From contig PAAG01000045.1 of NCBI GenBank assembly GCA_002698785.1, positions 62,001-126,000 of the forward strand: DNA of 64,000 nt, given 5' to 3'. The notes under the pieces were generated by a model. The model saw nothing but the letters and a program-made list of their open reading frames with translations. It was not told where the DNA came from and ran no database searches. Source of the stretch: Verrucomicrobiales bacterium (GTDB lineage Bacteria > Verrucomicrobiota > Verrucomicrobiia > Verrucomicrobiales > DEV007). The position numbers were made by a program, and so were the translations under genes. Below, piece by piece: positions 1 to 64,000 of the stretch (position 1 is its first letter; the number at the start of each line of letters is the position of its first letter).

Positions 1-2
1 GC

Positions 3-1253
3 GGAGCTGAGATCTCGAACATCCTCGATTTCGAAAGGTTCTTTTCCAATCCGAAGGTCATCAAGCTGGAGGAAAATTACCGTTCCACGAACACAGTTCT
101 TCGTCTCGCGAATAGTCTCATCCGCCACAATATCGACCGACGTGAGAAGACTCTCTGGAGCAGTCGGGGTGAAGGGGAGAAAATTCGTGTCATTGCGATG
201 CCTGATGCGGATACCGAGGCAGAATTTGTGGTCGGCGAAATTCTCGAGTGCCACCGAATCGACCGCAGGTCATACGAGAACATGGCCATTCTCTTCCGCA
301 TGAATACGCAGTCTCGCGTTATGGAAGAGAAGCTCCGCGAGAGCGACATCCCATACAAGCTGATTGGCGGGCAGTCTTTCTACGAGCGAAGAGAGATCAA
401 AGACTTGCTAGCCTATCTCCAACTATTTCTCAATCACGAGGACGACGTGAGTCTCTTGCGTTGTATTGCGACGCCTCCTCGAGGAATCGGGCAGGGGACG
501 ATTGCTCTCGCGACTCAGTTCAGCATCGACCACAAAATCAGTGTGTTTGAGGCTTTGAACGACCTCGAATTTCTCGCGACTCTCACGACGCGGGCTCAAA
601 ATGCGATCGAAGAATTCGTTACATTCATCCACCGCTACAGCGACACGGTTCACACCAAGTCCGCGAATTACGCGGCAATGACGGAGGCCCTGACCAAGGA
701 GATCAACTACGACGAGTATTTAAAGAAAACCTGCAAAACTCCTGAGGAGACTGACAACCGTCGTCGGAATGTTTCCGAGTTGCTCGACGGAATGCACAGC
801 CACTTCGAGAAATCCAAACGCGGCCTTCGCGGCTTTCTCGACAGTGCCGCGCTCATGCAGGACAAAGAAAACGAAAAGGATGATGGAGGGAAAGGCGTCT
901 CTCTCATCACCATGCATGCGGCCAAAGGGTTGGAGTTTCCGGTTTGCTTCATCGTCGGTGTGGAAGAGGGGATTCTTCCCCATTCGCGTTCCGTGGAAGA
1001 AGGCAACAGAGCCGAAGAGCGCCGCCTGCTTTACGTGGGAATCACTCGCGCAATGGAGGAGCTGACGATCACTTGGTGCCACAGTCGCAAGCGCTACGGA
1101 GATAAAATGCCCTGTCAGCCGAGTTCCTTTTTCAAAGAGTTCAGCAAAGAAGAAATCATCGAAACGGACTACGACACGCTCGAGTCTGCCCCGGTTGACG
1201 AAGAGTTTGCTTCTGACTACTTCAGTCAGATGAAAGACATGCTGTCTTCGTAA
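3..1253 (+). CDS. UvrD/Rep-family superfamily 1 DNA helicase, C-terminal part (5' truncated by window edge)
   Basis: These are the last 416 residues of a 3'-5' DNA helicase of the UvrD/PcrA/Rep group, which unwinds DNA in repair and replication restart; the start lies left of the window. Motifs visible in order are NYRST (residues ~25-29 of the fragment), GGQSFYERREIKD (~122), LITMHAAKGLEFP (~300, motif V) and EERRLLYVGITRA (~338, motif VI). The chain stops about 35 residues after PSSFFKEF, so the long C-terminal linker and Tudor-like tail of PcrA/UvrD seem to be absent and the end looks more like Rep; I leave the symbol blank for that reason. The next gene starts 42 bp downstream on the same strand, so co-transcription is possible but functionally unobvious. 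Confidence 0.93.
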   Translation, partial: GAEISNILDFERFFSNPKVIKLEENYRSTNTVLRLANSLIRHNIDRREKTLWSSRGEGEKIRVIAMPDADTEAEFVVGEILECHRIDRRSYENMAILFRMNTQSRVMEEKLRESDIPYKLIGGQSFYERREIKDLLAYLQLFLNHEDDVSLLRCIATPPRGIGQGTIALATQFSIDHKISVFEALNDLEFLATLTTRAQNAIEEFVTFIHRYSDTVHTKSANYAAMTEALTKEINYDEYLKKTCKTPEETDNRRRNVSELLDGMHSHFEKSKRGLRGFLDSAALMQDKENEKDDGGKGVSLITMHAAKGLEFPVCFIVGVEEGILPHSRSVEEGNRAEERRLLYVGITRAMEELTITWCHSRKRYGDKMPCQPSSFFKEFSKEEIIETDYDTLESAPVDEEFASDYFSQMKDMLSS

Positions 1254-1295
1254 TGGCTCGCTGGCGTGGAAAAAGAAATTGCGTTCTGATTCTGC

Positions 1296-1676
1296 GTGCC
1301 GGAATTTGCTCACGTGTCGGAAATCCAATACAAACTCGGAAACGAAACTCTCATCAAAGTGCTCGACGGTGCTTCGGAGAAGCTGAGGTCTCTTTTGAAA
1401 AAACAGGGACGTCTAGAGCACGGTGCTCTGCGGGTCGCTGTGATCGGTGGCGGTTGCTCGGGGCTTCAATACAAAATGGACCTAGTCGATGGGCCTGCGA
1501 ACCGTGATATCATGGTGAAATCAAACGAAGTGCGAGTCGTGATAGATCCAAAGAGCGCACTTTTCGTGACTGGCTCGGAACTCGATTTCAGCGACGATCT
1601 ACAGCAGGGGGGATTCAAAGTGACAAATCCTAATGCTGTTGTCACCTGCTCGTGCGGTGAAAGCTTCGCAGCGTGA
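1296..1676 (+). CDS. A-type iron-sulfur carrier protein (HesB/IscA/ErpA family)
   Basis: 126 residues, the usual size for A-type carriers, which receive Fe-S clusters from a scaffold and hand them to apo-proteins in the cytoplasm. The three conserved cysteines are present: one in GGGCSGLQY (~residue 53) and two in the C-terminal CSCGESF. There is no ATG at the 5' end; GTG at 1296 gives the full family N-terminus, and a second in-frame GTG at 1314 is the alternative. No strong Shine-Dalgarno is visible before either. It cannot be assigned to IscA, ErpA or SufA from sequence alone; the SufS-type desulfurase at 28.5-29.8 kb is a plausible upstream partner. Confidence 0.92.
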   Translation: MPEFAHVSEIQYKLGNETLIKVLDGASEKLRSLLKKQGRLEHGALRVAVIGGGCSGLQYKMDLVDGPANRDIMVKSNEVRVVIDPKSALFVTGSELDFSDDLQQGGFKVTNPNAVVTCSCGESFAA

Positions 1677-1684
1677 CGTCGTAC

Positions 1685-3142
1685 CTATTCTTTCAGCACG
1701 ACGGGAATGGGATTGTCAATTCTCCCGAGAGGTCTTTGTCCTTTCCCTTTCTTTCCGGAGTCTCCGAGATCAGCCCGAATTTCGTCTGCGTATTTGGATA
1801 ACCGAGAGACTATCTCGGGGTTCTCTGCGGCCAGGTCGCGGGTGCATCCGATGTCGTCCACGACGTTGAAGAGGAGTGGTCCGTTCATTTCACCGCGCTT
1901 CCGGTAGTGCGGATGTTGCCGGAAGTCGTCCAGCGGTACAAAGAGCTTCCAAGGTCCAGACCGAACCGCCTGCAATTGATCGAGATAGTAGTAGGCGTAG
2001 TAGGGATAGGGTGTTTTGGCTCCATCTGCTCCTTTCACAAGTTCGGAAATGTCATGCCCGTCCCGCTTCACCTTTTCGTCTGGTTTCCCTCCCGCCAGGG
2101 ACACGAAAGTAGGATAGAGATCCATGGTCGAAGAAAGTTCCTCGCAGGTGGTGCCTGCCGGAACTGATCCGGGCCACCACATGATCGTAGGAACGCGAAA
2201 TGCTCCTTCACTTGTGGTATATCCGCGTCCGTACAAGGGAAGGTTGGATCCTCGGCTCAGATCTTCTTTGTCTTTCTGGATCGGAGCCCCGTTGTCAGAT
2301 GTCCACACGACCAGGGTATCTTCGGCCAGATCTGCCTCTTCGAGGTATCTCAGTATTTCGCCCGTCGACCAGTCGAGTTCTTCGATAGAGTCTCCCCATG
2401 GCCCGTTCTTGCTTTTTCCTCGAAACTCTTCACTGGAAAAAGGTTCCGAGGTGCTGCCGGGCATTGCCTGCGGAATGTAGAGAAAAAATGGGGACTCCTT
2501 GTTCTGCTCGATCCATTCAATGGCGACTTCCGTGTAACGCTTGGTTAACCCATTTCGATCCACGGGGGCCTCGAGGACGGTGTTGTTTTCCATCAACGGA
2601 AGAGGGGGCCAGTGGGAGCCGTCCCTGTTCCAGATCCTTTCCGTCATGTCGTCGGAATAGGGCACTCCGAAGAAGAAGTCGAACCCCTGCTGGCTGGGTA
2701 GAAAGGGATGTTGATCGCCGAGGTGCCATTTTCCGATCATCCCCGTTTCATATCCCAATTCCTGCAAAGCTTCGGCAATGGTGACTTCGTCGGGATGGAG
2801 CCCATAAGGCGAGACAGGTCGAAGAACGTGGTAGTCTCTCGGGTTCTGGTGCAGTCCAACCCGTTGCGAATAACATCCTGTGATGAGACTGGCCCGCGAA
2901 GGCGTGCAGACTCCGGCACTCACGCAGAAGTGAGTAAATTTCCGCCCCTCTTCTGCCATGCGATTCAAGTGAGGCGTTCGGTGAAGCGTGGAACCAAAGG
3001 GCTCGATATCCCCGTAGCCCAGGTTGTCACAAAAGATCACGATGAAGTTTGGAGGTCGCTCCGTTGAATCCGCTCCGTTTGTTTCAGTGAGCAGGCAGGA
3101 AAGCGGAAACGCTAGTGCCAGCAGGGTGATTACGTGTTTCAT
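1685..3142 (-). CDS. Exported sulfatase (S1 family, formylglycine-dependent)
   Basis: 485 residues from the ATG at 3142; an in-frame start further upstream would only add 23 residues with no signal peptide, whereas this one begins MKHVITLLALAFPLSC, a clear secretion signal. The formylglycine motif CTPSR is present (~residue 80), so the enzyme should hydrolyse sulfate esters after Cys maturation. Metal-site elements are FCDNLGYGD near the N-terminus and TSDNG in the second half; the usual DD pair of the first element reads DN here, a variant I believe occurs in some S1 subfamilies. Substrate cannot be read; polysaccharide sulfate is the common guess in this phylum. Its start overlaps the upstream gene's stop by 4 bp (ATGA), so it is translated with the DUF3147 gene. 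Confidence 0.93.
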   Translation of the reverse strand: MKHVITLLALAFPLSCLLTETNGADSTERPPNFIVIFCDNLGYGDIEPFGSTLHRTPHLNRMAEEGRKFTHFCVSAGVCTPSRASLITGCYSQRVGLHQNPRDYHVLRPVSPYGLHPDEVTIAEALQELGYETGMIGKWHLGDQHPFLPSQQGFDFFFGVPYSDDMTERIWNRDGSHWPPLPLMENNTVLEAPVDRNGLTKRYTEVAIEWIEQNKESPFFLYIPQAMPGSTSEPFSSEEFRGKSKNGPWGDSIEELDWSTGEILRYLEEADLAEDTLVVWTSDNGAPIQKDKEDLSRGSNLPLYGRGYTTSEGAFRVPTIMWWPGSVPAGTTCEELSSTMDLYPTFVSLAGGKPDEKVKRDGHDISELVKGADGAKTPYPYYAYYYLDQLQAVRSGPWKLFVPLDDFRQHPHYRKRGEMNGPLLFNVVDDIGCTRDLAAENPEIVSRLSKYADEIRADLGDSGKKGKGQRPLGRIDNPIPVVLKE

Positions 3143-3507
3143 AGGTCTATGCCGAAGCGCTTGAGTAGCAGGGCCATGCCCGCGTAGAGGCCCATCGTAA
3201 TGACACAGCAAATGATCAGTGAGGGCCAGAAAGTAAGCCCTTTCTTCAAGAGGGCTGGAAAGATCAAAAACATCGGCAAGCTGGGGAGTACGAACCAGAA
3301 TACTCCCGCAGAGTGGGCCGCGAGTTTCTCGGTCTGTGCCTCCGGGTTTTCCCGTAGTCCATTCCAGATCCAGATAAAGGTGATCAGGGAAACAAGGGGA
3401 AGCGAAGCAATCATGCTACCCAGGAACGGCTTGCTCCGGGTGACTACGATTTCGTTGACGAGATAGATGAGACCCGCAGAAACGACCAGCTTGATGATTG
3501 TGAGCAT
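3139..3507 (-). CDS. DUF3147-like small integral membrane protein
   Basis: 122 residues with four hydrophobic segments (approximately residues 3-20, 28-48, 65-85 and 92-112), resembling the DUF3147 family of inner-membrane proteins of unknown function. The ATG at 3507 is chosen because the first membrane helix follows at once; an upstream in-frame extension of 14 residues is basic and would cross a perfect inverted repeat. It lies 38 bp after the PBP1A gene and overlaps the sulfatase start by 4 bp, so the three reverse-strand genes probably form one transcript. The family match is from memory of hydrophobic pattern and length, so function is open. Confidence 0.7.
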   Translation of the reverse strand: MLTIIKLVVSAGLIYLVNEIVVTRSKPFLGSMIASLPLVSLITFIWIWNGLRENPEAQTEKLAAHSAGVFWFVLPSLPMFLIFPALLKKGLTFWPSLIICCVITMGLYAGMALLLKRFGIDL

Positions 3508-3524
3508 GCCGGAATATATCCGGC
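3508..3524. repeat. Perfect inverted repeat abutting a start codon
   Basis: GCCGGA - ATATA - TCCGGC: a 6-bp perfect stem with a 5-nt loop that ends exactly at the ATG (3507) of the DUF3147 gene on the reverse strand. In the mRNA it would sit where a ribosome-binding site is expected. Confidence 0.6.
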
Positions 3525-3545
3525 GCCGACAAAGTTTGTCACCGA

Positions 3546-6134
3546 TCAATCGAATTGAATTGCGCGAGGGGGCGCCAATTGCACTCTCTGCGGAGCCTCC
3601 TCTTCGAGGTCCATCACAGGTCGAGCTACGGGAATACCGTTGTTGTCGAGGTCGGAATCTTTTTCATCATCTTTCTCCTCCTCCTCTACCGGCGTCACAA
3701 CAGCGACTCTGGCTCGGATGACAGGAGTCACCGAGTTATAAGGGTCTTCGTTTCCGATGATGGTCGGACCGATAGGAAATACGGGTTCAGCTGCTTCGCT
3801 TACTACGAATTGAGGCCGGATGATTCCGTCTTCTGTAGTGTTCTTGGTGATTTTTCGTCTTCCAGGTCCCCCATGAATATGGCAAATCTGCTCAAGATTT
3901 GTCCCGGGACGCAAATATTCTACATAAGTACATCTGACTTGTGAGGAGATCCCATCACCTTTCTGTACGACTTCGTAGCAATCGTCGGAAGCTAGTTCAC
4001 CAGACTGCAGGCAGATCTCGACCTGTTCCGCGTCAGCTGGAGGAATAAACTCCCTTGGCTCAAAATTCTTTGCGGCCTGGTTCATAACCGCTGTCCAGAC
4101 GGGGAGAACCGTATCGGCACTGAAGGCACCAGGATAGATGGTCTCGGATTGGTCAAATCCGGTCCAGACAACACACGTCACTTCCGATGTGTAACCCGCA
4201 AACCAGTTGTCAGTGAAGTTGTATTCTGTGCCCGATTTTCCTGCGACAGGGAACTCACCTAGGCCATACTTCTCGCGGGCTTTCTTCCCTGTTCCGTCTT
4301 CGAAAGATTCCTCAAGGATGCTGCTGATCTGAAAGGCGGTGTAGCGATCAATCGATTGTCCCCGGCTCATGCTGATTTTCGGGGTGTAGATCACATTACC
4401 CTGCGGATCTCGGATGTTGGAAATAACATGGGTCTTCTCGGCACGACGCCCCTTGTTGGGGAAGATAGTGTAGGCGAGACAGAGCTGCTCCGGAGAACTT
4501 GGGTTACGGCCCAGGAAAGTGGCGTTGAACTTCTGAAGGTCGCCTTCAAAATCAAGCCCTGCAGACTCTGCAAGCTTGACCACGGGCTCCGTTCCAATCT
4601 TCTGCCCCAAGCGCACTGTGGCTGCATTCTTTGACTTGGCGAGCGCTGTCCTTGCAGTGATCCGTCCTTCGTAGGTATTTTCCCGATTCTCGACTCCCCA
4701 TTCTCCAAGAATACCAGTAGTTCCCCCAACCATGACCTGGCGCGCATCCATGGCGGTGTCGTCAATCAGTGTGCCGGGAAAATAGCCGGCCTCAAAAGCG
4801 GCGGCATAGACGAAAGGTTTGAACACTGTTCCTGTGGGCCTGCGGCCTTGGGAAACTCGGTCGAACATACTGTCGGTGAAGTCCCTGCCGCCCACTTGCG
4901 CGAGGATCGAACCAGTCTTGTTGTCGAGCACGATGATTGCGCCCTGCAGATATTTTGGAGCGGGAAATTTTTGATCCGGGTGAGCGGACTCCCTGAACGC
5001 AGCCTTTTTCTTTTTGTAATCAGCCAGTGTTGGGTGAGAAAAGTTCGGATACTGTTCGATTTTGGAAAGCTGCTCCTTCAGCGCCTTATCGGCAACTTCC
5101 TGGACATCTCCATCGATGGTCGTGTGAATTTCAAAGCCACCTTTGGAGACAGCTTCATACCCGAGTAGATCGATCACTTCTTGGCGAACCTTCTCGTAAA
5201 CAAATGCCGATTTCCCCGTGATATTTCCTTTGGGAATGGTGCGGATTTCGGTCTGTTTGAATTTCTTGCACTGATCATTGTCGATGAACCCCTCTGCTTC
5301 CATTCGGTCGAGGACGTGGTTTCTCCACCGTTTCGAAGTTTCGGGGAAACTCCTCGGGGAACGGTGATAAGGGTTGGGGATTGTAGCTGCAAGTGTGGCC
5401 GCTTCCTGGACGGAAAGCTGATCAGGAGTCTTTCCAAAATACCCCTCGGCAGCCGAGGCGATTCCATAGTACCCGCTGCCGAAATAAATCCGGTTGGAAT
5501 ACAATTCGAGAATCTTCTGTTTACTCCCCAGGTAATCCTCGACGCGCTGAGCGAGGAAAATCTCAGTTACCTTACGGCTGAAGGTCCTGTCCTTGAGCTG
5601 AAATGTCTGTCTGGCCAGCTGCTGGGTGATGGTAGAGGCCCCCTGATTGATCCCTTTGGATCGAATTCCGTAGTAGAGTGCTCGTAGAATACCCCAGTAA
5701 TCGACCCCGCCGTGGTCATAGAAACGGCTGTCCTCCGCGGCGAGAAGAGCGTTGACGAAATTCTTTGAGACTTCATCCAGCTCAACTGGGCGGCGGTTCT
5801 GGACGAAGATACGACCAAGTTCTTCGCCCTTACGGTCGAAAATGCGGCTCGCAACCTCGATCTCCTTTAGTTCCGACAAATCGAACGAGTGGGCGAGGTC
5901 ATAGCGTGGCTTGCAGTAGAAAAACGCTCCTGCAGCACCGATCAGGGAAATGATCAGAAAAAGCACCACTACGAAGCCGAAAAACTTCAGCCAGAAGATG
6001 GCTCTCCGTCGCCTGCGGGACTTGGCCGCAGATTTATCGGAAAGCGACGGAAGGTCGATCGCGCGCTCTTTCTGCGAGTCAGCTTTTTCAGGCTGACTTG
6101 CTTCAAAATCGATATCGTCGAAATTGTCTGACAC
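3546..6134 (-). CDS. Bifunctional penicillin-binding protein 1A (GT51 glycosyltransferase + transpeptidase)
   Basis: 862 residues from a GTG at 6134. The open frame continues upstream to 7028, but that part lies antisense to the MidA gene and has no family similarity; no ATG precedes the cytoplasmic tail, so GTG is the best start. Order of domains: basic cytoplasmic tail, one transmembrane helix (~55-80), GT51 with AAEDSRFYDHGGVDYWG and GASTITQQLARQ, then a transpeptidase domain with SxN (AKSKNAATV) and KSG (VAGKSGTEYN). The nucleophile motif reads TGTVFKPF, so the usual catalytic Ser is Thr436 (Thr-x-x-Lys439). The C-terminus is long and acidic (EEEEKDDEKD region). It builds and cross-links peptidoglycan at the inner membrane. 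Confidence 0.93.
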   Translation of the reverse strand: MSDNFDDIDFEASQPEKADSQKERAIDLPSLSDKSAAKSRRRRRAIFWLKFFGFVVVLFLIISLIGAAGAFFYCKPRYDLAHSFDLSELKEIEVASRIFDRKGEELGRIFVQNRRPVELDEVSKNFVNALLAAEDSRFYDHGGVDYWGILRALYYGIRSKGINQGASTITQQLARQTFQLKDRTFSRKVTEIFLAQRVEDYLGSKQKILELYSNRIYFGSGYYGIASAAEGYFGKTPDQLSVQEAATLAATIPNPYHRSPRSFPETSKRWRNHVLDRMEAEGFIDNDQCKKFKQTEIRTIPKGNITGKSAFVYEKVRQEVIDLLGYEAVSKGGFEIHTTIDGDVQEVADKALKEQLSKIEQYPNFSHPTLADYKKKKAAFRESAHPDQKFPAPKYLQGAIIVLDNKTGSILAQVGGRDFTDSMFDRVSQGRRPTGTVFKPFVYAAAFEAGYFPGTLIDDTAMDARQVMVGGTTGILGEWGVENRENTYEGRITARTALAKSKNAATVRLGQKIGTEPVVKLAESAGLDFEGDLQKFNATFLGRNPSSPEQLCLAYTIFPNKGRRAEKTHVISNIRDPQGNVIYTPKISMSRGQSIDRYTAFQISSILEESFEDGTGKKAREKYGLGEFPVAGKSGTEYNFTDNWFAGYTSEVTCVVWTGFDQSETIYPGAFSADTVLPVWTAVMNQAAKNFEPREFIPPADAEQVEICLQSGELASDDCYEVVQKGDGISSQVRCTYVEYLRPGTNLEQICHIHGGPGRRKITKNTTEDGIIRPQFVVSEAAEPVFPIGPTIIGNEDPYNSVTPVIRARVAVVTPVEEEEKDDEKDSDLDNNGIPVARPVMDLEEEAPQRVQLAPPRAIQFD

Positions 6135-6179
6135 GGAAGGTTTTGTGTGTTGGGTTGGAGAAGAATAGGAACCAAATCG

Positions 6180-7310
6180 ATGCAAAAAGCGCCGACAGAA
6201 TCCACGGATGCCAAAGATACGCCACTTTTCGAGGCCGTCTTTCAAAGAATATCGAATTCTGAGGACCTCTCCATCCCTTTTTCGGACTATATGCGCGAGA
6301 TACTCTACCACGAGGAGGGGGGATACTATTCGCGGCTTGATGAAAACCGAATCGGTCGAGAGGGCGATTTCTACACCAGTGTGACCGTCGGCGAGACTTT
6401 CGGATTCCTTCTCGCCCAGCAGATTGTGACCGAATGGAGCGCTAGATTCGACAAGCCGGAAAGCTTTGTCATCGTCGAGCAGGGCGCCCACGACGGGACC
6501 TTGGCCCTGGATGTGGTGCGGGGAATTCAGGAAATCTCTCCAGAACTGTTCGACTCGTTCCTCTATCGAATCATCGAGCCTCGAAAAAAGCACCGGGAGT
6601 GGCTGGAGAAGCGACTTTCGACCGAAGCGGGAGCGGAAAAGATCCAAATTGTCCCGGATGTCGCGGGTGCAAAAGCACCTGAGGGCATCTTCCTCTGTAA
6701 TGAATTGCTCGATGCATTCCCCTTCGATTGTTTTGAGATGCAGAAGGGGGAGTGGAGAGAAAAAAGAGTCGCCATCGACCAGGACCGGTTTGCCTGGAAA
6801 GTCGGCGAAGCCAATTCGGACTTTGAGAACTTCATTAAAAGGTGGCAGTCCGAATATCCTGAGGGCTATACCACCGAGTTTTGCACGGAATTGGAACCTT
6901 GGATGGACGAGATTTCCACCCTGTTCCAAAAGGGACTCTGGTGGATCATCGATTACGGTTATGAAGGGGGAGACTATTACGCACCCTCCAGGACCACGGG
7001 CACCATGAGATGCTATCGCCGCCATCAAGCGACAGAAGATCCCTTCAAGTCACCGGGTGAAATTGACATCACCGCCCACGTCGACTTTACCCGCCTGGGC
7101 GAAGTCGCCGAGGAGCACAGCCTTTCCGTCGAGACCTTCACCGACCAGCACCACTTCCTCATTGAGGCATCAAAACCATGGCTCTTGGGCCTCGAGGGAC
7201 AGGCCCCTGATGCTCGGGCCGCCAAACGCCTTCGTCAGTTCCAGACCTTGACCCATCCGTCCATCATGGGGCAGCAGTTCAAAGTGATGGTTCTTTCAAA
7301 AGGAGGGTAG
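6180..7310 (+). CDS. SAM-dependent methyltransferase, MidA/NDUFAF7 family
   Basis: 376 residues. Family signatures are YYSRLDENRIGREGDFYTS near the N-terminus, a SAM-binding region VIVEQGAHDGTLALDV, NELLDAFPFD in the middle, and GEIDITAHVDFT towards the C-terminus. The human homologue NDUFAF7 methylates an arginine of a complex I subunit; bacterial members are largely uncharacterised. The ATG at 6180 is preceded by AGGAA about 9 nt away; an in-frame GTG at 6147 would overlap the presumed promoter of the divergent PBP1A gene. Only 45 bp separate the two divergent starts, so their promoters overlap each other or the 5' coding ends. Confidence 0.9.
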   Translation: MQKAPTESTDAKDTPLFEAVFQRISNSEDLSIPFSDYMREILYHEEGGYYSRLDENRIGREGDFYTSVTVGETFGFLLAQQIVTEWSARFDKPESFVIVEQGAHDGTLALDVVRGIQEISPELFDSFLYRIIEPRKKHREWLEKRLSTEAGAEKIQIVPDVAGAKAPEGIFLCNELLDAFPFDCFEMQKGEWREKRVAIDQDRFAWKVGEANSDFENFIKRWQSEYPEGYTTEFCTELEPWMDEISTLFQKGLWWIIDYGYEGGDYYAPSRTTGTMRCYRRHQATEDPFKSPGEIDITAHVDFTRLGEVAEEHSLSVETFTDQHHFLIEASKPWLLGLEGQAPDARAAKRLRQFQTLTHPSIMGQQFKVMVLSKGG

Positions 7311-7311
7311 C

Positions 7312-8181
7312 TCAGATCTGTTCTCGAATGGAGGGAACAAGATTCGGATCCGAGCTCAAAGCCCCAATAAAGGAAGGGTATATCAGTCGCCAGCCTGTGC
7401 TTCTGAGCGCTTCATTAGAAACGATCTTGTTTGTCCAGGCCCGCTTGCGGTTCATATCAGGCGGAGCCTCCGGGGGAATCGGTAAATCAAAGAATTCGGC
7501 AAGCTGCTCGTAGCACTCACGCTGGGTGACCGGGGTATCGTCAGACACATTGAAGATCCTTTGATCGCCGAGCGCGGAGAAGTTTTCGATCACATGGCAG
7601 ATTGCCCCAACTGCGTCGTCTCGATGGATTTGGTTCAGAAAACGGCTCACCTCCCCAGACTCGATTGTCGCCGTGCCTTCGAGTATCTTCTTTAAATGAA
7701 CCGAGCGACCGGGTCCATAAATGCCCGCCAGTCGAAGAGCCACCCCTCCGCCGTCACTGACCAAGCTCTCCGCCTCGCAGAGCAACTGGCTGGTTTCCCG
7801 GTCAGGTGAGGTCTCCGAATCTTCCGTAACCACCGAGCCATCGGTCTGCCCATACACGCTGCTGCTGCTCGTGAGGATGATGGGGACCTCAGGGAAAATA
7901 CCTTGTAAATTCTTAACACCTTCTACGAAAACTGTTCGATATGCCTCCGCTCCTCCTCGTCCTGAACTCGCGCAATGGACGATAAAATCGATCTCGCCTT
8001 CGAAATTTTCACCTGCCCGCGCCAAGGACTCAGCGTCGCCGAGATCGCCAGTCAGAATGGGGTATTTGGAAGACTCCTCTGAACTGCGGTTGAGAGCTGC
8101 CACGCGATACCCGGCATCAGCCAACTCGCTTCCAAGCTGGGATCCAATGTATCCGTGTCCGATGATGAGAATGGAAGGCAT
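7312..8181 (-). CDS. NAD(P)-dependent epimerase/dehydratase-like protein (extended/atypical SDR, YeeZ-like)
   Basis: 289 residues starting MPSILIIGHGYIGSQL, i.e. a Rossmann GxGxxG at the very N-terminus, which fixes the start at 8181 rather than the longer in-frame alternative. The motif SSSSVYGQTDG carries the SDR Tyr but no Lys four residues later, and LRLAGIYGPGR and a C-terminal NKIVSNEALRSTGW element follow; this matches atypical SDRs such as YeeZ better than true sugar epimerases. Substrate is unknown. It starts 4 bp after the stop of the upstream phosphoesterase gene, so the two are an operon. Confidence 0.85.
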   Translation of the reverse strand: MPSILIIGHGYIGSQLGSELADAGYRVAALNRSSEESSKYPILTGDLGDAESLARAGENFEGEIDFIVHCASSGRGGAEAYRTVFVEGVKNLQGIFPEVPIILTSSSSVYGQTDGSVVTEDSETSPDRETSQLLCEAESLVSDGGGVALRLAGIYGPGRSVHLKKILEGTATIESGEVSRFLNQIHRDDAVGAICHVIENFSALGDQRIFNVSDDTPVTQRECYEQLAEFFDLPIPPEAPPDMNRKRAWTNKIVSNEALRSTGWRLIYPSFIGALSSDPNLVPSIREQI

Positions 8182-8185
8182 CTGC

Positions 8186-8887
8186 TTATTCGATTTCAAA
8201 AACTCGCTGGAGGCTACAGGCAAACTGGCGAACCTCACCAGACGGGAACTGGGCCGAATAACGGTATCCTCCAGCCCAGGGAGAAAAGGCGGGCATGGTC
8301 CATTTCTCTAAAGATGTCTCCGGGCAACGTTCCATCGCAAGCGTAGGGAGCCGCAGTCTTGTCCCGGCTCCATCAGCAAAACTGACCGACGGATGATAGT
8401 GCCCTGTGATCTCTACACAGGCATCCGGGACTGGCTCATTCTGGTGCCCATGATGAAAAAAGAAGCCATCTACCTGATGCGATGAGACGAAAGGAAATTT
8501 CCTCTTCACTGCTCCCCGATCATGATTGCCTGCGATTAGAACCAGATCGGGACAGAGGTCGAATATCCGGGTCATCCACTCGATTGCCTCAGGAGCTGCG
8601 GCTGCGCTGTCGACAATGTCTCCCAGCAGGATCAATTGCTCCGGTTGGAAAGACTCGATCAATTCACGAAGGCGGTTCTCAATAGTGTCCATTCCCCACA
8701 TCGGCCAGAGCCCCCCGTCTTGCCTACGGCTCACTTCGTAGCCGAAATGCAGGTCGGAAACTGCCATCCACTTCTGCTCATTGTGGAATAGCGCCAGCCG
8801 CCCATCAAGAAGGACGCCGTCCGCAACTTCTGCGAATGCTGGCGCTCTCTCTCGAACTTGGGTTGATTTTTCGGCGGGGTCGACCAT
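8186..8887 (-). CDS. Metallophosphoesterase, ICC/PdeM-like (COG1407 type)
   Basis: 233 residues with the full calcineurin-like set: DLHFG, GDIVD, GNHD, HHGH and GHYHPS, which bind two metals for phosphodiester hydrolysis. The overall layout (DLHxG near residue 45, late GHxHP) matches COG1407 phosphoesterases, some of which (PdeM) are encoded beside DNA ligase and a Lhr-type helicase; no such genes are seen here. ATG at 8887 is chosen; eight more residues could be added upstream. The divergent lysS start is only 44 bp away. Confidence 0.85.
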   Translation of the reverse strand: MVDPAEKSTQVRERAPAFAEVADGVLLDGRLALFHNEQKWMAVSDLHFGYEVSRRQDGGLWPMWGMDTIENRLRELIESFQPEQLILLGDIVDSAAAAPEAIEWMTRIFDLCPDLVLIAGNHDRGAVKRKFPFVSSHQVDGFFFHHGHQNEPVPDACVEITGHYHPSVSFADGAGTRLRLPTLAMERCPETSLEKWTMPAFSPWAGGYRYSAQFPSGEVRQFACSLQRVFEIE

Positions 8888-8931
8888 CCTTTGCGTCCTG
8901 TTTACAAACAACCTTCAACGAAACAAACCTT

Positions 8932-10413
8932 ATGTCAGACGAAAACGAACCGACGCAAGCCGAAGATCTCGGAGCCCTGCTGCAAGTTCGCCGCGAAAAG
9001 CTCGACGAGTTGCGCTCCCAGGGAATTGATCCGTTTGGCAGTAAGTTTGAAACGACTCACTCGCCCGGAGAGTTGCGCGAAAATTTCGAAGAAGAGAAGG
9101 CGGTAAAGATTGCCGGGCGTATTACCGCGCTTCGTGACATGGGGAAAAGCAATTTCCTCGATGTCTCTGACATCAATGGTCGTATCCAGATTTTCGTAAA
9201 CCAGAAGCAGATTGGCGAAGAACAGTGGGCGGCCTACAAGCAGCTCGATATCGGCGACTGGATCGGGATTGAAGGAGAAACCTTCACCACGAAAGTCGGG
9301 GAGCCTTCCGTAAAGGCGAACGCAGTCACCGTTCTTTCCAAGTCTCTTCGCCCCATGCCTTCCAAGTGGCACGGTGTTGTCGACCCACAGATCAAATACC
9401 GTCAGCGATACCTCGACCTGATTTCCAACGAGCGTTCCCGCGAGATCTTCCGCAAGCGCTGCCAGATGGTCGCAGAGATTCGCAAATACCTCGGCGAGAA
9501 AGGCTTTTTCGAAGTGGAGACCCCAATGCTTCAGGATGTTCCCGGTGGAGCGGCGGCTCAACCGTTCGAGACTCGGCACAATGCGCTGAGTATGGACATG
9601 TATCTCCGAATCGCGCCGGAGCTTTATCTCAAGCGCTTGCTTGTCGGAGGGTTTAACAAAGTATTCGAGCTGAACCGCAGCTTCCGTAACGAAGGCATCA
9701 GTCGTCGTCACAATCCGGAGTTCACCATGCTTGAAGCCTATTGGGCATACGCCGATTTCGAGCAGATGGCAGATCTCGTGGAAGATCTCATTTGTCACCT
9801 CGCAGAGAAATACTGTGGCGGACTGAAAATCGAGCACAAAGATGCCGAAGACAACGTCACCAAAACCATCGACCTCTCCCGTCCGTGGAAGCGTGCTCCG
9901 TATAAGGATCTCGTTGCAGAGGCTGCTGGCAAAGACTGGTGGGACCTCACTCCCGAGGGCCGTCGTGAGCGTTGTGGAGAACTCGGTGTCGAGATTTCCC
10001 CGGACATGGAGGACTACGAAGTCTCGCAGCAGGTATTCGAGAAACTCGTGGAGGAGAAGTCGATTGATCCCATTTTCGTCACGCACGTATCAAAAGAACT
10101 CGTTCCTTTGGCAAAGCAGAATACCGAGGACGACTCCGTGGTCGATGTGTATGAACTCATCATCAACGGTGCGGAGATATCTCCTGGATACTCGGAGCTC
10201 AATGACCCCGATGTTCAGCGAGTCCGTCTCGAAGAGCAGGCCGGTGAAGAAATCCAGAAGATCGACGAAGACTTCCTTCTCGCGCTGGAATACGGCATGC
10301 CTCCCGCAGGTGGTATCGGTATCGGTATCGACCGTCTCATGATGATGCTCACCGGAGCTGAATCAATTCGCGACGTGGTTCTCTTCCCGCAGTTGAAGCG
10401 GAAAGGAGAGTAA
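8932..10413 (+). CDS. lysS: Lysyl-tRNA synthetase, class II
   Basis: 493 residues from the ATG at 8932 (MSDENEPTQ...). After an OB-fold anticodon-binding domain (~60-160, KIAGRITALRDMGKSNF), the class II motifs follow: motif 1 RQRYLDLISNERSREIF, motif 2 FRNEGISRRHNPEFTMLE and motif 3 GGIGIGIDRLMMMLT. It charges tRNA-Lys in the cytoplasm. An in-frame start 32 codons upstream would run into the divergent phosphoesterase gene and adds nothing conserved. Stands alone on its strand, with a UUCG-capped hairpin right after the stop codon. Confidence 0.97.
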   Translation: MSDENEPTQAEDLGALLQVRREKLDELRSQGIDPFGSKFETTHSPGELRENFEEEKAVKIAGRITALRDMGKSNFLDVSDINGRIQIFVNQKQIGEEQWAAYKQLDIGDWIGIEGETFTTKVGEPSVKANAVTVLSKSLRPMPSKWHGVVDPQIKYRQRYLDLISNERSREIFRKRCQMVAEIRKYLGEKGFFEVETPMLQDVPGGAAAQPFETRHNALSMDMYLRIAPELYLKRLLVGGFNKVFELNRSFRNEGISRRHNPEFTMLEAYWAYADFEQMADLVEDLICHLAEKYCGGLKIEHKDAEDNVTKTIDLSRPWKRAPYKDLVAEAAGKDWWDLTPEGRRERCGELGVEISPDMEDYEVSQQVFEKLVEEKSIDPIFVTHVSKELVPLAKQNTEDDSVVDVYELIINGAEISPGYSELNDPDVQRVRLEEQAGEEIQKIDEDFLLALEYGMPPAGGIGIGIDRLMMMLTGAESIRDVVLFPQLKRKGE

Positions 10414-10428
10414 GGCCTTCGGGCTTAC
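10410..10428. terminator. UUCG-tetraloop hairpin between convergent genes
   Basis: GTAAGGCC - TTCG - GGCTTAC pairs with a single bulged G. It overlaps the stop codons of lysS (+) and pbpC (-) and is placed where a bidirectional terminator is expected; a T-tract is weak on both sides, so efficiency is uncertain. Confidence 0.55.
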
Positions 10429-12728
10429 AATGCCTCCACTCGAAACCGGCTTGCAACAGTGCGGCCGGATTTTCGATCGTGAGCTACGATCTCGTGTTCT
10501 CCCGGTTGTAGGACGACCCACATACGTTGGCCATCGGAGCGAACTTCAAGGCTGTCGCTTGCCCATTCAATTTCTTCCTGGCCAGAGCCGGCCACCTTTA
10601 AAGGAAACTGAGAGCCGTCGTTCGGGAGGTCGGGGTCAAGGTAGGCGACGGTGCCCTCCAATGGGCTCACGATGCGAAATTCAGGAGTGACCTCGAGCAC
10701 TTCTTCCAATGCTGCTTCCGTCTGTAGATCATTGGCTTCACTTCTCCACCAATTGGTATAGAGCAGGGACAGTTTTGTCTTTCCGTCTTCAGTGTAGTCG
10801 CGGTCCGTTGCTTCGAAGGGTACCGATCCATTCACGAACCATTCTTCGCGGACTCGGGACGAAGGAAGGTCGATAGTTTCAGCCAGTTTACCAGATAGAG
10901 TGTCCACTATTCTGCGCTCCGCATCGGCTGGTGTTTCATACCATCCCGAATCGCCACCTTCATTGAGACGTACCATCACTTGATGGAAAATCGGAGCCGC
11001 ACCCATTGAGCCTGAGATTTGATTCAGTGGGCGATTGCTGAAGCTACCTACCCAAACGCCGACCGTGAAATTCGGGGTAAATCCGATTGTCCAGTTGTCT
11101 CGAAAATCTGTTGAGGTGCCTGTTTTGCAAGCGGCCCGGAAAGGCAGATTCAAGGGAGAGTGAATCCCGAAAGCGGCAACTCGTGCGTCATTGTCAGAAA
11201 GGATGTCTGCCAGAACCCAGGCGCAATCCGCGTCGAATACCTCGACCGGTTCTGGAGTGGATTCATCCATCACGAAACGATACGGTAGATATTGGCCAAG
11301 TCGTGCAAGGCAGGCATAGGCGTTGGTGAGTTCAAGGAGGCGAACTTCAGCATTCCCCAGCGTGAGTCCCAGGCCGTATTCCACAGGATCGGATTTCAGT
11401 CCTGTGAGATGCAGGTCTTTCGTCAGGGTAGAATGGAGCACTTCCGGTCCGCCCAATTGATCGAGAAGTTTTACGGCAGGGACATTGAGCGAATTGGCCA
11501 ATGCGTGCCGGATCGAAACAGGGCCATTGAATCGGCGATCGAAATTCACCGGCTGATAAGCCCCGGTCGAGGTAATGTATTCAATCGGCGTGTCTGGCAA
11601 GACTGATGCCGCATTGTAGCCCCGCTCCAGCGCGACCAGATAGGTAAAAGGCTTTAACGTTGATCCAGCAGATCGCGGTCTCCATGCCCCGTTGATCTGT
11701 CCAGAACGTGAAGAGAAGAAGGAGCGGGAACCAGTCAGTGCGAGCACATCGCCGGTTTCATTGTCGATCACCACAACAGCGGATTGGAGGTCATTCGATT
11801 CGTTGGACTGATGAGTCAGTCTCGCCAATTCTGCAGATACGGTGCTTTCGACAAACCGTTGGAGATCCAGATCGAGAGTCGTCCGCAAAGTCCGGGACCC
11901 GGAAATGGCCTCTTTAATAGTATCCGGATTCTGTTCGCGAAGGAGTTCCGTGAAATGGGGAGCATGGAAGACCTGGGCCGGGCCGGGCAGGAGGTTAAGA
12001 GGTTCTGCCGCAGCGGTCGTGTATTCGGTTTCGTCGATGTAGCGCTCTTCTTTCATCCGCCCGAGAATCCACAATTGCCGTTTTCTTGCCGCGTCCGGAT
12101 TCTTCCATGGATTGAAATAGGAGGGCTTGTTAGGCAGTCCTGCGAGAAGAGCTGATTCTGCGATGGAGAGATCGGAAAGCGGTTTTCCAAAATATCCACG
12201 AGCAGCTGTTCTCGCCCCTGTGAACTGATTGCCGTAAGGAAGGTGATTGAAGTAGGCAGTGAGAATCGTCTCCTTATCGGCGAACATCTCCAGCTTTCGA
12301 GCCGTAAACGCTTCGATGAACTTGGTGCGGAAAACCCTCTTTCTTGGCGGGGAGTAAAGCTTTATCGTTTGCTGAGTCACTGTCGACGCGCCAGAGACAA
12401 AACGCTTCTTCACAGCCGCATCGCGAACGGCCCTTCCGATGCTCATGTAGTCGAGACCATTGTGGGAAAAGAAACGGCAGTCTTCCGCTGCGAGGGTGGC
12501 CTCGATCAAAGACTTCGGAAACTCGTCGTAGGTAGACGGCTCATCGGCCCTCAGGTCACCATCAAGTAATCTCCTGACCGGCTTTTCCTTTCTATCCAAA
12601 AACAGGAGACCTTGAGGCGGGCCAGCCAGGAGGTTCTCCGGAAGCGGAAAAAAGATCGGAACGATGTAAATCACAACGCCGTAAAGCAGCGCTGCGGCAA
12701 GGACACCGATTCCGATCTTCCGTTTCAT
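10425..12728 (-). CDS. pbpC: Penicillin-binding protein 1C
   Basis: 767 residues: one N-terminal transmembrane helix (~5-27), GT51 glycosyltransferase with AAEDCRFFSHNGLDYMS and GASTVTQQTIKL, a transpeptidase domain with GSTLKPF (Ser nucleophile present), SLNVPAVK and KTGTS, and a C-terminal ~90-residue beta domain typical of PBP1C (biPBP_C). It follows the alpha-2-macroglobulin gene by 27 bp, the same pairing as yfhM-pbpC in Escherichia coli; in that model the pair traps proteases and repairs the wall after envelope breach. The role here is inferred from that context. Confidence 0.95.
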   Translation of the reverse strand: MKRKIGIGVLAAALLYGVVIYIVPIFFPLPENLLAGPPQGLLFLDRKEKPVRRLLDGDLRADEPSTYDEFPKSLIEATLAAEDCRFFSHNGLDYMSIGRAVRDAAVKKRFVSGASTVTQQTIKLYSPPRKRVFRTKFIEAFTARKLEMFADKETILTAYFNHLPYGNQFTGARTAARGYFGKPLSDLSIAESALLAGLPNKPSYFNPWKNPDAARKRQLWILGRMKEERYIDETEYTTAAAEPLNLLPGPAQVFHAPHFTELLREQNPDTIKEAISGSRTLRTTLDLDLQRFVESTVSAELARLTHQSNESNDLQSAVVVIDNETGDVLALTGSRSFFSSRSGQINGAWRPRSAGSTLKPFTYLVALERGYNAASVLPDTPIEYITSTGAYQPVNFDRRFNGPVSIRHALANSLNVPAVKLLDQLGGPEVLHSTLTKDLHLTGLKSDPVEYGLGLTLGNAEVRLLELTNAYACLARLGQYLPYRFVMDESTPEPVEVFDADCAWVLADILSDNDARVAAFGIHSPLNLPFRAACKTGTSTDFRDNWTIGFTPNFTVGVWVGSFSNRPLNQISGSMGAAPIFHQVMVRLNEGGDSGWYETPADAERRIVDTLSGKLAETIDLPSSRVREEWFVNGSVPFEATDRDYTEDGKTKLSLLYTNWWRSEANDLQTEAALEEVLEVTPEFRIVSPLEGTVAYLDPDLPNDGSQFPLKVAGSGQEEIEWASDSLEVRSDGQRMWVVLQPGEHEIVAHDRKSGRTVASRFRVEAL

Positions 12729-12755
12729 CTCCGAACAAGATTACCTTTCTCTAGT

Positions 12756-15700
12756 TCAGCGCACAGCGACTTCGCCAGTATTGATCGTCTTGGCTTTTGC
12801 TTTGATTTGTTCCGTTCCGCTTAGGCCAAATCGTTGCGGTTCATACATCGCTTCGATCTTGGCTGGGGGAGCGGTGACGACTCCGGGTGCCACCACGCGA
12901 GCGAGGTACTGGAGGGTGTAGTCACCGGCGTTGAACACGCTGTCGGCAAAGAATACCACCCGGTCTTTTTGCATCTCAGTGTGATTGGCATACAGGCGGC
13001 GGATCTTCCGGTCGCGGTCGACTTTCTGCGTTGCCTGCGATTTGAACTTCGGGTTAACCGCTTCAAAAATGGCAGGCAGCGGATCGTCTATGGCGAGGTA
13101 GGATTCGCGTTGATTCGGGAGGTTTACATCAAGTGTAACGAGGATCAGGTCGCCGACCTCAAGGTTTTCCGCTTCAGTCAGGCTTCCATCCAGTTTCACT
13201 TTCTGGTAGTTCCGGTGAATCCCAAACCCATTGTTCTCGGGTTCAATGGGAATGAGTTCGGGGCGCGTCGCGATCTGCACGCTGGCATAGACCGGTGCGG
13301 AGTTTGCCGGATTGATTGAAAGTCCTCGGTCGGAAACATCGCCATCGAATGTGAAGGCGATCTGCTTACTTCCCGGTTCAGCGGCCAGGGAGACATTTTT
13401 TGATTCTTCGCCAAATGCCACCTCGATTTCATTTGCGGACATGCTCTTTGCCGTAGCTTCGCTGTAGGCAGAAAGCGCGATCAGCGGCCATGCATTCGAG
13501 TAGGTGCTTCCCCATCCGCGCTGCGGTTTGCGAAGTTTCATCAGGTCATTCACGAGGTCTTCGACACGGTTACTCTTCGGGTCATGTCTTACCTGAGCGA
13601 GCAATCGCGTGGCGGCAATGTAGGGAGTCTTATACCAGGAAACCTCGGCAACGGGGACTCGAGTGTCGGGAGACAGCAGCGTAGCAATTCGTTCGGGAAC
13701 ATCTGTTCCGCTCTCGATCATAGCGAGTGCCAGGAGCGAGCGGGCTTCCGAAGAAAGCTCGTTTCTCTTTGAGTAGAACAACTCGTGGTAGGACGTCTCA
13801 TTCACACCAGCGAGTGCCAGTGTGTAGGAAGCAAGGCAGCGCTGGGAGAGTTGGTAGGGTTCTTTCAGATCGCCTGACTCGCGCAGGTTTTTGGAAAGAT
13901 AGTTCCAGAGTGCCTGCGTTTGCTCTTCGGGAACTTCGATACCCTGCTTTTGAGCGTATGCAATGGCGACACCTCCGTAGGCGCTTCCCCAGAGAACGGA
14001 GTCATTCGAGCCCGGCCAGTAGCCGAGTCCGCCATCGCTGGTCTGCATTGAGAAGAGTCTTTCGATACCAGCCTTGATTGCTCGGTCGATCTCCGCAGGC
14101 TTCTTGTCCAGTTGCGGCATGACCTTCTGCAACTGCTGGGTGCTCAGCCAAGGGATCAGCGACGAAGTCGTCTGCTCAACACATCCGTAAGGATATTTGA
14201 GCAGGTAGTCGATCGCATCGGCAGCTTCGACAAGGCGGGAGTTGGAAAGAGTAACTTCCACATCACCGCGACCGTTCAAAAGGCGCGGTGCGACGGATCG
14301 GAGAGCGTTTTCCAAGTCCTGTTCGTCGCGAATCGCAAACGTGTGTGATTCGCGTAGCAGGGGCAAAGGATAACCCACTTGGATCGTCGATTCAGTGGCG
14401 TCGCGCAGACTCTCTTCTGTGATAGAGCGAACTTTCCAGTTCCACTTCGCTTCGCCAACTTCCACAAGTGCAGCCGGGAAAGAAATGGTCTCGGTCGCTC
14501 CCGGATTGAGGAACAATTTTGCAGTTCGGGTGCTGTTGTCGGCGGAAGAGGGGAGATTGGTTTTCAGCGTCTCACCGAGTTGATTAACAAAGGTAGCGTG
14601 ATCGTCGAGAGCGACCGTGATCTCAACTTCCTGCTGCTTTCCTGTGTTATTGTGAATGACGGCTGACAAGTCGATTTGGTCGGTCACGTTGGTGAAGCCG
14701 GGGAGTGCCGGTTCGATGATCAGTGGTTTGTTGATAACCAAGGGAGCTTCGGAGTGGCCAAAGCGATTGCCTTCCGCCACGACCGCCATTACGCGGAACT
14801 CAGTCAGGTTATCAGGAGCGGTGAAAGTGGTGCTGACCAAACCTGCCGCGTCGGTGATCAATGCGGGTTGCCAGAATGCGAGGGGCTTGAAATCTTTTCT
14901 CACTCGGTCTGGATCGAGGCCGTTGTTGGCGCCGCCACCGCCAATGACATATCCCTTATTCGCGAAGTCCTGCTCCTTTGGATTTTCAGGTAGGAGGGAC
15001 CGGAGGCTCTGTCCGGTGAAGACCGAAAGCGGGAAAATGTCGTGAAAGACATCGTGTGGATCAGGAGTCCTGTGTCCTGTCAGGCTGAGAACACCTTCGT
15101 CTACCGCAAAGAAAGTGACTTCGGCACCTTCGACGGGATTACCTTCGGCGTCGGTAATTGTCGTGGATAGAGTGACTTCTTCCCCAGGCTGATAATATTC
15201 GCGATTTCCGGTGTCGATCTTGGAAGAGAGGTGTGAGGCAGGATCATCAACTTCCAACTGGCAATACCCCATTCGATAATCTGCAGAGGTGTGAATGTGA
15301 GGGCTCTCATCAGAACCACGAACAATCAGGATGGACGCAAATAGATTCGGCGCGTCGCCTTCTTTGATCGGCACTTCGAGGACTGTCTCATACTGATCGA
15401 TCATGATGGACTCTGCGGAGCGGACACCACCGCGTTCGGTTGTCAGTAAGGCATGACCAAACACAGGGGAACGAACGAGGATTTTAGCCGTGTCGCCGAC
15501 ATTGTAAGTCGTCTTGTCCGGTGTCATATCGATGCGGATGACATCGTACCAGGACCAGGAAGGTTCCTCCGCACCGATTACAGTGAATTTGCACTTGGTA
15601 ATGACAGGGCGTTCTTCGGCATCGCGAGCTGTGATCGTGATTTCGTAATCGCCCGCGTCGGCAAACTTGATGTCGTAAGGCATTGCTTTCGTCAATCCTG

Positions 15701-18167
15701 TCTCTGGATCGATAGCTGTCTTAAGAGCAAAGGTTTCTTCGGAAACCATTTCGAGGCGCTTCTCGTTCCGGTGAGTCATTCTTCCGTTGGCGCCCCTGAC
15801 TTTTACTGTGTTCCAGATCGCCTTCTCGACGAGCACTGTTGTGGATACCTCATTGGTGTAGGCATCTCCTTCTGTAGACACTGCTGCTACAGAAAAAGTA
15901 GCCGTGTCTCCTGCTCGATGGACGCCTTCGGGTAGGCGCATGCCAAGGTAGAAGTCGGAGCTATGCACCGTGAAACGAGTCGAGTTCGAAATCGTCTGCT
16001 GGTTTGCATCGGTGACCTGTGCCGTGACGGAAACGCTTCGAGGCCCCGGATGGGCATCCTGTTCTGGTAACTCAAAGGAAATGGTCGCTTCACCCTTCGA
16101 TGTCAAAGTTCCCTTTCCGTCGGTGCTGAACGAGTCGAAATCGACAATGCGATCGCCAAACTCGAATTCATCGAAACCTCTCGGGCGAGGATACTGATTG
16201 TTGGCGTAGGCATTCCAAGTCAGCTCCGCCTTGGAAAGAGATTTGCCCATGTAGTAATTCGCGCTAACAGGAATCTCCAATTTGTCGGTCAGGGTGTAGG
16301 AGTCTTTCGAATCCAGGTTCACTTCGAAGGTATTGACGCGGTATTCCTCTACCTGAAAGGAGTGATGGGCGATCAAACGCCAATCTGGATGTTCGTCTTC
16401 ACCGAGTTCCTTGGGATTAAAGTCGAGCTCAATAGAATGCCAGCCGAGTCCTGCTGCCGGGAGTTTGAAGGAATCGTCGAAACTACCGTTCTCTCCGAGT
16501 TGAACATCCTTCTCAACAATCTTGCGATGGCGGGCATCGTAGACGCGGAGAGTCGCTGCACCAGATCCTGGGCCGAGGAGTTTGTCGGCATCGATGAATC
16601 GAGAAATGGCCTTCAACTTTACCTCTTCGCCGGGCTTATAAACGTTCCTATCGACAAAGAGGAGTGTGCGGCGTTCTCCATCGATCAGGTCGTCCCAGCG
16701 TTGCTGAACGTTAAAGTTCCAGAGGCCTACTGTCTCAAGATCTTCAAAGAACTGGATGACGTGGCGATCTTCGCCCAACTGAGAGTCCAGGTATAGCTTG
16801 CCCTCTTTTTCTTTGTAGGCGCTGGCTTCAAGGTTCCCGATACCATTTTCACCAGTTGTCGTTTCGGCGAGAAGCTTCGCATTTTCATCTACGATCCGGA
16901 TCTTCATTCCGGGCAGTGGGTTTCCGGATTGAAGGGAAAAGCCGTAGAGAACAGTTCCTTCATCGGACTGTTTCCAGGCTAGTCCAATATCCGTAAGCTG
17001 AATCAAAGACTGTGCTCCTACCGAGAGTTGTTCGCGAGTGGCGGAGCGTCCTTCGGAGCACAGATAAAAGGCACCGGTCTTCTCTTCACCGGCGAGTTCG
17101 TTCCAATCAAGAGTTACAGTTTCTGTCGTGTCGACTTTCGCTGTTGGATCCTGGAAGGAATCGTAAATCGTTTCTCCAGGTACGGTGGCAAAAGGAACCG
17201 TCTGCTTCTCTCCCCAGCCCTCGTATTTCTCGTCGTACTCCCGCATTGCGAGGATGAGGTTGTCGCCGGAGAGGGATTTTACACGAGTGCGGAGGCCTGT
17301 GAGGTTTCCCGTTTTTACATCGAAATGTCGGTGACCGCTTGCGTTCTGTGTTGTCGAGAATGCGGGATAAGTAATGAATCCCTCATTGGGGACAAACGTT
17401 GTCGTTTCTGAAAAGACCTGCTCCAGTTGGGTCGTGTCGTTGGCGATCAGTCCGCTCTTCACAGTCACCGAATATTCTTCCCCGTATTCAAAGTCACCAT
17501 CCAGCATGATCTGGTAACTTCCCGGATCGATGGAGAAATTGTCCGGCTCTGGGCTGATCGTGATGTATTCGGCGAGTGCCTTCGCGTCGAATTTTTCCTG
17601 GAGGCTGCTCTTGTTGTGAGAGATGCGAATGCGCATCGGCGAATTGTATTCGTTCGAACTGATCAGTTTGCTGATCGTGAAAGCCGCGAGATTCCCGACA
17701 TACTGAAGGCGGCTCTCGATGATTTCGTTGGTTCCGTTACTGCTGTTCAGCCCGGCTCGCGCGTTCAGATACCAGGTGCCGTTCAGAGGAAGGGGAGAGG
17801 AGGGGCGAATGAGAACGAAATTCTCCTCTGGGATTCCGGTAGGGTCGGATTTTCTGAGTTCCTTGATCTCGTCAGTAGTCGGGCGGGATGCCTTGATCGG
17901 AGCAAATCGGTCATTCGGTTTGTCATAGAGAATGAGGCTCTTTTCGGCAGCAGACGGTTCGACCGGTGCATTGAACTGCAGAAGAATTTCAGATTCCGGA
18001 GTGAGCGGGTTCCGTGAATTGAACTGATATGGGTAGAGCTGAAAGGTGAGACTTTGCTTACCCGTGCCTTCGGTGGACTGCGAAAATGCTGAGTTTGGAA
18101 TGAGACCAGCGAGGGCGATGAACAGGACGGATAGGACCAACGACGGGATTGATTTCGGTTTCATCAT
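12756..18167 (-). CDS. Bacterial alpha-2-macroglobulin (thioester protease trap)
   Basis: 1803 residues from the ATG at 18167 (a second ATG follows directly); the 37 residues available further upstream carry no signal. The start is followed by a classical signal peptide ending NSAFSQ without a lipobox cysteine. A long series of macroglobulin-like beta domains is followed by a thioester domain with YGCVEQ (Cys ~1329), embedded in an alpha-alpha toroid, and a C-terminal receptor-like domain. Proteases that cut the bait region should be covalently trapped in the periplasm. Escherichia coli YfhM is a lipoprotein, so the missing lipobox suggests a soluble periplasmic form. Operon with pbpC (27 bp downstream). 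Confidence 0.95.
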   Translation of the reverse strand: MMKPKSIPSLVLSVLFIALAGLIPNSAFSQSTEGTGKQSLTFQLYPYQFNSRNPLTPESEILLQFNAPVEPSAAEKSLILYDKPNDRFAPIKASRPTTDEIKELRKSDPTGIPEENFVLIRPSSPLPLNGTWYLNARAGLNSSNGTNEIIESRLQYVGNLAAFTISKLISSNEYNSPMRIRISHNKSSLQEKFDAKALAEYITISPEPDNFSIDPGSYQIMLDGDFEYGEEYSVTVKSGLIANDTTQLEQVFSETTTFVPNEGFITYPAFSTTQNASGHRHFDVKTGNLTGLRTRVKSLSGDNLILAMREYDEKYEGWGEKQTVPFATVPGETIYDSFQDPTAKVDTTETVTLDWNELAGEEKTGAFYLCSEGRSATREQLSVGAQSLIQLTDIGLAWKQSDEGTVLYGFSLQSGNPLPGMKIRIVDENAKLLAETTTGENGIGNLEASAYKEKEGKLYLDSQLGEDRHVIQFFEDLETVGLWNFNVQQRWDDLIDGERRTLLFVDRNVYKPGEEVKLKAISRFIDADKLLGPGSGAATLRVYDARHRKIVEKDVQLGENGSFDDSFKLPAAGLGWHSIELDFNPKELGEDEHPDWRLIAHHSFQVEEYRVNTFEVNLDSKDSYTLTDKLEIPVSANYYMGKSLSKAELTWNAYANNQYPRPRGFDEFEFGDRIVDFDSFSTDGKGTLTSKGEATISFELPEQDAHPGPRSVSVTAQVTDANQQTISNSTRFTVHSSDFYLGMRLPEGVHRAGDTATFSVAAVSTEGDAYTNEVSTTVLVEKAIWNTVKVRGANGRMTHRNEKRLEMVSEETFALKTAIDPETGLTKAMPYDIKFADAGDYEITITARDAEERPVITKCKFTVIGAEEPSWSWYDVIRIDMTPDKTTYNVGDTAKILVRSPVFGHALLTTERGGVRSAESIMIDQYETVLEVPIKEGDAPNLFASILIVRGSDESPHIHTSADYRMGYCQLEVDDPASHLSSKIDTGNREYYQPGEEVTLSTTITDAEGNPVEGAEVTFFAVDEGVLSLTGHRTPDPHDVFHDIFPLSVFTGQSLRSLLPENPKEQDFANKGYVIGGGGANNGLDPDRVRKDFKPLAFWQPALITDAAGLVSTTFTAPDNLTEFRVMAVVAEGNRFGHSEAPLVINKPLIIEPALPGFTNVTDQIDLSAVIHNNTGKQQEVEITVALDDHATFVNQLGETLKTNLPSSADNSTRTAKLFLNPGATETISFPAALVEVGEAKWNWKVRSITEESLRDATESTIQVGYPLPLLRESHTFAIRDEQDLENALRSVAPRLLNGRGDVEVTLSNSRLVEAADAIDYLLKYPYGCVEQTTSSLIPWLSTQQLQKVMPQLDKKPAEIDRAIKAGIERLFSMQTSDGGLGYWPGSNDSVLWGSAYGGVAIAYAQKQGIEVPEEQTQALWNYLSKNLRESGDLKEPYQLSQRCLASYTLALAGVNETSYHELFYSKRNELSSEARSLLALAMIESGTDVPERIATLLSPDTRVPVAEVSWYKTPYIAATRLLAQVRHDPKSNRVEDLVNDLMKLRKPQRGWGSTYSNAWPLIALSAYSEATAKSMSANEIEVAFGEESKNVSLAAEPGSKQIAFTFDGDVSDRGLSINPANSAPVYASVQIATRPELIPIEPENNGFGIHRNYQKVKLDGSLTEAENLEVGDLILVTLDVNLPNQRESYLAIDDPLPAIFEAVNPKFKSQATQKVDRDRKIRRLYANHTEMQKDRVVFFADSVFNAGDYTLQYLARVVAPGVVTAPPAKIEAMYEPQRFGLSGTEQIKAKAKTINTGEVAVR

Positions 18168-18334
18168 GATGGGACGCTTTTGGCGCGAGCCAGAATCCGG
18201 CTCACGCTTAGACGGACAATACGGCAGGTTTAGGTGCACTCTTTCCATATAGAGGAAAATAAGTGCCTCTTTTTCCACTACGACTCGTCACCGGATCTAC
18301 TTAGGGCGCAAACACGAATCGAGAAACGGTCTTG

Positions 18335-20287
18335 TCACTCAGCCAAAGGAGCCGTCCGAACAAAAGGAGGAATGGGGCAACCCATCGCGTCTGCAATGGC
18401 ACGGATGAGCTCTGCTTCGCGGCTGGAGACTGCCTGATCGGCCATTACGCTGCGGCTGCAGGCTTCGAGAAGATGCTTCTTCAACGTGGGCGTGGCCTTG
18501 GAGAATTTTTCCAAGGCATCCTCTATGTAATTGAGGGAACATTCCTCGGGGGACTTGAAGGGGACTTTGAACGCATCTTTCCTCTGAAGATGCTCCTCCG
18601 CCCGGCGAAACGCTTCTCCCATACCTTTCTCGCCACCCATGGCGGCAAGTGTTGAAAGGAGAACCCCTGTTTCATTCTTCAGAGACTCGAAGGAACGGTA
18701 TTGAATCTTCGCAGGCTTACGGCGATGGAAATACGTGTCGAGGTGACGAGTCACGATTTGAATGAGAGAGAATTCAAACAGGTCCACCTGCCTGTCGCTC
18801 GCAATCAGCGAATTCACGATTTCCCGAAAACGTCCGTACTCATTTGGCGATAAGTGTCGAAGCGCTGGGATCGCTAAATCGATGAGGCCAAGTTTTACCG
18901 CGGAGTGAATCGTATGCACTTCTTGAAAAAGCTCGTAGGAATTTCGACTCGTTTCGGGATCTGTCAGGGATGCGAGGCGATCCAGCTCGGTGCTTCGCAA
19001 CTTTTCATCCTGGGCAAGCAGCAGGGCAAATACCATTGTCTGGGCACCCGATACGGAGTGACAGGCTTCTTTCCAGCGAGCTGGAATGGCATTCATGATG
19101 TTCTGCCCGAGTTCGACCTGCTCAATGTGCACGGACCGCATGCTCTCGAAGGCTTCTTCGTCGGTCAGGGAAACAGATTCGTTCTCATTCGGCAGCGCCG
19201 GTGGTCCGCCAGAAAATCCTGACACTGCCTCCGACCTTGGCGTGTCGGTTCTTTCCGTAATGGGAGGCAGGGAGACGGCGCCCATTTCGCCGTTCCAGTG
19301 GGGTAATAGTCTCTTAATGCGAGTGGTGAGTGGCGGGTGCGTCGCAAAGAGATTTGAGGAAATGGCGCTCCCAAAGAAGAGGTGGCTCGCATCTTTTGCC
19401 ATTGGGCTGGAGATTTGCGCGTGTTCTTTCAGCCCTCCAATTTTCATCAACGCTCCGGCAATGCCGTCGGGATTTCGTGTAAACTGAACGGCCGAAGCAT
19501 CAGCGAGATACTCCCGCTGCCTCGAAACGGAAGCTTTGATGAGGTTCGCGAAAAAGCTCCCGATATACCCGATCGCAAGTAGACCAACCCCGGCGAGCAA
19601 AATCACGAGTGCCGCGCTGGCTCCTTCCTTTCGGTTCGAACTCACGCCGCCGCGAAACGCGCCACGCACGATCAGTTCACCTATCAGGGCAAGGAAGAGA
19701 ATCCCGAACAGCAGGCCCATCAGTCTCATGTTGAGCCGCATGTCACCATTCAAGATGTGGGAAAATTCGTGGGCAATCACGCCCTGAAGCTCATCGCGAG
19801 TCAAAAGAGTCATGCATCCTCGTGTCACCCCTATGACGGCGTCGCTCGTCGTCTTTCCGGCAGCAAAGGCATTGATTGAATTCTCCGAGTCCATCACATA
19901 GACGGTCGGAACCGGCACTCCCGAAGCGATGGCCATCTCTTCAACAATATTGAGGAGACGTCGCTCGTGATAGTCCGTCGTATTGACATCGATTTCTCTT
20001 CCGCCCAGTTCGCGAGCGACTACCTGCCCTCCGCCCGAGAGCTGCATCGTCTTGAATGTGGAAGCGAGGAAAACAACGACTGCGGTCGAGATGCCCACGA
20101 TGGCAAGTGTGTCAGGCTGCCACAGGTCGATGCCGGGAGATTGAGCGCCTTTCCCATCGACGAAGAAGAGGATGGCAACGGTGAGGGAATAGATCGCCAG
20201 GACAATCCCAATCAGGGCCAGCACGAAGTAAAACACGAGCAGGTGGCTCTTCTTTCGTGCCTTTTCCTGATGGTCGAAAAAGTCCAT
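18335..20287 (-). CDS. M48-family membrane metalloprotease (HtpX-like) with long C-terminal extension
   Basis: 650 residues. Two N-terminal transmembrane segments (~15-45 and 62-80), then the zinc motif HEFSH (~residue 171), two more hydrophobic segments (~187-207 and 225-250) and the third-ligand element SRQREYLADASAVQ (~260). The core resembles HtpX, which degrades damaged membrane proteins, but about 300 extra residues follow, rich in charged helices and without recognised motif. The upstream gene is LemA (58 bp away); LemA with an M48 protease is a recurrent pair of unclear joint function. Confidence 0.92.
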   Translation of the reverse strand: MDFFDHQEKARKKSHLLVFYFVLALIGIVLAIYSLTVAILFFVDGKGAQSPGIDLWQPDTLAIVGISTAVVVFLASTFKTMQLSGGGQVVARELGGREIDVNTTDYHERRLLNIVEEMAIASGVPVPTVYVMDSENSINAFAAGKTTSDAVIGVTRGCMTLLTRDELQGVIAHEFSHILNGDMRLNMRLMGLLFGILFLALIGELIVRGAFRGGVSSNRKEGASAALVILLAGVGLLAIGYIGSFFANLIKASVSRQREYLADASAVQFTRNPDGIAGALMKIGGLKEHAQISSPMAKDASHLFFGSAISSNLFATHPPLTTRIKRLLPHWNGEMGAVSLPPITERTDTPRSEAVSGFSGGPPALPNENESVSLTDEEAFESMRSVHIEQVELGQNIMNAIPARWKEACHSVSGAQTMVFALLLAQDEKLRSTELDRLASLTDPETSRNSYELFQEVHTIHSAVKLGLIDLAIPALRHLSPNEYGRFREIVNSLIASDRQVDLFEFSLIQIVTRHLDTYFHRRKPAKIQYRSFESLKNETGVLLSTLAAMGGEKGMGEAFRRAEEHLQRKDAFKVPFKSPEECSLNYIEDALEKFSKATPTLKKHLLEACSRSVMADQAVSSREAELIRAIADAMGCPIPPFVRTAPLAE

Positions 20288-20345
20288 GGCGAGTCAGAGA
20301 GGAACTCGGAGCGAGCTCCTGCGAAATCGGAAATCGAATACCAGA

Positions 20346-20936
20346 TTAAAATTCCACTCTAACGGAATCACGCTCGGATTCGTCAGAGACTTCGAACATT
20401 GTTGCCGGAACGAAGTTGAACATGTTCGCGATGATGTTCGAGGGGAACATCTCGAGCTTGTTATTAAAGTGCATCACCGCGTCGTTGTAGGACTGACGGG
20501 AAAAGGCGACCTTTGATTCTGTCGAGGTGAGTTCCTCCTGAAGCTGGAGCATGTTCTGATTGCTTCGCAGTTCTGGATAGCTCTCAGAGAGAGCAAAGAG
20601 GCGGCCAAGTGTTCCACCAAGTCCAGCTTCGGCATTTGCCAACTGAGTCATGGATGCACCGTCTCCCGGGTTGGCGTGCTCGCGAGCCTGAGTTGCTGCG
20701 TTGCGTGCTTGAATGACAGCCTCCAGCGTCTCGCGCTCGTGCTGCATGAAGGCTTTCGCAGTTTCGACGAGGTTGGGAATCAGTTCGTGCCTCCGCTTCA
20801 ACTGAACGTCGATCTGGGCAAAGGCATTTTTATAACGGTTCCGCAGTTTCACCAATCCGTTGTAAACCCCGATCACGAAGATCACGGGAACGGCAATGAC
20901 TGCGACGACGATGAGTATGATAACGAGGGCGCTCAT
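20346..20936 (-). CDS. lemA: LemA family protein
   Basis: 196 residues starting MSALVIILIVVAVIAVPVI, a single N-terminal membrane anchor, followed by a helical domain with the family signature NRYKNAFAQIDVQLKRRHEL and IPNLVETAKAFMQHE; the C-terminal half contains YPELRSNQNMLQLQEEL. Start at 20936 is preferred over a 12-codon upstream extension because the helix then begins at residue 3. LemA proteins are membrane-anchored helical bundles of unresolved function, repeatedly found before M48 proteases as here. Confidence 0.95.
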   Translation of the reverse strand: MSALVIILIVVAVIAVPVIFVIGVYNGLVKLRNRYKNAFAQIDVQLKRRHELIPNLVETAKAFMQHERETLEAVIQARNAATQAREHANPGDGASMTQLANAEAGLGGTLGRLFALSESYPELRSNQNMLQLQEELTSTESKVAFSRQSYNDAVMHFNNKLEMFPSNIIANMFNFVPATMFEVSDESERDSVRVEF

Positions 20937-21061
20937 GATTGTAATGATATGACGACGACTACACTCCGCCAATTCAAGGAATTGTTCGATTACAAAAGAG
21001 TCGGGATTTTCGATTTGAACAGATTGGAATGGAATTGGGTCGAAATTTTTACGAACAAGGC

Positions 21062-21091
21062 TTGTTTTTATTAATAAATATTAGATATTAT
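21062..21091 (+). promoter_or_regulatory. Candidate promoter in an AT-rich island
   Basis: TTGTTT (21062-21067) and TATTAT (21086-21091) are spaced 18 bp within the most AT-rich stretch of the window (about 21055-21115), 49 bp before the ATG of the ExbB-like gene. The island also separates the divergent lemA gene. Recognition by housekeeping sigma factor is inference. Confidence 0.35.
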
Positions 21092-21139
21092 AAAATATTG
21101 AGTAATTCTCGAGTGGTTTTTGAGGGAAGTTTTTAGATT

Positions 21140-22051
21140 ATGATGGCCTTGTTTCTCCCTGTGAGCCCTGTCTGGGCGAGCATTCGCAGTATGTTGGATC
21201 TATCCGTTTTTCCGGGGAAGATCATCGTCTGGATGCTTTTCATGCTCTCGATCGTGAGCTGGGTGATGATTCTCAGCAAGGCTGTGTTCCTTCTCCGAAA
21301 TCGGAAAGTGGACCGACAGTTCACAGATCGTCTGAGACAATCGAAAACAACTCTCGAAGTATTTGAAGAAGGTTGGAAGAATGAGTTCTCTCTAAAACTG
21401 CTGATCTATCTCGCTGGAGCTCGCGAAGCGGCCTATCAGCTATTGGGCTCCAGAGAACCGAAAGGGGACTTGAGCCTACGTCTTCGCCAGGCTGGGAAGT
21501 TGAGCGATCGCCAACTGGATTTCCTGCGAATGGCATTTGGCGATGGCTTTCGACGAGCCTCATTCCAGCTCGACCGAGGTGTTGACGGCCTTCGTCTGAC
21601 TGCTGCATTTGCCTTTCTCTTGGGAGCCTTCGGCTTTTTCTGGACACTTATGGAGGGTTTCGACCAGACGCTGGCGTATCCCGAAATGGCACCTGTAGTA
21701 GGGGCTGCGCTTGGATTTCCTATTCTTGCTATCATTGTCGCAATGCCGCCTGTCCTTGGCCAGATCGCTTTCAAGATCATCCTCAAGAAACGTCGCCGAC
21801 TGTTGCAAAGGTTCAGTGAAGATATTTCGCGGTTGTTTGAACGGAGTTTCGCGAAACCGGAACCCAGCAAAGAAGAGACAAAGCCTCATCAGGAATCGGC
21901 GGAGGTCGAAGGTGGGCCGGGTGAAGAATCGGAAGATTCGAAAGAGAGCCGTAAATATCACTCCATTCGAAAACAACTTCTACGGTCAGATGACTCTCAA
22001 CAGGAACTTCAGGTGAACCCTATTGCACGTCAGGCAGCTCTCCATCAGTGA
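21140..22051 (+). CDS. MotA/TolQ/ExbB-like proton channel protein
   Basis: 303 residues with the three-helix layout of ExbB/TolQ: helix 1 (~25-50), a cytoplasmic stretch with LAGAREAAYQLL, and two closely spaced helices (~150-170 and ~185-212, GAALGFPILAIIVAMPPV). The C-terminal ~65 residues are charged and low in complexity. ExbB/TolQ proteins turn proton flow into force on TonB or TolA; here the next gene (27 bp on) is a single-anchor TonB-like protein, but no ExbD/TolR is adjacent. Two ATGs in tandem at 21140 and 21143 are equally possible starts. Confidence 0.75.
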   Translation: MMALFLPVSPVWASIRSMLDLSVFPGKIIVWMLFMLSIVSWVMILSKAVFLLRNRKVDRQFTDRLRQSKTTLEVFEEGWKNEFSLKLLIYLAGAREAAYQLLGSREPKGDLSLRLRQAGKLSDRQLDFLRMAFGDGFRRASFQLDRGVDGLRLTAAFAFLLGAFGFFWTLMEGFDQTLAYPEMAPVVGAALGFPILAIIVAMPPVLGQIAFKIILKKRRRLLQRFSEDISRLFERSFAKPEPSKEETKPHQESAEVEGGPGEESEDSKESRKYHSIRKQLLRSDDSQQELQVNPIARQAALHQ

Positions 22052-22078
22052 TGCCTAATTAAGAAAAGGAATCTTGTC

Positions 22079-22540
22079 ATGAAACTATCTTTTGAAACGG
22101 TTGTCCTCGTCTTTGTCGTGACCTTGATTCACATCGGTGCGATTGCGCTGATGTCGCCCGTGCAGGACTTTGAATGGGAGAAGAAGGGCGAAGAAAATGT
22201 CTCGGTAGTGGATCAAGTGATCGAAGATGCGATCAGCTCTTCTGAGAACTCCGTTGCTGACCCAGTTGAGCATCTACCAGCCGATCTCGAGGAAACAGTG
22301 GAAGAGCCGAAGATCACCGGAGACAGGATTGAGAAAGAGGAGCCTGAACCGGTAGCGCTGGTTAACTCAGATGAATTTCGCGACCGGGTTTTACAGCCTG
22401 AGCTAGTAGAGGCTGGGCGGGATGCAGTCGCCTCCAATTCTGATAAGCGGGACAAGCCAGTGGATACGGACTCGCAGGATAATACTCAGGCCTCGAACTT
22501 CAGGGAGGTTCGGCAGATCACCCCCATTCCGAGGTCATGA
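22079..22540 (+). CDS. TonB/TolA-like single-anchor acidic protein without recognisable C-terminal domain
   Basis: 153 residues: a 20-residue N-terminal membrane helix (LSFETVVLVFVVTLIHIGAI) followed by a Glu/Asp/Val-Pro-rich stretch (EEPKITGDRIEKEEPEPV) and a short tail ending TPIPRS. The layout is that of the N-terminal half of TonB or TolA, but the globular C-terminal domain that would touch outer-membrane receptors is not there. Good ribosome-binding site (AAGGA) before the ATG. It directly follows the ExbB-like gene, which supports an energy-transducer role. A hairpin follows the stop codon, so the pair is likely a two-gene operon. Confidence 0.7.
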   Translation: MKLSFETVVLVFVVTLIHIGAIALMSPVQDFEWEKKGEENVSVVDQVIEDAISSSENSVADPVEHLPADLEETVEEPKITGDRIEKEEPEPVALVNSDEFRDRVLQPELVEAGRDAVASNSDKRDKPVDTDSQDNTQASNFREVRQITPIPRS

Positions 22541-22543
22541 AAT

Positions 22544-22569
22544 AATTCTCCCTCTGCTTTCGGAGAATT
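22544..22569 (+). terminator. Rho-independent terminator candidate
   Basis: AATTCTCC and GGAGAATT form a perfect 8-bp stem with a 10-nt loop and are followed by TTTGTTATTT. It sits 4 bp after the stop codon of the TonB-like gene and 62 bp before pgsA. Confidence 0.55.
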
Positions 22570-22631
22570 TGTTATTTGCATTTCTTTGCCGTCTCGGGAC
22601 GGTCGGGGTATGGTCGGTAACCTCCTCCGAT

Positions 22632-23216
22632 ATGAACGTCCCTAACCAGCTAACCGTAGCACGGCTCTTTCTGTCGTTTGTGTTTGTAGCGCTCCTCTCG
22701 CTGAATGAGATCGCTCATTTCCGTACGGCTGCCCTCATCGTTTTCGTGCTCGCAGCGATCACGGATTTTCTTGATGGCTACCTCGCTCGGAAGCATTCTC
22801 TTGTGACCAATTTTGGCAAGCTTATGGATCCGCTTGCGGATAAAATCCTCATGTGCGCCGGATTTGTTCTACTTACAAGATTAGAATTGATCCCTGCGTG
22901 GATTGTGATCGCGATTCTTTCTCGAGAGTTTCTGGTGACCGGATTGCGCCTGCTGGCCTCAGCCGAAGGTGTAGTCCTTGCGGCGGAAAATCTCGGAAAA
23001 TACAAGACCGTTTCGCAGATAGTAACAGTGATCTACTTCCTCGTCTTTCTGGCTTCGAGTGAGCCTGCCTTTGCGTGGATGAAGGGCCTGTTCGAAAACA
23101 AGGTGTTAGGGGTGGGCATCCTCGGAGCAATCCTCATCTGGTTGAGCCTGGGATTGACTTTGCTTTCCGGATTCAACTACGTCTGGAAAAATCGTAGGCT
23201 GCTGACCGACTTTTAG
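22632..23216 (+). CDS. pgsA: CDP-diacylglycerol--glycerol-3-phosphate 3-phosphatidyltransferase
   Basis: 194 residues, multi-pass membrane enzyme that makes phosphatidylglycerol-phosphate. The CDP-alcohol phosphotransferase signature D-x2-D-G-x2-A-R-x8-G-x3-D-x3-D is complete (DFLDGYLARKHSL ... GKLMDPLADK, residues ~40-66), and MNVPNQLTVAR at the start is typical of PgsA, fixing the ATG at 22632. A strong bidirectional terminator follows. Confidence 0.93.
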   Translation: MNVPNQLTVARLFLSFVFVALLSLNEIAHFRTAALIVFVLAAITDFLDGYLARKHSLVTNFGKLMDPLADKILMCAGFVLLTRLELIPAWIVIAILSREFLVTGLRLLASAEGVVLAAENLGKYKTVSQIVTVIYFLVFLASSEPAFAWMKGLFENKVLGVGILGAILIWLSLGLTLLSGFNYVWKNRRLLTDF

Positions 23217-23237
23217 CTTGGCTTGCCAGGAATGAAA

Positions 23238-23261
23238 AAGGCCGGAGTTTCCTCCGGCCTT
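23238..23261. terminator. Bidirectional intrinsic terminator between pgsA and clpC
   Basis: AAGGCCGGAG - TTTC - CTCCGGCCTT, a perfect 10-bp GC-rich stem flanked by AAAA on the left and TTTCTGTT on the right. It therefore can stop transcription from pgsA (+) and from the clpC operon (-). Confidence 0.85.
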
Positions 23262-23301
23262 TCTGTTAAAGTTTCGTTTCGAGTCAGGATGATGACTAGA
23301 A

Positions 23302-25824
23302 TCAACCTTCCGCAGAGCTTACCTGCTCGACCGGGTCGTCCTTGTCGCCATCGTCGATATCCTCTGTCTTGAAGTTGAGGTATTTCTCGCCCTTCTTGTA
23401 GGATACTTTCACCAATTGTCCGCCGGTGATATCTCCACGCAGGAGATGCTCGGCCAGGGGATCTTCGATGTGACGTTCAACGGTACGTCTCATTGGACGT
23501 GCTCCGTAGTTCGGATCGTAACCTTCCTCGATGAGGAACTCCTTGGCTTTCTTGTCGAGCTTGAGGAAGATCTCCTTCTCGGCAAGACGCTTGAGAACGT
23601 TGTCGATTTCGAGGTCGACGATCTTGATAAGGTCTTCTCTGTCCAGAACGTGGAAGACGATCTTCTCGTCGAGGCGGTTGAGAAATTCAGGTTTGAATGC
23701 CTCCTTAGCCCTTTCGAGAATCTTGTCTCTCATGTTGTCGTAGTCGCCATCGGCACCGCTACCCATGGCACCGAATCCTACAGTTACCTGGCGTTTGATG
23801 ACGTCCGCTCCAACATTCGAAGTAAGGATGATGATCGTATTCCGGAAATCGATCTTCCGGCCCAAGCTGTCCGTGATCATGCCTTCTTCAAGGATCTGAA
23901 GAAGAAGGTTCATTACATCGGGATGCGCTTTCTCGACTTCATCGAAAAGAACAACAGAGTAAGGACGTCTACGGACGGCTTCTGAAAGCTGTCCGCCTTC
24001 TTCATATCCGACATACCCAGGAGGCGAACCGATCAGGCGGCTGCTGGTAAACTTCTCCATGTATTCGGACATGTCGATTTGGATGAGGGCATCCGCATCG
24101 CCGAACATGAATTCGGCAAGGTTGCGAGCGAGGTAAGTCTTACCAACACCAGTGGGTCCAAGGAAAATAAAGGAGCCGATTGGGCGACGCGGATCTTTCA
24201 GGTCGGCACGGCTACGGCGAAGTGCTTTCGAAATGGCTGTGACAGCTTCGTCCTGACCGATGACCCGGCCCTTGAGCTCGTCCTCCATCTTGAGAAGCTT
24301 CTCGGTCTCTTTTTCCTCCATGCGCTGGAGTGGAACACCTGTCCATTTGGAAACGACGGTCATGATATCGTCGTCCTCGACGACCACGACTTTCTCTTCG
24401 TTGCTGGAGCGCCATTCTTCGAGGATGTCTTCCATTTCCTGGCGCTTGTTCTTCTCCTTGTCGCGGAGTGCTGCAGCGTTCTCGAAATCCTGGTCCTTAA
24501 TGGCAGCCTCTTTCTCTGCCACAATCTCTTCAATCTCATTCTCGAGATCCTTGATCTGTGGCGGGCGAGTCATTGAGGCAATGCGAGAGCGAGCGCCTGC
24601 TTCGTCAAGGATATCGATGGCCTTGTCAGGGAGGAATCGTCCTGTCAGGTAGCGCGCAGAAAGCCTAACACAAGCCTCGATGGCCGATTCTGTGTATTCT
24701 GCCTTGTGGTGGGATTCGTACTTCGAGCGAAGCCCCTGAAGAATCAGGATCGCATCGTCGATGCTGGGCTCTTCCACTTTTACTTGCTGGAAGCGTCGTT
24801 CGAGAGCGGCGTCTTTCTCAATGAACTTCCGGTATTCGTTCATCGTGGTTGCACCGATGCACTGAAGCTCCCCGCGACTGAGCGCCGGTTTGATGATGTT
24901 AGAGGCGTCCATGGCACCTTCCGCCGATCCGGCTCCCACGATGGTGTGAAGCTCGTCGATGAAAAGGATCACATTCTTGGAACGCTTAATCTCGTCCATG
25001 ACCGCCTTAATGCGTTCTTCGAACTGGCCGCGGTATTTTGTTCCGGCAACCATCAGAGCGAGGTCGAGTGTGATCACGCGCTTCTCGCGAAGAAGCTCCG
25101 GCACGTTTCCGGAAGAAATTTCCTGAGCCAAACCTTCGGCAATCGCTGTTTTACCGACACCTGCTTCACCGATCAAGACCGGGTTATTCTTGGTGCGTCG
25201 GCAGAGGATCTGGATCACTCGTTCGATCTCGCTGCTTCGCCCAATCACAGGATCAAGCTCCGCATTCTGAGCGAGTTCTGTAAGATCACGACCGAAAGCC
25301 TTCAGGGCAGGAGTCTTGCCTTCTTTGCTGCGGCCTGCGCCCATTTCTTCAAAGTCGCCGTCCTCGTCTTCGAGGTTGTTACCAGCGAAGTTCGGATCAA
25401 GCTCACGAAGGATCTCGTTTCTTGTTCTCTCGATATCGACGTCGAGGTTCTTCAGGACTCGAGCGGCGACCCCATCGCCCTCGCGAAGGAGACCGAGGAG
25501 GATGTGTTCCGTTCCTACGTAGCTGTGATTGAGATTCTTTGCCTCTTTCCCTGCGAGGGCCAGCACCTTCTTCACTCGAGGTGTGTAGGGAATGTTGCCG
25601 ACCATTTTCGTCTCGGGACCATTTCCGACCTGTTTTTCGACCTCCAGGCGGACTGTTTCCAGGTCCAGATTCATTTTCTGGAGAACATTGACAGCAACTC
25701 CCTGTCCCAGCTTGATCAAGCCAAGTAGCAAGTGCTCCGTTCCTACATAATTATGGTTAAAGCGGTCGGCTTCTTTCCGTGCGAGAGCCAGGACCTGTTG
25801 TGCTCTGGGGGTGAAATTATTCAT
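23302..25824 (-). CDS. clpC: ATP-dependent Clp protease ATPase subunit ClpC
   Basis: 840 residues. Two N-terminal Clp repeats, each with a YVGTEH segment (Glu ~30 and the matching Glu of the second repeat, the positions that bind phospho-arginine in Bacillus subtilis ClpC). AAA1 follows with GEAGVGKTA (~215) and FIDELHTI, a UVR-containing middle domain (~415-450), AAA2 with GPTGVGKTY (~556) and FDEVEKAHP, and the ClpP-docking VGFG (~681). It unfolds tagged proteins for ClpP. The gene overlaps the end of mcsB by 8 bp, so ClpC and its tagging kinase are translationally linked. Confidence 0.97.
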
Positions 25825-26923
25825 CTTGGTCGTCGTCCCTTTCTGTCAGTATACTGCTAAAATCTGGAGGCGTCAGCCCATTTAAACTGTTCCTTATGAT
25901 ATCGGCACGCAAAATGTCGCGCTCTTCCGGGGTTAATTTTCTTTTTGCGGAAATCTGCAGGTGAGCCGGCTGGATCTCGGTGAGAAGAACGTTGATCGTT
26001 TCGCGTTCTTCTTCCGGCACGAACCCTAGGTCGCATCCCAACCGGATCATCGAGAGATGATTCAGCGCTTCTTTAGACGTAATAATGTGCGCGTACTTTA
26101 GAACCGCGTATGCGCGACCGATTTGATCCTGCATCGTGGTTGGACGATCCTCGAGGATCTTCATTCGAGCGTTCTTCTCGTTTTCGATCAGTTGCTCAAT
26201 CACGCGGCAGAGATGCTCAATGATCTCCTCCTCAGTGGAGCCGAGTGTGTTCTGGTTTGAGATCTGAAACAGGTTTGCAAGCGCCTCAGTCCCTTCTCCG
26301 TAGAGGCCGCGAACAGCCAGTCCTATTTTGTTTGCCCCCTGAATCGTCTGATTGATCTGCTCGCTCAGAACCAGCCCCGGCAGATGGAGCATCGCGGATG
26401 CTCGCATTCCAGTGCCGAGGTTCGTCGGGCAGGCGGTCAAATATCCGTATTGGTGATCGAATGCGTAGGGGAGCTCTCCCTCCAGCTCGGTGTCGATCTG
26501 GTCGAGCATCCGAAAAGCGGAGGAAAGCTGTAGGCCAGGGCGAATGGCCTGCATCCGGAGGTGATCTTCCTCATTCACCATGACGCTTATGGTCTGCATG
26601 CGATTCATCACAGTGCTGCAACCAGGCCCTTTGGCGGCATGCTCTCGACTGATCAGGTGACGCTCTACCAGTACCTGCTTCTCAATGGCGGAGAGTTTCG
26701 TCATCTCCTCAGAAAAGGAATCCTTCATCTCGGTCAATTCCTCAAGATGAGGGCGAATCTCATCCATGACCATGATCCGGCCCTCTTTTCTTGCCCATCC
26801 TGGGAAAGCATGACCAACGAGATTTCGAGCGAGCCGGATGCGGCTCGTGATCACAATATCGCTCTCCGGACCTGGGGTCCGCATCCATTCAGCAGGATTC
26901 TTCAGTAGGGTAGAGAAGCGCAT
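25817..26923 (-). CDS. mcsB: Protein-arginine kinase McsB
   Basis: 368 residues, the guanido-kinase family length for bacterial McsB. Seen: SRIRLARN near residue 30, NEEDHLRMQ, the catalytic-cysteine segment CPTNLGTGMRAS, and the phospho-arginine sensing element RDILRA (RDxxRA, ~335-340), which is specific to McsB rather than creatine/arginine kinases. It phosphorylates arginines of damaged proteins to mark them for ClpCP. Arranged mcsA - mcsB - clpC, with 60 bp after mcsA and an 8-bp overlap into clpC. No ctsR regulator gene is found beside it. Confidence 0.96.
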   Translation of the reverse strand: MRFSTLLKNPAEWMRTPGPESDIVITSRIRLARNLVGHAFPGWARKEGRIMVMDEIRPHLEELTEMKDSFSEEMTKLSAIEKQVLVERHLISREHAAKGPGCSTVMNRMQTISVMVNEEDHLRMQAIRPGLQLSSAFRMLDQIDTELEGELPYAFDHQYGYLTACPTNLGTGMRASAMLHLPGLVLSEQINQTIQGANKIGLAVRGLYGEGTEALANLFQISNQNTLGSTEEEIIEHLCRVIEQLIENEKNARMKILEDRPTTMQDQIGRAYAVLKYAHIITSKEALNHLSMIRLGCDLGFVPEEERETINVLLTEIQPAHLQISAKRKLTPEERDILRADIIRNSLNGLTPPDFSSILTERDDDQDE

Positions 26924-26983
26924 TGCTACAAGGGACGTTCGATAGTTTCAGAAGCACTGAGGATGCCAGTCGACATCATAAGA

Positions 26984-27532
26984 TTACGAATCTCCTAGTT
27001 GAGATTCCAATTGAGAGATTTCGTCGCGGATACGTGCCGCTTCTTCGTAATCCTCATCTTCCACCGACTTAGACAGCGATTCTTTCAACTCGCTCAATTT
27101 GTCGAGAGGACTTTTCTCCATTTCTGCCGAGGGAGTTTCGACTGGTTCGGCTTCGGGGAGGTTGGGGAAGCTCGCGGGCACCTTCCCTTTATGCTGCGTG
27201 TGTTTGTGCATGGCCTCAAGGAGGCTGTCGAGGCCGTCGTCGAATACGTAGTAGCAATTCGCGCAGCCGAATCGACCGGTTTTCTTGAAATCGGTCTGAG
27301 TAAAACCACATGAGTCACATGTTAGCTCGTCGGTATCGCTGCTGGCGGGTTTTTCCGGTTCTGATTCTTTTCCCATTCCAGCAAGCATATTGGCCAGTTC
27401 GTATCCCGTTGGGTCGGTAACTCCTTTCTCGTCGGCGCAGGATTTGCAGAGATTAACTTTCTGCAGTTTTCCCTCCACCATCTGGCTGAAGAAGATTGTT
27501 GCTTTCTCGGTCTGGCAGACGTCGCAATTCAT
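26984..27532 (-). CDS. mcsA: McsA-like zinc-finger and UVR-domain activator of McsB
   Basis: 182 residues from the ATG at 27532 (MNCDVCQ...); McsA of other bacteria starts in the same way, so a 16-residue upstream extension is rejected. Two CxxC pairs at the N-terminus (CDVC, CKSC), two more in the middle (CDSC, CANC), then a Pro/Glu-rich linker and a C-terminal UVR motif (EDEDYEEAARIRDEI). McsA proteins bind zinc, activate McsB and are redox sensors. The gene heads the mcsA-mcsB-clpC operon. Confidence 0.92.
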   Translation of the reverse strand: MNCDVCQTEKATIFFSQMVEGKLQKVNLCKSCADEKGVTDPTGYELANMLAGMGKESEPEKPASSDTDELTCDSCGFTQTDFKKTGRFGCANCYYVFDDGLDSLLEAMHKHTQHKGKVPASFPNLPEAEPVETPSAEMEKSPLDKLSELKESLSKSVEDEDYEEAARIRDEISQLESQLGDS

Positions 27533-27607
27533 GAATTCACTTAGAGGCTCGGCCCCTGGAATCGGGAACGAAGCCTCCACTGGAAGACTTTACGTCACGA
27601 ACCGCAC

Positions 27608-28489
27608 TTAGTAAATCGGTGTGCCTGTGGTTTGTACCAAATTTCGGAATGCCTCGAGTAATTGCTTCGTGACTGGGCCCGTCTTACCTGTTCCAATGAC
27701 TCGCTTGTCATACTCGGCGACCGGGACCACTTCTGCCGCAGTTCCAGTGAGAAAAAGTTCGTCTGCCGTATACATATCGTAGCGCGACATCTGAATCTCT
27801 CGCAATTCGAATCCCGCTTCGAGAGCGAGTTCTATAACGGCCTTTCTAGTGATCCCATTGAGGGAGCCAGAAGCCACCGTTGGAGTGTAGATGACTCCAT
27901 CTTTAATCACGAAAATATTATCGCCGGTGCACTCAGCCACATAACCTTCCGTATTCAGCATCACGCCTTCTTCTGCACCAGATGCCAGCGCTTCAACTTT
28001 TGCCATGACATTGCTCAGGTAATTCAGCGATTTAACCGAAGGAGAGAGGCTGTCATGAGTAGGGCGCCTGGTGGCACAGGTAGCCAGAATGAGTCCTGTC
28101 TCATACTTTTCTGCAGGATAGAGCGAAATGGTCGATGCTATTACGACGAGCGAGGCTTTTTCACAGCGGTAAGGGCTAAGTCCAAGTTCTCCTTTTCCGC
28201 GAGTCACCAGTAAACGGACGTAACCGTCGTGCAGTTCGTTCTTACGAATCGTCGACACGACCATTTCGATGACTTCCTCCGGTGTCGCCGGGATTGTAAG
28301 GTGGATCGCCTTTGCAGAATCGAAAAGGCGGTCGATGTGTTCTTCCAGGCGAAAGACGCGATCGTTGTAGAATCGAATCCCCTCAAATACACCGTCGCCG
28401 TACAAGAGGCCGTGGTCGAATACGGAAATCTTCGCCTCGTTCTCGGGAAAGAATTCGCCGTCGATATAAACTTGGAGAGGGTTGCTCAT
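27608..28489 (-). CDS. ilvE: Branched-chain amino acid aminotransferase (class IV PLP)
   Basis: 293 residues. The N-terminus VYIDGEFFPENEAKISVFDH and GDGVFEGIRFY are typical, the PLP lysine lies in SVKSLNYLSN (~residue 154) and the phosphate-binding end motif is GTAAEVVPV. It interconverts Leu/Ile/Val and their keto acids; D-amino acid transaminase or aminodeoxychorismate lyase activity cannot be excluded in fold type IV but EGIRFY and the LSNVMAK region favour IlvE. It lies 75 bp before mcsA on the same strand and 70 bp after sufS. Confidence 0.92.
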   Translation of the reverse strand: MSNPLQVYIDGEFFPENEAKISVFDHGLLYGDGVFEGIRFYNDRVFRLEEHIDRLFDSAKAIHLTIPATPEEVIEMVVSTIRKNELHDGYVRLLVTRGKGELGLSPYRCEKASLVVIASTISLYPAEKYETGLILATCATRRPTHDSLSPSVKSLNYLSNVMAKVEALASGAEEGVMLNTEGYVAECTGDNIFVIKDGVIYTPTVASGSLNGITRKAVIELALEAGFELREIQMSRYDMYTADELFLTGTAAEVVPVAEYDKRVIGTGKTGPVTKQLLEAFRNLVQTTGTPIY

Positions 28490-28559
28490 TGTCCGAAAAA
28501 TGGGTGGCCGCTACCTTGCCTGAACGCTGGGGGAAAGCAAGCAATTCGCAGATGGGTCT

Positions 28560-29780
28560 TTACGCGAAAAAGCGGATGACTTTTCTCATTCCTGAGAGAA
28601 ACGCCTCGACGTCTTCGTGAGAGTTATAGAGAGCGAAAGAAGCGCGGGCGGTGGCCGGCACATCCAGGTAGTCCATTAAGGGCTGGGCGCAATGGTGTCC
28701 TACCCGGATCGCAACTCCTTCGGTATCCAGAACTGACCCGATATCGTGTGGGTGGACGGAGTCTAAGAGGAATGAGACAATGGCCACTTTCCCCTCAGTC
28801 GACCCAAATATGCGCATGCCATCAAACTTTTGCAGTTCTTCAGTAGTATGATTCAAAAGCTCTGTTTCATGAGCGTGAGCAGCATTCCAATCAATCTCAG
28901 TCATGAAGCGGAATGCTTCAGCGAGGCCAATCACGCCGGAAATATTGGGTGTTCCCGCCTCGAAGCGTTCTGGAACTTCGCGAAACGTTGACCCTTTGAC
29001 GGAAACGCGGTCTATCATGTCTCCGCCTGTCTGATATGGAGCAAACTCGTTCAGGAGCGCTCGTGGACCTGTGACAATACCAATTCCGTCCGGAGCGAAC
29101 ATTTTGTGTCCCGAAAAAACGTAGAATTCGGAACCAATTGACTTGAGATCTACGGGGCCGTGAGGAACTGCCTGGGCTCCATCAACCAAGGTCAGGACAT
29201 TTCGTTCGTGGGCGAATTCCACCATCTCTGTCACCGGGTTGACCGTTCCCAGCACGTTAGAAATGTGGGTGAAACTGGCTACTTTTGTTTTCTCTGAGAA
29301 GGCGTTTTTCCATTCTTCGAGGTCCAGGCTGCCATCTTCTTTCAGGCCAATGTAGCGGATCGAGAGCTTCTTTTCCTCCGCGAGGACCTGCCAGGGAACA
29401 AAATTGGCATGGTGCTCCATGATGGTAAGAATGATCTCGTCCCCCTCGTTTAGGGAATCTCGCAATCCGTGAGTGATCAGGTTAATTCCCTCCGTCGCGC
29501 CTCTCACGAAAATCGCTTCATGGTTCTCAGGGAGGTTGAGGCATCCTTTGATGAACTCGCGGGCTTCTTCGTAAGCTTCGGTGGCTTCTCGACTCAGGTA
29601 GTGCACTCCGCGATGGATATTCGCATTATCGACACGGTAAAACTGATCGATCGCTTCGATGACGCGGGCGGGCTTCTGTGAAGTCGCGCCATTATCCAGA
29701 TAGGTCAGCGGCTTTCCTGATATCTTTCGGGAAAGGATGGGGAATTTCGATCGAACGGAAATGGGGTCAAAACTCGGCAT
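28560..29780 (-). CDS. sufS: Cysteine desulfurase SufS (group II)
   Basis: 406 residues starting MPSFDPISVRSKFPIL at 29780; a 14-residue upstream extension is unlike the family. PLP lysine in FSGHKMFAPDGIG, and the active-site cysteine in RVGHHCAQPLMDY, the signature of SufS/group II enzymes rather than IscS. It mobilises sulfur from cysteine for Fe-S assembly. No sufBCD or sufU/sufE gene is adjacent, so the rest of the SUF pathway must lie elsewhere. The HipA-like gene diverges 159 bp away. Confidence 0.95.
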   Translation of the reverse strand: MPSFDPISVRSKFPILSRKISGKPLTYLDNGATSQKPARVIEAIDQFYRVDNANIHRGVHYLSREATEAYEEAREFIKGCLNLPENHEAIFVRGATEGINLITHGLRDSLNEGDEIILTIMEHHANFVPWQVLAEEKKLSIRYIGLKEDGSLDLEEWKNAFSEKTKVASFTHISNVLGTVNPVTEMVEFAHERNVLTLVDGAQAVPHGPVDLKSIGSEFYVFSGHKMFAPDGIGIVTGPRALLNEFAPYQTGGDMIDRVSVKGSTFREVPERFEAGTPNISGVIGLAEAFRFMTEIDWNAAHAHETELLNHTTEELQKFDGMRIFGSTEGKVAIVSFLLDSVHPHDIGSVLDTEGVAIRVGHHCAQPLMDYLDVPATARASFALYNSHEDVEAFLSGMRKVIRFFA

Positions 29781-29939
29781 TCGTGAGACGTGTATACGAT
29801 GCAAGCTCCCGGCAAAACGCACTCTTTCAACATTCGATTTTCGAATCAGCGCAAACTTGGGGCAAAAACTAATCTTTATTTTTTGTCACATTTTGTTGCC
29901 GAAGCTCTGGTTGGTTGCATAGCTTCCCGACGTTCTTCT

Positions 29940-30671
29940 ATGATTCCCAAGCTGATTAGCGTTTGTGGCCGTTCCCAGACAGGGGTGAGCCGTCCATTCC
30001 TCTGCGAGGCGCAAGACGGTAATATGTATTACGTCAAAGGGGCGAATGTCGTAGCTGAGCAGCTTGTCTTTGAATATGTTTTCGGACGTCTCGCTGAAGA
30101 GTGCGGCTTGCCGGTGGCTCCCGTCCACGTGGTCGAGATACCCAAGCAACTGGCTGCGTATGCGGTGCTGGATCACAAAGAGGATTTTCAGCCCGGCCTC
30201 GCTTTCGGTTCCCGTCGGATTCAGTTCTCCGAAGATATCCGGTCATCTCATATCCGAAGCATTCATGAAGAGACCCGATTGCGAGTGCTCTGTTTCGATT
30301 GGTGGACTCGCAATCCGGATCGCTGCCTCGATCGTCTCGGTGGAGATCCCAACCTTTTGTGGGATCCGGTCCTTCAATCAGTATTCCTCATTGATCACGA
30401 CAGGTGCCTTGCTGAAGATTTTGATCCCGATGAATTCAAGCGCCAGCATGCGTTCATCGATTCCAGGCCTTTCCTTGAGAAGTCGTTCTTCGAAAAGTGG
30501 AGGACGAAATTCGAATCAGCTGTCTACGGCCTGAAGCGGATCTGGGATGAAATACCTCCAGAGTGGCTCAGTGATTCGAGTGGCATCGAACGAATTTCAG
30601 TTCGTCGACAAGACGTTGAAGCGCAGCTGATGAAGCCCGAGTTTCCTATCGAGGGAATCCTCCCAACCTGA
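29940..30671 (+). CDS. HipA-like kinase domain protein (HipA_2 family)
   Basis: 243 residues from the ATG at 29940. Kinase-like elements: YYVKGANVVAEQLVFEYVFG (Lys in the nucleotide pocket), then FDWWTRNPDRCL resembling the catalytic loop, and FLIDHDRCL as the metal-binding Asp element. This matches the stand-alone HipA_2 family rather than full-length HipA toxin (about 440 residues). The next gene, 13 bp on, encodes a DUF3037 protein; the two are a recurring pair. Whether the pair is a toxin-antitoxin system or a modification enzyme with partner is not known to me. A longer start 50 codons upstream would invade the sufS promoter. Confidence 0.8.
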   Translation: MIPKLISVCGRSQTGVSRPFLCEAQDGNMYYVKGANVVAEQLVFEYVFGRLAEECGLPVAPVHVVEIPKQLAAYAVLDHKEDFQPGLAFGSRRIQFSEDIRSSHIRSIHEETRLRVLCFDWWTRNPDRCLDRLGGDPNLLWDPVLQSVFLIDHDRCLAEDFDPDEFKRQHAFIDSRPFLEKSFFEKWRTKFESAVYGLKRIWDEIPPEWLSDSSGIERISVRRQDVEAQLMKPEFPIEGILPT

Positions 30672-30684
30672 AATCCTTTTTCAA

Positions 30685-31587
30685 ATGAGCCTGGTTCTGA
30701 ATTACGCTGCGGTCGGTTTCCGGCCTTATCCGGAGATCGGAGAGTTCGTCAATGTGGGGCTCGTTGCAGTGGAAGCTCGCAGCAGGTTTCTGGTGCATAA
30801 ACTTATCTCTTCGCAGAAAACCAAAAGAATTTCGGCCTGTTTTCCTGAACTGGACCTCTCAGTATACCGGCAGGGGCTAAAACGACTCGACAACGAACTT
30901 TCTGCGCTGGCGATTGAGACAAATCTATGGGCTGACGACTCCACCGCATCCGGGCGGAACCATCCTTCCCAGGATGATCTCTTCGTTGTTGAGGGCGATA
31001 TGGAGCTTTTTCGGCGTCTTACCGCACCGATTTCGTCTCCGTTTTTCTATGCATCGAAGGGAACTTTCCTGACCGATGATATCGAAATGGCGTTGGATCG
31101 TCTCTATCGCCGGTATGTCGAACATTGGAATCTGAACCCGGTGGACTACGAGGAGAAGAAACTGACACGCGATCTTCGCAAGCTGCTCCACGCGAACCGA
31201 CTCGACAAGCTCTACCGCGAAGCTCCATGGGTGGGAACGGATGCCTATCATGTTGGAATCCCTCTCGCCTTTACGCCTAGGGGCTCGGACATTCCTGAAA
31301 AAGCGATCAAGCCCCTGAATCTGGACCAGGCAACCCCGACTCGCATCTATACTCACGGAGATGAATGGGTGGCAAAGGTGCGTCGACTTCAGCGCGTTGA
31401 CTGTCTTCCCGGTGAATTTCTATTCGTAGTCAAGCGGCCGAAGGAATCGGAAGAGAGGGACGCCGCTGACGAAATTTGCGAAGCCTTGGTGGGGCTTGGT
31501 GTTCAAGTCGTGGATGTCGATGATGAGGAGGCCATCATTGAATTCGCTCAGATAGAGGAGCAGAGGGAGTTGAAGCTCACCAACTAG
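30685..31587 (+). CDS. DUF3037 family protein, partner of the HipA-like kinase
   Basis: 300 residues. The N-terminus LNYAAVGFRPYPEIGEFVNVGLV is the diagnostic start of DUF3037; the rest is predicted alpha/beta without catalytic motif I can name. It follows the HipA-like gene by 13 bp and ends in CTAG, whose palindrome also supplies the stop of the convergent gene. DUF3037 proteins are usually 120-300 residues and of unknown function. Confidence 0.78.
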   Translation: MSLVLNYAAVGFRPYPEIGEFVNVGLVAVEARSRFLVHKLISSQKTKRISACFPELDLSVYRQGLKRLDNELSALAIETNLWADDSTASGRNHPSQDDLFVVEGDMELFRRLTAPISSPFFYASKGTFLTDDIEMALDRLYRRYVEHWNLNPVDYEEKKLTRDLRKLLHANRLDKLYREAPWVGTDAYHVGIPLAFTPRGSDIPEKAIKPLNLDQATPTRIYTHGDEWVAKVRRLQRVDCLPGEFLFVVKRPKESEERDAADEICEALVGLGVQVVDVDDEEAIIEFAQIEEQRELKLTN

Positions 31588-32078
31588 CGAGGGAGTCTCT
31601 CCAGTAATTCGAGGCGCAGCATCGCGTCGCGCTGGAATAGGATAGTCTCCCGGATCGTCTTTCTGCGGTCGTTCGAGCCATACTCCACATCGAGTGAAAC
31701 GATCATCGGCTCCATTTCGAAGCGGGGAATACGGAAAACTGGTTCGATGCGCGAGCGTATGAAACAATGGAGGGGAACGTCAGCGTGATTCGCGTTCCAC
31801 AATATTTGCGATGGTGGAAATCCCTCGATCTCTCCCAGGGCTGCCAGGACTTCCCGCACATTCGAGGCACCATGCTTTTTCGTCAGCTTTCGAACTGCTG
31901 CAAGATTTCGAATTCGTTCGATATACGACGTCTTCGGCTTCTTACGAGCTTCGATCATCTCATCGATCAAATCCTGCGCATGATGCGACATCAACTCATG
32001 CAGTTCTTCGCGGGAAATGATTCCACGTTCGAATTTGCGGAAGAGTTGAGGAGGTGTGGGACGCTCACTGAAGTTCAC
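31584..32078 (-). CDS. Hypothetical protein, unrecognised
   Basis: 164 residues if translation starts at the GTG at 32078 (MNFSERPTPPQLFRKF); the frame stays open to 32249 but the extra part lies antisense to the start of the next gene. The N-terminal half is helical and charged (SHHAQDLIDEMIEARKK), the C-terminal half has short hydrophobic strands. I recognise no domain. It is convergent with the DUF3037 gene, sharing the stop tetranucleotide CTAG. Codon usage looks like the neighbours. Confidence 0.55.
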   Translation of the reverse strand: MNFSERPTPPQLFRKFERGIISREELHELMSHHAQDLIDEMIEARKKPKTSYIERIRNLAAVRKLTKKHGASNVREVLAALGEIEGFPPSQILWNANHADVPLHCFIRSRIEPVFRIPRFEMEPMIVSLDVEYGSNDRRKTIRETILFQRDAMLRLELLERLPR

Positions 32079-32184
32079 GGTAATCGAAATCTTGGCAAAG
32101 CTTGGTCGGTCGATGCAAGGCGATATTGAAAGGAGAAGGCGCAACAACCATAGTTCATGACAGTCTATCCGGTTGACTCGTTCG

Positions 32185-33357
32185 ATGAAACCGGTTGATT
32201 CGTCGGGCATGCAGGAAACAGAGACAGCAGGATTTGAAACTCGCGCCATTCACTCGGGACGCGATTTCATCGGAGATACCGGAACAGTCAGCCCGCCGGT
32301 TTGGCTGACTTCCACTTTCGAATACGGAAATCCTAACGGCTTCGACTACACCCGTTCGGGAAATCCAAATTTCGTTCTCCTGGATCGTACTGTGGCAAGT
32401 CTGGAAGGGGCTCGTTTCTGCACGAGCTTCGGAAGTGGAGTTTCCGCAATTACCGCCGTTGTATCTACGCTTAGTCAGGGCGATACCGTGGTCGCAGAGG
32501 AAAATATATATGGGTGCACATTCCGACTATTTGCGCAGGTGTTCGCAAAGTTTGGAGTAACCGTGAAATATCTCGACTTCACCGATCCCGGTAGTTTGGA
32601 ATCTCTCGCAGAGATAAATCCCACGCTGGTTTGGATTGAGTCCCCAACGAACCCCAATCTCAAAGTGATTGATATAGCTGCCGTTTCAGAGGCCGCCCAC
32701 TCCGTTGGCGCTCCTGTGCTCGTCGACAACACCTTTGCTGGAAGCTATCTCCAGAAGCCGTTGGAACTGGGAGCCGATCTTTCGCTGCTCTCCCTCACCA
32801 AATACACCAACGGCCACTCCGACGCTCTTGCCGGAGCTGTCTGCACCAATTCTGAGGAATGGCAGGAGAAAATGATCTTTGCTCAGAAGGCGTTGGGTCT
32901 GCAGCCCTCGCCGATGGATTGCTGGCTGATCCATCGCGGAGCGAAAACTCAGGCGATTCGCATGGAGCGCCATTGTGAAAATGCTCTGGGGTTTGCCAAA
33001 TTCCTTGAAAGCGATACCGAGGCCGTCGAAGTGCGATATCCCTTCCTTCCCTCCCACCCCCAATATGAATTAGCGCAAAAGCAAATGAGGGGCGGTTCTG
33101 GTATCGTGACCGTAGATTTCGGGAAGAGGCTCGAAGAGACACTGCGCCTTGTAGAGGGGCTCCAATATTTCCCGAAGGCTGAAAGCCTTGGTGGCGTGGA
33201 ATCTCTCTGCTGCCACCCGGCTTCAATGACGCATGCGAGTGTTCCAAAAGAGACTCGGGAAGCCGTCGGGATAACAGATTCCCTCGTGCGATTTTCCGTA
33301 GGTATCGAAACGCTCGACGATTTGATCGGGGATGTGAAACAGGCATTGGGCAAATAA
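32185..33357 (+). CDS. Cys/Met-metabolism PLP enzyme (cystathionine gamma-synthase/beta-lyase type)
   Basis: 390 residues. The N-terminus contains FETRAIHSGRDF, the PLP-phosphate loop GSGVSAITA, PTNPNLKVID, and the Schiff-base lysine in SLTKYTNGHSDAL; near the C-terminus SLGGVESLCCHPASMTH is typical of the family. Members catalyse gamma- or beta-replacement/elimination in the cysteine-methionine pathway; the exact reaction (CGS, CBL, methionine gamma-lyase or O-acetylhomoserine sulfhydrylase) cannot be set by eye. ATG at 32209 is an equally good start. It forms a two-gene unit with the next PLP gene, 3 bp downstream. Confidence 0.9.
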   Translation: MKPVDSSGMQETETAGFETRAIHSGRDFIGDTGTVSPPVWLTSTFEYGNPNGFDYTRSGNPNFVLLDRTVASLEGARFCTSFGSGVSAITAVVSTLSQGDTVVAEENIYGCTFRLFAQVFAKFGVTVKYLDFTDPGSLESLAEINPTLVWIESPTNPNLKVIDIAAVSEAAHSVGAPVLVDNTFAGSYLQKPLELGADLSLLSLTKYTNGHSDALAGAVCTNSEEWQEKMIFAQKALGLQPSPMDCWLIHRGAKTQAIRMERHCENALGFAKFLESDTEAVEVRYPFLPSHPQYELAQKQMRGGSGIVTVDFGKRLEETLRLVEGLQYFPKAESLGGVESLCCHPASMTHASVPKETREAVGITDSLVRFSVGIETLDDLIGDVKQALGK

Positions 33358-33360
33358 GAT

Positions 33361-34860
33361 ATGCGTGACCCATTTACCGATCCTTTCTGTAAGCCCGACG
33401 ATCTCGGATTGGCGATTCCGGACAGTGACCATGCCGTCTCGGTTTGTTTGCCGCAGTGGAAACACGTCATTGGATACGAAGAGGGAGAGCAGGATATCAT
33501 CGACCAGTTTGAGTGTGGTTATCCTCGCTTCGTGATACACCCGATTGTCGCAGAGTTGTGCCTCGCAGCGCGAGAGGAATTCGCCAAAGACACCGAAGCC
33601 GTTCTCGTTTTTCCCTCGCTGGCTGCCGCGTGGCGATGTGCAGACTATGTGAAACAAAGGACAGGAAGTTCATGCCGTCTCGAGTCCTATGGCTGGAATA
33701 GCCTGATCGTCGTCCTGTTTCCTGAAGAGTGTTTTGACGTGGCCTGGAAATGCTGGCAGCACGGTGGCGAGATCGTCAGCAGCAGGCTGGCAGAATCAGC
33801 GCTTTCGGATGCTCCATTAAACGAGAAACTGGCAGAAGAGGGATCAGAGGCGCTCAACACCATTCGGGAACGACTCGCGTCATTCCATGAGGGGGTATCT
33901 GCTTCGGATGTATTTCTCTTCTCATCCGGAATGGCTGCCATCTTCGCGCTCCACCGAATCGCAACGAGACGGAAACCCGGGAAACCGACACTACAGCTCG
34001 AGTTCCCTTACCTCGACACATTCAAGATACAGCAACAATTTGGCGAGGGCGGGGTAGTGGATTTCTCGGTCACTGCTTCGGGAGGAGAAGAGGAGATCCG
34101 GGAATGGTTTGAGGAAAATGGAGACGCTGCAGCCGTATTCTCCGAAATTCCCAGTAATCCACTTCTTCGAACAGCGAATTTGAAGGGGATTTCTCCTCTT
34201 CTTCGTGAGCGAGACATTCCGTTGATTGTTGACGACACCATCGCTACGTCAGTGAATGTAGACGGCTTTCGATATGCCGATGCCATTACGACCAGTCTCA
34301 CCAAGGTTTTCTCTGGCGAAGGGGATGTCGCTGCGGGGGCTGTGATCCTGAATCCAAAGTCACCTTTCTATGAAGAGTTTCTCGATGAGCTTCCCTCAGA
34401 GGAGTCTGGAGGCCCGCTGTTCGAGCGCGATGCTATCGCACTTGAAGTGAACTCCAGGCATTTTGAGGAGCGGGTTCGAGCTTCTGATGAAAATACTCTC
34501 GAAATCGTTCAGTGGCTCAGGGAGCAGCCCCAGATTGAGAAATTGTGGTTTCCTGATCAGGAAACCGAGAGTTTCTATCGCGATTTGATGAGGGAAGACG
34601 GTGCATACGGAGGGCTCTTTTCCGTGGTTCTGCGTGGCGGAGAGTCAGCAGCTGCGGCCTTTTACGACAAACTGGAAATGTCCAAAGGGCCGAGCCTGGG
34701 GACTAACTTCAGTCTGGCCTGCCCATACACGCTTTTGGCCCATTACAAAGAGCTGGAATGGGCCTCTGAAAGGGGCGTGGACCGGAATCTGCTTCGATTC
34801 TGGATCGGCTTGGAAGACCCTGACGAATTGAAGGAGCGATTCCAGAAGGCATTTTCTTAG
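33361..34860 (+). CDS. Divergent Cys/Met-metabolism PLP enzyme with N-terminal extension
   Basis: 499 residues, about 100 longer than the usual family size. An N-terminal domain of ~175 residues (containing HVIGYEEGEQD and RFVIHPIVAELC) precedes a PLP fold with FSSGMAAIFALH, EIPSNPLLRTANLKGIS, VDDTIATS and the Schiff-base lysine in TTSLTKVFSGEGD. The layout recalls fungal STR2-type cystathionine gamma-synthases, which also carry a long N-terminal part; I infer the same reaction class. It lies 3 bp after a canonical paralogue, so the two may act in sequence or as a heteromer. Confidence 0.78.
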   Translation: MRDPFTDPFCKPDDLGLAIPDSDHAVSVCLPQWKHVIGYEEGEQDIIDQFECGYPRFVIHPIVAELCLAAREEFAKDTEAVLVFPSLAAAWRCADYVKQRTGSSCRLESYGWNSLIVVLFPEECFDVAWKCWQHGGEIVSSRLAESALSDAPLNEKLAEEGSEALNTIRERLASFHEGVSASDVFLFSSGMAAIFALHRIATRRKPGKPTLQLEFPYLDTFKIQQQFGEGGVVDFSVTASGGEEEIREWFEENGDAAAVFSEIPSNPLLRTANLKGISPLLRERDIPLIVDDTIATSVNVDGFRYADAITTSLTKVFSGEGDVAAGAVILNPKSPFYEEFLDELPSEESGGPLFERDAIALEVNSRHFEERVRASDENTLEIVQWLREQPQIEKLWFPDQETESFYRDLMREDGAYGGLFSVVLRGGESAAAAFYDKLEMSKGPSLGTNFSLACPYTLLAHYKELEWASERGVDRNLLRFWIGLEDPDELKERFQKAFS

Positions 34861-34967
34861 AATGTCTTACAGGAGGTGGAAGTTGAAAATTTTTAAATTT
34901 CCCGCTTGCCTTCCATTGGAAAAACGATTCTTCTTAGCCAAATTACAAACAGGAATCCCTCCTACAG

Positions 34968-35561
34968 ATGAAACAGTTTTTCGCCATTTTCTGCGCTTTC
35001 GTTCTGCTCCCGATGTTCACCACACAGGCATGGGTCGGTGGTCCTTTCAGCAATAACAACGCATTGGGAAACAATGCAGATGATGGAGTCTACGAGGCAG
35101 TGGCATCCACTATCAACGGACTTGGCCTGTTCCGGATTGTGGTTGGAAACGACTTCATAGGATCCCAGGATATTCCAACTTCTCCTAGCACACTGTTTCT
35201 CACGGATGACCAAGGCAACCTAATTGCTACGGTCAGCACTCCAGGGTTCAACTCTGGTAACGTTGTGATTGGCGCATTCGGAACTGCCTCTAACACTTGG
35301 TACTATCGGGGTGTCTTTTATTCTGGGACCACTTTAGGGACCGCAAACTCTGCCCTCGGCATCGTTCAAGCTACTGCGAACGCAACGGACGGAAACAACG
35401 AAGCGATCAATTCTGCGTTCCGTGCCAGATTTGACCGCGGTAGCAAGCTTCTGCCAGCAAGCGCTTTCTCAGGAACGGGAAGAGCGACTGGGCCAGACGG
35501 ACGCTTCCGATTCACTGTATTCGGCACCAAAGTGTCTCAGGAAATCTTCTTCGGAATTTAA
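34968..35561 (+). CDS. Secreted hypothetical protein, Asn/Gly/Ser-rich
   Basis: 197 residues with a signal peptide MKQFFAIFCAFVLLPMFTTQA, then a beta-rich, Asn/Thr/Gly-rich body (FSNNNALGNNADDG) and the C-terminal VFGTKVSQEIFFGI. No domain recognised. SD-like AGGAA before the ATG. Its stop is followed 7 bp later by the start of a pseudopilin gene, suggesting co-expression; it could be an extracellular or periplasmic partner, but this is only context. Confidence 0.7.
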   Translation: MKQFFAIFCAFVLLPMFTTQAWVGGPFSNNNALGNNADDGVYEAVASTINGLGLFRIVVGNDFIGSQDIPTSPSTLFLTDDQGNLIATVSTPGFNSGNVVIGAFGTASNTWYYRGVFYSGTTLGTANSALGIVQATANATDGNNEAINSAFRARFDRGSKLLPASAFSGTGRATGPDGRFRFTVFGTKVSQEIFFGI

Positions 35562-35568
35562 TCCAAAC

Positions 35569-36126
35569 GTGTCGGGCGTTCGGTCATCACCAAATTCTTG
35601 TCAAAAGCTGCGCATTGAGTCTTCAAGCGCAGCTTTTACGTTGATTGAGATTTTGGTCTCAATCGGGATAATAGCTGTTTTGCTAACAGCCTCAGTCCCC
35701 CTGTTCGATACCTTTGTGAAGCGGTCGAAAAAGGCTAAGTGCCTTTCCCACATGCGTGCCGTTCATGGAGGCATGCTTGGATACCTCAACGACAAAGGTC
35801 ACTGGCCGCAAATGGAAGAGGGGAAATTCAAGTACAACGAAGAGGACTTCTTCGAGTTTTGGATTAAATCCACCGAGCCCTACGGTTTGAGCCAGGAATC
35901 TTGGCTCTGCCCTTCGGATCGCTCACTCGAAATGAAGCTGAGCAAGCAGAAGAAGAAATACTACGGTTCTTACATTGCTACCCGCTTTGACCGCAATCCT
36001 CAGACTCCCTACCGCTGGAATCAGCCATGGGCGATGGAGAGGGGCAACTTCCATAAGCAGGGATGCCACATGGTCATGCCGGATGGATCGGTCCATTCGA
36101 CGATGAACCCGTTCTACGGACGCTGA
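35569..36126 (+). CDS. Type IV pilin-like (pseudopilin) protein with N-terminal methylation motif
   Basis: 185 residues from a GTG at 35569; the frame is open further upstream only antisense-like across the preceding gene. The type IV pilin signature AFTLIEILVSIGIIAVLL follows a 21-residue leader; residue -1 of the predicted cleavage is Ala rather than the usual Gly. The mature part is small with Cys residues and ends in GCHMVMPDGSVHS, similar to the short C-terminal HxxxxDG element common in pilin-like proteins of planctomycetes and verrucomicrobia. Probably assembled at the envelope or exported by a type II-like machine encoded elsewhere. Confidence 0.8.
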   Translation: MSGVRSSPNSCQKLRIESSSAAFTLIEILVSIGIIAVLLTASVPLFDTFVKRSKKAKCLSHMRAVHGGMLGYLNDKGHWPQMEEGKFKYNEEDFFEFWIKSTEPYGLSQESWLCPSDRSLEMKLSKQKKKYYGSYIATRFDRNPQTPYRWNQPWAMERGNFHKQGCHMVMPDGSVHSTMNPFYGR

Positions 36127-36136
36127 ATTCTCCGTC

Positions 36137-37429
36137 CTACTTCAGGCTCTTTAGGGCTTGAATGTACTGGTGCCAGTCAAACTCGGTCACGTCGTGCTTA
36201 CCTGTCCGTATGTGATATCGGATGTTTTCACCAATCGGTTCGTTGACTGCAGGTGGCTCGCTCTGGGGGAGGGGAGCAAGTCCAAGTAATTCGTAAACTG
36301 GCCCTGCGTGAAATGCGGAAAGGAATTCGCCTCTCGGGTCGGCCCACTGGTCTTCTTCAGCGCTCGCAACGTAGACCAGGCGGGGAGCAATCAGAGAAAT
36401 CAGCTCATGCTGGTCGACTGGCAGTTCTGACTCGTTGTCGTTATACTTCGTGAAATTATCGCAAAACCAGTGAGGGAAGCTCGTGTTGATTCGGAGAACG
36501 CTCTCGCCAAAACGTCGCCGGCTGAGCGCGGCTCCGCCGCAACCGGAGTTATTTGAGATAACGAGAGCAAAGCGTTCGTCTTGTGCGCCGGCCCAGAGCG
36601 AGGTCTTCCCGAGTCTCGAATGCCCTAGTAGACCAATCTTTTCTGCATCAATATCTGGATCTGACACCAGATAATCCATCGCTCTCTGTGCTCCCCATGC
36701 CCAAGCCGAGATAGAACCCCATTCATCGGGAGCGGGCTTTTCGTAGTGTCCCTGAATCCCATTCTCGAAATCATCATCAAAATCTGGATCGACATCGCCG
36801 TAGTAGAAAGTGGCAAGTGCAACTCCGCTATCGATGATCTTTTCTACAGGCCAGCGCGAAGTCCTGTCACCTCGAGCCTTTTCGGTCGCCTTATTGTCGA
36901 CAACGAGTCCAGCCTTGCGGTCGCTCGAACTTATTCTCATCCACGATTCAGAAAGAGAAATTTCCGGTGAAGGATGGATGGAATGATTACCAGCGAAATT
37001 CAGGGTCAGAAAAGCAGGTGACTTTGCGTTCTGGTTTTTTGGCTTTATGATAAGCAGATCGAGAAATGTCCCTGACTGATCGCCTGTCAGAAAAATTCGG
37101 ATCTCTTCCAGAACAGCTTTCCCATTCAGGAATTCATCTACCGATTTGCGTTTTTCGTGGGTGATCTCATCGGAGACCCCTCCCGGCACTCTGCCATACA
37201 CGTGTTCCGCAAAAAGGTTGAGAAGCTCTTCTCTTCGTTTTTCCCAATCCTCTTTCGTGCGTACGGGATCGCCATTTTCAAACTGTAACGGGTTTGGCAG
37301 AACGTAATCTGGGACGTTTTCCTCTTCGTAAATTGGGACGAACTCAGATTCTTGTGACTGAGAAGTGGCTGTGGTGAACATGATTGTGAAAAGGAGCGAG
37401 AATATTTTAGCGTGCCTTGGTGCGTTCAT
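36137..37429 (-). CDS. Exported carbohydrate esterase of CE15 (glucuronoyl esterase) type
   Basis: 430 residues with signal peptide MNAPRHAKIFSLLFTIMF (cut near ATSQSQ). The nucleophile motif GHSRLGKTSLWAGA is the G-x-S-R-x-G-K element of CE15, SNNSGCGGAALSRR follows as in that family, and the catalytic His lies near the end (GKHDVTEFDWHQY). CE15 enzymes cleave esters between lignin alcohols and glucuronic acid in plant xylan; in marine verrucomicrobia other uronate esters are conceivable. It stands alone on its strand; the only other polysaccharide gene in view is the sulfatase at 1.7-3.1 kb. Confidence 0.83.
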   Translation of the reverse strand: MNAPRHAKIFSLLFTIMFTTATSQSQESEFVPIYEEENVPDYVLPNPLQFENGDPVRTKEDWEKRREELLNLFAEHVYGRVPGGVSDEITHEKRKSVDEFLNGKAVLEEIRIFLTGDQSGTFLDLLIIKPKNQNAKSPAFLTLNFAGNHSIHPSPEISLSESWMRISSSDRKAGLVVDNKATEKARGDRTSRWPVEKIIDSGVALATFYYGDVDPDFDDDFENGIQGHYEKPAPDEWGSISAWAWGAQRAMDYLVSDPDIDAEKIGLLGHSRLGKTSLWAGAQDERFALVISNNSGCGGAALSRRRFGESVLRINTSFPHWFCDNFTKYNDNESELPVDQHELISLIAPRLVYVASAEEDQWADPRGEFLSAFHAGPVYELLGLAPLPQSEPPAVNEPIGENIRYHIRTGKHDVTEFDWHQYIQALKSLK

Positions 37430-37507
37430 GGGGGTATGAAAGTGACCCGCAGTATGACCCCCGCGATTCCTCGATGAAAAGCGTATTTCATGGCGGATTC
37501 ACTCCGA

Positions 37508-38119
37508 ATGAATTTTCTTGCACACCTCCACCTCGCGCTGCCGACTCCCGAGTCGAGGATGGGGAATCTGCTCGGCGATTTTGTGAAAGGGAATCCCTGG
37601 GATGAGCGATTTCCACTCGTGATCTGGCAGGGAATCATGGAGCATCGGTTAGTCGATTCGTTCACTGATAAGAGTGACGTATGGAATGAGAGCAAAGACC
37701 TTCTGCCGGTAAACTTGAGGCGTTATGCAGGGATCATCATAGATGTGTTCTACGACTATTTCCTTCACCGACATTGGCGACAGTTCAGCCATGGCGGAAG
37801 CATCGACGCGTTTGTGGAGTCGGTGCATCGAGACCTCGTTTCTGCCCTTCCATGGGCACCGCCCCATGCAGCATCGGCAATACGGCGAATGATTTGTGAG
37901 GAATGGCTGCTCAGTTACCGAACGAAAGAGGGCGTCGACATTACTCTGAAACGAATCGCACGAAGATCGCCTGCTTTGTCAGTAATTGCTGAAGCAGTCG
38001 CATATCTGGAACAATTTGAAGGGGAAATGGAGCAACATTTTCTCCGGTTTTATCCTGAACTCCAGACCTACGTGACTTCGATACGTCCTGTTTCAATGGC
38101 TACTTTCCAGCCTGCATAG
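37508..38119 (+). CDS. AcpH-like acyl carrier protein phosphodiesterase (DUF479)
   Basis: 203 residues starting MNFLAHLHLA with GGCGGA upstream; an in-frame ATG at 37490 would add 6 residues. Family elements MNFLAHLHLA, GNLLGDFVKG, GIMEHRLVDSFTD and IIIDVFYDYFLHRHW are all there, with His and Asp residues typical of the HD-like active site. AcpH removes the phosphopantetheine arm from ACP. Isolated gene. Confidence 0.88.
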   Translation: MNFLAHLHLALPTPESRMGNLLGDFVKGNPWDERFPLVIWQGIMEHRLVDSFTDKSDVWNESKDLLPVNLRRYAGIIIDVFYDYFLHRHWRQFSHGGSIDAFVESVHRDLVSALPWAPPHAASAIRRMICEEWLLSYRTKEGVDITLKRIARRSPALSVIAEAVAYLEQFEGEMEQHFLRFYPELQTYVTSIRPVSMATFQPA

Positions 38120-38184
38120 ATACCAGAAATTTCGAGGGAACATACTTGCGTCGAGATTTCTCTAGGGCAAAGATTTCAAGTATA

Positions 38185-38910
38185 ATGAGAGCCTGCTTTT
38201 CGCTGACGGTCATCCTATCAATGTTCTGTTTCCTGCCTTCTGGGCTCACACAGGAGGATCTTACACTCTCTCAAGCCAAACAAATGTTCAGTGAGGCTGA
38301 TAAGAACCTGAACACACTTTACCAGAAAGCAAAAACCGATCTCTCGGAATGGGAATTCGGAAAGCTTCAGGAAGAGCAGCGTGTGTGGCTCGAGAGTCGT
38401 GACGAGCGAGCGGAGATGGCTGCCCACTTCAATGGGCAGGCTGAGGAAGGGAAAGAAAAAGAGAATGCCGAATATTGGAGAGCCTTAGCCCAATTCACAG
38501 ATACACGGGCTGTGATTGTCGAAGCATGGATTAAGGCCGACTCCTTTACCAAGTCGTGGGAAGGGATGTGGATCGATGGCAACGGAGGTCGAATGGCCAT
38601 CATCGAAGGTGGGGACGACACGATTCGTTTTCGAATCGATGTCGTTCGGGGCCCGACTTATCATTTGGGCTCCATTGGGGGAGTAGCGTTTGCAAAAAAT
38701 CAAACGGCGAGATTTTCAACTCGCATTGATGACATGTCGGATGAGACATGGATCACCATGGTGAAACGGGGCAAGAAGATCGAAGTGATCGGAGAAAACA
38801 CCATGTACTACCATGGGGCCCGCGCCTACTTCGATGGCGACTACATCAGGGTTAGCGAGGATCTTACCGAAGAAGAAAGAAACGAGGTGGAAAACCCGCC
38901 GGAGTACTGA
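38185..38910 (+). CDS. Secreted protein with LprI-like (DUF1311) N-terminal domain
   Basis: 241 residues from the ATG at 38185, with signal peptide MRACFSLTVILSMFCFLP. The part ~30-100 has the LprI pattern: LNTLYQKAKTDLSE and a Q-x-R-x-W-L-x-x-R-D element (EEQRVWLESRDERAE). The second half (~120-241) is beta-rich with WEGMWIDGNGGRM and has no name I can give. LprI domains are best known as lysozyme inhibitors, so envelope protection against muramidases is a reasonable inference. Monocistronic as far as can be seen. Confidence 0.7.
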   Translation: MRACFSLTVILSMFCFLPSGLTQEDLTLSQAKQMFSEADKNLNTLYQKAKTDLSEWEFGKLQEEQRVWLESRDERAEMAAHFNGQAEEGKEKENAEYWRALAQFTDTRAVIVEAWIKADSFTKSWEGMWIDGNGGRMAIIEGGDDTIRFRIDVVRGPTYHLGSIGGVAFAKNQTARFSTRIDDMSDETWITMVKRGKKIEVIGENTMYYHGARAYFDGDYIRVSEDLTEEERNEVENPPEY

Positions 38911-38936
38911 TTTCTTCGGTGCGGGTGGAGGGGGAA

Positions 38937-39212
38937 TCAGGCTGCGCTATCCACGTACTTTTCCCGGCAGTGGACGATGGCATCCAGCATTTGCTCTGCT
39001 TCCTCCCTGAGCTCGGGATTTAAACTTCCCGCCGCCTGATTGTGACGTTTGTAGAGAGAGGCCAGTTTCTGCCGAATCTCTTCCTGACTCATTTTTTGAG
39101 GGTCGATTTCGCAGAGAGCTTCCGGGGTCATTTTTCCGAAAATGCCACCGACTCGAAGGTCCTGTTCTTGCTCTGGGCGCCCACTGAAGAAGTTGATGAG
39201 TTTCTTGAACAT
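38937..39212 (-). CDS. Small helical protein of the FHA/Hsp70 module (degenerate J-domain-like?)
   Basis: 91 residues beginning MFKKLINFFSGRPEQEQ, with three predicted helices. The segment SQEEIRQKLASLYKRHNQAAG and the following helix NPELREEAEQMLDAIVHCRE have the spacing of J-domain helices II and III, with HNQ where a J-domain carries HPD. That loss would normally abolish Hsp70 ATPase stimulation. The resemblance is weak and the call is context-driven: the gene lies 21 bp after the Hsp70 gene and is its last operon partner. It could equally be an unrelated small helical protein. Confidence 0.6.
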   Translation of the reverse strand: MFKKLINFFSGRPEQEQDLRVGGIFGKMTPEALCEIDPQKMSQEEIRQKLASLYKRHNQAAGSLNPELREEAEQMLDAIVHCREKYVDSAA

Positions 39213-39233
39213 GATGTGATGCAGGTGTTTTTG

Positions 39234-40733
39234 TTAGGCGATTTTTACTTTTTTCAGGTAGGCCGATTTCCTTTCAATTTCTTCGTCAGGCAAAACTCCG
39301 TCTCCTTTGTATTCGATAGAAATATCTTTTCTCAGTCCCGATTCTTCGTCGTAGACTTGTGCCCTCACTCGTTGGTTCTCGTCATAACTGTAGGTGACCG
39401 TAACCTGACAGCCGGCAGGACGTCCGGGCGGTACGCGAAGACTGATCTTCCCTATAATATCCACATAGCGGGGATCAAGATCCTCTCCCTGGGTAATTTC
39501 GACTTCGATGAGCTCCTCATTGTCTTCCGACGTCATGTATGTCTGAGACATCGAACAGGGGATAGGGGTGTTTTTCGGAATCACGATCGAATTCTGAACA
39601 CTTGCTTCACGAGTGACTGCGTCTTCAATGAGAGCCAGTGTCCCATAGCTGTGGTTGCACACTTCTGACACTCGGCGAGCACGCTGCGCAAACAACGCGG
39701 CCCCCAGCGCTACACATTCATCCACATTGCCGCACGAAATAGGCGGGCGACCGAATTGATTCGTCAGCAACTCCTGAACTTTAGGGATTCGTGTGCTGCC
39801 GCCTACGAGAACGACGTGATCAATTTCATTCGGCTGGAGCCCGAGGTTGTCGAGAGCCTGCTCGACAAGCATCACTGTCCGAGTCAGCAACCTGCGAATG
39901 GCTTCTTCAAAGGAATCACGAGAAAGTTCCACTTCCGCCAGGCCAAAATCTTCGCTTCCAATCTTCTCAGAGACCACGTTGAGTTTCGACAATCGCTTTT
40001 TAGTATCCTCCGCAGCGGCGAGGAGCCTGCGACGTTGGTGTTCGTCAAGGATCAGGTCCTTTCCGTTCTGTTCACGAAATTTTTCCCCAATCAGGTCGAT
40101 CAGAATTTCATCAAAGTCAGATCCACCGAGATGCCGAGCGCCTTCGCTCAAAAGGATATCAACATTGTCGCGGTCGATGTCCAGAATGGTGATGTCCAGG
40201 GTTCCTCCACCGAGATCGTAGACCAGCACCCTTCCCTGAACGGATTGGGTGTGCGCATAGTAGAGAGCGGCGGCAGTTGGCTCGTTGACGATCCTCTTTA
40301 CACTCAGGCCCGCCAGACGCCCGGCTGTGACGGTTGCCTTCCTCGCCAGTTCGTTAAAATTAGCGGGGACCGTAATGACAACGTCATCGATCTGTCCGAT
40401 TAGCTTCGAGCAATCTTTTCGGAGCTTGGCGAGAATGAGTGCTGAAATTTCGGTCGGGGTCCACTTTTCTCCGTCAATTTCGACAAAGAAAGCGGGGTCA
40501 TCCATCTTCTTCTTAATGTGGCGAACAGTCCGATCCGGATCGCCACCATCCTTGGCAGCGGACCCGACTAACTTGATTCCTTCATAGCGATCGAAAAAAA
40601 CGACCGACGGTGTTAGCCGCTCCCCGTCGGAATTAGGGACGATCTCAGGATTTCCGTCGGAGCGAACGTGGGCCAGCGATGATGTGCTGGTCCCAAGATC
40701 GATACCGACATGCAAAGCGGTTCTGTCTGCCAT
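39234..40733 (-). CDS. Short Hsp70-family chaperone (DnaK/HscC-like, no C-terminal lid)
   Basis: 499 residues against ~640 for DnaK. The nucleotide-binding domain is complete: GIDLGTSTSSLAHV, VNEPTAAALYYA, VYDLGGGTLDITI and HVVLVGGSTRIPKV. A beta substrate-binding domain follows (~375-490), but the alpha-helical lid and the EEVD-like tail are absent, so substrate release should be fast. It is the middle gene of a reverse-strand trio: a giant FHA/coiled-coil protein whose C-terminus looks like GrpE lies 134 bp upstream, and the small 91-residue protein 21 bp downstream. Instead of a Shine-Dalgarno, the region before the ATG carries CTCCTCCTT. Confidence 0.93.
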   Translation of the reverse strand: MADRTALHVGIDLGTSTSSLAHVRSDGNPEIVPNSDGERLTPSVVFFDRYEGIKLVGSAAKDGGDPDRTVRHIKKKMDDPAFFVEIDGEKWTPTEISALILAKLRKDCSKLIGQIDDVVITVPANFNELARKATVTAGRLAGLSVKRIVNEPTAAALYYAHTQSVQGRVLVYDLGGGTLDITILDIDRDNVDILLSEGARHLGGSDFDEILIDLIGEKFREQNGKDLILDEHQRRRLLAAAEDTKKRLSKLNVVSEKIGSEDFGLAEVELSRDSFEEAIRRLLTRTVMLVEQALDNLGLQPNEIDHVVLVGGSTRIPKVQELLTNQFGRPPISCGNVDECVALGAALFAQRARRVSEVCNHSYGTLALIEDAVTREASVQNSIVIPKNTPIPCSMSQTYMTSEDNEELIEVEITQGEDLDPRYVDIIGKISLRVPPGRPAGCQVTVTYSYDENQRVRAQVYDEESGLRKDISIEYKGDGVLPDEEIERKSAYLKKVKIA

Positions 40734-40753
40734 GTTTTTAAGGAGGAGAAAAA

Positions 40754-40776
40754 TCGTTATTGTGTCTCGATAACGA
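40754..40776 (-). terminator. Hairpin with T-tract between the FHA/coiled-coil and Hsp70 genes
   Basis: TCGTTAT and ATAACGA form a 7-bp stem with a 9-nt loop; in reverse-strand direction TTTTT follows. It looks like a weak attenuator that could lower Hsp70 expression relative to the upstream gene; alternatively an operator palindrome. Confidence 0.45.
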
Positions 40777-40867
40777 TAAATTTACTATGTTTGAAACGAA
40801 AAATCCAGATTTTTCATAAGTTCTAGGCCGATTTTTTTCCCTTTGGCCTATGTCTGCCCAGTCTGGC

Positions 40868-43800
40868 CTACGCTACAACCACTTCTGCTTTCCGAATAAT
40901 CACATTCTTGTTCCCGTTCTGATAGAGGTAGCCAGGACGTACAGTCTCAATGACTCGTGAATCATGGCCATTTGTGCCATTCACCACAGGCTTTCTAGCT
41001 CCTGTGTCTGGCTGTGGAACGAGTTTGATTCGTTTTCTTTCTTCAATAGAAAGAACAGTCCCCGGTTCGAGATCGAATTGGAGAACGGAGTGATCCCTGA
41101 GCAGTTCGAGGAAGCTTCTCTTGAGTATGACGAGTTGGTCTGAGACTTTCGGGTATCGCCACTTATTCTCGTATCTCTTCGCCAGGTCATCTATCAAATC
41201 GATCTTTGCGATCAGTTTGCGATAGAAGTCCTCTTGCGGGAATTCGCCCGTGTTTCGAGCGACGTAGTCTGCCGTCGTTTCGCTGAATACATCGCTTCGA
41301 CTCAGGACATTCTGCTGACGACGCCTTTCTACTGCCTGCTCCATCTCCGACTCAAGTTTCTTGAGTGACTGGATTCGACGCTCCGCGGCATGGATTGTCT
41401 CTGAAAGCTTTTCTCCTTGGTCGCGTGAATCTGTAGTCCGGCGTTGTACTGACTCCAGGTCTTTTCTGGCTTGGTTCAACGTCGCTTTCAGTTCCTCGCG
41501 CTCGCCAAGCAACTGATCCCGTTGTTCCTTGATCTGGGCTTCTTTCTGTTGGAATTCGTGAAGGCTTCGACTGAGTTTTTCCAACTCCTCCTCCGTCGAT
41601 TTTCTCTGGCTCGTAGCCTCTCCAATTTGTTCTCTGATTCGCTGCAGGTTGGCATCTTCGCTCGCAAGAGTGAGCTTTTCCTCTCTCAACTCGTTGTAAC
41701 GGTTTTCCCAGTCCTGAATCTCCTGCCGCCTTTTGGTCTCGGTTTCTTCGAGCTTTTCGGACAGGTTTGCTGTTTCCGATTGTAATTTGGCCACAGTCCT
41801 CTCCGACTGCTCCCTGGCGGCGAGTTCCGTCGCATGTAATCGTCGCGCTTTCTCCAGGTGAATCCAGTTGGATTGGAGCGCTTGGGAAAACCCTCCTCTG
41901 GTCTGGTCCAACTCAGTAATGACAAACTCGCGAGCTTCCTGTTCGTCGCGAATTTTTGCCTCCAGATCCTCGATGGTTTCGGACAACCGTTCGATGCGCT
42001 CTTCGCGGTCGTTCAATTCGTCTTCCAGACTGTTCCTGGCAGCTTCCATTTCCTCCCTCGATCGAATCACCTGGGTGAGTTCGTCTTCCATTCCGGAGAG
42101 CTTTGCGTTACCTTCCGCGATGAGTTCGGCCTGTGCCTTGCGGCTCTCTTCCCAAGCATTGCGTAATGCTTCAGACAAACCATTCCGTGTGTCTTCCAGG
42201 TCTTTCTGAAGCTTTTCTTTTCGATTGGTCTCAAGTCGCAATTCCTCAAGGAGGGAGTCGATCTCACCTCGATGTTTTTCGAGCAACCCTCTCTCCGACT
42301 CGGTGTAACGAGAGATCGTTGCATCCAACTCCTGTTTCAGGGAGGAAGCCATCTTTTCGTGGCTCGCTGCCAGAGCTGTCTTGTCGGCCAGTTTCGAGGA
42401 GAGATCTGCCCTTTGCATTTCATTTTCGCGCAACAGCTCCCTCATCGAAGAAGTCTCCGCCTCAACTTCAATGATCCGGTTTTTTAGGGCAAGTACTTCA
42501 TCCTGGGCTGTTTTTCGATCCTCCTTAACAGAGCTGAGCATTTCTCCGAGGCCTAGAAGCCTTTCTTCGCTATCCTGTGCGGAACGGCGCCACTGCGAGA
42601 GGTCCGTTTCAATCTCTCGAATTCGTTCCTGTTCCCGCCGGACTGCCTCTGATTCGTTCTCTCGAATCTGGCTCTCCAGCTTCTCAATCAGTTGCTTACC
42701 TGCAAGAGAAGCACTTACCTCTTCCTTGATTCTCGCGGCGAGTTCACTGTTGCTGGACTCCGCTTTCTCCAGCCTGCGGGCGAGCAGACCCTTTTCGTGA
42801 AGAATATTTTCTTCGCGTTCGGCAGCGCTCTTGAGCGAGGTCTCCGAAGAGTCCAACTGGGCTTTGAGCCGCTCAAACGATCCGCTGAGCGATTGCTTCT
42901 CTCGCTCAATTTCCGCTCGTTTCGTTTCAGCGTTTTCACGTGCGGAAACTGCGTTGCTGAGCTCCCGCTTCAGGGACTGCACCAGATCGCTCTCGTTGCG
43001 CGCGTGTTCCGAATCCTTCTCGACGAGTTCGCGTGTCTTCGCCGTGAGCGACTGCTGTAAGCCTTCCACTTCCGCGAGCAACTCCTTAGAGCGCACTCGC
43101 GAATGCTCAAGCTCGCGGGAGAGTTCATCCTTCTCGGCAGAGTAGCGATTGAGTTCTGCCTGCAGCCTTCCGTTGTTACGCGAAGCGTCTTCGTTACTCC
43201 GTCTCAGGCTTTCGAGTTCCTGCTCAGTCGTGTTAAGGTTGGAGCGGAAAGAAAAAACTTCTCCTGAGAGCAACTCGTTCTTCTTCTGGCCATCGAGCGC
43301 CCGGACTTTTTCGGAAGCAAGAGCCGTCTCCAACTCCGCAATGCGGGACTTCAGAGTGCGCTCGGATTCCTGGAAATCTCTGTCAGAAGACTCTCGTGTC
43401 TTCTGCAGGTCGATGCGCAGTTGGTTGGCTTCTGCCTTTGCGCTTTGAACCGATCCCCGTTCCTGTCTGAGTTGGTCAGTGGTGGAGCTTAGCTCGGATT
43501 CGAGCATCTCGACCTTTTCCCTCAGAGACGTCAGCTCTGAACCGGTGTCCGTTCCGGACTTTCGTGCGTCCGCCAGATCCGCGAGAAGTCTCTCTTTCTC
43601 CGAGGTGAGCTCATCGAGAGACTGCTTCGAAGACAGAAGACTCTCATCTGCCTGCTTTTTATGGGTCTCGGCTTCTTCCTTGAGAGACTCAATTTCCTGC
43701 TTCAGCACAGGTATTGCTTCGGCAGCTTCCTTTGCCGTCTCCAGGTCATTCGCTAACGCATCCCGATTCTCTTCCAGGGTTCGGACTTTGTCCTGAAGCA

Positions 43801-45964
43801 AAGTAACTTCCTGGGAGGATTCGTCTTTTGTGGTTTTGGCAGTCTCCAGTTCGGAGGCGAGAAGTGCTTTCTCTGCACTGAGCTCCTCCAGCGATTTCTG
43901 GGCCGTTTCGAAGCGATTTGAAAGATCTTTTGATTCCTTGCGGGCGCTCTCCAACAACTGCTCGAGTTCGGAAACTTTCGAACTCGATTCCTTGGATACG
44001 GCATCTTTGGACGCTTCCAACGTCGCGATCAGCGCGAGCGACTCAGCAACTTTCGATTCCAGACGAACCCGATCATTTTCGAATTCAGCGGCACGATCCG
44101 ATATTTCGGACTCCTTGGACTGCAAATGGGAATGTAAATTTTCCTTCTCTGACAGCGCTGTTTCGAGCGAGGTTCGAGTGGATCGTTCTTTCTCGTCGAG
44201 TTCGCGTATAGTTATGTCGGAATCTTTCAATTGCCCTCTGAGCGTGTCGATTTCCGACGTGAGAGTAAGAACTTTCGCCGCCTCGCCTTTGGCTTCTTCT
44301 GCGTCGGCAGTGGTATCGCTGAGCTGAGTTTCCAGCTTTTCAATTGCAGCCTGGCGTTCGTCGAGTTGTTTCGTCAGGGCCTCGATCTCCGAAGAAAGGG
44401 TAACCACCTTCGCTGCTTCGCCCTTGGCTTCTTCGACGCTTGCAGTGGTTTCGCTGAGCTGGCTCTTCAGGTCTTCGATTGTCGTCTGGCTCTCGTCCAG
44501 TTTTCCAGTGAGAGATTGAACCTCCTCGGAGAGAGTGATCACTTTGGCCGCTTCGGCCTCTGCTGCCTCGGCGTTCGCTGTTGTGTTGGTGAGGTCGTCT
44601 TCGAGCGAACTAAGTGACTTTTTCAGCTCATCAAGTTGCTGGGAGAGTTCTTCGTTTTCCTTAAGGGCGCCGCTCAGTTTCTCCTCTAGCTCGTTAGCCG
44701 AGGCGGAAGCGTTATCTTGCAGGCCCTTAATTTCGCTCTCAAGAGACAGTCGAGCAGCTTTCTCCTCTTCCAACTGTTCTTGCAGGGTGCTGGCCTGTGA
44801 TCGAGCTTCCTCGATTGCTGCTTTGGACTGGTCCGCTTCTTCAGTAGAGTTTGTTCTCAGCGTAGCAAGCTCTTCCTCCTTGAGGGAAAGTTGTTCCTGT
44901 AAGGTTTTCTCACGCGAACTCACTTCGTCAAAGTCGCTGGTCAGCTTGGCGATTGAAGCAGAAATGGCTGCCGCCTTGACGGCTTCCGAGGACTTAGCCT
45001 CCAGTTCCGTTTTCAGTTCAGACAGCTCAGCCTGCAATTGTGAGATGGTGGACTCACTCGCGGAGCTTTCTTCCTGACGTAGCTGTTCCTCTTCCGAAAC
45101 TTTTTGCTCAAAGGCAGCCAGTTTTGTTTTGGATTCATCGAAATCAGCTTTCAGTTTATCGATCTCTTCCTGAGCATTCTTCAGAGACTCGGCCTCTACT
45201 GCCTTTGATTGTTTGGTTTCTTCCAACTCGGAGGTCAGGCGATTCTCTTTGGCTTTTGATTGCTCGATTTCGTGCTCCAGCGCCTGAATCTGGTCTTCCA
45301 ACTCACTTTTCGCTTTCTCAGTCTCCGCGCTGGCAGTTTTGGAAAGCTCCTGTATCTCACCTTCTTTGGCATCGAGGGAACTGCGCAATTTGCTCGCCTC
45401 TTCTTCTGTCTTAGTTAGTGCCGCTTTCGTCTCCTTGAGTTCTTTCTCCAGAGACTCGAGTTTCTTTTTACTCCCGTCGTCCTCTCTCTTTGGAGGGTCT
45501 GCCTCTGTCGGGATGTTAGGAGAAAGCGTTCCCGGTGTGGAAATGCTTTTCAGAGAGTCGACGCTACCGGTCTTTTTCTCTACGCCGATTGATGATGTCT
45601 CATCCTTCGCTTTTCCAGCAAAGGCAGGGCGATCCTTTAGTGAAACGATAGTGGGTCCGTCGGATCCTACTTCAGCGACGGCCACTTTGAGGATGCCAAA
45701 TTTGATATAGTCGCCCGCACTGATGACCTCAGGCTTTTCGACACGCTTTCCATTCAAGAACGTTCCGTTCGATGAGCCGAGGTCGACTAACTCATAATCT
45801 CCGTCAGAATTCCTGACAATTTCAGAATGGTAACCGGAAATGTACGTTTCTTTGATTCGGAGTTCGTTGTCGTGCCGACGACCGATCCGATATTTCTTAT
45901 TTTCGAGAATGAGTTCGAAAACGTCACCTTGGACGTTAGTCGTCACCACGAGCTTCAGAGTCAT
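40868..45964 (-). CDS. Giant FHA-domain coiled-coil protein with C-terminal GrpE-like domain
   Basis: 1698 residues. An FHA domain fills residues ~1-95: YRIGRRHDNELRI, then SGYHSEI and DLGSSNGTFLNG, the phosphothreonine-binding set. Residues ~155-1560 are almost continuous heptad coiled coil rich in Glu, Lys, Leu and Ser, including two tandem 45-residue repeats. The last ~119 residues (1580-1698) change character and resemble the GrpE beta domain: LKRSFLELLRDHSVLQFD, then VIETVRPGYLYQNG and IIRKAEVVVA, matching GrpE's FLDVLRKYGV..., GYxLNGR and IRxAxVxVA. An Hsp70 gene follows directly, so this may be its nucleotide-exchange partner tethered to a long spacer and a phosphopeptide reader. No signal peptide or membrane helix. 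Confidence 0.9.
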   Translation of the reverse strand: MTLKLVVTTNVQGDVFELILENKKYRIGRRHDNELRIKETYISGYHSEIVRNSDGDYELVDLGSSNGTFLNGKRVEKPEVISAGDYIKFGILKVAVAEVGSDGPTIVSLKDRPAFAGKAKDETSSIGVEKKTGSVDSLKSISTPGTLSPNIPTEADPPKREDDGSKKKLESLEKELKETKAALTKTEEEASKLRSSLDAKEGEIQELSKTASAETEKAKSELEDQIQALEHEIEQSKAKENRLTSELEETKQSKAVEAESLKNAQEEIDKLKADFDESKTKLAAFEQKVSEEEQLRQEESSASESTISQLQAELSELKTELEAKSSEAVKAAAISASIAKLTSDFDEVSSREKTLQEQLSLKEEELATLRTNSTEEADQSKAAIEEARSQASTLQEQLEEEKAARLSLESEIKGLQDNASASANELEEKLSGALKENEELSQQLDELKKSLSSLEDDLTNTTANAEAAEAEAAKVITLSEEVQSLTGKLDESQTTIEDLKSQLSETTASVEEAKGEAAKVVTLSSEIEALTKQLDERQAAIEKLETQLSDTTADAEEAKGEAAKVLTLTSEIDTLRGQLKDSDITIRELDEKERSTRTSLETALSEKENLHSHLQSKESEISDRAAEFENDRVRLESKVAESLALIATLEASKDAVSKESSSKVSELEQLLESARKESKDLSNRFETAQKSLEELSAEKALLASELETAKTTKDESSQEVTLLQDKVRTLEENRDALANDLETAKEAAEAIPVLKQEIESLKEEAETHKKQADESLLSSKQSLDELTSEKERLLADLADARKSGTDTGSELTSLREKVEMLESELSSTTDQLRQERGSVQSAKAEANQLRIDLQKTRESSDRDFQESERTLKSRIAELETALASEKVRALDGQKKNELLSGEVFSFRSNLNTTEQELESLRRSNEDASRNNGRLQAELNRYSAEKDELSRELEHSRVRSKELLAEVEGLQQSLTAKTRELVEKDSEHARNESDLVQSLKRELSNAVSARENAETKRAEIEREKQSLSGSFERLKAQLDSSETSLKSAAEREENILHEKGLLARRLEKAESSNSELAARIKEEVSASLAGKQLIEKLESQIRENESEAVRREQERIREIETDLSQWRRSAQDSEERLLGLGEMLSSVKEDRKTAQDEVLALKNRIIEVEAETSSMRELLRENEMQRADLSSKLADKTALAASHEKMASSLKQELDATISRYTESERGLLEKHRGEIDSLLEELRLETNRKEKLQKDLEDTRNGLSEALRNAWEESRKAQAELIAEGNAKLSGMEDELTQVIRSREEMEAARNSLEDELNDREERIERLSETIEDLEAKIRDEQEAREFVITELDQTRGGFSQALQSNWIHLEKARRLHATELAAREQSERTVAKLQSETANLSEKLEETETKRRQEIQDWENRYNELREEKLTLASEDANLQRIREQIGEATSQRKSTEEELEKLSRSLHEFQQKEAQIKEQRDQLLGEREELKATLNQARKDLESVQRRTTDSRDQGEKLSETIHAAERRIQSLKKLESEMEQAVERRRQQNVLSRSDVFSETTADYVARNTGEFPQEDFYRKLIAKIDLIDDLAKRYENKWRYPKVSDQLVILKRSFLELLRDHSVLQFDLEPGTVLSIEERKRIKLVPQPDTGARKPVVNGTNGHDSRVIETVRPGYLYQNGNKNVIIRKAEVVVA
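44267..44536 (-). repeat. Two tandem 135-bp repeats inside the coiled coil
   Basis: Two copies of a 45-codon unit (44402-44536 and 44267-44401), each starting with Thr-Leu-Ser and ending AKGEAAKV plus one residue; a partial third copy starts at 44266 and a remnant precedes the first. The copies differ at many third positions, so the duplication is not recent. Confidence 0.75.
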
Positions 45965-46161
45965 AGCTGTCTGTTACCTGTTTCGAGAAGGAGTGCCGGA
46001 AGTATAAACATGATTATGGTGATTAAAAGATGAAAGATAATTAAACTGAGTCTCAATTTTGCGAATTTTGTGGTGATTTAGATCCAGGAATTAAGAATTT
46101 CTCTAGTGAAAATCGGTCGTAGTGGTTGCAAAACCGGTCTCTCGGCTCTCTTTTCTTCCGA

Positions 46162-47607
46162 ATGCCAGAGATGAGACTTTTCGACACCCTGTCTCGTGAA
46201 ATCCGCGAGTTGAAACCGAGAGAAGGCGATACCTACCGGTTCTACTGCTGCGGTCCTACAGTTTATGGTCCGGCGCATATTGGTAACTTTCGTACCTTTG
46301 TATTGCAGGATGTATTCCGTCGCACTCTTGAGATTTGCGGGCTCAAGACATTTCACGTTCGCAATCTCACCGATGTGGATGACAAAACGATCCGGGATTC
46401 ACAGGCAGCGGGAAAAACGCTCACTGACTTCACCGAGTACTGGACAAAGAAATTCCACAAAGACTGCGACAGCCTGAACAATCTCCCTCCTCACAAAGAA
46501 CCAAGCGCTGTAGGGCACATTCCCCAGCAGGTCGCGATGATCGAAGAGTTGGTGGAAAAGGGGCATGCCTACCGTAGCGACGACGGCTCTGTCTACTTCA
46601 GCGTTTCCAGTTTCCCGACATACGGAAAGCTATCCCGCCTCGACCAACGCGAACTGAAAACTGGCGCGTCCGGAGCCATCACGGATGACGAGTACGAAAA
46701 AGATTCCGTCGCCGATTTCGCTCTTTGGAAAGGCCGTCGCGAAGAGGATGGCGAGAATTACTGGGAAAGCCCATGGGGTCAGGGGCGCCCGGGCTGGCAC
46801 CTGGAGTGCTCCGCGATGTGCCGCGAATACCTCGGGGAAAGCTTCGACCTGCACTCCGGCGGAGTTGATCTCGTTTTTCCACACCACGAGAACGAGATTG
46901 CCCAAAGCGAAGCGTGCACTGGTGCCTCCATGGCCGACCACTGGTTTCACACCACCCACCTTCTCGTGGATGGGGGGAAAATGTCGAAGAGTGCGAAGAA
47001 CTTCTACACTCTTGCCGATATTGAGAAAGCAGGCTTCACCGCTAGCGAACTTCGCTACGTTCTCATCTCCGCGCATTATCGCCAGCCGCTCAATTTCGTA
47101 GCTCGAGACGCGGAAGGTAACGAGTCATTCCCGGCTCTTCAGGGAGCACGTCAGGCGCTTCAGAGAATCGCTAAATTCGAGAAATCATTGAAAGACGCGG
47201 CAGGAGAAACTCCCGAATTTTCCTACGAAGATGCGATTTCTCTTACGGATAGAGGATCATTCGAGGATGCGATTCAAGCTCTCGCTGACGACTTGAATAC
47301 TCCAGAAGCCTTCGGTCGAATCTTTTCAGCCATGAAGGCCATCAAACCTGGCGACCTGAAGCCTGAGGAAGCGCTCAGAGAATGGAAGGGACTCCACACA
47401 GCTCTCGAAGCCATGGGGATTGAATTGCCTGCAGAGGAGGAGAAATCCGAAGCACCTCCCGAAATCGCAGAAAAAGCCGAGCAGCGCTGGAAAGCAAAGC
47501 AGGACAAGGACTGGGCTACTGCCGATCGCCTGCGGGATGAAGTCCTTGAGGCAGGATGGGAAATCAAGGATACTAAGGAAGGCTACGAGCTATGTTCGAA
47601 AAACTGA
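46162..47607 (+). CDS. cysS: Cysteinyl-tRNA synthetase
   Basis: 481 residues. YCCGPTVYGPAHIGNFRTF at the N-terminus holds a zinc cysteine and the HIGH-type motif; GWHLECSAM and FPHHENEIAQSEA are family marks and GGKMSKSAKN is the KMSKS loop. It charges tRNA-Cys. ATG at 46162 (MPEMRLF) and 46171 (MRLF) are both possible; an earlier frame opening has no conservation. The gene overlaps hemB by 16 bp, and hemB in turn overlaps the L,D-transpeptidase-like gene by 4 bp. Confidence 0.96.
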   Translation: MPEMRLFDTLSREIRELKPREGDTYRFYCCGPTVYGPAHIGNFRTFVLQDVFRRTLEICGLKTFHVRNLTDVDDKTIRDSQAAGKTLTDFTEYWTKKFHKDCDSLNNLPPHKEPSAVGHIPQQVAMIEELVEKGHAYRSDDGSVYFSVSSFPTYGKLSRLDQRELKTGASGAITDDEYEKDSVADFALWKGRREEDGENYWESPWGQGRPGWHLECSAMCREYLGESFDLHSGGVDLVFPHHENEIAQSEACTGASMADHWFHTTHLLVDGGKMSKSAKNFYTLADIEKAGFTASELRYVLISAHYRQPLNFVARDAEGNESFPALQGARQALQRIAKFEKSLKDAAGETPEFSYEDAISLTDRGSFEDAIQALADDLNTPEAFGRIFSAMKAIKPGDLKPEEALREWKGLHTALEAMGIELPAEEEKSEAPPEIAEKAEQRWKAKQDKDWATADRLRDEVLEAGWEIKDTKEGYELCSKN

Positions 47608-48596
47608 CCCTTCCCATTCGTCCTCGACGGAATCGCAAAAGCCCGGCAATCCGGGGCCTCGTCTCCGAGACTGTCCTCACACCGGCCGACTTCATCTACC
47701 CGCTCTTCATTCACGAAGACGAAACCAACGATCCTATTGAGTCAATGCCCGGCTGCCATCGTTGGAGCTTGGCTGGATTGGTAGGGGAAGTGGGACGAGC
47801 TTATGAAGTAGGAGTGAGAGCCGTCGTTTTCTTCCCGAAAATCGAAGAAGATCTGAAAACGCCGAAAGGTGAGGAGTGCTACAACGACGACGGTCTCGTC
47901 CCACGTGCGATCAAAGCGGTCAAAGAAGCGTATCCGGACGTCGTCGTGATCACAGACGTCGCTCTCGATCCCTACAATTCAGATGGGCACGACGGGATTG
48001 TCGAAAAAACCAAAGACGGAGACCTCAAGATAGTAAACGACGAAACGGTCAAGGTTCTCTGTAAGCAAGCGCTCTGTCATGCAAAGGCCGGGGCCGACAT
48101 CGTATCCCCGAGTGACATGATGGACGGTCGAATCGGAGCAATACGAGCAACTCTCGACCGATATCATTTCGAAGAAGTGTCCATTCTCAGCTACACTGCC
48201 AAATACGCGTCGGCCTACTACGGACCATTTCGTGGGGCTCTCGATTCCGCTCCCAAAGCGGGCGACAAAAAAACCTATCAGATGGATCCCGCGAACAGCA
48301 GGGAAGCACTTCGCGAAGCCGAGCTCGACATCGCCGAAGGTGCCGACATGGTCATGGTGAAACCAGCGGGACCGTATCTCGACATCATTCGCATCATTCG
48401 TGATTCAGTGGATGTCCCAATCGCAGCTTATCAGGTGAGCGGTGAGTATCTCATGATCAAGTCTGCCGCGAAAGATGGTTGGGTAGATGAGGAGAAAGTC
48501 GCCATGGAGTCCTTGTTAGGAATTAAGAGAGCCGGAGCTGACATGATTCTCACCTATTTTGCGAAGGACGTGGCTGCCCGCCTTCAGGCCGGATGA
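47592..48596 (+). CDS. hemB: Delta-aminolevulinic acid dehydratase (porphobilinogen synthase)
   Basis: 334 residues. Active-site lysines in SYTAKYASAYYGPFR and MVKPAGPYLD. The metal-site segment is DVALDPYNSDGHDG, in which the cysteines of zinc-dependent HemB are replaced by Ala and Asp, as in magnesium-responsive enzymes of Pseudomonas and Bradyrhizobium. It condenses two ALA molecules in tetrapyrrole synthesis. Its start lies inside the end of cysS (16-bp overlap). Confidence 0.96.
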   Translation: MFEKLTLPIRPRRNRKSPAIRGLVSETVLTPADFIYPLFIHEDETNDPIESMPGCHRWSLAGLVGEVGRAYEVGVRAVVFFPKIEEDLKTPKGEECYNDDGLVPRAIKAVKEAYPDVVVITDVALDPYNSDGHDGIVEKTKDGDLKIVNDETVKVLCKQALCHAKAGADIVSPSDMMDGRIGAIRATLDRYHFEEVSILSYTAKYASAYYGPFRGALDSAPKAGDKKTYQMDPANSREALREAELDIAEGADMVMVKPAGPYLDIIRIIRDSVDVPIAAYQVSGEYLMIKSAAKDGWVDEEKVAMESLLGIKRAGADMILTYFAKDVAARLQAG

Positions 48597-49204
48597 GACG
48601 GCGAAACTGGATCGCTGGGCTTGCTGCAGTTGGGTTACTCCCAAAGCGGGGCTTCGCTGATACCACGCCTCGCTTGAAAGTCGTTCTCAACAAAAGTAAC
48701 CCTAGGGAAAGCTCCGGCTTACTAAAAGGGGAGAAGTTCGCTGTTGGTTTCGGAAAGCATGGTTTCAAAAGCGAGGGCTCCGCATTCGAAGGTGGTTATT
48801 CCCTCCTCGGAACATTTCGCGTGAACGCAATTCTCACTCGGGAAACCTTCGCGATGACCGACAGCCTGGTTCAACAATCCGGCAAATCACGAGAATGGCT
48901 GGAGGAGAAGCTTTTCACTAACATGTCATCCATCGACTTCGATGGAGATGGTAAGGGTGGGGAATACGGCGACGCGTTCATTGGTCTTGAGCCTGTCGAC
49001 ACTTCCGTTCAACAGCCATTCCATTTCGGGGAATACAAAGGAGTCTTTCGCTGGTATTCCTATGCCATCCACGGGACACAGGACGAGTCACGCATCGGGA
49101 AATGCATCACAGGTGGATGCATCAACGTCGGCCAAAAGGACCTGCTGGAATTGGTCGAAATCGTGAAGCTGGGTGACCTCGTCGAGATCACTCAGCCAGA
49201 TTAG
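48593..49204 (+). CDS. L,D-transpeptidase (YkuD)-like exported protein
   Basis: 203 residues with twin-arginine-like signal [16 protein letters not shown]. The C-terminal half has [13 protein letters not shown] followed by ITGGCINV, which fits the YkuD pattern H-G-T...S/T-x-G-C-I-R with Asn in place of the final Arg; Cys is the expected nucleophile. L,D-transpeptidases cross-link peptidoglycan or attach proteins to it in the periplasm. Starts within the hemB stop (ATGA overlap) and ends 17 bp inside the convergent metH gene. The Arg-to-Asn change keeps confidence moderate. Confidence 0.72.
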
Positions 49205-52200
49205 GAGCCAGCCATTTCTCGGCTTCCTCAATCGACATCTTCTTCCGTGCGGCATAGTCCTCCAACTGATCTCGCTGGATCTTGCCGACGTTGAAGTAGC
49301 GAGCTTCTTCATTGAAGAAGTAAAGTCCACTCACGGATGAAGGAGGGAACATCGCATAGCTCGTCGTCAGTTGGATGCCCACCGTTTTCTCAACATCAAG
49401 CAGATCCCAAAGGATCGCCTTCTCTGTGTGATCGGGGCATGCCGGGTATCCAGCCGCTGGACGAATACCGCGGTATCGTTCCTTGATCAGCTCGTCAACT
49501 CCGAGATTCTCGGTTTTTCCGAAGCCCATGTATTCGCGAACCTTGCGGTGCATCAATTCGGCCAGGCCTTCGGCAAAACGATCGGCCAAAGCTTGAATAA
49601 TGATCGCCGTATAGTCGTCACCATTGTCCCGGAAAGTTTTCGCGTATTCCTCGACTTCATTTCCTGCCGTGACAGCAAAAGCCCCGAGATAATCCGTGCG
49701 TGCCGCGCTGGCGGGAGCAACAAAGTCAGCCAGGCTCTGGAAAGGCGTGCCTTCTTTGATCTTCTCTTTCTGCTGGCGCAGGAAGTGGAAGGTCGTCAGC
49801 AATTCTGACTTCTCTTCGTTCGCGAAAAGCTCAACATCTTCTCCGGTTGATTGCGCTGGCCAGACACCCCAAACCGCTCGGCAATGAAGTCGCTCATTCT
49901 CGACCAGATCTTCAAGGATTCTCTGCGCATCAGCGTGAAGCTTCCTCGCTTCTTCACCATGGACTTCGTGATCGAGGATCTTGGGGAAGACGCCTCGCAG
50001 TTCCCAGGCGTGAAAAAACGGCGACCAGTCAAAGACATCAACGATCTCCTGCAGCGGAACACGATCCCAATGGTGTTTTCCGATCTCTTCTGGTTTGGCA
50101 ATGTCCGTCGTCTCCCAGTTAATCTGGTAGGGACTCTTCTTCGCCTCTTCGAAAGGCAGGTACACAGCGGTCGACCCTTTCCCGGAATAGATCTCCCTCT
50201 CCTTCACCTCCTGAGCGCGATGCTTTTCAAGGAATCCATCTCTCAAGTTGTCGGAAAGAAGGCTGTTGCACACACCTACCACCAGCGATGCATCGCCGAC
50301 ATGGACGATAGGCTGACTGTAATGCTCACTGATTTTAATCGCTGTGTGAGCGCGGGAAGTGGTTGCACCACCAATCAGGATTGGTGTGTCGAATTCGTGC
50401 TTTTCGAATTCCTTCGCGTTGTAAATCATCTCATCCAGCGAAGGAGTGATCAGGCCGCTCATCCCCACGATGTCTGCACCGTGTTCTTTTGCGGCAGCCA
50501 TGATTTTGTCACAATCAACCATCACGCCGAGGTCGATCACTTTGTAGCCATTGCACCCTAGCACAACGCCAACAATGTTCTTGCCGATGTCGTGGACGTC
50601 ACCCTTTACGGTCGCGATGACAAAGGTCGGAGCATCATCTTCCGCGTCATCGCCTTTCTCCGCTTCCATGTAAGGGGTCAGGTAGGCGACCGCTTTCTTC
50701 ATCACGCGTGCGCTCTTCACGACCTGGGGGAGGAACATCTTGCCTGCCCCGAACAGATCTCCTACCACCTTCATCCCATCCATCAATGGGCCTTCGATCA
50801 CGTCGAGTGGACGACCGAGTGATTGCCTTGCTTCCTCCGTGTCTTCTTCAATGAAATCGGTGATGCCCTTGACGAGGGCATGAGTCATGCGCTCTCCGAC
50901 GCTGGCTTCCCTCCAGGACAAATCAGGACCGCTGGCTTTCTCCGATACGTGCGCACCTGCTGCCTTCAACTCTTCGGCGTAATCGATCAGAGCTTCTGTT
51001 GCCCCATCATTGCGGTTCAGCAGAACATCCTCCACGAGCTTCAGGAGTTTCGGCTCGACCTCGTCGTAAACCTCGAGCATACCCGGGTTCACGATGCCCA
51101 TGTCCATACCCGCCTTGCCGGCGTGATAAAGGAAAGCCGCATGCATCGCCTCGCGGACGACATTGTTTCCGCGGAAGCTGAAAGAAATATTCGATACCCC
51201 TCCGCTGACCTTCGCGCCCGGAAGGTTTTCTTTGATCCATCGAGTCGCTTCAATGAAATCGACGGCATAGTTGTTATGCTCGTCCATCCCGGTAGCGACG
51301 GTTAGGATGTTAGGGTCAAAAATGATATCTTCCGGATTGAAACCAACCTCGTCGACGAGAATTCGATAGGCCCGTTCGCAGATTTTGATTTTCTTCTCGT
51401 AGCTGTCCGCCTGTCCCTCTTCGTCGAATGCCATGACGACGACAGCTGCACCGTAGGTCATGATCTTTCGTGCCTGCGCCTTGAACTCTTCTTCTCCACC
51501 CTTGAGTGAAATAGAGTTCACGATTCCTTTACCTTGGAGGCACTGTAGGCCCGCTTCGATGATCTCCCATTTCGAAGAGTCCACCATGATGGGGACGGCA
51601 GCGACATCGGGCTCCGACGCGAGCAGATTGAGGAATCGCGTCATCGTCGGAACGCCTTCGATCATGCCCTCGTCCATGCAGACGTCGATCACCGGGGCAC
51701 CATTTTCCACCTGCTGACGAGCGATGGAGACGGCTTCCTCCAACTTGTTCTCCTTGATCAGTTTCTTGAACCTCGGAGAACCAGCCACGTTTGTCCGCTC
51801 TCCAACCATAAGGAAATTCTTCTCCTCGGTATGGTTGTAGGTTTCGGATCCTGACAATCGCATTGCTGGAGTCGCTTCCGGAACAGCCCGAGGTGCATTT
51901 CTTTCCGCTGCTTTTGCAATTGCAGCTACGTGCTCCGGTGTATTTCCGCAGCACCCGCCGATCAGGTTCACGAGTCCTGATTTCGCAAATCCATCGAGGA
52001 ATTCCTCCATGTGACGCGGCTCAAGGTCGAAACCAGTGGGCGCTAGTGGGTTCGGAAGACCCGCATTTGGATAAACCGATACATGAGTCTCAGCAACCTT
52101 CGAGAGTTCCGCAAGATGCGGTTCCATCAGGTCTGGTCCGAGCGAACAGTTCAATCCGACCGCCAGTGGCTTCGCGTGAGCCACCGCATTCCACATCGCC

Positions 52201-52964
52201 TCGACTTTCTGGGCGGAAATCATCGTTTCACCACCGCGTCCGACCGCGGCGGAGACGATGATCGGCAGTTCGATCCCGTCCTCGTCATACACCTCGCGAA
52301 GTGCGACAAGCGCAGCTTTCGCATTCAGGGAGTCGAAAATCGTCTCGACCATCATGATGTCCGTGCCGCCTTCTACAAGGGCGCGGATCTGATGTTTGTA
52401 GGCGTCTCTCACCTGATCGAACGTAACAACTCGGAAACCCGGATCTTCCGCATCTGGTGAGTTGGTCAGCGAAACTGTCATTGGCCCGATCGCCCCGGCG
52501 ACGTAGCGCTTACGACCCGTGTCTGATCCGATGTCATCGCACCATTTCCGTGCGAGCTTCGCCGACTCCACGTTGATCTCCCAAGCCAGATCTTTCAGAA
52601 ATGGATTGTTGACCACCTCTCTCTGGAAGAACTCAGGATCCTTTCGGCCTTTTCCTTTCTCCCGGGGGTCTTCGACAAAAAACTCACTCTGCGCCAGAGT
52701 TGTGCCGGAGAACGTATTCGTCTCAATGATATCCGATCCGGCTTCAAGGAACCGCTTGTGGATATCACCGATTACATCCGGCTTGGTTAGGGAGAGGATA
52801 TCCCCGTTGTTCAGGAGATCTTTCTCATTCTTGGCAAAGCGCTCCCCGCGAGCATCGGACTCTTCCAGTCCATATCCGCGAATTGTGGTGCCCATCGCAC
52901 CGTCGAGAACGAGAATTCGCTTCGACAGTTCTCCTTTGAGTTCGCTGGTGAGATCTTCTGGCAT
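49188..52964 (-). CDS. metH: Cobalamin-dependent methionine synthase
   Basis: 1258 residues, full length. Homocysteine domain (~1-340) with [20 protein letters not shown] and [11 protein letters not shown] supplying the zinc cysteines; folate domain (~370-640, [13 protein letters not shown]); cap domain; B12 domain with [19 protein letters not shown] (His ~788 as lower cobalt ligand); and the SAM-binding activation domain (~930-1258) with [18 protein letters not shown]. It methylates homocysteine with methyl-folate. A TonB-dependent receptor gene lies 42 bp upstream, so the transcript probably carries B12 uptake and B12 use together. Confidence 0.97.
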
Positions 52965-53006
52965 GGCGGGGAGTTAAACGCGTATCGGCAGGTGAGCAAG
53001 CCGGGA

Positions 53007-55004
53007 TCAGTCTCCGATGACAATTCTGACCCCTCCAAATGCACCCAGCCCAGAGGCTTCGTATCCAGAGGTTGTCTCGTAATCGAGGTCAAAAATGTTC
53101 TCAATACGTCCGTAAAGTTCCACCTTTTCGCAGGGGCGAACGCTTCCGAAAAGCCGGGCTACGGTATAGTCGTCGAGATAGAATCCCGGTGAATCCAGCC
53201 TCTCATAGGCACCGGAGATTTCTGCTCCCACCTTCCAGTTGTCACCGGTCACCAGAAAACCACCCGACAAAGTGTGCTCAGGCCGACGGGGGAGTCGATC
53301 TCCAGGAAGTCCTCCGAATCCGCTGAGGTAGGCGCCATCGGTAATGATCGCATCGAGCCAGGTGTAGTTCGCATACAATCGCAGTCCTTCGCAGGGGGAA
53401 ACTACCAATTCGGTTTCGATTCCCTGTGTTTCCGTATCGACGATAGCTGGATCGACAAAGGTAAAAGGATCGGCATCGACCAGATTTTCGATATCCGTGT
53501 GGAAGTAGGTCACGCCGACTGAACTGCGCTCATTGAAGACTTCCTGCTTCACTCCCAGTTCCCACGATTGGCTTTCTTCAGGAGAGAGCGTTGCGGGGTC
53601 CAGTCCTGCAGCGAGGAAGATGAAATCCTGTCCCGATGGAGCCTTGTAGCCTGTTGAGGTCTTTCCGAAAATGGTCGTGCCGGTCGGTTCGATCTCGTGG
53701 CTCAGCTGAACGGTGTAGGTGCCTTTGCTTTCAAAAGTGTCGTGATCGTCGTATCTCCCGGACGTCAGGAGGTGAAAGTTCGCGGGCAGATCGATATCGG
53801 CCTGGGCAAAAATGCTGGAGTAGCTGTATTCGAACTCGGAAGGCAAATTAAACGGTCCCGGAATCAGAGGCGTGCGATCGAATCCATACTGATAATATCC
53901 ACCTCCCACCGAGTAGGTCGCAGAATCATCCGGGTGGTAGTGGAATACAGCTTCAGCCTCATGTCCGTTCTGTTCCAAAAGGTTATCGAGAAAGAAAACG
54001 TCCTGTGTCGCCTCTAGTTCGTTGGTGGTGTAGCTGTAGAAGACAGAAAAATCCCAATCGTCCCGCTTGATGGAGAACCTCGGAGAGAAGAGTCCCGATT
54101 GGTTCATATTGATCTGAGATTCCGGAAATGTCGGACTCAGGGACGATCCGGGAACTTCCAGATACGAATCCTGAACATATCCAAGGATGTCGAAGAAGAC
54201 ACCATCTCCAAGTTCCACTGCGAAATTCCCTCGGATGGTTCCATTCTCGAATGCGGAAAACTCCCGATCATTATCAGTATCGTGATAAGAAGCATCCAGA
54301 GCCATTCCTACTGCTCCATCTCGAACGGTGATCTTGTGCCCGGTGCGGAATGTGGAAAAGGATCCACCCTCAAAGTAGGACGAAATTGAATTCGACTGCA
54401 CAAAGCGAGCGTCGGTCGACTGGAAGTCAATTGCTCCTGCCAGAGCGTCAGCACCGTAGAGGGAACTCGCACCACCTTTCAGAATCTGCACCGATTCCAG
54501 AGTGGATACATCAAGAAACTCCAACTGATAAAGACCTGCCAGGCCCGGAGGAAGTCGGCGCCCATTGAGTAGAACGACAGTGTGGTTGCTTTCATGACCG
54601 CGAATGAAAAGCGAAGATTGTGATCCTGCCTGGCCAGTTTGTACTACAGTGAGCCCGGCAGTCTGGTTCGCGATATCGGCAATCCCGTAGCGTTGGTAGG
54701 AACGAATTTCCGCACCGGAAATAGAATCAACAATCGGTCGCAGCCTCTTTTTGTTCTCGGGCGACTGAGTTGTTTTCGTGGCGACCGACGGAAGCGAAAC
54801 TTGCTGTATTGCCTGCTCGCGGATGATCACCGGAGGTTCGTCTTCGATCGATTCCACGAAGATCATGTCGAGACTGGAGAGATTATCGTCGACTAGCGTC
54901 GACACCACCTCATCCTCACCCATTGAGCTGACAGCCACCGTGAGGATTCCTGCCCACATTGAAAATTTACGAATCAACAAATCATGATACATAGATTTGT
55001 TCAT
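53007..55004 (-). CDS. TonB-dependent outer-membrane receptor, BtuB-like
   Basis: 665 residues with an N-terminal signal region, a short Pro/Ile-rich stretch (PPVIIREQAIQQV) that may hold the TonB box, a plug domain (RPIVDSISGAEIRSY, FIRGHESNHTVVLLNGRRL, ESVQILKGGASSLYGADALAG) and a 22-strand-type barrel. The C-terminus ends VRIVIGD rather than in the usual aromatic residue. Size and plug resemble BtuB-type cobalamin receptors, and metH follows 42 bp downstream, so vitamin B12 is the likely ligand by context. No cobalamin riboswitch was found upstream. Confidence 0.85.
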   Translation of the reverse strand: MNKSMYHDLLIRKFSMWAGILTVAVSSMGEDEVVSTLVDDNLSSLDMIFVESIEDEPPVIIREQAIQQVSLPSVATKTTQSPENKKRLRPIVDSISGAEIRSYQRYGIADIANQTAGLTVVQTGQAGSQSSLFIRGHESNHTVVLLNGRRLPPGLAGLYQLEFLDVSTLESVQILKGGASSLYGADALAGAIDFQSTDARFVQSNSISSYFEGGSFSTFRTGHKITVRDGAVGMALDASYHDTDNDREFSAFENGTIRGNFAVELGDGVFFDILGYVQDSYLEVPGSSLSPTFPESQINMNQSGLFSPRFSIKRDDWDFSVFYSYTTNELEATQDVFFLDNLLEQNGHEAEAVFHYHPDDSATYSVGGGYYQYGFDRTPLIPGPFNLPSEFEYSYSSIFAQADIDLPANFHLLTSGRYDDHDTFESKGTYTVQLSHEIEPTGTTIFGKTSTGYKAPSGQDFIFLAAGLDPATLSPEESQSWELGVKQEVFNERSSVGVTYFHTDIENLVDADPFTFVDPAIVDTETQGIETELVVSPCEGLRLYANYTWLDAIITDGAYLSGFGGLPGDRLPRRPEHTLSGGFLVTGDNWKVGAEISGAYERLDSPGFYLDDYTVARLFGSVRPCEKVELYGRIENIFDLDYETTSGYEASGLGAFGGVRIVIGD

Positions 55005-55097
55005 ACGATTTTATCAGAGCCACGCAAGAAAAAATTTCTATGAATTGATTGTATGACACAGGAGAAACTTGAAAGAGGGCTGTCGTTTGTTACCGTT

Positions 55098-55180
55098 CTT
55101 CAAGCATCAGGAGTGGCCCGAAGAGATTTGGGTCCGGCAACCTGGTTTGGAGAAACCAAGGTGCCTTGGGCGAGTTGAGG
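55098..55180 (+). ncRNA. SAM riboswitch aptamer candidate (SAM-I/IV-like)
   Basis: Reading forward: P1 CTTCAA (55098-55103) pairs with TTGAGG (55175-55180); P2 GGCCC (55115-55119) pairs with GGGTC (55130-55134); then the conserved GGCAACC (55136-55142); P3 TGGTTT (55143-55148), GGAG loop, AAACCA (55153-55158); then the conserved GGTGCC (55160-55165). GGCAACC...GGTGCC with this spacing is the core of the SAM-I/SAM-IV superfamily. The short P2 and compact size suggest SAM-IV or the SAM-I/IV variant. It points away from metH and towards two tiny ORFs. Confidence 0.6.
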
Positions 55181-55188
55181 GATTTTTT

Positions 55189-55245
55189 CCTTCCTCATCC
55201 GATGTGCGGATCTTAGATCCGAACAGAATTTCTCCCGGATGAAGG
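55189..55245 (+). promoter_or_regulatory. Nested hairpins downstream of the aptamer (possible expression platform)
   Basis: TCATCCG (55195-55201) pairs with CGGATGA (55236-55242), extended by CCT/AGG, and encloses the perfect hairpin CGGATC-TTA-GATCCG (55207-55221). It follows a T-run (55183-55188). No clear terminator U-tract follows, so translational control is as likely as termination. Confidence 0.45.
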
Positions 55246-55306
55246 CCTTCTTAGCGGATTTCACTGACCCTGATGCGGTAACTGAAAAACAGAAACTGCA
55301 TCAAAA

Positions 55307-55567
55307 ATGACATATCAAGACGTACTCGATATCGCGGGAGGAAACTCCTCAAGCGTAATTGGAACACTCGCGACTCGAACGAAAGAAGAGAACCCGAACC
55401 ACCACCTCTGGAACAATCGGGGAACTTGGTGGTGTCACTTCACCCTTCATCGGCCCGATTTCACGGCTGAAAGAGTAAGGGTTTCTCTCAAGACGAGAAA
55501 TCTGGAAACTGCGAGGAGTAGGCGTGACGAACTGCTCAATCAAATTCAGAGCGAAGTTTCCCAATGA
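55307..55567 (+). CDS. 86-residue protein resembling a tyrosine-integrase N-terminal DNA-binding domain
   Basis: The region NNRGTWWCHFTLHRPD followed by RVRVSLKTRNLETARSRRDEL looks like the N-terminal arm-binding part of phage-type tyrosine recombinases (a three-stranded sheet ending ...SLxTxxxxxAxxxRDxLL and a helix). The catalytic domain is missing; the protein stops right after this helix. It could be a stand-alone DNA-binding protein or an integrase remnant. It lies downstream of the SAM-type aptamer and overlaps the next small ORF by 4 bp (ATGA), which argues for real translation. Start ATG at 55307; no strong SD. Confidence 0.6.
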   Translation: MTYQDVLDIAGGNSSSVIGTLATRTKEENPNHHLWNNRGTWWCHFTLHRPDFTAERVRVSLKTRNLETARSRRDELLNQIQSEVSQ

Positions 55568-55764
55568 AAGACTCAGAATCCGCGGAAACAGCTTCAACAG
55601 TAAGGGTCCCTGCTAACTTTGAGCAATGGCCAGCGTGCATGCGGAGGAGGTATCTGGAAGCCTTGGCAGACAAGGGAGGGGCAATTGACCACTTTCGAAG
55701 GAGCCTCAGTTCCCTCCGGGGCTCGCGCCATCAATCGACAATCTCTCCTCTTCAAGTTCTTTGA
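55564..55764 (+). CDS. Small hypothetical ORF coupled to the integrase-like mini-gene
   Basis: 66 residues, beginning inside the previous stop codon (ATGA). A short helical region (FEQWPACMRRRYLEALADKG) is the only protein-like part; the last ~20 residues lie antisense to the 3' end of the convergent gene and are low-quality. No family recognised. Kept because of the 4-bp coupling, but it may be non-coding. Confidence 0.35.
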   Translation: MKDSESAETASTVRVPANFEQWPACMRRRYLEALADKGGAIDHFRRSLSSLRGSRHQSTISPLQVL

Positions 55765-57583
55765 TCGCTTCCCTGGCTTCGCGCAGGCGTTGTTCAGCGA
55801 TTGAAGTTCGTTGGTTGTTGAGTTGAAGATACATTTCGGCAGCTTCGAGAAGATCTTCCGACCGGCTTAAGTAGTTCCTCAACTCCAGTGGAACGGACGG
55901 GCGCAGTTGGGAGAGTTTCTCTTCGGCCGGTACTAGTTTTGACTCTAACTCAATGCGGGAGAAAAGGTCGTCTTCCATCTCAAGAAAGGGCGCAATGGCA
56001 TCGTCGATTGCCTGGAGTAAGTTTGTTGAAGAAGGGGGACTGTTTACGGTGCTCGACATCGTTCCGAATTCTAGCATCGCTCGTGCAGAAAGGTGGCGAG
56101 GATAACTTTCCAAGATGGATTTCAACCTCTCCTGGACTTTCGAGTTTCTCGCGAGATCGACGAGGGACATGCGCAGGGAAACTTCTTCCCGCGTAGTCAC
56201 TTTTTCGATTAAGTGAAACGCTTCCGAGCCTTGCCGCAATTCGACTGGGACAGGCTCGTTGGCAAACGAGAGCGCTTCGTCGAGACTGGAGTAGGAAATT
56301 AGTTCCACTGGGAAGAGGATGCCGAGATTCTGGGTAGATTTTATATATTCGATCACCTGGCCGTAAGCACTTTCTGGAATAAGCAGGTAAGGCCTCTCAA
56401 ATTTTGCTGCCGCCTGGATCACTCCAAGAAGATCCTCCTTCAGGACGGGAGAAGAATCCCAGGTCTCTAATTCTCCGGAAAGGACAAATTGACCATGGAT
56501 CTCTCTCTTATTCAGGGCCGTGTCGAGTAGCACGAGAGCCGGGAGCTTTCCGGGCAAACCGGTGGGGAGTGCGGTGACTTGCAAGGTTTCTGCAGGAGTG
56601 CAGTTGATCTCCGCTACCGCACCCTGTGGCCAGTCCCATTCACGTTCCTCAATTATGGATCCGGGGACCTTCAGTTCCTTGATAGGCAGAGAAGCTTCCC
56701 CGGAAAGAAATGGAAGCTCGGGAAAACCCTTCGCCATGGGACCGGTAACCCAAGGAAATTGGGAAACTTCCTCTGGGCCTGATGCACTTCTCAGCGTCAG
56801 GAGAAAATCACCTGCGACGATTGTGGTCGCATCTTCGCCCATCTGGCGCACACACATCAACCTTCGGGAGACGGGAGTAATTTCCGGAAGCTCTACTTCG
56901 GTTGTGGGCGGCACTGGTGGACTGGGCGTTTCGGGACCAAAAGGATCCACGCGCATTTCTTTCTCTTCCTTTCGAATAAGGCTGCGCGCTTCTTTCATGA
57001 TGTCGCCTGCCCGAATCGTACTTTGTTGCTCGGTAGGTTCGAGAGAGACGAATCGATTCCACCCCGGAGGCTTTCCCTCAGTTAAATCAGCGAATTCTTG
57101 AATTCGCTTCAACGGTGGCTCCGGGTGAGTCAGGAGAGAGAGTTCCATCAAAAAAGGAGCGAGCTTTTTCTCCTCAGGGTCGACTGGAGCCTCCAATAGC
57201 TGCTGTGCGGTGGACCAGAGGTTCTCGGATACAGTGGTTATGTTGCTGAAGTATTGTGTCTCTGCGGGGGGGCGGCCTTCAATTAGAGCCTGATATGTCT
57301 GTCTGGAATTGTAATGAAGCGGATCGAGTCTCAGAGCAATCGCCAGCGCCTTTTCTTTCAGATCATCGTCTACACGTTTGTGAGAGGGGAAATTGGCTGC
57401 AAGAGCAGCGAGAGCCTGCAGAAGTGAATCCCTCTGCGAAGACTCAAGAAAAATACCGTCAGCGGAGAACACTTCGGTATCGAAATCTGGCGAATCAAAA
57501 GCGCCGCTCGAATCCGTGACCAGGGCGGTGAGAACCACGATCATAGATAAGACACGGATTCCGGCAAGAAACGCTTTTTTCAT
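55706..57583 (-). CDS. Exported protein with degenerate Lon-protease-like (S16) domain
   Basis: 625 residues with signal peptide MKKAFLAGIRVLSMIVVLTA. N-terminal third is helical (repeat-like, LRLDPLHYNSRQTYQALIEG), the middle contains a Pro-rich linker, and residues ~350-460 resemble the proteolytic domain of Lon: FVLSGELETWDSSPVLKED recalls TGEITLxGxVxPxGGxxEK, and ERPYLLIPESAYGQVIEYI recalls the late Lon strand-helix. The catalytic Ser segment (KDGPSAG) is not recognisable, so it is probably not a protease. The C-terminal ~100 residues form charged helices. Function unknown. Confidence 0.7.
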   Translation of the reverse strand: MKKAFLAGIRVLSMIVVLTALVTDSSGAFDSPDFDTEVFSADGIFLESSQRDSLLQALAALAANFPSHKRVDDDLKEKALAIALRLDPLHYNSRQTYQALIEGRPPAETQYFSNITTVSENLWSTAQQLLEAPVDPEEKKLAPFLMELSLLTHPEPPLKRIQEFADLTEGKPPGWNRFVSLEPTEQQSTIRAGDIMKEARSLIRKEEKEMRVDPFGPETPSPPVPPTTEVELPEITPVSRRLMCVRQMGEDATTIVAGDFLLTLRSASGPEEVSQFPWVTGPMAKGFPELPFLSGEASLPIKELKVPGSIIEEREWDWPQGAVAEINCTPAETLQVTALPTGLPGKLPALVLLDTALNKREIHGQFVLSGELETWDSSPVLKEDLLGVIQAAAKFERPYLLIPESAYGQVIEYIKSTQNLGILFPVELISYSSLDEALSFANEPVPVELRQGSEAFHLIEKVTTREEVSLRMSLVDLARNSKVQERLKSILESYPRHLSARAMLEFGTMSSTVNSPPSSTNLLQAIDDAIAPFLEMEDDLFSRIELESKLVPAEEKLSQLRPSVPLELRNYLSRSEDLLEAAEMYLQLNNQRTSIAEQRLREAREAIKELEEERLSIDGASPGGN

Positions 57584-57685
57584 TCAATTCCAGTGAGCTT
57601 GGATGCTATCATCCGCCGCGGTTCCTGTCTACGTTCGTCTCTTTCGAAGCCTCCTTGAGCACCCGCCTGCCAATCTGCTCCAACC

Positions 57686-58096
57686 ATGAAGTGCATCAAA
57701 ACCAGAGAAACAGTTCTGTTTTACGATACTGATTGCGGAGGAGTGGTATCGAACATTGCTTATCTTCGATATATAGAAAGGGCACGTTGCACACTTCTTG
57801 CGGAGTTGGGAATGGAACTAACGGCGATGAACGAGACAAATCTGTTTCCTGCGGTCATTCGAACTGAAGTCGATTACCTTTCTCCCGCTCGCTTGGGTGA
57901 CGAAGTCGAGGTGAGCGCTTGTATGGAAGGCGCTGAGCGGGTGCGAGCAACATGTGGCTTCGAACTCTCTGTTTCAGGGGAGAGAGTGGTCGCAAGAGCG
58001 AAGCAGATTGTGGCTCTTGTCCAGATGCCGTCGGGACGCCCCAGGAGAATCCCGGCTGACTGGTTTACGGACAATGAGTCGGGGGAATCTTTTTGA
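57686..58096 (+). CDS. Acyl-CoA thioesterase, 4HBT/YbgC-FadM type
   Basis: 136 residues of hot-dog fold. The signature YDTDCGGVVSNIAYLRYIERAR holds the catalytic Asp and the glycine turn; TEVDYLSPARLGDEVEV is the second family strand. It hydrolyses acyl-CoA thioesters in the cytoplasm; YbgC is tied to the Tol-Pal system in proteobacteria, but no tol genes are here. Monocistronic. Confidence 0.88.
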   Translation: MKCIKTRETVLFYDTDCGGVVSNIAYLRYIERARCTLLAELGMELTAMNETNLFPAVIRTEVDYLSPARLGDEVEVSACMEGAERVRATCGFELSVSGERVVARAKQIVALVQMPSGRPRRIPADWFTDNESGESF

Positions 58097-58151
58097 CTTG
58101 CTGATTTTAGCGATTTGAATCACATTGTAAATACACCACCGCCTAGCTTCA

Positions 58152-58739
58152 ATGAGTGAACTTCAAACTGATAGCGCAAATGAACTCACGTTTTCCATCT
58201 TGAGAAGGGGAGAGCGCGATCCAGAGGGCCCATACAGCGAGCACGACCTCCTTGCTCTCTTGAACGACAGAAAAATTTCTGTTCACGACATGGTCTACTA
58301 CGAGGGCATTGGTGAGTGGAAGCCCATTCACGAAGTCTTTGAGGTTCAGGAGCAGATCAGCCATTTTGTTGACGACGGGCAGGATACCGAAAAGGTGGGT
58401 ATCGCCTTTCGTGAGGTATCGAATGTCATAGGTGAGACCGAAGATATCTACTATATTGCTGTTCAGGCGAAAGTTGGACTTCTTAGCAAAACGAAGCAGT
58501 GCGTGGTCATTACGGACAAGCACATTTTTATTCTCAATGAGAAGCGTGTTGGGTACGAGCTGGAGGCCCACCCGTGGAAGTCGGTCATGAACACCCTTAT
58601 GCGGGACGAGGGTAAGGGACTGGGAACCTTTTCTCTCCTTCTTGGGGCAGACAATCGCTACGACGTGAATCACATTCCATTGAAGCAGGTGCAGCGCCTC
58701 TTTCAGCTCTCTCAGGAAATGAAGGACAGCGTGGGCTGA
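58152..58739 (+). CDS. GYF_2 domain plus bacterial PH-like domain protein
   Basis: 195 residues without signal peptide. The first ~65 residues carry a GYF_2 (DUF4339) pattern: GPYSEHDLLALLNDRKISVHDMV and GEWKPIHEVF. The rest resembles a bacterial PH domain (LLSKTKQCVVITDKHIFIL, then HPWKSVMNTL and a closing helix). GYF_2 domains bind proline-rich peptides; bPH domains mediate protein or membrane contacts. Function unknown. Confidence 0.78.
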   Translation: MSELQTDSANELTFSILRRGERDPEGPYSEHDLLALLNDRKISVHDMVYYEGIGEWKPIHEVFEVQEQISHFVDDGQDTEKVGIAFREVSNVIGETEDIYYIAVQAKVGLLSKTKQCVVITDKHIFILNEKRVGYELEAHPWKSVMNTLMRDEGKGLGTFSLLLGADNRYDVNHIPLKQVQRLFQLSQEMKDSVG

Positions 58740-58748
58740 ACCGATCTA

Positions 58749-59156
58749 CTACCGTCGGCCCAGGTATTTTGCCATCGAACGCAGCATCGAAGCAGCAAGC
58801 GCTGGGTGGCTTTCCATGATTTTGTGGAGTGCCTGCTGGGGGATGCAGAATGCTTTGGCCACACCAGAACTCTGGACGGTTGCTGTCGCAGGAGTGAGGG
58901 ACACCGCGCTGATCTCTCCGGCAACTTCACCTTTCTCCGTCATACGGTTTACCAGGTCGCCCTCTACAAAAACGTCAAACTCTCCTTCGAGGAGAGTCCA
59001 AATGCTCTCCCCCTGCTTTCCTTCTGTAATAATCACCGTGCCTGGGTCGAGAGTTTTAATCTCCCCCGCCTCCACGAGCGCAACAACGACATCTTCCGGA
59101 GCGTCCGCAAACGCTTCGTTCTGCATTAATAGGGTGACTAATTCTGCGCTTTCCAT
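58749..59156 (-). CDS. Cyclic nucleotide-binding domain protein
   Basis: 135 residues from the ATG at 59156, consisting only of a cNMP-binding barrel: VIITEGKQGESIWTLLEGEFDVFV and GEVAGEISAVSLTPATATV. The GE(I/L)S and xATV elements of the phosphate-binding cassette are recognisable, but the Arg that contacts the cyclic phosphate is replaced (TPATATV), so ligand binding is uncertain. No effector domain is fused. Convergent with the GYF/PH gene, 9 bp apart. Confidence 0.85.
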   Translation of the reverse strand: MESAELVTLLMQNEAFADAPEDVVVALVEAGEIKTLDPGTVIITEGKQGESIWTLLEGEFDVFVEGDLVNRMTEKGEVAGEISAVSLTPATATVQSSGVAKAFCIPQQALHKIMESHPALAASMLRSMAKYLGRR

Positions 59157-59276
59157 CCTCAAAGGAAACTATCACTGAGAGCCGCCAAGGTTCAAGCAGC
59201 ACATTTGCGAAGCGGGAATTGAAATTCGCGTAATTTGAGGAAAGTCGTAGGTTGAATCGACGTCCTGTGAAGACAC

Positions 59277-60080
59277 ATGTTGAACAAACCAGACAAACAA
59301 GCCGAGACAGAACCTATTGAGATTCGCTGCTATTTCGTCCGCGAGAGGAACGCTCTTGCTGTGAGGGGCGAGTTTTCTCCCATTTACACCGATTTTTACC
59401 TGCACTTGATGCAGCATCAGATTCAGCATGAGCCTCAGCAGGACCTGATGCTGAAGGATGGACTCGCGGCATTGACTCTCCATCTCGCTTCGCGCCCGTG
59501 GAACGAAGCAGTCGCGTGGACGCTCAGCTGGCAGGACCCCTTGCAGAACTTCTTTTTCACCGGTAGCAACAGGCAGGGAAACATTACGGGGCGCCTGTTC
59601 ACCGAAGACGTGCGAAAGCGGGACGCGAATCTCTTTATTTCGCAGGTAACCACGGATGGTGGAGAGCCGAGACAGAGCATGATCGAGGTAGAAACGCCAA
59701 ATCCCTTCGAAATCGCCGAGTTCTACTACCAACAGAGCGAGCAGCGACGCGGTCGGTTCTTTCGCTACAGCGAAGAAGATTATGTTTTTGTCTCTGCTCA
59801 GCCAGATTGCGATCTCGATTGGTTGGAAGCATTGGACGATGAGAAAATTCAAACTCTTGATCAAGACGAGGAAATGAGCTTGCTCGAGACCAGGCACTAT
59901 CGCTTCGACTGCGGATGCAGTCCTGACCGGATCTTTCCCATCATTGCAGGGATGACGGACGAAGCTCGGGAAGAAATCTTTGGTAAAGAGGAGGTCATCC
60001 CAGCCGGATGCCCCCGTTGCGGAGCGCGCTATGTCATCACTCGAGAAGCTCTCGAAGCCTACATGCAGGACCAGAAATGA
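59277..60080 (+). CDS. hslO: Redox-regulated chaperone Hsp33
   Basis: 267 residues. The zinc/redox switch is complete: FDCGCSPDRI (CxC), a 30-residue gap, then GCPRCGARYVI (CxxC). N-terminal ~200 residues are the divergent Hsp33 core. Oxidation releases zinc and activates the holdase in the cytoplasm. ATG at 59277. The next gene begins inside its stop (ATGA), so the two are translated together. Confidence 0.88.
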   Translation: MLNKPDKQAETEPIEIRCYFVRERNALAVRGEFSPIYTDFYLHLMQHQIQHEPQQDLMLKDGLAALTLHLASRPWNEAVAWTLSWQDPLQNFFFTGSNRQGNITGRLFTEDVRKRDANLFISQVTTDGGEPRQSMIEVETPNPFEIAEFYYQQSEQRRGRFFRYSEEDYVFVSAQPDCDLDWLEALDDEKIQTLDQDEEMSLLETRHYRFDCGCSPDRIFPIIAGMTDEAREEIFGKEEVIPAGCPRCGARYVITREALEAYMQDQK

Positions 60081-60373
60081 AAAAAGACCGCAAAGGCGAC
60101 GAGAAGCGTCGAGAACAGGAGCTGGCCTGGATCGGAGATACCGTTCTGGATTTGTACGCCCGCTCGTGGATACTCGAAACCTACGGAACTCTCTGTGGCG
60201 AAAAGCTCAGGAATATGACCTCCAATCAGTTCTTATCCGCGATTGGAAACCCTACCTCCGTCGAAGCCCGCATTGGGAAGATCTATCAGGAAAACGGGCT
60301 GGAAGCTGCTTTTGACTGGATTCGAGAGAACCTGCTCCCTCTTTTCCAGAAGCAGGAAAAAAATCGTCGTTAG
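60077..60373 (+). CDS. Small RNase III-fold protein (Mini-III-like), translationally coupled to hslO
   Basis: 98 residues. The segment QELAWIGDTVLDLYARSWIL is the RNase III signature (WIGDxVL in place of FLGDAVL/ YLGDAVY); MTSNQFLSAIGN and the C-terminal helix follow as in the Mini-III family. Much shorter than RNase III (about 220) and Mini-III (about 130-140), and no dsRNA-binding domain. Only one of the two acidic clusters of the active site is evident, so catalysis is uncertain. Four-base overlap with hslO. Confidence 0.7.
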   Translation: MKKDRKGDEKRREQELAWIGDTVLDLYARSWILETYGTLCGEKLRNMTSNQFLSAIGNPTSVEARIGKIYQENGLEAAFDWIRENLLPLFQKQEKNRR

Positions 60374-60491
60374 TTTCTCCCTGACGCTAATGGAGTAAGG
60401 ACGAACCACGCATAGGTTCGAATCCTCAGACGTTTTTGTAATCGAAACGGCGCCCGGAGTCGCCTATTATTCCGACCATCAGTCCACAGCC

Positions 60492-62333
60492 ATGAAATCT
60501 ATACAGAACCGCCTGTTATTCTTCAGCCTGTCCGCAGCACTTCTCGCTGCCGCTCCCCGAGTGAAGGCCGAGGTCGTATATGTTGAGCCCACAAAACCTT
60601 ATAAAAACTCAACATTTTTGCAGTCTGCGAATCCGGGAAAGGTCGATCTCTCGCGCGGCTCGGTGCAGATTCCTATGATCACCTGGGCAGCCGATGGTGT
60701 CACTGTTTCCAGTAACGAGGGGACTAAGGCCAATCCAGATTCGCCGCTGGCGAAGGCGATGGGAGTTTCTGCCGAATTGGAGTTGGTCGACAACTTTGAT
60801 ACTCAGGTAAAAAACTACATCTCTGGAAAGTCCCCATTTCTGCGAGGCACGGTGGGTATGATCAACCTTGCCAGTGAGGCGCTTTCGTCACTCGGGCCGG
60901 ACTACGCTCCCGTGGTAATCTTCCAGCTCTCGTGGTCTACTGGAGCCGATGGTTTCGTGGCCAAGGATATTGAGAATCTCGCTGACTTGAAGGGAAAGTC
61001 CGTTGTCGTGCAGGCGTCGGGCCCTCACTTCGACCTCGTTCAGGTGCTTCTCGAAGATGCCGGGCTCAAGCCTGATGATGTCACCATCAAATACGTGAGC
61101 GAAATCACCTACAACCCGGACGTCGCGGCCGATGGCAATACGCACGATCCCGCGGGAGCCTTTCGTGAAGACAGTTCAATCGCTGGGGCGGCTTGTATTT
61201 TTCCGGATATCCTGACACTGACCGCAGGGGGCACTGTCGGGACCGGTGCTGAGGACAGCGTCAAAGGAGCACGCCCTATCTTGACGACGAGAACTGCCTC
61301 ACGAGTGATCGCGGATGTCTATGCTGTTCGAGCTGATTTCTTTCGTGAGAACCGCGAGATTGTTCACGGGTTTGTTCAGGCTCAATTGAGCGAACAGGAA
61401 AGCTTTCAGGCGGAGTTGGCTAACATTGCGAAAAAGAGCAATGCCGATAAATCTAAGGTCGATGCTTTCAAGAAAAAGTGTGGACCTCTGGCTGAGATAT
61501 TCCTCCTCGACGCGGGTGCAGTGAATGATTACATCGCTTGGGTGGGAGTAGATCTGGAACTGGCTGGAAAGGGCGGAAACATCGATTTCTTTACGAACGA
61601 CAAGAACCCCATCGGCTTTGTCCCGAGTTGCGAACGAATTCAGAAATACTACGCCGCCACCGGGACCGTCGAGAACGTGACACTTCCGGAGTACGCTGGT
61701 TGGAATTTCTCCACAGACTTTGGAGGCGCTGCGACTCCCATTACCAAAAAGAAGGAAGTCTTCACCAGCACCCAGATGGTCCGCAAGGCTGCGGAAAGTG
61801 AAGATGCGAGCATGCTGTTTTCCACCTCATTCCAGTTCCCGGCAAACACTTCCAATATTGAATGGCAGAACCACAAAGACATCTTCGATACGCTGCACGA
61901 AAAAGTTACCAGATACGGTGGGGCGATTGTGCAGCTGCGTGGCCATGCCGACAACTTCTTCTATAATTTCGTTCTCGCGAAGAAGCAGCAGGGCGAAAAC
62001 ACCTACAAAAAGCGCGTTGCTGGAACGAATCAATTCAAGGAATACCCGCTTCCCAAGATTGAACAGGTGGTTAATTCAGCAAACCAGCTCAGCTACGAGC
62101 GGGCCTTTGCTGTCAAGCGCGCCTACGCCCAGTATCTTCGGGAAGCTCAGGGGTTTACCAACGACGAAATCGACCTTTCACGATTCGATGTGAAAGGGAT
62201 GGGAATCTCCGATCCAATCCATGGAAAACCGACAAAACCGGAGCAGCGGGCTGAGAACATGCGGGGAGAGATGTTCATCTACGCGGTCGAAGCGGAGATC
62301 CCATTGGATTTCGGAGTCGACGATCTGCAGTAA
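60492..62333 (+). CDS. Solute-binding protein (NMT1/THI5-SsuA-like) fused to an OmpA-like C-terminal domain
   Basis: 613 residues with signal peptide MKSIQNRLLFFSLSAALLAAA. Residues ~50-400 have the periplasmic binding-protein II layout: NLADLKGKSVVVQASGPHFDL, LLEDAGLKPDDVTIKYV, AVRADFFRENREIV. From ~440 the chain resembles an OmpA/MotB domain: an initial FQFPANTSNI strand, IVQLRGHADN (~480), LSYERAFAVKRAYAQYL and a final Arg-x-x-NMR-like element. The pair would bind a small solute and peptidoglycan at once. It opens an operon with the VWA protein (30 bp on) and another binding protein. Confidence 0.85.
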   Translation: MKSIQNRLLFFSLSAALLAAAPRVKAEVVYVEPTKPYKNSTFLQSANPGKVDLSRGSVQIPMITWAADGVTVSSNEGTKANPDSPLAKAMGVSAELELVDNFDTQVKNYISGKSPFLRGTVGMINLASEALSSLGPDYAPVVIFQLSWSTGADGFVAKDIENLADLKGKSVVVQASGPHFDLVQVLLEDAGLKPDDVTIKYVSEITYNPDVAADGNTHDPAGAFREDSSIAGAACIFPDILTLTAGGTVGTGAEDSVKGARPILTTRTASRVIADVYAVRADFFRENREIVHGFVQAQLSEQESFQAELANIAKKSNADKSKVDAFKKKCGPLAEIFLLDAGAVNDYIAWVGVDLELAGKGGNIDFFTNDKNPIGFVPSCERIQKYYAATGTVENVTLPEYAGWNFSTDFGGAATPITKKKEVFTSTQMVRKAAESEDASMLFSTSFQFPANTSNIEWQNHKDIFDTLHEKVTRYGGAIVQLRGHADNFFYNFVLAKKQQGENTYKKRVAGTNQFKEYPLPKIEQVVNSANQLSYERAFAVKRAYAQYLREAQGFTNDEIDLSRFDVKGMGISDPIHGKPTKPEQRAENMRGEMFIYAVEAEIPLDFGVDDLQ

Positions 62334-62363
62334 TCGAGAGAAACCCGAACACAGGAACACGAT

Positions 62364-63098
62364 ATGAAGACTCGACTGATCCTCTCTTTCATCGCTTCCG
62401 TCTCTCTGATCGGTTATGCGGATGACATCGAACAGGCACTGGAGGAAGAAAAACAGGCCCAGACAGCCACCGCGATCACCATCATTTTTGATACATCGGG
62501 GTCGATGGAAGAGGAAAACAAGATGGCAGAGGCGAAGAGCGCATTCTCCACTTGGTTAAAAGAATTACCCACGACCTACAGCTTGGGTTTGCTCGATTTT
62601 GCTCAGGGATCGGGACGTGTAGTTGTCCCGATTGGCCGGGGAGATGGACAACGTGATTCGATTGCTGGGCATGTGTCAGGAGCAAAACCTTACGGAAAAA
62701 CCCCAATTGTTCAGTGCTTGCAACTGGCCCGGGAGGCCATCGCAAAGCGAAGAGAAGAGTTCTCGCCCTACGAGCGCCACGTGGTGGTCGTCTTTACCGA
62801 TGGCTATGAAACGGTCGATCCTAACGGGACTCGCGGGGTCTTGAAAGAAATTCTCGCGCTACGCAGTGAAATTGTCGAAGTGGTAGGAATTGGCTTTCAT
62901 GGTCAGGGCGCATATATGAAGCCGGCTGCCACCCGCTATATGGAGGCCGACAATGAACAGGAACTTGTCCAGAGCTTGCTCGAAGTCGATGCAGAGATCG
63001 GAGATGACACCGATATCGAAATTACAGATAAGGATCTCGCAGCGATGCAGGCATTGAAAGCAATCCGGCAAGTTGCACCGGGTGGGGAAACAGAATAA
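62364..63098 (+). CDS. Secreted von Willebrand factor A domain protein
   Basis: 244 residues with signal peptide MKTRLILSFIASVSLIGYA. The metal-ion-dependent adhesion site is complete: DTSGSM (~43-48), the Thr in GKTP (~111) and FTDGYE (~144). No membrane anchor at the C-terminus, so it is probably periplasmic. Good SD (AGGAA) before the ATG. Placed between two solute-binding-protein genes. Confidence 0.9.
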   Translation: MKTRLILSFIASVSLIGYADDIEQALEEEKQAQTATAITIIFDTSGSMEEENKMAEAKSAFSTWLKELPTTYSLGLLDFAQGSGRVVVPIGRGDGQRDSIAGHVSGAKPYGKTPIVQCLQLAREAIAKRREEFSPYERHVVVVFTDGYETVDPNGTRGVLKEILALRSEIVEVVGIGFHGQGAYMKPAATRYMEADNEQELVQSLLEVDAEIGDDTDIEITDKDLAAMQALKAIRQVAPGGETE

Positions 63099-63126
63099 AT
63101 AAGAACCCTCCCGAATTCTCCCACAA

Positions 63127-64000
63127 ATGAAGAAAGTATTTGTCGCAGCCTGTATCCTCCTGCTACTCGGGATGATTGGCTGGAAGGTGAGTGAGCCGTG
63201 GCGGGAAGCGAAAAAGGAAGAGAATCAACTTCTCAATACAAGTGACGCGAAAGGGATCGAGCATCGGATCACTATCTGTGGCGATGAATGGCTCGGGTAC
63301 CTGATCTTTCGGTCGCCCCGTTTTCGAAGTGAGATGGAGAAGCGAGCTATCGCTGTAAACTTCAAGAACGAGCCCGATTTCCAGGCACGTTTTGAAATGC
63401 TCGATTCCGGCGATTGCGATCTGGTATGCGCCACAATCGACAGTTTTCTGCTCAATGGAGAGTCAACGAATTATCCGGGAGTCATCGTCTTCGGAATTGA
63501 TGAATCGTATGGTGGCGACGCGGTGATCGCAACGGAAGGTATCGCTACCCTTGATGATCTCCGCGCTGAGAACATCAAAGGTGCATTTGTTGGCTTTTCT
63601 CCTTCTGAATTCTTGCTGAAGTCTCAAGTGGCTCACTTTGAGATTGAGAACCTTAAGACGAACCTTCCTTCTTTCCGCACTGACGATGCCCAGACCGCTT
63701 ACAATCGTCTGAAAAACGGGGATGCTGACTTTGCTGTGCTCTGGGAGCCCTTTGTATCAAAGTCCCTTCGCGAGATTCCTGGAGCGACCCGACTGATCGA
63801 TACACGGCAGGCGCGGAGCGTGATTTATGATGTCTCGATAGCTTCGCGATCTCTCGTGTCAGAGAAGCCAGCCGTTGTGCAGGCAATCACCGATGTGTAC
63901 TTCGACACGCTGAATTACTATTCATCCGACCCGGAGGAATTTCGAAAACTTGCCAAGAAAGACAGCGGAGAATCGGAGTCGAACGCAGACACCATGCTCA
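63127..64000 (+). CDS. Membrane-anchored solute-binding protein, 3' truncated by window edge
   Basis: 291 codons visible, no stop before the edge. MKKVFVAACILLLLGMIGWK is a signal anchor; the rest is a periplasmic binding protein type II of the NMT1/THI5-SsuA kind: HRITICGDEWLGYLIF, LDSGDCDLVCATIDSFLL, LDDLRAENIKGAFVGF and LKNGDADFAVLWEPFV. The first solute-binding gene of the operon is only distantly alike. The downstream gene may encode a permease or more module members. Confidence 0.85.
   Translation, partial: MKKVFVAACILLLLGMIGWKVSEPWREAKKEENQLLNTSDAKGIEHRITICGDEWLGYLIFRSPRFRSEMEKRAIAVNFKNEPDFQARFEMLDSGDCDLVCATIDSFLLNGESTNYPGVIVFGIDESYGGDAVIATEGIATLDDLRAENIKGAFVGFSPSEFLLKSQVAHFEIENLKTNLPSFRTDDAQTAYNRLKNGDADFAVLWEPFVSKSLREIPGATRLIDTRQARSVIYDVSIASRSLVSEKPAVVQAITDVYFDTLNYYSSDPEEFRKLAKKDSGESESNADTML

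Follow-up and report, generated by a model that had tools for sequence, protein, structure and literature searches.

Many Verrucomicrobiales carry a conserved operon of three genes, encoding a giant FHA-headed protein with a predicted GrpE fold at its C-terminus, an Hsp70 without a lid and a small protein whose fold is suggestive of a J domain. We judge it about as likely as not that the trio works as a private Hsp70 machine, orthogonal to the general one and addressed through phosphorylation. The window analysed is a stretch of 64,000 nucleotides from contig PAAG01000045.1 of a Verrucomicrobiales bacterium.

Results

All three genes are on the reverse strand, with the coordinates and lengths given in a first-pass annotation of the window. 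Gene 1 (40868..45964; 1698 aa) encodes the FHA–coiled coil–GrpE-like protein, as defined by its open reading frame, Pfam matches and conserved order. Gene 2 (39234..40733; 499 aa) encodes the Hsp70, consisting of a nucleotide-binding domain (NBD), a rewritten interdomain linker, the beta-sandwich of the substrate-binding domain (SBD-beta) and a short tail, as judged by its PF00012 match and a residue table of 52 sequences. Gene 3 (38937..39212; 91 aa) encodes the small J-like protein, which, from its reading frame, an alignment of 36 sequences, a structural model and an HPD count, is predicted to combine a basic amphipathic N-terminal helix with a J-like helical hairpin devoid of HPD. The flanking genes (cysS, hemB, metH, an ACP phosphodiesterase and similar housekeeping genes) suggest no target, and because of them a mobile-element origin of this locus was rejected. 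Scans of the locus found no promoters, and terminator-like sites were rarer than in shuffled sequence. The same cell also encodes GrpE, DnaJ and full-length Hsp70s, and its genome contains 36 matches to the kinase family PF00069, some of which are pieces of one frame.

Conservation was assessed at 56 Verrucomicrobiales loci, all of them retrieved with a single peptide pattern taken from the small protein, and gene-order counts are therefore conditioned on the small gene. The Hsp70 gene directly precedes the small gene at 55 of these loci, and the GrpE-like gene directly precedes the Hsp70 gene at 44 of the 49 with more than 1 kb upstream. Among genomes of the family with a GrpE-like match above 61 bits, 26/27 also have the Hsp70. 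Across the divide between f1 and Verrucomicrobiaceae, no neighbour family besides the trio reaches two loci in each of the groups; eight neighbour components are common to the two, the largest comprising 4+1 and 1+5 loci. The co-conservation of giant and Hsp70 genes, whose absence would have refuted the first-pass annotation, holds but is not strict. One genome (G010) has a close giant gene (L044) and no Hsp70 at E≤1e-100, and the lidless Hsp70 is absent at nine loci in genera g2, g5 and g11 whose giants, or ends of giants, are divergent (L060–L065, L086–L088). Conversely, L120 and L135 have the Hsp70 and small genes without a giant gene upstream.

The product of gene 2 matches PF00012 (E=5.2e-104) over the NBD and SBD-beta, and the chain stops right after SBD-beta, at about DnaK position 515, confirming the earlier assignment of an Hsp70 without a lid; aligned homologues reach up to 499 aa. 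It scores below the curated DnaK cut-offs (PRK00290, 360/648 bits; TIGR02350, 348/823 bits). The residue table comprises the window sequence and those of 51 loci with E<1e-200. In this alignment the ATPase residues are intact: E171, D194 and T199 are present in 52/52 sequences, and D8 and K70 in 50/52, that is, in all that reach that far. The peptide-groove positions of SBD-beta are also kept, with F426 replaced by Y and V436 by I in every sequence.

Where DnaK has VLLLD, the interdomain linker reads VCNHSYG (residues 358–364; 39642..39662, reverse strand). Position 390 is C in 51/52 sequences, 391 is N and 393 is S or G in all 52, and the hydrophobic VLLLD is absent. Linkers of this type also occur in G610 and G776, and the VCNxxYG-linker clade was monophyletic with a bootstrap of 100 in a tree of 27 sequences. 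Three of the four HPD-docking positions are changed. Of the J-domain contacts named in passages of the Mayer review for DnaK (R167, Q378, L391, P419 and D477; PMC8215388), R167 and P419 are kept, whereas Q378 is replaced by F (51/52), L391 by N (52/52) and D477 by S (51/52). The GrpE-signature loop is shortened, with gaps at 287 and 290 in 52/52; the DnaK of the same cell has the loop. Of the cleft salt bridges, the R56–E264 pair is lost and K/R55–E267 is kept. Identity across the family is 64–87%. The best plasmid and phage proteins among the matches listed reach 39.6% and 38.5% identity, respectively, and a scan of viral contigs found no relative.

The FHA domain anticipated at the N-terminus of the giant protein (residues 25–90; 45695..45892, reverse strand) was recovered by alignment and by PF00498 (E=4.4e-18). 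R29, S43, H46 and N71 are identical in all 40 aligned rows (the window and 39 loci with a long enough reading frame), and N66 in 39/40. We take R29, S43, H46 and N66 to be residues of the phosphothreonine pocket; they are intact in the giant protein.

From heptad power and proline scarcity, a coiled coil extends over about residues 163–1550 (41315..45478, reverse strand). Power at the 3.5-residue period was 0.929 over residues 166–1545, compared with 0.166±0.028 in 200 shuffles, and residues 201–1500 contain one proline, in line with the roughly 1400-residue coil proposed earlier. The giant coil is not, however, the core of the system: hardly any of it is left in genus g6, whose proteins total 286 and 294 residues. 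Stop-to-stop lengths of the giant gene (n=44) range from 183 to 2396 codons, some cut by contig ends. A ruler of fixed length was ruled out on account of this wide variation and the near absence in g6. Kinship with SMC, Rad50, JetC and other coil proteins was likewise rejected, because their matches span the coil alone and, wherever a curated cut-off is available, fall far short of it.

The GrpE-like end (residues 1576–1698; 40871..41239, reverse strand), predicted to comprise a helical part and a beta domain, was identified from a structural model, fold searches and a profile comparison with the PDB. Pfam gave no PF01025 match in the whole giant protein; searched alone, the end matched at E=0.0024 and 18 bits, under the 25.8-bit cut-off. 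A profile built from 34 homologues (33 of 46 rows plus the window; L093, with a broken frame in the giant gene, was left out) matched GrpE 4ani nearly end to end (E=4.8e-4). Structure prediction, set beforehand as the test on which a GrpE-like end could fail, gave a GrpE fold (pLDDT 84.9, pTM 0.62). In Foldseek, the ten highest rows were all GrpE structures, the best of them with E=2.8e-4, probability 1.00 and TM 0.44, and the model superposed on human GrpEL1 (9bls) with a Z of 11.3 over 103 residues at 3.4 Å.

A normal role in nucleotide exchange, as the first-pass annotation had supposed, is doubtful. The predicted fold speaks for it; against it stand the shortened GrpE-signature loop of the Hsp70, the loss of one of the two cleft salt bridges and the absence of the GrpE-like end in genus g7. 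In this end an R186-like arginine is kept; in place of R183, presumably a DnaK-contact residue, stands a hydrophobic one, in a hairpin that is longer, and the FDPNVH motif is replaced. The end is absent at L103 and L106, and no match to it was found in G053–G055, which counts against a private machine.

The small protein contains a putative J-like domain (residues 30–88; 38949..39125, reverse strand) with KRHN near where a J domain has HPD. Six of the top ten Foldseek rows for its model were J domains (best E 0.90), as were the top four rows of a fold comparison with the PDB, although these (Z 5.3–5.7) were tied with unrelated folds; Tim16 (2guz_B) appeared there with a Z of 4.3. Profile comparison with J domains by hhalign gave 5% probability over 27 columns, and the DnaJ family was not among the best 25 of 27 families for the alignment of 36 sequences (the window and 35 of 56 loci). 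The fold is suggestive and the match not significant. The weak J resemblance reported earlier persists at that level, but HPD is found at none of the 56 loci and a normal J cofactor was ruled out. The earlier reading of a plain set of exchange factor, Hsp70 and J cofactor is partly supported and has to be amended.

At the N-terminus of the small protein, the start pattern and hydrophobic moment predict an amphipathic helix, MFKKLINFFS (residues 1–10; 39183..39212, reverse strand). The pattern is present at 47/56 loci. The hydrophobic moment of the 11 N-terminal residues was matched or exceeded by 4% of shuffles, and in 20 hand-chosen small proteins six failed to beat shuffles at 5%.

Discussion

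These features can be assembled into a model of a private Hsp70 machine. The Hsp70 would be a live ATPase gripping its clients by an unlidded beta-sandwich, and we propose that the missing lid therefore allows fast client exchange. Both partners, encoded beside the Hsp70, would have changed in step with it: the GrpE-like end may dock on, or gate, the NBD, while the HPD-less J-like protein may dock at the rewritten linker and, by its basic amphipathic helix, perhaps recruit the Hsp70 to the membrane. One of the many Hanks-type kinases of the cell would phosphorylate a partner on threonine, and the FHA head would bind that partner; since the head sits on the GrpE-like chain, the Hsp70 cycle would be local and kinase-controlled, with the coil as a tether of adjustable length. 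Parallel change backs this reading, HPD being absent in 56/56 small proteins and J-contact positions being altered in the Hsp70, as do the conserved gene order, the kept ATPase and FHA pocket residues, the kinase matches, the ordinary GrpE, DnaJ and Hsp70s of the cell and the monophyly of the linker clade. The loci that lack one member, the J-like fold short of significance, the six N-termini that failed to beat shuffles and the housekeeping neighbourhood speak against it. From the sequences we infer that the three proteins bind one another, are insulated from DnaK/DnaJ/GrpE, reach the membrane, come under kinase control and act on a local client.

An unlikely alternative is that the Hsp70 serves as an actin-fold ATP switch that builds and dismantles a coiled-coil scaffold, the GrpE-like end and the J-like protein being no more than docks. 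Very long coils (in genes of 183–2396 codons from stop to stop, as noted above) would fit such a switch, as would the loss of HPD and linker, which makes classical client cycling doubtful. The coil is nearly absent at L108 and L119, however, and a pure switch would have no need of the groove positions kept in 52/52 Hsp70s.

We also consider it unlikely that the trio is a conflict or defence module, with the Hsp70 and its partners detecting or disarming an invader in the way suggested for conflict systems bearing Hsp70 and GrpE. This possibility is raised by a pair of sister modules from a different class of Verrucomicrobiota, each with a GrpE-like gene, an Hsp70 with the same linker, a TerB–J-like fusion and, at its end, an M48 peptidase carrying HExxH. 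One (L146) adjoins hsdR and the other (L186) an integrase and AbiEi/AbiEii; the TerB protein of L186 had no match in plasmids. A Rhodococcus plasmid moreover carries a lidless Hsp70 gene together with TPR and GrpE genes beside Tni and recombinase genes, and in conflict systems of the GAP1-N2 type, too, HSP70 and GrpE themes occur (Kaur et al. 2020, PMC7159879). The Verrucomicrobiales trio, in contrast, lies among housekeeping genes without a peptidase or TerB gene, its Hsp70 is conserved at the 64–87% given above, and the sister loci are few (n=2). PADLOC gave no convincing match for the trio: the Hsp70 reached E=0.0013 to one candidate model, the small protein matched nothing and the giant protein gave coil-type matches only.

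Very improbable is a specialised but classical DnaK-like chaperone, FHA-tethered and served by a normal exchange factor and a normal J partner: the GrpE fold, SBD-beta, ATPase residues and K/R55–E267 pair are all kept, but HPD is missing, the HPD-docking site, linker and GrpE-signature loop are changed, and the Hsp70 falls under the DnaK cut-offs.

Extending the private Hsp70 machine beyond the order, we tentatively propose, at somewhat short of even chances, that self-contained Hsp70 machines (lidless, with a VCNxxYG linker and their own GrpE-like and HPD-less J-like partners) form a hitherto undescribed family, orthogonal to the DnaK/DnaJ/GrpE of the same cell. The GrpE-like partner of Verrucomicrobiales would have gained the FHA head and coil, and with them kinase-controlled, placed Hsp70 action; in the other class TerB would have been joined to the J-like partner and the M48 peptidase added, in mobile- or defence-like islands.

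The trio resembles DnaK–DnaJ–GrpE in its NBD and SBD-beta, GrpE fold and possibly J-like fold, gathered in one operon. It differs in lacking the lid and HPD, in its rewritten linker and shortened GrpE-signature loop, and in the FHA domain and coil on the GrpE-like chain. HPD-less J-like domains are familiar from Tim16/Pam16, which binds rather than stimulates, and Ssz1 of the ribosome-associated complex is a non-canonical Hsp70 without a full lid. Both are eukaryotic and, unlike the trio, have neither FHA nor GrpE-like fusion, and we found no sequence relation of either to the trio.

According to passages of the Mayer review, HscA/HscB and HscC/DjlC are Hsp70s outside the DnaK network with the GrpE signature deleted and a J protein of their own (Mayer 2021, PMC8215388). 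The trio Hsp70 likewise has an altered GrpE signature and its own partner; these passages give the former pairs a lid, HPD J domains and no exchange factor, whereas the trio has a GrpE-like partner and no HPD. GAP1-N2 systems, as far as portions of their description go, share a dedicated Hsp70 with its own GrpE and at times a DnaJ-fused partner (PMC7159879), but Pfam found no GAP1-N2, GTPase or vWA gene among the ten scanned neighbours in the window. Those portions of Kaur et al. 2020 (PMC7159879) contain neither the FHA–coil–GrpE fusion nor an HPD-less partner. We found no description of an FHA–coil–GrpE/lidless Hsp70 system in the published papers searched.

If the private machine exists, nature would have an Hsp70 cycle that dispenses with both HPD and the classical linker; its partners having changed in step, it could therefore reveal what is essential to the allostery of Hsp70s. 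A phosphothreonine reader on a chain with an exchange-factor fold would moreover link a chaperone with Ser/Thr kinase signalling. The sister modules, whose occurrence outside Verrucomicrobiales was an unexpected find, are a candidate conflict system in which chaperone and metalloprotease may act together.

Conservation of the three-gene order

The first-pass annotation had placed three ORFs on the reverse strand as a candidate module of nucleotide exchange factor, Hsp70 and possibly J-type cofactor, and their positions proved exact: the giant protein at 40868-45964 (1698 residues), the lidless Hsp70 at 39234-40733 (499 residues) and the small protein at 38937-39212 (91 residues). Within the GTDB family of the window the GrpE-like end of the giant was matched in 52 of 74 genomes and the Hsp70, at E<=1e-100, in 34 of 74. 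Where the end scored above 61 bits (27 genomes), the Hsp70 was found in 26, the exception being genome G010. Across the order the small protein occurred in 104 of 386 sampled genomes and 27 of 50 genera. When named genomes were scanned with the small protein, 56 loci emerged, under labels such as Verrucomicrobiales, Verrucomicrobiaceae, Akkermansiaceae, Prosthecobacter, Verrucomicrobium and Brevifollis. The Hsp70 gene lay directly upstream of the small gene at 55 of these 56, and a GrpE-like ORF directly preceded it at 44 of the 49 loci with more than 1 kb ahead of Hsp70; the three-gene order, whose conservation had been proposed as a check, is thus kept in Verrucomicrobiales. An FHA match was present in the same or the directly adjacent ORF at 36 of the 49, the remaining 13 mostly having ORFs broken or cut by contig starts.

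When the window's family was set against Verrucomicrobiaceae, no neighbour family outside the trio occurred at two or more loci in each of the two; eight components were common to both, the largest comprising 4+1 and 1+5 loci. Since the surroundings differ between the two families while the order of the trio is kept, the trio is a unit that stays together.

Five of the 49 loci had no GrpE-like ORF before Hsp70. L103 and L106 retain FHA and coil but lack the end; in L115 one ORF merges FHA and the Hsp70 tail with part of the end, which may reflect an assembly fault; in L120 and L135 no giant was found upstream. Genomes G053-G055 gave no match to the GrpE-like end. In genus g7 (L103, L106, L148, L149) the end-less FHA-coil protein adjoins an intact Hsp70 and small gene. 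In genus g6 (L108, L119) a proline-rich linker replaces the coil, and the entire FHA-GrpE-like protein spans 286 and 294 residues from stop to stop; the longest giant ORF elsewhere has 2396 codons. Because coil lengths vary and the coil is replaced in g6, we read it as a tether of free length; its loss there, and that of the end in L103 and L106, means that neither is universal. Upstream of the giant, some Verrucomicrobiaceae loci (L125-L130, L134, L136-L139, L145) carry a short FHA ORF distinct from it, which measures 216-303 codons between stops.

Genera g2, g5 and g11 have divergent FHA-coil-GrpE-like genes, or pieces of such genes, at nine loci (L060-L065, L086-L088), with no trio-type Hsp70 nearby or, at E<=1e-100, anywhere in genomes of these genera. 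The window genome itself encodes a second FHA-coil protein with a GrpE-like end (631 residues; L069:4003-6725, contig 12), beside dnaG and with no Hsp70 adjacent. The fusion is therefore wider than the trio. A 276-residue gene adjoins the 631-residue gene, and L073 is arranged similarly.

Structure of the giant protein

An N-terminal FHA domain (PF00498, E=4.4e-18) and a coiled-coil middle were both borne out, residues 201-1500 containing a single proline and the heptad signal reaching 0.929 compared with 0.166 +/- 0.028 in 200 shuffles. A Pfam scan of the whole giant did not find GrpE at the C-terminus, and the C-terminus scanned alone scored 18 bits where 25.8 are needed. A 34-homologue profile of the end matched the GrpE of 4ani (E=4.8e-4). 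When the last 175 residues were modelled with AlphaFold2 (pLDDT 84.9, pTM 0.62), GrpE filled all of the best ten Foldseek rows, with E <=0.001 in three and modest TM-scores (<=0.52 on either side). The model aligned with human GrpEL1 at Z 11.3 (103 residues, 3.4 A), unrelated rows starting at Z 7.0. The predicted structure, another proposed check, thus has a GrpE fold.

Sequence changes in Hsp70 and the small protein

As had been claimed, the Hsp70 chain ends after the substrate-binding beta-sandwich. Among 52 sequences, in DnaK numbering for linker, J and GrpE sites, E171, D194 and T199 of the ATPase show no change (52/52), and D8 and K70 are likewise constant wherever the sequence extends to them (50/50). 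The interdomain linker is replaced (VCNxxYG), with C at 390 in 51/52, N at 391 in 52/52, and S (48/52) or G (4/52) at 393. The J domain meets DnaK at R167, Q378, L391, P419 and D477, according to the Mayer review (PMC8215388); here R167 and P419 are retained, and Q378 is changed to F (51/52), L391 to N (52/52) and D477 to S (51/52). The GrpE-signature loop, described in the same review as residues 290-295 and deleted in HscA, is shortened by gaps at 287 and 290 in 52/52. Of the cleft salt bridges, K55-E267 is retained as K/R-E and R56-E264 is lost.

The resemblance of the 91-residue protein to a J domain is no more than suggestive. J domains made up six of the ten top Foldseek rows for its model (pLDDT 77), the best E was 0.90, structure comparison gave Z <=5.7 with unrelated folds tied, and HPD was absent at 56/56 loci. 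The J-like reading gains support from sister loci, where the domain comes after TerB (L146, 23.2 bits; L186, 33.2 bits), in the position that the J domain occupies in DjlA. A conserved hairpin contains [KR]R[HYF]N. The pattern of a basic amphipathic start is present at 47/56 loci; 14 of 20 chosen starts surpass 95% of their own shuffles. Elsewhere in the window genome (contig 22, L076:3860-7390) another Hsp70 (561 residues) adjoins a 609-residue protein whose weak J domain has HRPD as its motif.

Possible roles of the trio

We favour, at about even confidence, a private Hsp70 machine with a phospho-address. Such a machine would have departed from the DnaK network along with its own partners, which fits because both sides of two interfaces are changed, the HPD motif with its docking site and the GrpE-like end with the signature loop, and the catalytic residues are kept. 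The intact FHA pocket residues and 36 kinase-family matches in the window genome suggest a phosphorylated docking site for the FHA head, and the amphipathic start may place the small protein at the membrane.

HscA/HscB and HscC/DjlC, as covered in the Mayer review (PMC8215388), are dedicated Hsp70 sets that keep HPD and have no exchange factor, whereas the trio has a GrpE-like end and an HPD-less small protein. GAP1-N2 conflict systems, too, include Hsp70 and GrpE themes (Kaur 2020, PMC7159879). Dedicated sets are thus already known; in the literature searched we found no description of the VCNxxYG linker, of the HPD-less partner or of FHA, coil and GrpE-like end fused in one protein.

That the trio is instead a scaffold switch seems unlikely to us. 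We think it equally doubtful that it is a conflict module. An ordinary chaperone team is improbable.

Sister modules and a plasmid relative

In a phylum-wide sample the window Hsp70 was matched at E<=1e-85 in 8/387 genomes, one of them (G610) beyond the order; a sample of the class of G610 gave 2/288. The genes in G610 (L146:2843-9176, adjoining hsdR) and G776 (L186:6244-11111, adjoining AbiEi/AbiEii and a phage-type integrase) run in one common order, a GrpE-like gene, a lidless Hsp70, TerB plus J-like protein and M48 peptidase, and these four-gene modules are candidate conflict systems. Between them the peptidases, both with HExxH, are 56% identical, the TerB proteins 42% and the GrpE-like proteins 47%. 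The GrpE-like label rests in G610 on a PF01025 match under the cut-off (E=5.5e-4); the G776 protein matched neither Pfam GrpE at E<=0.01 nor the profile of the GrpE-like end. G610 has two Hsp70s in tandem, the second of which (L146:5188-6783) is possibly an inactive partner, judging from D8 changed to Q and K70 to R.

The G610 and G776 Hsp70s carry the VCNxxYG linker and cluster with the window family in a tree of 27 sequences (bootstrap 100). A lidless Hsp70 from a Rhodococcus pseudokoreensis plasmid branches next (bootstrap 100), encoded with TPR, GrpE and FtsK/SpoIIIE genes (L180:7589-13977) near Tni transposition and recombinase genes.

At 10425-18278 of the window a bacterial alpha-2-macroglobulin gene adjoins a PBP1C-type penicillin-binding protein gene, an arrangement familiar from other bacteria.
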